32,622 nt of DNA from Cycloclasticus sp. symbiont of Poecilosclerida sp. M. Lineage in GTDB: Bacteria; Pseudomonadota; Gammaproteobacteria; Methylococcales; Cycloclasticaceae. Shown here one piece after another: positions 1 to 32,622 of the stretch; the first letter of the stretch is position 1; each line of letters begins with the position of its first letter. Below the pieces are notes generated by a model that saw only the letters and a program-made list of their open reading frames with translations, made no database searches and had not been told where the DNA came from. The translations under genes and the position numbers were made by a program. The DNA lies in contig LWTN01000225.1 of assembly GCA_002101225.1 (NCBI GenBank), forward strand, positions 1-32,622, written 5' to 3'.

Positions 1-453
1 TTTCATTATGATATAATATTATATTAATTTTATTTATTTATAATTATAGCCGTAGACGTTCTAAGCGTTTGTGGCGGTGACGACCATTACCGCTCGCCCA
101 CAATGCAATGCATTGCATGCATTCGCCTTAGTTACAAGGGTACTCCCCTGGGGAAATCCCTAGTTGTATACAATCGCTATCGGTACCGCGGTCTCCCCGC
201 GCGCGCCCGGCTGCTGTCTATATCCTCGGTATCCCCGGCCCCCCAGCCCAGCCCAAGCTATTTAAACAACAGTTCATCAGCAGACAAATCATATCAGCGA
301 CACAGTACAAGTGCGGAGGAGTAGAAAAAGAGGTACGTGCGCGTGATATTGGCCATCTCTTACAGTAACATGACTGTGACACTCCAGACTACTGCTGTAC
401 ACTTGTATATACTTCACCCAATGTACCAACACCTTGCATCTCCTTTTTAGGAC
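1..453 (+). promoter_or_regulatory. Upstream region and probable 5' leader of the TRAF gene
   Basis: This stretch precedes the TRAF start codon. The sequence directly before the ATG at 454 is a good 3' splice site (pyrimidine-rich, ending in AG at 449-450). A good donor (GTACGT at 333) lies upstream, so a non-coding first exon ending near 332 and a 118-base 5'-UTR intron are plausible. A TATTTAAA-like AT box sits near 260. Bases about 92-112 resemble the terminal repeat seen near 16584 (GCTCGCCC-ACAATGC), so an old element may lie in the promoter. No protein-coding exon is supported here. Confidence 0.4.
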
Positions 454-3400
454 ATGGGCCCCAGACTTGACCACACTCAAGACCTATTGTTGGGTAGTAA
501 TGATGGCGGGTACTCTTCAACAAATTGCACCCTGTACACTAAGAACGGGAGTGTGCGATCGAGCGACATGGAAGCCTTGACGTGTGGGATTTGTAACAAG
601 ATTCTCCGCGACCCGATGCAACTTATAACCTGCGGCTGCCGATTTTGTGACTTGTGCATTCAGAGAAAAATGAGGTGCGTTTTAACACAGACAGCAATCA
701 TTGTGCGATAACCTTATTATGTGTCTTATTTTGTGTCCTACAGTGGTAGGGATTCATACAACTGCCCAGTTGAGGGAGAGCAATTCACAAGGAGTGATGT
801 AAGTCAAGTATTTAAAAAGGTTCAGTATGGGTGTTATTTTCTAGCATGGTTTTCGAGCATAATAATGTTTTAGTTAGCTATGGCACAATTTTTTCATTCA
901 TGATTTTTTAACTTTGGCTATAATTATCCATAACTAAAGTTCTGGGGTTCCCTTACTTTATTGATCTCTCAGTGGCCATCATGACTTCATCTTCTTCTCC
1001 CGTTGCACTCCTCTCCCCCACACACACACGTACGTGCACAACAGGTGCGCAAGGACAAAGGGTGTGCCAAAGAGATTGACCAGCTGGAGGTGGACTGTCC
1101 TTCACCTGTACCTTGTGGCTGGAGGGGAAACCTGGTTAAAATGGAGGTGAGTTAGTGTCACATTAATGAAATTTTACCCCTCATTGGTGTTGATAGGGAA
1201 AGAGCCTTTTTATAACCACTGGTTGGGTGGTGCATTCCTTGGGGGTTTCCCTGGGGTTTTCCCTGGGTTTCCCCCCAGAACAGCCGAATTTGTGAATAAC
1301 TATGCACTGTATCCCCACTGCTATGAATATCAAATGAATATCAGCTATCTTCCTAACAGTTAGTGGTCATATACTTCCTGAAAAAGCCTACTGCATCCCA
1401 CTGCTATGAATATCCATAATCAACATGTTCTGTTCTTGTTGCAGACTCACCTTGAGGCCTGTCCCAATGCCATGACCAAGTGTAGAAGAAGGTGTGGAGC
1501 CAGCTTCCTGAGGACACAAGAGAATGCCCACACACAGTGCTGCCCCAAGCGTGAGGAGAAGTGTGGACACTGCTCGGCATCTGTGTCACATGACGAACTC
1601 CAGGACCACTATGCATCATGTCCCGCCCACCCAGTGACGTGTGACTACTGCCAAGAGGCCATCCCACAGAGAACACAGGTAAAGTTGTGGATATGTCGAG
1701 AGATTTGGGTGGCCTCATTAGTAAGTGTCATTGGGATCCCAATTTTAAATAATTATGCACCTTGGCTTCCATATGCTAATGCATAATTATTAGGTTAACA
1801 ACATCATGACATCAGGTACTAGGTGCTGTCTGAACAGGTGCATCCTGTGTAAACAATTAAAGGACATCCTCAATGCAACCTCTGTTATGCTGATGAGGTT
1901 ATAGTACCTGGTGAAGTCCAGTTGCTATGGTATCCAGGAAATCTGTCCATGAATCTGTGTCTTTGTGGTTGAGTAAACTTGTTTATGGCTGAGTAATTAT
2001 CATGTAACCATGTTAGTTGCCATTCATGTTTAGTTGTTGAGTAACCATGTTTAGTTGTTGAGTAACCATGTTTGTTGTTGTTTATTGTTGTTGCAGTTTG
2101 AGAAGCATCTAGAAGAAGTGTGTCAGGAGTGTGAACTGAACTGTCCTATGACTAGTGTTTTTGGTTGCTCATTCAAGGTAACTGGTGCATAACTGTATAC
2201 AGGTGTGTGCATGTGTACATGTGCATGTGCATGTGTACAATAACAATAATACATGTGCGTGTGTGTGCATGTGTATTCTGAAAGTCTCAACAATATCAAA
2301 GCCATTTATGCAATCAAAACACCAGTAATGGAAACTCCCTCAAAAATACCCCAACTAGCTAAGATAACAACACTTTCACTGTGAGTACCAGAGTACCAGA
2401 GTGTAGGGTTGAGTGTTGGGGGTTGTGGTATCACTGTGTTCTTGTAAAGTGATAATAGATGTATGTTTGGTAGTCAAGTTCTTTTTTTTTTAATTCTCCC
2501 CCACAGGGCAAACGTAATTCCTTATCTCAACATGTGATGAACAGCCACTTGCTAAACGCCATGGAGAAAGTCAGTGAACTGTCTCTTAATGTCGTCAGCC
2601 TCCAGGCAACCACCGATAGCCTCCAGGAAACCACTGATAACCTCCGAAAGGAGCTGAAGGAGAAAGATGGAAAGATCAAGATGCTGGAGAAGAAAGTCGA
2701 GGTTCTGTCGTTGCAGAAGAGCTCTAAACCCGTGGAGGATTGCACGGAGAGAGATGGATTGAAGAGGTCAGATGCCTATCATCGCGGAATGGGCACCGTG
2801 TCCAGTAGCACTAAAAGGTCAGTGGGGTACGGCCGCATGGACTCTTACGACTCAGACCACGGGAAGCCGACCTCTCACATGTTACGGGAGAGGACAGACA
2901 AGCACGACAACCAGATATCTCGCCTCCGCGAGAACGTGCAGTGCCTACAGCAGAACATGACTCAGTACAGCATCGCTGTGGACGAGCTTCGACTCCGACA
3001 GGACGTACAGGACGTGAAGACAACGCACGGGACCTTTATATGGAAGATCCCCGATATCCGTAGGAGATACCGGGATGCACTGGACCGTAAGACCATCAGT
3101 CTGTACAGCCCGCCCTTCCAGACCAGCCCACACGGGTACCGAATGTGCGTACGCGTGTACCTCAATGGTGACGGCGCTGGAAAGGGTGCGTATGTGTCGA
3201 TGTTTTTCGTGCTGATGCGTTCCGAGCACGATGATTTGCTACCGTTTCCCTTCAAGCAGTCTGTCAGGTTCACACTCCTCAACCAGGCCAATCAAGCGGA
3301 GAGCATCACCGAAGCATTCGCCCCAGACCTCAAAAGCCAATCTTTCCTAAAGCCAGAGGGGGATATGAACGTGGCTAGTGGATTTCCCAAATTTGCACGA

Positions 3401-3490
3401 CAGACAGTTTTGCAAGACGAACGTTTCACTCGTGGTAATGTGATCTACATCAAAGCACAAGTAGACTTAGCAGGTTTGGCACCAGACTAG
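454..3490 (+). CDS. TRAF-family adaptor, six coding exons (RING, TRAF zinc fingers, coiled coil, MATH)
   Basis: Coding exons are 454-674, 744-798, 1045-1146, 1445-1678, 2097-2177 and 2507-3490. All have GT-AG borders and matching phases, giving about 558 aa, the usual length of TRAF proteins. Residues 44-82 form a RING finger (CGIC, CGCRFCDLC, then CPVEGE, where the last ligand would be acidic as in the TRAF6-type CPVDNE ending). Cys/His-rich TRAF zinc fingers follow to about residue 230, then a heptad-rich coiled coil (about 240-400). The C-terminal MATH/TRAF-C domain (about 406-555) carries the hallmark strings SLYSPPFQTSPHGYRM, VYLNGDGAGKG, FPFKQSV and GDMNVASGFPKF. Family knowledge: TRAFs trimerise, bind receptor tails or adaptors and act as E3 ubiquitin ligases toward NF-kB/JNK signalling. 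The MATH domain reads like TRAF1/2/3/5 whereas the RING end reads like TRAF6, so I do not assign a number. The gene appears intact. Confidence 0.93.
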
Positions 3491-3911
3491 CTGAATGATG
3501 TCACCTCAAATCTTGCCCATTGTATACATAACCTGTTATGTTGTGATGCATTATGTTGTGATGGACAAAGATACAGTCTGGCTGGATTTAGCGCCATTTC
3601 AAGATGACTTTTCTCTTTTTGTGAACTTAGCTGATTGTAGGTTGCAAGCTGTTCAAATATTAAAACATTTTTTTTTCAAGTTAAAATTCGTACACACTGG
3701 TGGAGCTTGGAGATAATATAGATAAGCTATCCTGGATGGCTTGTAGGATTCAGGGTTCCAGTTTGCAACCAAACATGAGGATTAGGAGATAGCTATGTGA
3801 CTGGCACCATGGCAATGGTTTGTGGGGGAAATGTGGGTGTGGCTACTGCAAAAAAAAAAACAATGAAGTGTGGCAGCTTGGCGTTGCAAATATGAGGATT
3901 AGGAGATAGCC
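3491..3911 (+). repeat. Intergenic region with a duplicated 5' leader of the small gene
   Basis: The 3' flank of the TRAF gene runs into two partial copies of the leader that precedes the small genes. Copy one (about 3740-3798) contains 'gtaggattcagggttccag', 'gtttgcaaccaaacatg' and the MRIRR mini-ORF at 3775-3792. The ATG that follows it is immediately closed by TGA, so it is a dead copy. Copy two (about 3888-3911) retains only the mini-ORF and its spacing to the real ATG. The full leader is also present before the second small gene (about 7787-7857). This suggests a local duplication with leader slippage. Confidence 0.6.
3892..3909 (+). promoter_or_regulatory. Upstream ORF (MRIRR-stop) ending two bases before the main ATG
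   Basis: ATG AGG ATT AGG AGA TAG encodes a five-residue peptide and stops two bases before the start codon at 3912. The same five codons with a different stop (TAA) occur at the same distance before the paralog at 7858. A third copy is at 3775-3792. The geometry would allow termination followed by reinitiation, or peptide-dependent control of the main ORF. The sequence match is direct observation; the regulatory role is inference. Confidence 0.5.
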
Positions 3912-5449
3912 ATGGCGAAATGTGAAGTTGATGAAGAAGAGTTTGTAAGTAACATAAGCAGCTTAGGGCTTTATAGCTGGAAGTCACACTTTGCCTACTC
4001 ATCCATTTCCAGGGGGGGTATATTTTTGCAGCAGCTATTTGAGCGTAGCTATAAGTTTAAAGCATGTGATGAGACTTGGTGCTCACACCATATGCTCACA
4101 CTGATCCAGGTAATCTCACAAAAATACCCCCTGGCTTTGATCCCAAATCGTATCACCACCTCACAGTATAGTACAGTAGGTCATGGGCTGGTCATAGCCT
4201 CGTCCCCAGTCTGAGTCCCTCTTTTTTTTGCGCGCAGGAAGACGTGTGGCACTCGAGCCTGGACTCGAGGCTAGGGGTGGTCACTCCCATAGTGTGGTCA
4301 AGATTCTTGACTGGCCTTGACCGTTTTAACCTTAGCCTAAATTGTATGTAGTGTTGACCTCGACTGTACATGAAAAGCACCTTGACTGAATACCCGGGGC
4401 ACTCTATTGGGACTGTATTCTCCTTGTTCACTCTGAAGTAGACCTTGAAAACACTATTCTGTTTGTAGTTCGATGCCAGGGAAGAAATTGCGCCCGTTAG
4501 ACATGAAACTCAAGCTACTGTGACACCAGTTGATGACCATGTATATGTACGTATGTATAATTAGCTATGTAGTGCATGTTGGCATGAGCTGTGCACATGC
4601 ATGTACGAATATAATAGGAACACTGACAGAATGACGATATTATGCCTCTGCCTATGAATCTATGAAGAATCAGCATGTCAATAATTATGGAATCCTAGAG
4701 GAATTCCACATATGACCATCTTTCTATTTACAGGCAACTCCAGCTGACTTATCAAGTCTGGAGGGAGATAGGGATGGATGTCACAGCCCACCAGCAAATC
4801 CAGGAGAGGTACATATAAATAAGGCCAATCAGATTTAGTATAACAAGATGCAGGGAGTTAATAGCCTGAATATTCACCTGCATTCTTTCATGGCAACAAC
4901 TCAAGGCTATACATAAATTACACACCTATGTATAGTGAGTATAGTTGCGATTCAATTGTCACTTTTATTGTATTTTAGTCTGAAGTCAGGCCAGAAGCAC
5001 AGAAGAGTGTGTCAGTGTTCGTAAGTCTCTAGGTCACTTATAGTGTACAATGTCATACATACATACATACATACATGCATGCACACGCACATGCACATGC
5101 ACATGCACACGCACACACACACACACGCACACATGCACACACACACACACACACACACACACAACTACTATGAACAGTCACAGGGTCACAGGTATAAAAC
5201 AAGCTGTAATTATAGACTGCTAGTAGCTGTGGCTCTGTACGTGTAGTCATCGTTTTCTACCCAACTGTATTACTCACAAACGTGCACTGTGGATATGTGT
5301 ACATTATGCACTGATCGAGGCTCACATTGTGTGGACTTACACAGTTTGTGTTTTACCTTTAATAGAAAAAACTAGCAGGTTGGCTAACTGCTGCATTGGG
5401 AACTGATGGTGATGAACGAGAGAAGTATTTAAGAGATAGCCTCAAATGA
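3912..5449 (+). CDS. Small unknown protein, copy 1 (101 aa, five exons)
   Basis: Exons 3912-3944, 4469-4540, 4734-4808, 4979-5020 and 5366-5449 all end in phase 0 and splice to a 101-aa protein. It was found by aligning with the copy at 7858-10167, which has the same five exons, the same phases and matching exon ends (MA...EEF; FDARE; TPAD-S-SLE; KK-GWLT-A-G...KYL-DSL). The protein is acidic and Ser/Thr/Pro-rich, with no signal peptide, membrane segment or motif that I recognise. The C-terminal exon (27 aa) is a likely amphipathic helix and the best-conserved part. An upstream mini-ORF abuts the start. Intron 1 carries a MITE and intron 4 a CA repeat. I do not recognise the family. The model rests on conserved exon structure between paralogs and has no transcript support. 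Confidence 0.6.
4195..4273. mobile_element. Short foldback MITE, TAGCCTCGTCC family, in an intron
   Basis: The left end TAGCCTCGTCCCCAG and the right end GGACTCGAGGCTA are inverted. The element is about 79 bp and non-coding, lying in intron 1 of small gene 1. Related ends occur at 7061, 26293 and 31371, with a one-sided copy near 5634. No transposase is present, so it is a non-autonomous element or a remnant. Confidence 0.5.
5056..5163 (+). repeat. CATA / CA-rich microsatellite
   Basis: Short CATA units grade into GCACACACATGCAC-type and pure CA repeats inside intron 4 of small gene 1. Apparent Cys/Val or His/Thr coding potential across it is a by-product of the repeat. Confidence 0.9.
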
Positions 5450-5559
5450 TTCAGAATTTTCTTTTTTTACCACCTCAATCTCATACCTATCATCCACAGT
5501 CTATAATCATCAGATGTGAGTGTCAAAAAAATGTACAATGTTATAATTATGTTTTAGCG

Positions 5560-5634
5560 ATTTTTTGGCGCGCAGGGAGGTGTGCTTTACCCGGGCACCT
5601 CCCTGCACACCAAAAAAGGACAGGGGACGAGGCT
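5560..5634. mobile_element. Foldback element fragment, GGGGACGAGGCTA end
   Basis: An internal stem (GCGCGCAGGGAGGTGTG against CACCTCCCTGCACAC) is followed by a right end CAGGGGACGAGGCTA, identical to the terminus of the other copies. The matching left terminus is not visible, so the copy is truncated or diverged. It lies between small gene 1 and the receptor gene. Confidence 0.45.
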
Positions 5635-5916
5635 AATGGTGTTAAGTAAAGACATAAAAAACTAGGGTCCCTGCACACCTGCTGACCAAAGCTGATAGTG
5701 GTATGAATAAGTAAGTATCCCTGAATTGTGGGTGTGGCCTCCGCTATGCCATTCCTGTGGAGGTGGGGCTTGGGGGTGGCATAGCACATGTGTCTATAGA
5801 AGCTGTGTGCGACACGCCCCCAGAGGCTGTTGGTAGCATCTGCTGGTCTACACGATATGGCCTTAAAAGGCCACATGTGGTTTACTACCTCAAACCAGAT
5901 CATGTGATTATAATAA

Positions 5917-7667
5917 ATGACAATAGCTGTTGCCATGTCATACCCAGGAATTGAACACAAGTACCTCTTTGCTGAAAATGCAATTGCTGGTAGTTGCTGT
6001 GTCTTATCGATATTGGGTGCAGTTTTGGTTATCTTCAGCTTCTTGTATGATGCTGAGACAAGCTTCAAGTGGAGGGAAGTGTACTACAAGATATGCTGTG
6101 GGTACAAAATCGAAGAAAGTGGTAAAACTGGGCTTCGGGCAAAGTATAGGATGAAATCTTACAATTTTATTCTGATCAACTTGTCAGTGGCAGATATTAT
6201 AGTGGCACTGTCACATCTATGGGGGTTATGCTCTAATCTGCAGGTGACATTTTCACCTAATTCGACCGCGAAGAATGACTCAGATCCTGGAATGGCAGCA
6301 GGTTATAATACCAGTTGCATAACACAAGCAGCTTTCACTATCCTCTCAACAGTATCTTCATTCTTTTGGACGGACATCCTAGCCATCTTTCTGGCTTTTA
6401 ACATTGTGTTTGCAGGCTGCTCAAATAACTTTATAACTGGTTTGAATGAAGCACATGTCCAGGAAAGGATAGTGATCTTAGAAAAAGCAAAGGCCCCACA
6501 TTGCTGTGAGTCTCCATTCTTCCTCTACATCCTCTTTCCCTTCATTGGATGGGGGCTCCCTATGTTGATGGTGTTTGCATTTGCTATTAGCAAAATGCTT
6601 GGGTACACTGAAGATTTTGATCAAGGTACAAGGTAACTAGCTATAACTAGGATCCTTACATGACCACATACACAAATTTGTTGCAATGAGTGTTGCGTGT
6701 TCTTTCACAGTCTCGGACTACCTGGATGCCTACTAGCTAATAGCTAAAGCAGACAATATAGAATGCATCCTATAGTATCTGCTACATGACACACATCATC
6801 ATAAGTAACGTATGACTGTGCCCTTACCCTGAACTATCATTATTCTAGTGTTCCTATAATTATACAGCTTGGTGCTACTTCTATTTCAATCCAAGTAGCC
6901 CTAATATACGGAAGGAAAAAGCCCTAGTGACTGGACTAGGCTATGAAATGCTGCTGTGGGGTTCCGTGGCAACCGTACTCTTGTGCACCATAATATACGC
7001 TATAACTTCTTGTGTTCGTCATAAAAAGGTAGTTATAGCTACCCGTTAAAGTGATTGCTATAGCCTCGTCCCTGTAGTCCCTCCTTTTGTGTGTGCAGGG
7101 AGGCGAAGCGTGCCCTGCAGGCCCAAAAAATAGTGGACTGCAATGGGGACGAGATTATACATTTATTAGCTATACTGCATGGTAGCATGCAGTGAGTAAA
7201 GCTTTATTTTACAGTCACATTTAAACTCCCGTGTAGAACAGCAAGCTTTCCACTAACTGCACGGAGTTTCGCTACCTCAGTGTGGGCATAGCGTTTGCTC
7301 TCTTGCGTATTCCAAGTACTGTGGTCCACATTTATCTGGTTCCAAATCCCAACAACTATAAAACTCATGTAGCCGCAGTGCTAAGCATTATTACGGTAAG
7401 TCGAGCACTGAGCTGGGCAAGTGTCGTACAAAGTGTGCGTGTGAACTGCAGGACATCTATAGCCCCACAGCATGCACCCACCCCCTAACCCATTAATGGA
7501 GCTCTCCATGTATACATGTCTATCAATCACAATCATTTATTTAGGCTACTACTATATCACTGCAAGGTGGAGTGAATGGTCTTATCTACTTGTGCTGTCG
7601 CAGTAGTGTGAGACAAAAGTGCTGCAGGGGAAGAAAAAGACAATATGAGATTATTGACTCTGAATAG
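5917..7667 (+). CDS. Seven-transmembrane receptor (GPCR), GPR157/cAMP-receptor-like, four exons
   Basis: Exons 5917-6625, 6868-7028, 7237-7395 and 7545-7667 join in phase to about 383 aa. The predicted helices are TM1 about residues 22-44, TM2 (FILINLSVADIIVALSHLWG), TM3 after NTSCITQAAF, TM4 (FPFIGWGLPMLMVFAFAI), TM5 (YEMLLWGSVATVLLCTIIYA), TM6 (YLSVGIAFALLRIPSTVV) and TM7 (SIITATTISLQGGVNGLIYLCC). The Cys before TM3 and the WC in the second extracellular loop can form the usual GPCR disulfide. The first intracellular loop is long and basic, and extracellular loop 1 carries NST and NTS glycosylation sequons. The cytoplasmic tail is short and Cys/Arg-rich. The layout and the QGG-N-L TM7 pattern suggest the GPR157/slime-mould cAMP-receptor-like group; this is recognition, not alignment. 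The second ATG at 5935 is an alternative start. A MITE sits in intron 2. Confidence 0.75.
7061..7157. mobile_element. Foldback MITE, TAGCCTCGTCC family, in a receptor intron
   Basis: The left end TAGCCTCGTCCCTGTAG and the right end CAATGGGGACGAGATTA are inverted, with an inner stem (TGCAGGGAGGC against GCGTGCCCTGCAGGCC). It is about 97 bp, non-coding, and lies in intron 2 of the GPCR gene. Confidence 0.5.
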
Positions 7668-7837
7668 AGCAAGCTTTTTGTCTAGTTAAAGTATTGAGTC
7701 TGTTCCAATATTACGCTAAAATAATTTTGAAAAGTTAATTCGGTACGCACGCGGGTGGGGCTGGCTAGCTAGCTCGGAGCTGCAAGACTTGTAGGATTTC
7801 AATTCAGTGTTCCAGTTCATGCAGTTTGCAATCAAAC

Positions 7838-7855
7838 ATGAGGATTAGGAGATAA
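7838..7855 (+). promoter_or_regulatory. Upstream ORF (MRIRR-stop) before small gene 2
   Basis: ATG AGG ATT AGG AGA TAA encodes MRIRR and ends two bases before the start at 7858. It matches the mini-ORF at 3892-3909 in every codon but the stop. Conservation of length, peptide and spacing between the paralogs is visible directly; a translational role is inference. Confidence 0.5.
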
Positions 7856-7857
7856 CT

Positions 7858-10167
7858 ATGGCGATAAGCGAAAATGATAAAGAGGAGTTTGTAAGCTACA
7901 TAGCTAGGCACAGCTGTTTATAGACTAGGGCTAGCTAGATACCATGGGGGCTTGCAGCTAAGGTAGCTACTATGAGCTACTGTAGGATGTGTAGACCTGT
8001 GATAAGGGTTGGAGCATTGCCTGTGGGATTTCTGCTTTGTAGCATCAAACCAGTAACCACAAAGGCAATATAATAGACAGTCTCTTGCAATCATACCCCC
8101 CTTAAGCCTTGGATCCACAGCACTGCATGGATCACAAGCTGTGGATCCACGAGGATTCATGTGCTTGTGGGACCATACCTCGTAGTCTGTTAATGTCATA
8201 CTGTGGTAAAATAATATGTGATATAAATGCTCAATTGAGCGGCCACAGACTTACATCTGAGTAGCCACTAGCATCTGTTTATATGGTCATGCCCTATACA
8301 ACAATGGTTTGTACAATGGCTGCACTTACATGTGAGGTGCGATCCTGTTGCTGAAGGAAGAAATTAAACTGAAGTCCTGTCTTTTTTTGTTTGTAGTTTG
8401 ATGCCAGGGAAGATGTTTCTGATGAATATTCCCAATCTGAAGCTACTCAATCTACTGTGACACAAGTGACTGTATGTGTTGTAGTGTTATAGTAGCCATG
8501 ACAGCAGTTGCCACAGTGTTGTAGTGTGTTAGTACCCCCATGACAGCAGTTGCCACCATAGTGTTGTAGTGTGTTAGTACCTGAAATTTCTTTAATAGTA
8601 AAAATTATAACTGACAATCATGTGAACATTGTAACGACAAACTGAGTAAAATTAATATCTAAAAATGCATGATCATAGAGTGCACCACAAGTAATCAATG
8701 ACATCATAAGTAATTAGCATGAACACAAATAACCACAAAGGCAAAGGTAATACTTAAGTTATCACAGTACCCATAACAGCAGTTACCACCATAGGCTTAT
8801 AGCTCAGGGCCATAGCAACTGGTATGGCTGGTAAGGCCATGGCCGGCCGTACCACCTTTGGCCATATTTCCCTAGCTGTATTTCTGTAGATAGTAGTGGA
8901 TAACTCAGAGGTCAGGAGTGGGCAATACAGTAGAACCGCTGAACAAAGGACAGGCTTTGTCCCTTGTAGAGAGTTTGTCCTCTTCTCGGAGGTAACAAAT
9001 CATGCACATAGGGAAGTGGGACTACAACTTGTCCTTTATTCAGAGGTTAATTGTCCTCTTCTTATAGATGGTCCTCTATTGGAGGTTCCACTGTACTCTC
9101 TCTCTCTCTCTATGTGCAGGTGACTCCAGCTGATTCGGTGGACTCTCTGGAAGAAGAGAGTAGATGCTCCAGTAAATATGGGCATCTGAGTATTTTATCA
9201 AGAAGTTCAAAAAAGGTATACTTGTATAATTGGATTCTAGCCTGACCTCAAACTGCATGGGGATTTAGGGATCTGTTTGTTTGTTGGACTGAGTATGAGC
9301 AATTAACTGGATTTTTACACCCCATAATCCATAGATTCAAGCCCCCCAAAGCTAAAACCATGCATGCACCAATATCAATAGTCTATAGCGGTCACCCTTG
9401 GGACTACCAAAAGTGGCTGTTACAGAGAAGTGACCTGCTAGCGCACAGGTTGAAATGTACACTATAGGGACTCAGTAAGCTGGCTGTTATAAAGAGGTGA
9501 CCTGCTTATACAATGACCATTATGGACAGGTTCCACTGTATAAGCACCTTAATTGTGAATACCGACATGACATAGATAGCTATGCATTATCTGTATGACC
9601 TCTAGCTATATAACTATATCAAATCTCTCTTTTTTTGTTGCTTGTTTAGATTATTAAAGGAAATTCAGCAACCCAGGCTGATGTTTCAACACTCGTGAGT
9701 ACCTACATATCTGGGCCTGTGGTATAGTATGCTCACATCAAGGCGACACCCCGGCAACCAAAAACCTGAGTTCATGCCCTGCAAAGCCATGACTTCAAAA
9801 GTTTCCTTGTAGCTATAGCCCGACAGGCTAGAATTGCATATCTATGCCCTCTTTTTTAATAAGGGTGTGTGCGAAGGTCATATTGTATCCAGCATTAGGC
9901 TTTTGTCATGTTACACCCCTTGAGTCACCATAACTCACGATCTCTTTGCTAATAGAAAACTTATACATGCAGGCTGAGCACTTCTGGGACCTTTAGAAAG
10001 GCTGTGTGTGTGTGCGTGCATACATGCATGCGTGCATGTGTGTATGTGTGTGTGTTTTATATTGTGTACTGTTCCTTCTTTAGAAAAAAGTGACAGGCTG
10101 GCTGACCACTGCAATGGGTAAGGGAGACAGAGCAAAGTATTTAGCTGATAGCCTTCAAGTGATTTAG
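7858..10167 (+). CDS. Small unknown protein, copy 2 (110 aa, five exons)
   Basis: Exons 7858-7890, 8397-8471, 9120-9215, 9650-9694 and 10084-10167 are all phase 0 and give about 110 aa. Each exon pairs with one of copy 1, and exon sizes are equal or differ by whole codons (33/33, 75/72, 96/75, 45/42 and 84/84 bases). Shared protein features are MA-x(6-7)-EEF, FDARE[DE], an S/T-rich stretch, VTPAD-SLE and the C-terminal K-K-[VL]-x-GWLT-x-A-[ML]-G...KYL-x-DSL. Introns have diverged and are longer here. No known domain is recognised, and there is no signal peptide or membrane helix. The gene lies just downstream of the receptor gene and just upstream of the RING-less TRAF, on the same strand. 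Confidence 0.6.
9376..9542. repeat. Interspersed repeat, copy 1 (GGTCACCCTTGGGACTACC family)
   Basis: The segments 'cacccttgggactaccaaaa', 'gtggctgttac', 'gtgacctgct' and 'caggttgaaatgtacact' recur in inverted orientation at about 25095-25205, and a shorter related piece lies near 28246-28300. Both large copies end next to 'ggttccactgta'. No coding potential is seen. It is probably a degraded non-autonomous transposon inside an intron of small gene 2. Confidence 0.5.
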
Positions 10168-10361
10168 TCTTGGAGCTGTGACCTCCTTGTGCTAGCTACA
10201 TATGAACGAGTTTGCTATGCACATTAACTTTTTTGCCAGACCCCTCCTTTTGCATGTGGTGATAATTATAGTACACCTGTGCTGTGGTTTGATCAGACTA
10301 TAGTCGAGTCATACACCCTGGTCCCATGTGTATTCAGTCAACTTTCTTTTTGATTTCGCAG

Positions 10362-12072
10362 GTAGAAGTGATATTAAGGAACTTACAGTGACATGTGACA
10401 ATGCCAACCTAAAGTGCGAATGGGAGGGAGCTGTTGGGACGCTTAGGGAACATCTTGCCAAGTGCCAGTTCAGCCTAATTCCCTGCCCAAACCGATGCAC
10501 AGTTCCAGCAAGTGCACAGATCCAGCAAATGCACCCCACGTATAATCGATCAAAGTAAGTGTAACATTAACCAATGCCATGTTTCTGGATATGACTGTCA
10601 GCCTTTCCCTATAATTCATCTTCATGAGCAAGGGAAGGGATAAGGGAGGCTGACCTGAAACGCTCTCGCTGTGTATGCGTGCGTGGAGCAGGAAAGTGTG
10701 ACCTGGCTCGTCCATTCCATCTGGCCATCTGGCCTGAAATTGGGTTGACTTTGCGAGTGGGTACACACCCCTCGGCTCCCCACCCTCCCCCTCTCACCAT
10801 GCATGGCCTTAATAGCCATGGGTTCCCCCCCCCCAGCCCCCCAGCCCCCAAGGTAGACTTTGGATATGACAACTGGGGACTTACATAGTAGCCCCACATG
10901 TAATCATGATTGCAGTTTAACATCAGAAACTGCATGTGCTGTATTATAGCAAGGGTGTATAGGAAGAGAGGGCATGCAACTATAGCTAGACGGTGAAATA
11001 TAAACTGTAATTCCTTACTAGCATGTGCAACATTAATTCTCCGCCCACTTTACTAAATCACACATGACCTTACGTGATCTAGATGTAACAGTTCGCATAC
11101 TATGGAGAGTTGCATGCCCTCTCTTCCTATAAGCCCTTGATTACAACCAATTAAGGGGAGAGACCCCCATGCTCCTGAGCTATGGCCACTATGCTGTATG
11201 ATGTCATTATTTTGTATAGGGCAAAAGATAAGGTCAGGAAAGTGCTGAAAAAAGACCTAACTAGGCATCTCGATAGAGAGTGTCCAAACCGAAACCACAT
11301 GTGCGAATATTGTGGCAAGACAGGGAAGTATGAATTCATAACAAGGTCTCACGACTTCACTTGTCCTGAGAAGATGATCAGCTGCGCGAATACTGGATGC
11401 AGGTATACTCTGCAGAGGCAAGGGATGAAGAGACATCTTGATAAGTGTTTTCACACCATGATCCCGTGCAAATACATTAAACTCGGATGTCAGATGAAGG
11501 GCAAGCGAAAAGACATGGTGGTACATGAAGATGACAGCAAGTGTCATTTACGGATGGCATTAGATTCGGTGTTGAAGCTACACCAAGAAAATACCGACCT
11601 GAAAGGAAAAGTATCGAGATTAGAGAGTTGCTCACAGCCTACGTTCAAATTAACCGAGTATTCCAAAAAGAGACAATTTAACGAAGTGTTTGTATCCCCA
11701 TCCTTTTACACCAGCAGTCCAGCTGGGTATCACATGTCTATTAGCGTGCTGGCAAATGGCGACGACAGTGAGTGCGACCAGAAGTCTTACCTCTCAGTTT
11801 CAATCAATATCAAGAGGGGTGAAAACGACGAATGGTTGGAGTGGCCGTTTGTTGGCTATGTGACCATTACGCTGTTAAACCAACTGGTGGAAACCAGAAA
11901 CCTTGGTCACTTTAAGAGGACGCTGCATTTTGATGGCGTAGACTCCATAGAGGCTGGATGCACACATTTGTGTCGACACTTTATCCGCCATGACGATCTA
12001 GAAACGCATTACCTTAAGGATGACACACTGTATTTTACAGTATCAACGGATATCACTAATCCTAAGGCATAG
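10362..12072 (+). CDS. TRAF-like protein lacking a RING exon (zinc fingers, coiled coil, MATH), 5' end uncertain
   Basis: Two exons are clear: 10362-10554 (starting in phase 1 after a CAG acceptor) and 11220-12072 (stop TAG). Together they give about 348 aa. The first exon holds a TRAF zinc finger (CDNANLKCEWEG...HLAKC...CPNRC). The second adds further fingers (CPNRNHMCEYCGKTGKYE, CANTGCRYTLQR, CKYIKLGCQMKGKR), a short coiled coil, and a diverged MATH domain (SPSFYTSSPAGYHMSISV, ANGDD, WLEWPFVGYVTITLLNQ, YLKDDTLYFTV). No RING exon is visible between the preceding gene (ending 10167) and 10362. Either an upstream exon was missed, or the RING was lost and translation starts at the in-frame ATG 10328, which reads through the acceptor. 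A RING-less TRAF would bind receptors without ligase activity, as vertebrate TRAF1 does; that role is inference. Confidence 0.75.
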
Positions 12073-12396
12073 GTGCATATAGAGCTTACTAGCTATAACA
12101 CCTTGCTATGAGGTAGCTATAATTATAGATAGTTTGCAAGGCTATAATAGTAGTAGTATTGATGATTGTGTATGCATGTATGATTGTATAAGTGAATTAA
12201 GATCAACAGCTAGCTAGCTAAAATTATGGCGCCCTTATTATGCACCTGCCCCTTACTTAAAAGAAACCCTGACTTGTTAGGCTTTATCAGGAACACAATT
12301 ATGCATGATCAACATAATTATGCATGCAGACCAGGGAATTCATGGTAGGGAACCCCCCTGAAAGTATCATTCTCTACATCATCTGTAAACAACAAA
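12073..12396 (+). other. Intergenic spacer between two TRAF copies
   Basis: This is AT-rich spacer with several ATTATGCATG-type palindromes around 12299-12330. I see no exon, RNA gene or clear repeat. Confidence 0.5.
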
Positions 12397-14349
12397 ATGG
12401 CTTCCAAGTACAACTTCATAGTAGAACCAGACAGTGGCCTACACAGTGTCTGATATGCCTGGAAGTAGCTGAGGAGCCAAGGCAACATGAGAAGTGTGGG
12501 AGGCTGTTCTGTAAGAAGTGCTTGGATGAGTATGGAAAGTCCTAACTGCAGGGCTCAACAGCCACAGTAGATTCCTAGGCTTCAAACCCATAGAGAAAGC
12601 TACGGCACCACAAGTGTGTGTTTACTTGGTCTTGCAAGTGAGACAATACAGTGTGGTGGGCAAGCTTGTATCTGAGGTTTTGCAACACAACCACTCCTAG
12701 GCTCCTGTGAACACTACCGTGTACGTGTGCATCCAGATTTATAGACTGATATAGTGTATCTTTTGCAGGCACATAGGAATAGGTATAGTGCCATGGACCC
12801 ACTACTTTTTGACTAGTGCCAAGATGTACGTAGTGCTGGAGTCATCGGTACATACAGTGTCATGCCACTAGATCATAATAGAGATCCCATCACCCTGTGC
12901 ATGCATTGTTGCAATTGCATCTATAAGTGCAAAGTGATCAAAATTGAAACTGAGATTATTACTGCGTTTCCGATACACTCTAATATCTATGGAAGTATAG
13001 ATATAATAATAATTATGACTTGTGTTGCTACACCTGACCATGCATGAACCACTGGGCTATCAACATTCTATATTTTCAGGTAAAAGGGATATTAAAGCAC
13101 TCCAGGTGAAATGCAGCAATGACAACCGAGAGTGTGAGTTGAAGGGAACTGTTGGTATGCTAGAGAAACACATGGACACATGCGAGTTCACTCTACTTCC
13201 CAATGCAAAGTTCCAGCGGATGCCAGCCACTTAAGAGCTCAGTAAGTTTGAAGTAGCTATTGAGTGATTGGCCACTGATTGCTGTGTGCTCTAGCCCTAG
13301 CTCTAGCCCTATAGCCTATGCTACATGAAAACAAGTGCATTAATGCTTCATGTAGTGTTTGACCAGTGCATAAAGGGCCCTCGATAATGTCTAATACGGG
13401 GCTGGGGACCAATAATTATAGCACTCTATAGCTATTATGTAGTAGTAGCACACTTTTTGATCTCAGAATGAAATAATTATAGCTACACAGTGTGACAAGG
13501 TCTGTATGTCATTAAAGACCTTGCATCGATCCCAGCCCCCTGCATCAGCCTTGTTCATAATCACGTTTATATCTGTTGTGTTGTTGTTATGTCATTGCTG
13601 TTGTGCCGGGGTGTTATGTTGTTGTTGTTATTGTTGTTGTTATGTGTTGTTGTTATGTCATTGTTGTTATGTTGTTGTTGTTGTTTAGAGAGCAGTGTCC
13701 TCCTGCTTTCGTTACATGGAACAAGTACACAGTAAACACTTTTGAAAACGGACTGTACATATGTAGCCCATAAAGCCCAGTCCAATTAAAATAGCTATAA
13801 TAAGGAAATTATTATGATGTACGTAGAAAGTTGGACATAATCAAAGAAGTAATGAGAAAAGACCTACCAAAACATATGGAGGAAGAGTGCCCTAACAGAG
13901 ATTATCAATGTGAGCATTGCGGAAAGGAAGGGAAGTATGCTTACATCACACTGAGTCACGATAAAAAGTGCCCAAAGAAAGTCATTAATTGCAGTAATAC
14001 TGACTGCCAAGACGCCATACAACATCACCGTTTAAAGAGACATCTTGAAGGATGTGCACACACAGAAATACCATGCAAGTACGTTAAACTTGGATGTCAA
14101 ATGCAGATGAAGCGAAGAGACATGCCAGCACATGAAGTGGATGGTAATTACCATATCATCATGGCATTAGATTCTGTTGTCAAATTGCTAGAAGAAAATG
14201 TTGACTTGATAAATAAAGTACAGAAATTAACACAACATCCCATAACCGATAGCAGTGACAGTGATGATGAAAGTGAAGATAAAAGTGAAGCTGAAGAGAG
14301 TGTCCTCAGTCTTCTACAAAGATTAAAAAGGACAAGTCGATCATTATGA
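12397..14349 (+). pseudogene. Decayed TRAF copy: frameshifted RING and zinc finger, MATH missing
   Basis: Three pieces align with the neighbouring TRAF. First, 12397-about 12580: MASKYNFIVEPDSG opens in one frame and QCLICLEVAEEPRQHEKC plus FCKKCLDEYGKS continue in another, and then PNCRAQQPQ appears in a third context, so the RING is broken by small indels. Second, 13080-about 13240 (acceptor CAG): a zinc-finger exon reading RDIKALQVKC...HMDTCEFTLLP, which then loses the last Cys pair to a deletion and stops. Third, 13827-14349: an open exon with MRKDLPKHMEEECPNRDYQC, CEHCGKEGKYAY, CKYVKLGCQMQMKRRD and a coiled coil, ending in an acidic Ser/Asp/Glu tail and LLQRLKRTSRSL where the paralog continues into MATH. 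The last piece could still be expressed alone. As a whole I call it a pseudogene, because the RING breaks would prevent a normal TRAF product. Confidence 0.65.
13567..13688 (+). repeat. GTT-rich microsatellite
   Basis: Imperfect TGTTGT units are interrupted by ATGTCATTG and ATGTTG variants, between the second and third pieces of the decayed TRAF copy. It produces spurious Cys/Val-rich frames. Confidence 0.85.
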
Positions 14350-14621
14350 TCACATTCGTCAACAGTCATGCACACATAGCTAATTAAGTTGTACGTAACA
14401 ACTCTAGCTAGCCAGTTTTTGCATTATATGCAGGTAAAAGAATGAGAGTCCTTAGCTAAGCAAAGTATGGCCAGTCAGTTTAAATATTATGGGCTCTGGG
14501 TCTATGTAGTTGCTATGGTGATTAACACTCTATAATCAATGTGGGGTATTCTTATCTACCACTTGGGACTCAGAGGTCACATGATTGCCCTTATAGCTAC
14601 TAGCTAAGAGGAGTTACAAAA
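14350..14621 (+). promoter_or_regulatory. Intergenic region and presumed promoter of the death-domain protease gene
   Basis: This is a short spacer with AT-rich 'ctagctagc' filler and no exon. The start at 14622 follows AAAA, an acceptable animal start context. I see no convincing TATA box. Confidence 0.3.
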
Positions 14622-17600
14622 ATGGCTGGCAAATTGAGCTCACTACTAGCCAACTACGGGCTGACAAAAAGAGATATCAGCAAAAAGATATCTGCCAAAT
14701 ACATACTGGCTATCTCCCGCTCTTCTTGCACGAAATGGAGGTCTCTACCTGCCTATCTGGAGATGGACACAATTGTGGCAAAGGACATCGATCGATTCGG
14801 ATCTGCACTGGATGAGATAGAAAAGAGAGAGAAGTTTCTCAATGAATGGCAGGAACAGAAGGGAGATGAAGCCACTTACAAGAGCCTCATCTGTGCTCTC
14901 CTGGAGTTAGAGTGTAGGCAAGATGCCGAGTTTGTGTGTAAGCAGTTGACGAAAGATGCTGCTTCAACCACTCCAACACCAACACAACATGCATCAGGCT
15001 CATCTAACACAGGTAAGCTAGGTGTTTGTGGGTCATCTTTCAAGCCTGACTGGTGCACATTATAGTTATACAGGGGTGGAGTTATAGGTATCCGGGAGTT
15101 GGAAATAGGGGTGGGGTTAGTCTTCACTTATTGCAGCATTGATTACATGCACATCACTAGTTTTTCAGTACTTTGTACTGGAGGTGGCACATCCACCTCT
15201 CTCCCACACCCTCCACCTCAATGTGGTATATTATACAGTGGTGCAGTACAGAGGTTTTCAGGTTGCTTAATTGACACAAAAATTTGCCCATTCAGTGGTA
15301 TTATATATCGCCGCATGGGTTTAATTTCGCGCATGTGCAAATTTTTGTGTCAAGCAACTCTATAGTAAACCGCTACTGCGCATGCGAGTGCTTTGAAGTT
15401 CATTGGGGTGAGCCTGAGCGAGTCCCACCTTAGCGTAGTGACTGTTGAAATAACTAGGCGAATGCCGCTCGCCCCAATTATATGTACGGACGGACGGTAG
15501 TTCAACGGTTAAGACCCCTTTTTTTTTTCATGGGCAGTCCATTTATATTTTATCTGTTCACGAGCCCCACCCCCTATTGAGCAGCTGATGCATGTCAGAT
15601 GCTATCATGATGGATGAACGTTCCCATGCTGTGAGGGAGAGGAGGAGACGTGCGAACTCCGAGTACTACAGAAATAGGAGAGCTGCTGCAATAGAATCAG
15701 ACCTGCAGGAGCAAAGGCGGGGGTAAGTGATGGAGCGGTTAGGAAGAAGGGATGCCCAGAGTGATGAGGCCAGGCAGGCTCAACTGCAGCATAGGCGGCA
15801 GGGGAAAGCTGCAGGACTGAGGAGGCCAGGCAGGGCAGGCTGCAGCAGAGGCGGCAGGGAGATACTTCCCGCAGAGCAGCAGAGACCGAGGTGGCCAGGC
15901 AGGACAGGCTGCAGCAGAGGCGGCAGGGAGATACTGCCCGCAGAGCAGCAGAGACAGAGGATGCCAGGCAGGGCAGGCTGCAGCAGAGGCGGCAGGGAGA
16001 TGCTTCCCGCAGAGCAGCAGAGACAGAGGAGGCCAGGCAGGCCAGGCTGCAGCAGAGGCGGCAGGGAGATACTGCCCGCAGAGCAGCAGAGACAGAGGAG
16101 GCCAGGCAGGGCAGGCTGCAGCAGAGGCGGCAAAGAAATGCTACCCACAGAGCAGATTCTGAGGATCAGAATCAGTCTACACAGGGTATGCCAATGCCAT
16201 TGTTGACATGAATAAGTACTGTATGCTGTAACTCTTGTTTCTTTTGTTACGTGGGTGTGGTAGTGGGTGTGGTACCGGCTCGATCAGGCTCGCCCCAGGC
16301 TCCGTATTCCTAGTATGCGGGCTCATCGCGCGCGCGATATCGGCAGTGAAGATCCGCCTAGTCGCGCGAGCTCGCAGTGCTGCAAGTAAGACGGAAGACA
16401 CGCTTTATATCGCATTAACAGTAAGTACATGCATGTCAAGTGTTATATTCTAGCGACTTCACAGTGCCAAGATATACAGCGTAGGCATTATACTCTACGT
16501 GCGCCTAGATGTTGTTTTAGGCTATTAGGCAGGTTTCTTGTTTCTCTCTAGTTCTCTCCATAATAACTAGACGAATACAATGCATTGTGGGGCGAGCCTG
16601 AGCAAGTGCAAGGATAATAGGACCAGTAGTTTTGCCTGCAGTACTAAAAGTCCAGCTGCATTGCATTTGGCAGCTGCTGCAAGTGACACCATGTACCCAA
16701 GACAATTTTGCTAGATAGCTAGCTATAGGAACAGATGATGGATTCTAGCAAAGCCCTCAAGTCATCAGATCCTGATCTGATGACTGAGAGCTTTGGTAGG
16801 ATCCAGCAGCCGATTGCCTAAGGGCAGTAGATCGCAGATCAGATGGTTGTCTCTGTTATGTCTTTAACGAATCTTATATTAGAAGTGAACTCAACGAGAC
16901 TAATGCAAAAGACTAATGCAAAAGACTCAATCGACTGAAAGTTCTAAAGCATGCTGACAAAACCAATAAACCACACGTGAATAGACAATGATACAAAGGT
17001 TAGACTAACATACATACATACATACATAACATACATACATACATAATACATAACATACATAATACATAACATACATACATACATAACATACACAGTGCAC
17101 AGTCACTATAGTCTTCACTAAAAGCACCTAGGTATGATGGTCGTCTCCGCTAAAAATGCTTAGAACGTACGGTTACATAGCTAGTAGAAATTTTCCCGCC
17201 TACTCCCTAGTGTGGGGCTTGCTCATGCTCGCCCCAATTAACGATGACACCAACAGTAGCTAGATTATAATATAGCTACAGAAATGTGCAGTCGTGTAAC
17301 TATTTTTGGCTTGGCTCAGGGTTTCGATGTTTGCTCGTTACATGCCAAAAGTGAGCGAGTAAACATTACTGCTTTCATTGCCTATAGACGCATGGATAAA
17401 GCTCTACGTAGCTTTAGCTGCATGGTGTTAGTAGATAATTTGATATTGCTCATGCATTTATTTAATTTTATAGTGGATGAAACAAGCAAATTAATCAAAA
17501 TTGTTGTCGATGATAATTCCTCTGCAAGAGGGTTGGCTTGTATTATATGCAATGATTATCTGGGTTGTAAAAGGCTAGGTACTTTATATGGTGCTATTAA

Positions 17601-20600
17601 GGATTCTGAGGCATTGGATTCTACTTTTAAACACTTAAATTTTGCCACAATCGTTAGGCCAAATTCTAAGAAAGATGTAATAGAAAATCTTATTCGAGCA
17701 ATTGCCCTCTATCCTAACTATCCACCAACATACAATTGTTTTGCTATTATTTTTTCTGGCCACGGAGGAAGCAAAAGGAAAGTTTATTCTAATGCTGGTG
17801 AAGAAGTGGATATAGAATCTGCACTTATCAAGCCTTTTGATGTTAAAGATACTCGTATTAAAGATTTCCCTAAACTTGTATTTATTGACGCATGCAGAGG
17901 TCGTTTGCGCACTAAAGGAACTTTGAAGGAGGAGTTACCCAAGCCAGTAAATTTTCTAATAGCTTACTCAGCACGGTATGGCTATGTGTCCTATGAAACC
18001 GATAGCGGCGGCATTTGGATGCAAAAGTTAGCAGCTGCAATTAAAGGCAACACCACTTCATCTATTGGAGATGTTGTATCAAGAGTGAATGACGAAGTTA
18101 TAAAAGAGGGAATTGAACCCCCTGAATATCACAACACAAATGTTACCATTGTTCTCACTGGTTAGTACAAGTACATGTTGCATAATTATAGATAGCTATA
18201 ATTATCTATGGCTAAGCTACGATTAGCGAGGAAGATTTTTTTCATGAACAGTGTGTTTGCTCACTCGTCGATAAGGGTTTTGAAAATCATATCAAGAGGT
18301 ATACATAGCTAGGGAAATCCTAAGAGAAGTTTACTTTCTAGAACTGGCCCGAGTCTGGAACATGTGGAGTGTGGCTTTTAGATTATTGATGCTCCACTTA
18401 GACAGTGTGCATGCTTTCGCTCTTGTCCACACAGAAAATCACTCTGAGCAATAATCTGAGAACTTGCCCAGGATAATTATTAATAGACCATGCAAGGATG
18501 GGGTGAGGCTGGGTTAAGGTACGTGGTCTACCATCCTTTTTGGAGATCAGTTATCCTTTGGAGACCACACCATGCCAGCCAATATTCATGTACTGTAGGT
18601 TCCAGTGTACATCCAGCCACCCCTTTTTGGACACCGGCCAATATTCATGTTCTATAATATTCTTTACAGTGTACAATCCAGCCCCACCCCATTTTGGAGA
18701 TTATGATCTCTAGGCTCAAAATATCTCATTACTGATTGATAAACTTCTGGCATGTCGCTTTTGCTATTAAGTTTCAATAGTACTATTTTTTTTCAGATAG
18801 TGGGCCTATCTAGCAAAAACAGCCATGTTTCCATTAAGTTTCATTAAGAAAACCACAATCCTAGCTTAAAGAAAGGCATGCCCATTCACACATTTTCCCT
18901 AGCCATTCTGGAAAGTTTTATCCAGTGCAGTGGGACAATTAATATATAATAGCCCTGTTTTCCTATTGTAGCACCTGACAGTTCAGCAAGCGCAAGCAAG
19001 CGCAAGCAAGCGCAAGCAAGCGCAAGCAAGCGCAAGCAAGCGCAAGCAGTGATCAGGGACCACGACGCATAAGTAAGTTGAAGATGATGTGACTATAATT
19101 TGATCATTATTATTACATTCATTTTGCCCACAGTTACTGATGGTCCAGAAATCATGGCTGAAACTACAACTACAAGTTAGTAAATTAATTACTCTTGGTT
19201 TGAGATCATTTTGCTGTCTATGAACTTGGAGTTCCATTAAAAAAAGTCGATAACTAGAATACGACAAAATATTTCTCCGAAATAAAAAGGCCATGTATAG
19301 GGTAGATTGCCTTCAGCTAACCAGCTTCCTACTATAATGGTATATTATAGCTATAACCCTACATGGCCTTTTTATTTTGGCGAAATTTTTTTGCGTACAG
19401 AGCTTTGCAAGTTAGTTGTCAGGTTGGAATGTGAAATGTTTATCAGCACTTTGATGTTGTTGTCTTGCTAATCAATGGCTAGTCTGAAGTCTCTCTTGTG
19501 GCTTTGGTGTGTCCCATGTGACCACATACTGATGATAATCGCAACATAGTAAAGTCAACTGTAATTTCAAAATCAATGCTTGATCTGCTGGTATAGCAAA
19601 GCCCTCAAGTGGATCCTAGCAAAACCCTCAAGTCATCAGCTGCTGGATCCTAGCAAAGCTCTCATGTCATGGCTGCTGAATCCTAGCCTTAAGCTACCAG
19701 CTAGCTGCTGCAAAGCCAGGCTGCTTAAATTGCAACACTATAGCTTAGGCTCGCCCCACAATTATTATGATGATCATTTGCTATGATTAGTTGTAACTTC
19801 TCAATCCTGTCTGTTATATTTTTTTCCCCTACAGAATATACCCCTGAAACTGTTATGAGTAAGTGGATTTACAATAATAATGGCCTATCATTTTAGCCCT
19901 ATAGCAACATCATTACATGTCATAACTCCCCTAGCCCTAGCCGCCTTGTCATAACTCCCCTAGCCCTAGCCACCTTATCATAACTAGCCACCTTGTCATA
20001 ACTCCCCTAGCCCTAGCCACCTTATCATAACTAGCCACCTTGTCATAACTCCCCCAGCCCTAGCCACCCCTAGCCCTAGCCGCCTTGTCATAACTCCCCC
20101 AGCCCTAGCCACCTTATCATAACTAGCCGCCTTGTCATAACTCCCCCAGCCCTAGCCACCCCTAGCCCTAGCCGCCTTGTCATAACTCCCCCAGCCCTAG
20201 CCGCCTTGTCATATCTCGCCCAGCCCTAGCCGCCTTGTCATAACTCCATTTTGTGTAATACAGAAAGAGAGATATTATTTTCTGCTCAACTAAATTCCAT
20301 AACTTGGATAAACTCCAGCGGTGAAAAGAAGGAATTGAAGCTTAGGGTGGAGATGTCTGTGAGATGGTATACATTGGGACAGAATGTGAGGATCCCCAAT
20401 GCAACGTTGGAAGGATATAGACAACAGCATTTCCATAATAATGAAGCATGCATGATTGCCGTTTTTGATGAGTGGATTACATTAAAATCTAAGAAGGTGT
20501 GTTACCTATTGATAAAACTCACAGCTTCTTTAACACCTCATTATTAGTATCCACCTACTTGGGAAGGGCTTGTGAAGTGGCTGAAGAACGAAGGGTTGAA

Positions 20601-20667
20601 TAACTCAGCAGAAAAAATTGAGCAGGCTGCACAAGATTGTGAGAGCACCCTTTATGAGACTGAGTAG
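14622..20667 (+). CDS. Death domain - caspase/paracaspase-like protease - death domain protein
   Basis: Exons 14622-15012, 17474-18160, 19134-19175, 19835-19858, 20264-20496 and 20548-20667 give 498 aa. The internal junctions are phase 1 except the last, which is phase 0. Residues about 1-115 form a death domain (CTKWRSLPAYLEM, FLNEWQEQKGDEATYKSL). Residues about 148-358 form a C14 protease with His227 in FSGHGG and Cys271 in FIDACRG, then the small-subunit motif NFLIAYSARYGYVSYE. Residues about 382-498 form a second death domain (VRWYTLGQNVRIPNATLEGY, PPTWEGLVKWL). Asp269 precedes Ala-Cys where caspases have Gln, and Glu305 replaces the Arg of the SWR motif. The p20-p10 linker is short and lacks Asp, so activation by cleavage is unlikely. 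Death domains normally recruit such proteases to signalling scaffolds. An optional exon at 18972-19072 changes the C-terminus. Main uncertainty: whether all exons belong to one transcript. Confidence 0.75.
15262..15358. mobile_element. Foldback element (GTTGCTTxxxTGACACAAAAATTTGC arms)
   Basis: The left arm GTTGCTTAATTGACACAAAA and its inverted partner TTTTTGTGTCAAGCAAC bracket about 97 bp, with only a small indel between arms. It is non-coding, in intron 1 of the protease gene, and is probably a MITE relic. Confidence 0.55.
15402..15478. mobile_element. Mini inverted-repeat element with ATTGGGG[TC]GAGC ends
   Basis: ATTGGGGTGAGC at the left and GCTCGCCCCAAT at the right are near-perfect inverted ends of a 77-bp non-coding element. 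The same terminal sequence bounds a larger element at 16584-17240 and appears alone near 19747 and near 92. Confidence 0.6.
15607..16211 (+). pseudogene. Degenerate STPR-like ORF: tandem 23-residue Arg/Gln/Ala repeats
   Basis: From the ATG pair at 15607/15610 the frame reads MDERSHAVRERRRRANSEYY and reaches a stop at 15724. Repeats resume in the same frame to about 15813, then shift by one base into the frame that stays open to the TGA at 16209. From about 15825 the DNA repeats every 69 bp, encoding units such as ARQARLQQRRQGD + TARRAAETEE, exactly 23 residues. A 23-residue repeat of this composition matches the STPR (score-and-three-residue peptide repeat) DNA-binding module first known from silkworm FMBP-1. 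Here it sits inside intron 1 of the protease gene, with a stop and a frameshift, so I call it a decayed insertion rather than an exon. Origin from a mobile element is inference. Confidence 0.6.
16255..16390 (+). other. CpG-rich island-like patch in the intron
   Basis: A compact GC- and CpG-rich stretch (around GCTCATCGCGCGCGCGATAT, CGCCTAGTCGCGCGAG) stands out from the AT-rich surroundings and ends at 'gctgcaagtaag', which could act as a donor. It contains another GCTCGCCCC motif. It could be an alternative first exon or promoter of the protease gene, or the internal part of an element. No recognisable protein. Confidence 0.3.
16584..17240. mobile_element. Putative non-autonomous DNA element with ATTG(T)GGGGCGAGC...GAGCAAG termini
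   Basis: The left end ATTGTGGGGCGAGCCTGAGC followed by AAG and the right end GGCTTGCTCATGCTCGCCCC followed by AAT are inverted over about 25 bp. The interior (about 657 bp in total) has no ORF. It contains a near-perfect palindrome at about 16758-16795 (GTCATCAGATCCTGATCTGATGAC) and an ACAT microsatellite. The segment 'agcaaagccctcaagtcatc' recurs near 19600-19650 beside another GCTCGCCCC end, pointing to a second, degraded copy. Confidence 0.5.
17009..17093 (+). repeat. ACAT microsatellite
   Basis: CATA tetranucleotides are interrupted by regular ACATAA variants, inside the element described at 16584-17240. Confidence 0.9.
18972..19072 (+). CDS. Optional linker exon made of a 10-bp tandem repeat
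   Basis: A good acceptor (TATTGTAG) and donor (GTAAGT at 19073) bracket 101 bases, 60 of which are six near-identical decanucleotides (CGCAAGCAAG). Joined in phase 1 to the protease exon it adds PDSSASASKRKQAQA-type residues and ends in TAA directly before the donor, so inclusion removes the second death domain. The neighbouring exons are multiples of three and join if this one is skipped. With one more unit or two fewer (7 or 4) it would also be a multiple of three and read ...SDQGPRRI into the next exon. The exon is inferred from splice signals; inclusion in mRNA is unproven. Confidence 0.45.
19258..19397. mobile_element. Foldback element, AAAATAAAAAGGCCATG arms
   Basis: The left arm around ATTTCTCCGAAATAAAAAGG and CCATGTATAGGGT is inverted against ACCCTACATGG and CCTTTTTATTTTGGCGAAAT. 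Arms are about 40 bases with few mismatches around a roughly 55-base loop. It is non-coding, in an intron of the protease gene, and consistent with a MITE. Confidence 0.6.
19919..20245 (+). repeat. Intronic minisatellite of CATAACTCCC-CCTAGCC-GCCTTGT units
   Basis: Units of roughly 19-50 bases built from 'cttgtcataactccc', 'ccagccctagcc' and 'gccttgt/accttat' are arranged in higher-order patterns and end about 18 bases before the acceptor of the second death-domain exon. No coding role is visible. Confidence 0.85.
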
Positions 20668-22300
20668 GATTTAGTATGTATGCATGCTTGAGCATGTTGA
20701 CTAGCAATTTGTTCATGAAGTGCAATATGCTATGTTAATAGCTATGTTGTTTTATACTTTTGGTGTTTGAATCCATTATCAGGGCAATGAGTCAGATTGT
20801 GGTCAGTATCAGAGTATACAAGAGTACCCTCTATAATAGGGATGGCCTTAACTACACCGATATTTCTTGCTGTCAATTTGGTGGCTGGCGTGACCTTTTA
20901 AATGTCAACATGTAGCTAGTTAGTTTCTACTGTTTCAGAGTTTGCAGATTCTGACATGGTGTTGATAACTCCATAGTGTTGGCTCCATAATCATGCACAT
21001 TCCCCTGCATGTAACCAACTTGCAAGGCCTTGCAAGTCCAAACTTGCACTAATCTTGCAAGAAGTGCACGTAGAATGTCCCTTTTCTTGCTCATTTTCTT
21101 GCACTTTTTTTGGTGTTTTTCACTTGGTGCAAGGAATATGTCCCTTTTCTCAAGTGCTCTTGCATGAAATGTGCAAGAATCTTGCATATCTTGCAAGATT
21201 GTTCTACCTGCATATGCAGCCACCCTTGATCTGAGAACCTGGGTATATACTTTAACAACAAAGAGAGTATCCACATTTCTATATACGGTGGCTGAGAAGG
21301 GCCATCCATTTCTAATCTCGTCATTTCCTCTTAAGTTATTTCTAATTAGTTAGTGATATCCTTTTCTATTTTGTCCATTACAGAAACAGTCTATTGCTCT
21401 TTGAGTGACCTTTTCAATAGGCCAATTTAATACTGACCTTCAACCCTAGAGGCTATTATAGTTACCTCCTTGGACTATCCCTACAGCTTGATAACATTTC
21501 TAATGAGACCACCCCCTTAATCAACCGATGAGGCTAGTGAAACATTTCTAACCAGACCACCCCTTAATCAACCTCTCTACAGTGATGAGGCTAGCTAATC
21601 AGACCACCCCTTAATCAACCTCTCTATAGTGCTAGTGGTGAGGCTAGCAAAACATTTCTAGACCATCCTTAATCAACCTCTCTATAGTGCTAGTAATAGT
21701 GATGATGAGGCTAGTGAAACATTTCTAATCATGCATGATCAGACCACCCTCTATAGTGAAATCTTTCTAATCAGACCACCGGTATCCAACTAATAGTGAG
21801 GCTATAACTAACCTAATCAGAAAACGCACTCGACCTGCACTCTATAGTCTGATGCAAGCACAGAAGATGCACTCGACCTGCACTAATCCAAAGCGAGTCC
21901 ACAAGGTGCATGCCCATTCAGTATGTGCACATACCCAAAACCAGTCCTTCTAAGTTGCGTATAATCAAATGTGGCTCATAAGCTGTGCTGGCATTCAAGG
22001 GCTATAAAAGGGGGGTATCTGCTAGCTTCATTACTTTTTAATTCCTATGGCAAATTAATGACCCTTTACCTACAATTTACTATCGGGATTCTCGAGAAAC
22101 GATGGTCTCTAGGGAGGAAAGTGTGTATTTTTTGCGTACATACCTAGGTACGTGTGTAAATAAAAAATAGTCAATTACCAAAAAATTATTTGAAATACGT
22201 AAAAAGGCTACCTAGCTACATGTACATCATTGCCTTCAGCTAACACAGGCTATAGCCTACAATGAGTTTAAAACAATTAATCTGCACCTCCATTGATGAG
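20668..22300 (+). other. Intergenic region between the protease gene and the secreted-protein cluster
   Basis: No exon is supported. Bases about 21018-21200 are crowded with CTTGCA/TGCAAG on both strands (at least a dozen), so the segment can fold extensively. Bases about 21490-21790 are an irregular tandem repeat of 'aatcagaccaccccttaatcaacctctctatagtg...gatgaggctag...gaaacatttct'. The remainder is AT-rich filler and the 3' flank of the minus-strand gene that begins at 22301. Confidence 0.5.
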
Positions 22301-23212
22301 TCATACTGAGCAGTTAGCCACCGATTGCAAACTGAGGAGCAGGTGTGTGGAATCAAAGGACAGGCCTAATGAACTGTCATATGAATCCAGCCACTTATCG
22401 AAAACGCTGTCTTTGGTTAGTTCAATGTAACCTGATGTAGCAGGGTCATAGTAAGACGTTGTAATATCTGCAATCTTCCAACCATCACAGCTTCCAGCAT
22501 CCAAACTTACTTGTTTGATGTCACAGAGCTTAATACACCTCGCTGTACAAACTTCTTTCACGAATGGCTTGTTACGGTCCGTATCTTCCCCACCTATTTC
22601 AACCTTTTCTTCTCCATCAGTTAAACGGAAGACAATGTAGTGGTGCCTTGAAGAAGAGAAACCAGAATCTGTTGTATCTCCCGTGGTGCCTGAAATTTGA
22701 AAGTCTGAAAAGCATATATCCAATAAATTTAGAGGAAGGTGCCTTGCGTTGTACCACCTTTGGTCTAAGTTGCTGCGATCTCCATCAAGCCACTTATTGA
22801 AAACAACGTCACTTGTTAATGGAACGTAGTCATTCTGGTCTTGATACTTGGCCTGCGTTATAACTTGCGCTATGAACCATCCATCATCTCCACCTGATTC
22901 CAGATGCACTTGAGAAATCTCAGATCTAGGAGTGCATTCAAGATCGAATTCATTCGTGTATTCCTGATTGAGCCCCACTGGGCCCACTATGTCTCTCCTC
23001 ACTTCATCTCCATTATATAGTGTGAGTACAATATGATGTACCCGATTCGAGCGAAGGTTAGCATTCTCTCTGTCTCCTGTATTGATCGAAACTCTCATTG
23101 TCTCAATGCATGCTGTCGACTCAGAGGCGTAGGCAAAGTCAGCTGCACCTCCAAACAGACAGAGCACAACAAAAGCAATTGCTGGTGTGAATTGTAGCTG
23201 CTTCGAATTCAT
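22301..23212 (-). CDS. Secreted tandem PLAT/LH2-like protein, paralog 1
   Basis: This intronless ORF encodes about 303 aa from the ATG at 23212; an in-frame ATG eight codons upstream (23236) lacks support from the paralogs. The N-terminus is a signal peptide (MNSKQLQFTPAIAFVVLCLF, cleavage expected after ...FAYAS). Two homologous modules of about 130 aa follow. Each has an I-x-TG opening, an HHIVL/HHYIVF strand, a DGW[FK]IA strand and a closing D-VF[ND]KWLD block. The strand pattern and the GW and WL motifs resemble PLAT/LH2 beta-sandwich domains, which bind lipids or proteins; this is pattern recognition only. Paired Cys residues at module borders fit an extracellular protein. Two closely similar genes follow on the same strand at 23731-24600 and 26631-27677. 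Confidence 0.8.
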   Translation of the reverse strand: MNSKQLQFTPAIAFVVLCLFGGAADFAYASESTACIETMRVSINTGDRENANLRSNRVHHIVLTLYNGDEVRRDIVGPVGLNQEYTNEFDLECTPRSEISQVHLESGGDDGWFIAQVITQAKYQDQNDYVPLTSDVVFNKWLDGDRSNLDQRWYNARHLPLNLLDICFSDFQISGTTGDTTDSGFSSSRHHYIVFRLTDGEEKVEIGGEDTDRNKPFVKEVCTARCIKLCDIKQVSLDAGSCDGWKIADITTSYYDPATSGYIELTKDSVFDKWLDSYDSSLGLSFDSTHLLLSLQSVANCSV

Positions 23213-23236
23213 GATATCGAGTTGATGTGAGAACAA

Positions 23237-23730
23237 GCTTCACAAATTGACGGTGAGCTCATTGAACATAGAATTTCCCGCCAAACAAGCTTCAGCCCTT
23301 GCTTGGTATACCTACCTAGCTATGTGAATGTTTTCATTTTTTCATTGCAATAATTTCCTGGAATTCAGCAAATGCTGTGAAGTATAAGGATTCTGAAGGT
23401 GAACGAGGAAAGAGACACTACAAGATAAGCTAGTGCATCTATTACCATTTATGCATCTTTTATGTCATATCAAATTCTAGTTAGAGTGCATCTCCACCCA
23501 CTGACTTCTACCCATCAAGGAACACATTTTTATAATACCAGAAGTTGAGGGAGCACACTCCAACAATAGCAGCGTACAGCGCAGGATGGCAGACTAGTCA
23601 GAATATTAGTCAGGCATTTGCCCCCCCACCCAAATCTGAACCATGACTCCACTTTATCATCAACTACATACAACAATAGTATGATGTAAAATGCCTCCAC
23701 TATTGGCACTGTTATCTTGAGGCCACACTG
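23237..23730 (-). promoter_or_regulatory. Spacer between paralogs 1 and 2
   Basis: This holds the promoter side of paralog 1 and the 3' flank of paralog 2. No ORF is supported. A 'gagtgcatctccacccactgacttctacccatcaag' motif near 23486-23520 is related (reverse complement) to the 23-bp minisatellite at 25880-26185 and to motifs near 28370 and 29225. Confidence 0.4.
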
Positions 23731-24600
23731 TTAGTTTGCCACCAAACTCAGGAGCAAGTGTGTCGTATCATAGTCCAAGTCATTTCTATTGGAGTCCAAA
23801 TACCTATCGAAAGCACTGTCATTGGTCAGTTCAACGTAACTTGATGAAGCAGAGTCGTAGTAAGAGGTTGCAATATCTGCAATCTCCCAACCGTCACTAC
23901 TTTGGGCATCCAAACTTACTCGTTTGATGTCAGTAAGTTTAATACACCTCTCTGTAGGGGTTGCTTTTGTGAATGGCGTGTTACGGTTCAAATCTTCTCC
24001 ATTAATTTCGACCCTTTCTTCTCCGTCAATTAGATGGAAGACAATGAAGTGGTGACGTGCAGAGGTAAATCCAGAATCAGATGAGTCTCCCGTGGTGCCT
24101 GTAATTTGAAAGTCTGAGAAGCACCTATCCGATAAATTTAGAGGAAGACGCCTGGCATTGTACCACACTTGATCATAGTTGTCGCGGTCTCCATCAAGCC
24201 ACTTATTGAAAACAGTGTCAGTTGTCAGTGGAGTATAGTCAATCTGGTCTCTATGTTTGGCCTGTGTTATAACTTGCGCCATGAACCAGCCATCATCTCC
24301 ACCTGATTCCAGATGCACTTGAAAAATTTCAGATTTAGGAGTGCATTCAAGATCGAATTCATTCGTGTATTGTTGATTCTGTGACACTGGGCCCTCCATG
24401 TCTCTCCTCACTTCAGTTCCATTATATAGTGTCAACACAATATGATGTGTCCCATTAAAACCGGCTTCAATTTTGTCCAAAGTATCAATCAAAACTCTCA
24501 TTGTCTCAATGCATGCTGTCGACTCAGAGGCATAGGCAAAGTCAGCTGCACCTCCAAACAGACAGAGCACAACAAAAGCAATTGCTGGTAGCTGCTTCAT
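23731..24600 (-). CDS. Secreted tandem PLAT/LH2-like protein, paralog 2
   Basis: This is an intronless ORF of 289 aa starting at 24600 with MKQLPAIAFVVLCLFGGAAD, a signal peptide nearly identical to that of paralog 1. The two modules align throughout with paralog 1 (ACIETMRV, HHIVLTLYNGTEVRRD, GGDDGWFMAQVITQAK, VFNKWLDGD; then CFSDFQITGTTGDSSDSGF, DGWEIADIATSYYD, DSAFDRYLDSN). The C-terminus is shorter (ends HLLLSLVAN) and lacks the NCSV tail. High similarity, tandem placement and the same strand indicate recent duplication. Molecular function is unknown; an extracellular lipid- or protein-binding role is inferred from the domain guess. Confidence 0.8.
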   Translation of the reverse strand: MKQLPAIAFVVLCLFGGAADFAYASESTACIETMRVLIDTLDKIEAGFNGTHHIVLTLYNGTEVRRDMEGPVSQNQQYTNEFDLECTPKSEIFQVHLESGGDDGWFMAQVITQAKHRDQIDYTPLTTDTVFNKWLDGDRDNYDQVWYNARRLPLNLSDRCFSDFQITGTTGDSSDSGFTSARHHFIVFHLIDGEERVEINGEDLNRNTPFTKATPTERCIKLTDIKRVSLDAQSSDGWEIADIATSYYDSASSSYVELTNDSAFDRYLDSNRNDLDYDTTHLLLSLVAN

Positions 24601-24778
24601 ATTGAGAACAAGCTTTTCCTGTCAGCTCTTTTCTGCCCAGTGTTGTTATTGAGGCAGCATTCCCAGCAACAAATGCAACCCTTGGTATGTTTGCAATCCT
24701 TTTCTAGTTTCACCAGCCTATATAATATAGGTGCAATTTATAGCCTTGCTCTTTTTTTTGTGCACAGGAAACTTGATG

Positions 24779-24977
24779 CTTACACTCTTGACCACACCCA
24801 TGGTTGCTATATACAGGCTTGGTACCTGCTATTAAGCTCTCTTGGTACACTTTCAGTGCCAGCACATCTTAGAATGCATACACCCTTGACCACACCCATG
24901 GTTGCTATAATTATACAGGCTTGGTACCTGCTATTAAGCTCTCTTGGTACACTTTCAGTGCCAGCACATCTTAGAAT
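24779..24977 (+). repeat. Two-copy direct repeat of about 98 bp
   Basis: 'cttgaccacacccatggttg' through 'aggcttggtacctgctatta' and 'ccagcacatcttagaat' occurs twice back to back, with only a few base differences and a short indel (ctatata against ctataattata). This indicates a recent tandem duplication. Confidence 0.85.
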
Positions 24978-25094
24978 CCCCCCCCAATTTTTAGGAGAAA
25001 TTCAGTATTAGAAAATGTGGCAGTAATGACGTATATCTATTACAACCAAAGCACAGTATTTTTTCAGTATACGTAGTTTCAACAGCAAGTGATC

Positions 25095-25205
25095 TAGAGT
25101 GTACATTTTAACCTGTGCAAGCAGGTCACCTCTAGCTAGCTCTATATAACAGCCACTTTTGGTAGTCCCAAGGGTGACCACTATAGACAGCCGGTTCCAC
25201 TGTAG
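25095..25205. repeat. Interspersed repeat, copy 2 (inverted relative to 9376)
   Basis: The segments 'agtgtacattttaacctgtg', 'gcaggtcacctct', 'aacagccacttttggtagtc' and 'ccaagggtgacc' are the reverse complement of the repeat at 9376-9542. It is followed by 'ggttccactgta', as in that copy. Confidence 0.55.
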
Positions 25206-25879
25206 GTATAGTTATTTTATCTACCCAGTGTCATCATTATACTGCATTCCTTTTCATGTTCTTCATCACAATAATAGCTATTAGTGTCTGTTTCCTCATT
25301 CTATTAAATGATGTAGATCAAGTTTCGCAGCCACTTCATAGAAAACGGACCTATATACGGATGTTATGAAGCTGCATAGCTCGCACATGCATGATTATAC
25401 TGTAACATACACATTCCTTTCTATGTTCTTCATCACATGCACAATAATTAGTGCCTGTTTCCTTGTCTACACTAGGTGATGCAATCATCATGTTTCCGTC
25501 TTGTTGAATTCCAACTAGCTAACAGTCACATAGCTTATATAGCTAGCTCTACCTGTTGTGAGGAAAAATTGAGATTATGTGGCGCCAGCTTCATAATAAA
25601 GTCTGTAGCTATAGCTATATATAGCTATGTACATCCCTTTTTCTATGCCTTCTCACATAATTATTTGTTATTACTAAAGTGTCTGCGAAACTTGATTTAT
25701 GGCTGAGAGAGTAATTAGCTATGTTCGAATCCCATAATATCATACATATAGCTATGCAGGAAAAAGCTATAGAGCTAGCTAGCTATAGACAAGCAGCCAT
25801 TATCCTTGCTCTGTGCAAGTCTTTACACAAGATTAGTGGTCCATTTTATTATCGATAGAGATGCACTCCAACTATAATA

Positions 25880-26185
25880 GGTAGAGATGTAGAAGTCAAT
25901 GGGTAGAGATGTATAAAGTCAATGGGTAGAGATGTATAAAGTCAATGGATAGAGATGTATAAAGTCAATGGGTAGAGATGTATAAAGTCAATGGATAGAG
26001 ATGTATAAAGTCAATGGGTAGAGATGTATAAAGTCAATGGGTAGAGATGTATAAAGTCAATGGGTAGAGATGTATAAAGTCAATGGGTAGAGATGTATAA
26101 AGTCAATGGGTAGAGATGTATAAAGTCAATGGATAGAGATGTATAAAGTCAATGGGTAGAGATGTATAAAGTCAATGGATAGATG
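25880..26185 (+). repeat. 23-bp minisatellite (GGGTAGAGATGTATAAAGTCAAT)
   Basis: About 13 tandem units of a 23-base repeat vary at one main position (gggtag against ggatag). The array is flanked on both sides by 'atgcactccaactataa', so it expanded inside a larger unit. There are no unique spacers, so it is not a CRISPR. Confidence 0.95.
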
Positions 26186-26292
26186 CACTCCAACTATAAG
26201 TCGTTTGGTAAAGTGTAGCTAATGTAGGCAATATCAAGTTGGACGGGCCCACATACATACCTCTGTATTTAGCTATCATAGCTATATTATGC

Positions 26293-26388
26293 TAGCCTCG
26301 TCCCCAGGCCTCCCTCTCCCTCTCGATCTCCCCTAATATAATGCGGGGGGGGGGGGGAGGGGGAGAGGGAGGCCTGGGGACGAGGCTA
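26293..26388. mobile_element. Near-perfect hairpin MITE with a G-run loop, TAGCCTCGTCC family
   Basis: TAGCCTCGTCCCCAGGCCTC CCTCTCCC is matched by GGGAGAGG GAGGCCTGGGGACGAGGCTA at the other end, a stem of about 28 bp with no mismatch visible. The interior contains CCCCTAATATAATGCG followed by a long G tract. This is the best-preserved family member in the window; 31371-31454 shares the same internal sequence. Confidence 0.75.
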
Positions 26389-26630
26389 GCTATATGCATC
26401 TTTAGGCCTGTAGGATCTAGGATGATGTACAAGAATTTATCATTCAGCTACGCATAAAAACATTATTCTAATGAGGTCAACTACAGTAATCTCTCTCTAT
26501 ACACTGAGGTCAGCTACAATCTCTCTACACCTCCACTAATGAGGTCAGCTACAATCTCTCTACACCTCCACTAATGAGGTCAACTATACAGTTTCACTAA
26601 TGAGCAGTTTGTCTCCACTGAGGTTGACTA

Positions 26631-27677
26631 TTAGACTCCAGGATCTGGCCACCAAAAACTCAGGAGCACGTGTGTGGCATCATAGGACAAGTTGGGTTGA
26701 TTGGTATCCACCCACTTATCAAAAACACTGTCTTTGGTCAGTACAACGTAACTTGATGAAGCAGAGTCAAAGTAAGATGTTGTAATATCTGCGATCTTCC
26801 AACCGTCACTGTTTCCGGCATCCAAACTTACTTGTTTGATGTCACAAAATTGAATGCACCTCTCTGTAGGAATGTCTATTGTGAATGGCTCATTACGCTT
26901 TGCAGAATCTCCATTTATTTCGACCTTTTCTTCTCCATCAGTTAAATGGAAGACAATGTAGTGCTTTCCAGTGAATCCAGACTTAGATGCGTCTGCTGTG
27001 GTGCCTGAAATTTGAAAGTCTGAAGAGCATGATTCAACTAATAAATTTAGAGGAAGATGTTTAGGATCATAATGCTTCCTGGTTTGATCCCCATCAAGCC
27101 ACTTATTGAAAACAATGTCACTTGTTAATGGAGCATAGTCACTCTGGTTTTGATATTTGGCCTGCGTTATAATTTGCGCTATGAACCAGCCGTCACTAGT
27201 ACCTGCTTCTAGGTACACTTGAGAAATTTCAGACCTACTAATGCATTGAAGATCATCAAAGTCCTTCGCATATGGCTTGTTTTTTCGCACTGTGTGTTCC
27301 AGGTCTCTCCTCACCTCATCTCCATTAGTTAAACTGAGCACGATATGATGAGTCCCTCTAGAAAAGCCAGCATTTTTTACGTTTCCCGTGTCGATTAAAA
27401 CTCTCAATGCTTCAATGCATGGTGTTAACAAAGAGGCATGGGCTGAGTCATCTTCATCATCGTCTGAGTCTTCCTCCTCTTCACCATCATCAGTAGCCGA
27501 GTCTTCATCGTCCTGTTGCAGAACAGCATCAAGGTATTTCTCCAGAAGCACCTGGATCCTGTCCAGTCCTTCATCAGCAATGGCTGCATTGCTGGCCTTA
27601 ACTGTGTGTGGAAGTGCAGCTGCACCTCCAAAGAGACAGAGCGCAATTATTGCTGGTGCGAATTGTAGCTGCTTCAT
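26631..27677 (-). CDS. Secreted tandem PLAT/LH2-like protein, paralog 3 with an acidic N-terminal segment
   Basis: This is an intronless ORF of about 348 aa. I place the start at 27677 (MKQLQFAPAIIALCLFGGAA) because it matches the paralog signal peptides; the frame stays open 47 codons further upstream but without similarity. After the signal peptide there is a segment not found in the other two: a predicted helix (LDRIQVLLEKYLDAVLQQ) followed by a run of Asp/Glu/Ser residues (about 48-75). The two standard modules follow (CIEALRVLIDTGN, HHIVLSLTNGDEVRRD, SDGWFIAQIITQAKYQ, VFNKWLDGD; CSSDFQISGTTADASKSGF, DGWKIADITTSYFD, DSVFDKWVD). The acidic insert could be a propeptide or a Ca2+-binding stretch; this is inference. 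The C-terminus (SFWWPDPGV) also differs. Confidence 0.8.
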   Translation of the reverse strand: MKQLQFAPAIIALCLFGGAAALPHTVKASNAAIADEGLDRIQVLLEKYLDAVLQQDDEDSATDDGEEEEDSDDDEDDSAHASLLTPCIEALRVLIDTGNVKNAGFSRGTHHIVLSLTNGDEVRRDLEHTVRKNKPYAKDFDDLQCISRSEISQVYLEAGTSDGWFIAQIITQAKYQNQSDYAPLTSDIVFNKWLDGDQTRKHYDPKHLPLNLLVESCSSDFQISGTTADASKSGFTGKHYIVFHLTDGEEKVEINGDSAKRNEPFTIDIPTERCIQFCDIKQVSLDAGNSDGWKIADITTSYFDSASSSYVVLTKDSVFDKWVDTNQPNLSYDATHVLLSFWWPDPGV

Positions 27678-27724
27678 ATTGAGTTGATGTGGAAACGGAT
27701 GAGGGCAATTTTTCGCTGGCAGTT

Positions 27725-27733
27725 CTTTTATAC
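27725..27733 (-). promoter_or_regulatory. Possible TATA box of paralog 3
   Basis: On the minus strand GTATAAAAG lies 48-56 bases upstream of the start codon, which would leave a leader of about 20 bases. The region 'gttgatgtg...aac...tgcc[ag]' between it and the ATG is partly shared with the other paralogs, but neither of those shows an equally clear TATA box. Confidence 0.35.
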
Positions 27734-29550
27734 TGCAAGTGCATGCCATTAAGGCGCATGAGTAGTGCTGGGTGCGTGACTGTTTAATTTTTTGGAATTC
27801 ATGTATACAATTGTACAAACACTGAATGTTATATCATTTGTGCTGAGGGAGGATTCTGAAGGTCTACAAATGAAAGAATGAGGAAACAGACACTATAATT
27901 GGTACTATTCACTTAAGTGGCTGCAAATCTGTAGCTAACTGAGAAATAATATTATGTTATTTGAAATAATGTTAGGGGGGAAGTTCAAAAATTGGGGGGG
28001 GGGAGATTTCCCCTGCTACCCCCTTAGATAAAACCCTGAGACAGTGCATGCATGCATGCATGGGCACAGTTATCAATAATTATTCTTCCATAAAACAAGC
28101 TGACAATTGCACTATAGCATGCAGTGGCTAAGGCAAAAAAAGTGGTAGGAGTAGCTACCAGGTTCTGTAGCTACCCCATGCATTGGGCCATAATTATAGG
28201 GCCATATAGCTAGTGGTTCAGTGAATAATGGTCACTTGCACTGTATGGAGTCCCAAAGTGGTCTATATAAGTGTATATTTCAACCTGTGCACAGGTACTA
28301 TGTAGGTGTATCCATTGGCTTCTAGAGCATTGACTCCATAGTTGAGCTAGAGCGAGCGCATCTCTACCCATTGACGTCTACATTTAGAGTGCATCTCTAC
28401 CATTTAGAGCACATCTCTACCAACATCGAGCACATTTAGAGCACATCTCTACCCATTGAGCACATTTAGAGCACATCACACTAGCTTTGCTGTTTTAGTG
28501 TGAACAGAACACTATAGCCATGTGACCAGCACTCCCCCTCAATCAAGCATGCTCCTCTAGCTCCAGCCGACTGCCCCTCAAGCTTGCTCCTCTAGCTCCA
28601 GCTGTGGGACCTGCACTCCCCCTCAAGCATGCTCCTCTAGCTCCAGCCGTGTGACCTGCACTCCAAGTGTAGCAGTTCATAGATGTGATCAGCACTTGTG
28701 CATGTTTCGGAGTCCAGAATCTTGTACACACATTCTTGGGCAGTTTAGTATAGGTCTTCTTGAGGAAATACTTAATTATTGAACAATTAACCACAAACTC
28801 AACCTTGGGCTTCATTCACATGCACACACATACGTACACCTACCCACACATACATTGCTTACTCAATCTCTTTGAAAGAGGGGCTTGTGGTTTGTCATAT
28901 AGCTTGTAGCATGACCATAATATCATACATGTCTCGTGCTGCACATGCAGACACACATGACATAATATTCTACGTATATCTTTGAAAGAGGCCAGCTAGG
29001 GGGCCTGTGGTTTGTCACTACTATAGCTCATTTGAGGTGAGCCTATAGTAGTCACCTTGTGCACCCCATGAACTCATGAACCAAGTAATCAGTCCCTTTA
29101 GTATGAACTCATGGATCAGCAAGTCAACCATTTGGTGGCCATCACCCCCTTAGTGCAAACACTTTGTGACCATCACACATTTTTAGTGCAGACACTTGGT
29201 GAAAATCACCCCCCTTAGTGCAGACACATCTCTACCCATCGAGCACATTTAGAGCGCATCTCTACCCACATTGAGCACATTTAGAGCATATATCTACCCA
29301 TCGAGCACATTTAGTACCCACGCATCTCTACCCAGTGGAGCACATACATAGCAGGAGGTTGTGGGTCATGTCCTACCTGGGCTCAAAGTTACTTTCCATC
29401 ACATGCACATGCATCAGAGATAAAATCCATATTAGCCCTAGCCCTTGGCCCTTCATTGGCCCTTAATTGCCCAGGATGAGGGAGGGCCTTCCAGTTCAAG
29501 TTTATGCACCCACGTCACGTCACCTACATTGCACCATTGTATCTGCATAA
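27734..29550. other. Intergenic region with scattered short repeats
   Basis: No gene is supported. About 28370-28490 and 29222-29345 contain many copies of 'gagcacatttagagc' and 'acatctctacccat'; about 28531-28660 holds three or four copies of 'ctccccctcaagcatgctcctctagctccagc'. Two segments (about 28869-28905 and 28979-29020) repeat 'tctttgaaagagg...ggcctgtggtttgtca'. The minus-strand open frame across 28543-28815 is a product of the second repeat. Confidence 0.55.
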
Positions 29551-30243
29551 TTAGTCAACAGAAATATTGAAATTGAACCTGAATTCATCACTGCTCACCT
29601 CATGCACAGTTTGTTCATGGGACCTGTAATAAGTCCCCACAGTTTCTATGACTTCTGGTTTCACGGCTGCCAGCTTCGTTGGCTTGGTAACGAGGCCCTC
29701 AGGGATGGGCTGGGTCTTCATCTTGGAGCGGTAGTCACCCAATAAACTCCTCATGAGCAGACGCTTCTTCGGGAGGGGAGTCTTCGCAGCCCTGAGTGTG
29801 TGAATGCTCCTTTCATTCTGCTTCTTCTGGGATTTATTGGCTCCTGGTCTGAGCATGCCCAGTTCGAGCCGGCCTATACACCACTCCAGTTCCTCCTCAA
29901 AGGAAGTGATGGAGGTGGTGGTAGTAGTGGTGGTGCCACTGGTGGAGGTGGTGGTGGTGGTGGGGGAGGGCGTCTCTGAACCAGCACCAAATACGTCCAC
30001 CTTTTTAGCCTTTTCTGTCATCCTTTTGCTGTTGCTTTTGCCACCTTTACTACTTGCAGCTGCTGGAGACTTCTTTCCTTCATTTACAGTTCTTTCCCCC
30101 TTATCTACTCCATTCTCTGCCTTTCCCCCCTGGTCCACAGCGCTGTGAGCGACATCCGCAGAACTAGCACTCACAACGGCTCTTCTTTTCTTCTTTGCTT
30201 TCTTCTTGGAAGAAACACTATTGCTGGACACAGCAGACTCCAT
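29551..30243 (-). CDS. C8orf33/UPF0488-like protein
   Basis: This intronless ORF of 230 aa starts at 30243. The N-terminal half is low-complexity: Lys-rich near the start (SKKKAKKKRRAVVS), then Ser/Ala/Gly/Lys, then a long Thr/Ser run. The C-terminal half is the conserved part: FEEELEWCIGRLELGMLRPG, a Lys-rich stretch, RAAKTPLPKKRLLMRSLLGD, YRSKMKTQPIPEG and a terminal FRFNF. These blocks match my memory of the vertebrate C8orf33 (UPF0488) family: E-x-LEWC, a helix, then KRQLMR...GDYR. The molecular role of that family is not established. The basic clusters suggest nuclear location. It is divergent with the cysteine synthase-like gene and may share its promoter. Confidence 0.7.
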   Translation of the reverse strand: MESAVSSNSVSSKKKAKKKRRAVVSASSADVAHSAVDQGGKAENGVDKGERTVNEGKKSPAAASSKGGKSNSKRMTEKAKKVDVFGAGSETPSPTTTTTSTSGTTTTTTTSITSFEEELEWCIGRLELGMLRPGANKSQKKQNERSIHTLRAAKTPLPKKRLLMRSLLGDYRSKMKTQPIPEGLVTKPTKLAAVKPEVIETVGTYYRSHEQTVHEVSSDEFRFNFNISVD

Positions 30244-30559
30244 TAATTCCGAGCGAAGCGAGGCTATACTTGTGGTCGATGGTGGTGTAGTCTGGAAAGG
30301 GGTGTGGCCTCCAGACTAGGTTGACGACCACATTGGAAAGGAATCTGGCTACCAAACTTCTCATGCTCACTTAGACTACCGCTATCTTGCAAAGCATAGA
30401 ATAGCGCCATAGCTTCTCCAGGCCGCTTATGCATAATAATTATGATGACCATTATCTGGTACGGTATCGTCATAAACAAAAGTCGCATTTTTTGTGTTTC
30501 TTGTGTCAACGATGCTGTACCAGTTATATTCTTTCCTCGTCAGTCGGCGGGTTGTACAG
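30244..30559. promoter_or_regulatory. Head-to-head intergenic region (putative bidirectional promoter)
   Basis: About 316 bases separate the two start codons on opposite strands. I see no clear TATA box, which is usual for housekeeping bidirectional promoters. No ORF is supported inside. Confidence 0.4.

Positions 30560-32622
<2,063 letters not shown>

Follow-up and report, generated by a model that had tools for sequence, protein, structure and literature searches.

A caspase-lineage protease with a paracaspase-type S1 pocket on an animal-type contig in a bacterial genome bin

The DNA analysed here (the window, 32,622 nucleotides) is contig C225 of a 2.32 Mb bin whose bacterial 16S gene lies on a different contig. 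On the window are spliced genes that encode RING, TRAF zinc finger and MATH domains, as well as a weak match to a secretin-type receptor and microsatellites. Long ORFs cover a fraction of 0.30 of it, whereas in eight larger contigs of the bin the stretches that were read reach 0.79-0.87. A bacterial origin of the protease gene that is the subject of this analysis is ruled out both by this difference in coverage and by the lack of bacterial gene structure. The window was binned wrongly because its G+C content equals that of the other larger contigs of the bin. Positions 1-32622 are thus an animal-type contig, a binning contaminant within a bacterial bin, and a sponge is a plausible source.

Directly upstream of the protease gene and on the same strand are three tandem TRAF-family genes or remnants (451-3487, 10304-12069 and 12318-14346, all +) containing RING, zf-TRAF, coiled coil and MATH regions, the third (12318-14346) seemingly without MATH. 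This adjacency recalls MALT1-TRAF6 signalling, but the position of neighbouring genes counts for little as evidence in animals. On the minus strand, three tandem paralogues (22304-23239, 23734-24621 and 26634-27833) encode a secreted two-repeat protein, the repeats having in common a DGW...TSY pattern reminiscent of PLAT/ATS3-like domains; the two of the three paralogues that were scanned gave no Pfam match above cut-off. Also present are a DUF4615 protein (29554-30315, –; Pfam 7e-22) and a PLP-dependent enzyme of the PALP/cysteine synthase-like kind (31128-32516, +), whose exons have a tandem repeat of about 110 bases between them.

The protease gene begins with exon 1 (14622-15012, +), which has an ATG in a good start context, encodes a death-like domain (residues 1-130) and ends in phase 1 at a GT donor (GTAAGC) at 15013. 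Intron 1 (15013-17473, +) has gtaagc...tttatag borders and contains a nested ORF of 23-residue STPR repeats (15627-16208, +; Pfam STPRs E 3e-6) that is possibly a mobile-element remnant. The TTTATAG acceptor restores the frame in exon 2 (17474-18160, +), a single exon that holds the whole caspase domain, both p20 and p10. If exon 2 is left unspliced at its end, an in-frame TAG at about 18160-18162, overlapping a GTTAGT donor at 18161, closes a 360-residue model (14622-15012 spliced to 17474-18162). The protease gene probably extends past 18162, because the GT donor at 18161 joins four further predicted exons in phase. These are, all on the plus strand, exon 3 (19134-19175; linker VTDGPEIMAETTTT, with a ttgcccacag acceptor and a gttagt donor, frame-consistent in phase 1), exon 4 (19835-19858; linker KYTPETVM, phase 1), exon 5 (20264-20496; the start of a C-terminal death domain) and exon 6 (20548-20667; the remainder of that domain, ending ...STLYETE before the stop). 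Exons 1-6 join in frame, with phase 1 at four junctions in succession and then phase 0, to give 498 residues with the stop at 20667. Another candidate exon, 18972-19072, breaks the reading phase and was left out of the gene model. A short tandem repeat of AAGCGCAAGC-like units lies 3' of the caspase exon (18982-19048); it could be read as an exon but would break the phase.

The terminal domains give modest scores. Exon 1 matches Pfam Death with an E value of 3.4e-4 and 21.1 bits, slightly below the cut-off of 22.6, and its top PDB match is the THOC1 death domain (E 0.004), while exons 5 and 6 joined match Pfam Death over profile positions 14-85 of 86 (E 0.0055), also below the curated cut-off. 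Each of the two death domains is thus individually weak, and it is the combination of six phase-consistent exons with Pfam Death matches at both ends that makes the predicted order of death domain, caspase and death domain in a 498-residue protein likely.

The caspase domain encoded by 17474-18160 is complete (Pfam Peptidase_C14, E 3.1e-27) and matches caspase-7 in the PDB at 2.8e-13. In the numbering of the 360-residue model, the motifs SGHGG (225-229), FIDACRG (267-273), NFLIAY (290-295) and SYE (303-305) are present, and the catalytic dyad, His227 and Cys271, and its flanking motifs are intact. An earlier, sequence-only reading of this DNA had pointed to SGHGG, PKLVFIDACRG, Asp269, NFLIAY...GYVSY and Glu305, all of which we find, and its numbering implies the same splice. 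It had also described a short inter-subunit linker without Asp, and this is residues 274-289 (17902-17949, +; RLRTKGTLKEELPKPV), which lie between ACRG and NFLIAY and comprise 16 residues, five of them Lys or Arg and none of them Asp, so that the linker has no Asp processing site.

Published structures show that caspase-7 recognises P1 Asp by means of Arg87, Gln184 and Arg233, and that MALT1 recognises P1 Arg by means of Asp365, Asp462 and Glu500 (PMC4357240). We aligned the window protease with nine caspases and 20 C14B proteins, namely MALT1, two metacaspases and 17 bacterial orthocaspases. The reference letters were matched to PDB chains for caspase-7 and MALT1 and, over the full stretch, for caspases-2, -6 and -9, CED-3 and both metacaspases; the other four of the nine caspases are caspases-1, -3 and -8 and drICE. 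Only four columns are fixed within each group yet different between them, Arg/Ser/Gln/Arg in the caspases versus Leu/Gly/Asp/acidic (Asp or Glu) in C14B, and the window protease has the C14B state at all four. Leu168 (17584-17586, +) replaces the first S1 Arg, Arg87 of caspase-7, in a column that has Arg in all nine caspases and Leu in all 20 C14B proteins. Gly226, which precedes catalytic His227 in SGHGG (17758-17763, +), occupies a position that is Ser in 9/9 caspases and Gly in 20/20 C14B, and Asp269, two residues before catalytic Cys271 in FIDACRG (Asp269-Ala270-Cys271, 17887-17895, +), one that is Gln in 9/9 caspases and Asp in 20/20 C14B and that aligns with MALT1 Asp462. Glu305 (17995-17997, +) replaces the Arg of the SWR motif (caspase-7 Arg233) and aligns with MALT1 Glu500; alignment to the caspase profile instead puts this Arg opposite a one-residue gap adjoining Glu305, and there is no Arg under either alignment.

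The basic Arg/Gln/Arg set is therefore absent from the window protease, which has Leu168/Asp269/Glu305 instead. By alignment, its acidic set is Asp174/Asp269/Glu305 versus Asp365/Asp462/Glu500 in MALT1, although Asp174 is also conserved in caspases and hence is not diagnostic. At the 24 other discriminating columns, the window protease has the caspase state at 11, the C14B state at two and neither at 11. The C14B state at 4/4 pocket columns versus 2/13 decided columns elsewhere gives a hypergeometric probability of about 0.006 (worked by hand), and random drift onto exactly these four residues has a probability of ~5e-5 from background residue frequencies, which is a rough hand estimate. An S1 pocket of the paracaspase/metacaspase kind is thus supported by the alignment. 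The acidic, paracaspase-type pocket of the sequence-only reading agrees both with our alignment and with the residue maps in PMC4357240, but that reading had missed Leu168.

The body of the domain gives a different answer. It scores 69.5 bits on a caspase-only profile versus 26.7 on a C14B profile; for comparison, the values for MALT1 are 17.2 with the caspase profile and 99.9 with a C14B profile from which MALT1 had been left out. The pairwise z of the domain is 25.6 with caspase-7 versus 2.9 with MALT1. The domain is divergent, with a long branch and 28-30% identity to caspase-7. In a tree whose C14B set contains no poriferan type 2 paracaspase, it nevertheless falls with the caspases and not with C14B, with support of 99/98 for all columns and 100/99 without the four pocket columns. 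Forcing it onto MALT1 is rejected (AU test, p-AU 0.006), and placements inside and outside the caspase crown have p-AU values of 0.2-0.4, neither being rejected. AlphaFold2 gave a pLDDT of 42 from the single sequence, and a usable model (pLDDT 79, pTM 0.80) took 16 orthocaspase rows. Although this model was built on C14B homologues, all 50 structural matches listed are caspases, the top one being zymogen caspase-8 (Z 27.2, rmsd 2.2 over 213 residues, model residues 5-229). MALT1 is not among the 50 matches listed (VIA-align), an absence that excludes nothing alone. Judged by its C14A fold and its phylogeny, the window protease is of the caspase lineage and is not a paracaspase. The earlier description of the enzyme as more paracaspase than caspase consequently applies to the pocket only; for the domain as a whole, it is contradicted by the profiles, the trees, the AU test and the structural comparison, all of which point to true caspases.

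We now put forward a reading that we consider rather probable, namely that the gene encodes an animal caspase-lineage protease with a paracaspase-type S1 pocket that cuts after Arg or Lys rather than Asp and is activated through death domains and dimerisation, the specificity and the activation being what we infer from the pocket and the predicted domains. We propose that one or two death domains would gather copies of the protease on a receptor or adaptor platform, where the caspase domains could dimerise and become active without cleavage, by analogy with MALT1 and the initiator caspases. As the pocket suggests, the P1 residue of its substrates would then be Arg or Lys instead of Asp. The protease itself may stay a single chain or may clip itself at the Arg/Lys-rich linker, a candidate site of the kind used in metacaspases. 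Because P1 Asp would be poorly accepted by an acidic pocket, neither canonical caspases nor the protease itself would be processed by it at Asp, and maturation by caspase cleavage at an Asp in linker 274-289 would be ruled out by this proposal.

Any such proposal must be weighed against the possibility that the protein is a pseudo- or regulatory caspase like c-FLIP, which binds and dimerises and whose pocket drifted once selection was lost. A changed pocket does not by itself imply that specificity is new, because the altered active-site residues of c-FLIP accompany a loss of activity; the window sequence is divergent and its branch long, and lost or altered active sites are known in c-FLIP(L) (PMC7586951) and in mouse caspase-12 (PMC11121540). 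However, c-FLIP is without both dyad residues (PMC7586951), while in the window protease His227, Cys271 and the motifs around them are intact, and its changes, instead of being scattered, reproduce exactly the set found in a different functional pocket, so we regard a pseudo-caspase as unlikely. Still less probable, in our judgement, is that the gene encodes an ordinary paracaspase, either a poriferan type 2 form or a reduced type 1 relative of MALT1, and that it resembles caspases through convergence or through noise in the alignment. All four pocket states do match MALT1 or the orthocaspases, Porifera are reported to have type 2 paracaspases (PMC5978004), and the possible N-terminal death domain has a counterpart in MALT1. 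The profile scores and the rejected MALT1 grouping nevertheless oppose it, as does the grouping with caspases that persists when the pocket columns are removed (in the set without poriferan type 2 sequences), and we found no match to an immunoglobulin domain in the spliced protein or in the scanned nearby ORFs.

Least probable of all, and in our view very improbable, is an enzyme that is still specific for Asp or Glu, with the S1 charge supplied by another basic residue. Some basic residues are indeed close to the active site along the chain, in the Lys/Arg-rich linker and at Arg298, where loop L5 begins. But Arg298 aligns with Val226 of caspase-7, seven residues ahead of the S1 Arg, and an acidic P1 residue would be repelled by the acidic side chains at the two S1 positions of L4 and L5. 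Within the favoured reading of a caspase-lineage protease cutting after basic residues, the acidic pocket on a caspase body may be either ancestral or a reversal. A tentative and on balance doubtful extension is that this lineage split off before the Arg/Gln/Arg pocket arose and has kept an ancestral pocket for basic P1 residues on a caspase body, which would make it a living intermediate on the way from the paracaspase type to the caspase.

Scans of the viral_contigs and genome_contigs collections, which are without eukaryote genomes, found no relatives with either the protein or an alignment of it with caspase-7 and caspase-3 as the query. The pattern PK-(four hydrophobic residues)-DACRG, which does match the window, has no matches in genome_contigs, and K-(four hydrophobic residues)-DACRG has none in viral_contigs. 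There are no other C14 genes in the bin, none in 60 related genomes resembles the window protease, and a literature search found no paper on a DACRG caspase. Similar genes may well lie unnoticed in sponge genome databases.

Strict cleavage after Asp defines the caspases and is a property confined to animals, while the P1 residue is Arg or Lys for the para- and metacaspases (PMC11121540, PMC4357240). With a paracaspase pocket on a caspase body, the window protease would allow the switch between the two to be tested by exchanging a few residues in both directions within a single scaffold, and it may throw light on how cell-death proteases came to change their specificity. If the proposal is true, the host has a death-domain protease apart from the Asp-based caspase cascade. 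It should be noted that not every C14A match is safely annotated as an Asp-specific caspase.

Among known systems, the C14A caspases, with human caspase-7 and caspase-8 as the best matches, share with the window protease the p20-p10 fold, the motifs PKL-F-I-x-ACRG and GYVS-Y/W, the placement in the tree and Z scores of 26-27; it differs from them in having Leu/Asp/Glu in place of Arg/Gln/Arg, a GHG instead of an SHG box and a short linker without Asp. MALT1, a type 1 paracaspase in C14B, shares the equivalents of Asp462 and Glu500, Leu at the Arg87 position, the GHG box, a possible N-terminal death domain and a linker without a caspase site, but the window protease has no Ig domains that we could find and has a predicted second, C-terminal death-like domain, and the two do not group together in the tree. 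The bacterial orthocaspases and eukaryotic metacaspases (C14B) have the same Leu/Gly/Asp/acidic pocket set, yet differ in overall sequence, the bacterial members mostly having DACRNNP or DACRDNP and the metacaspases DSCHSG. Sponge caspases, as in Geodia cydonium, share the animal caspase lineage and perhaps the phylum. A caspase-3-like (Asp) activity was reported for the Geodia cydonium caspase (Wiens 2003, reviewed in PMC2779465), so canonical Asp-specific caspases also occur in sponges and both specificities may coexist there. Type 1 paracaspases have been reported only from cnidarians and bilaterians, and type 2, which have the protease domain only, from sponges among others (PMC5978004); the window gene is a poor fit to both descriptions alike. 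The window protease is neither a caspase proper, for which its S1 pocket fails, nor a paracaspase, for which its phylogeny fails, but a variant within the caspase lineage whose pocket is of the paracaspase type.
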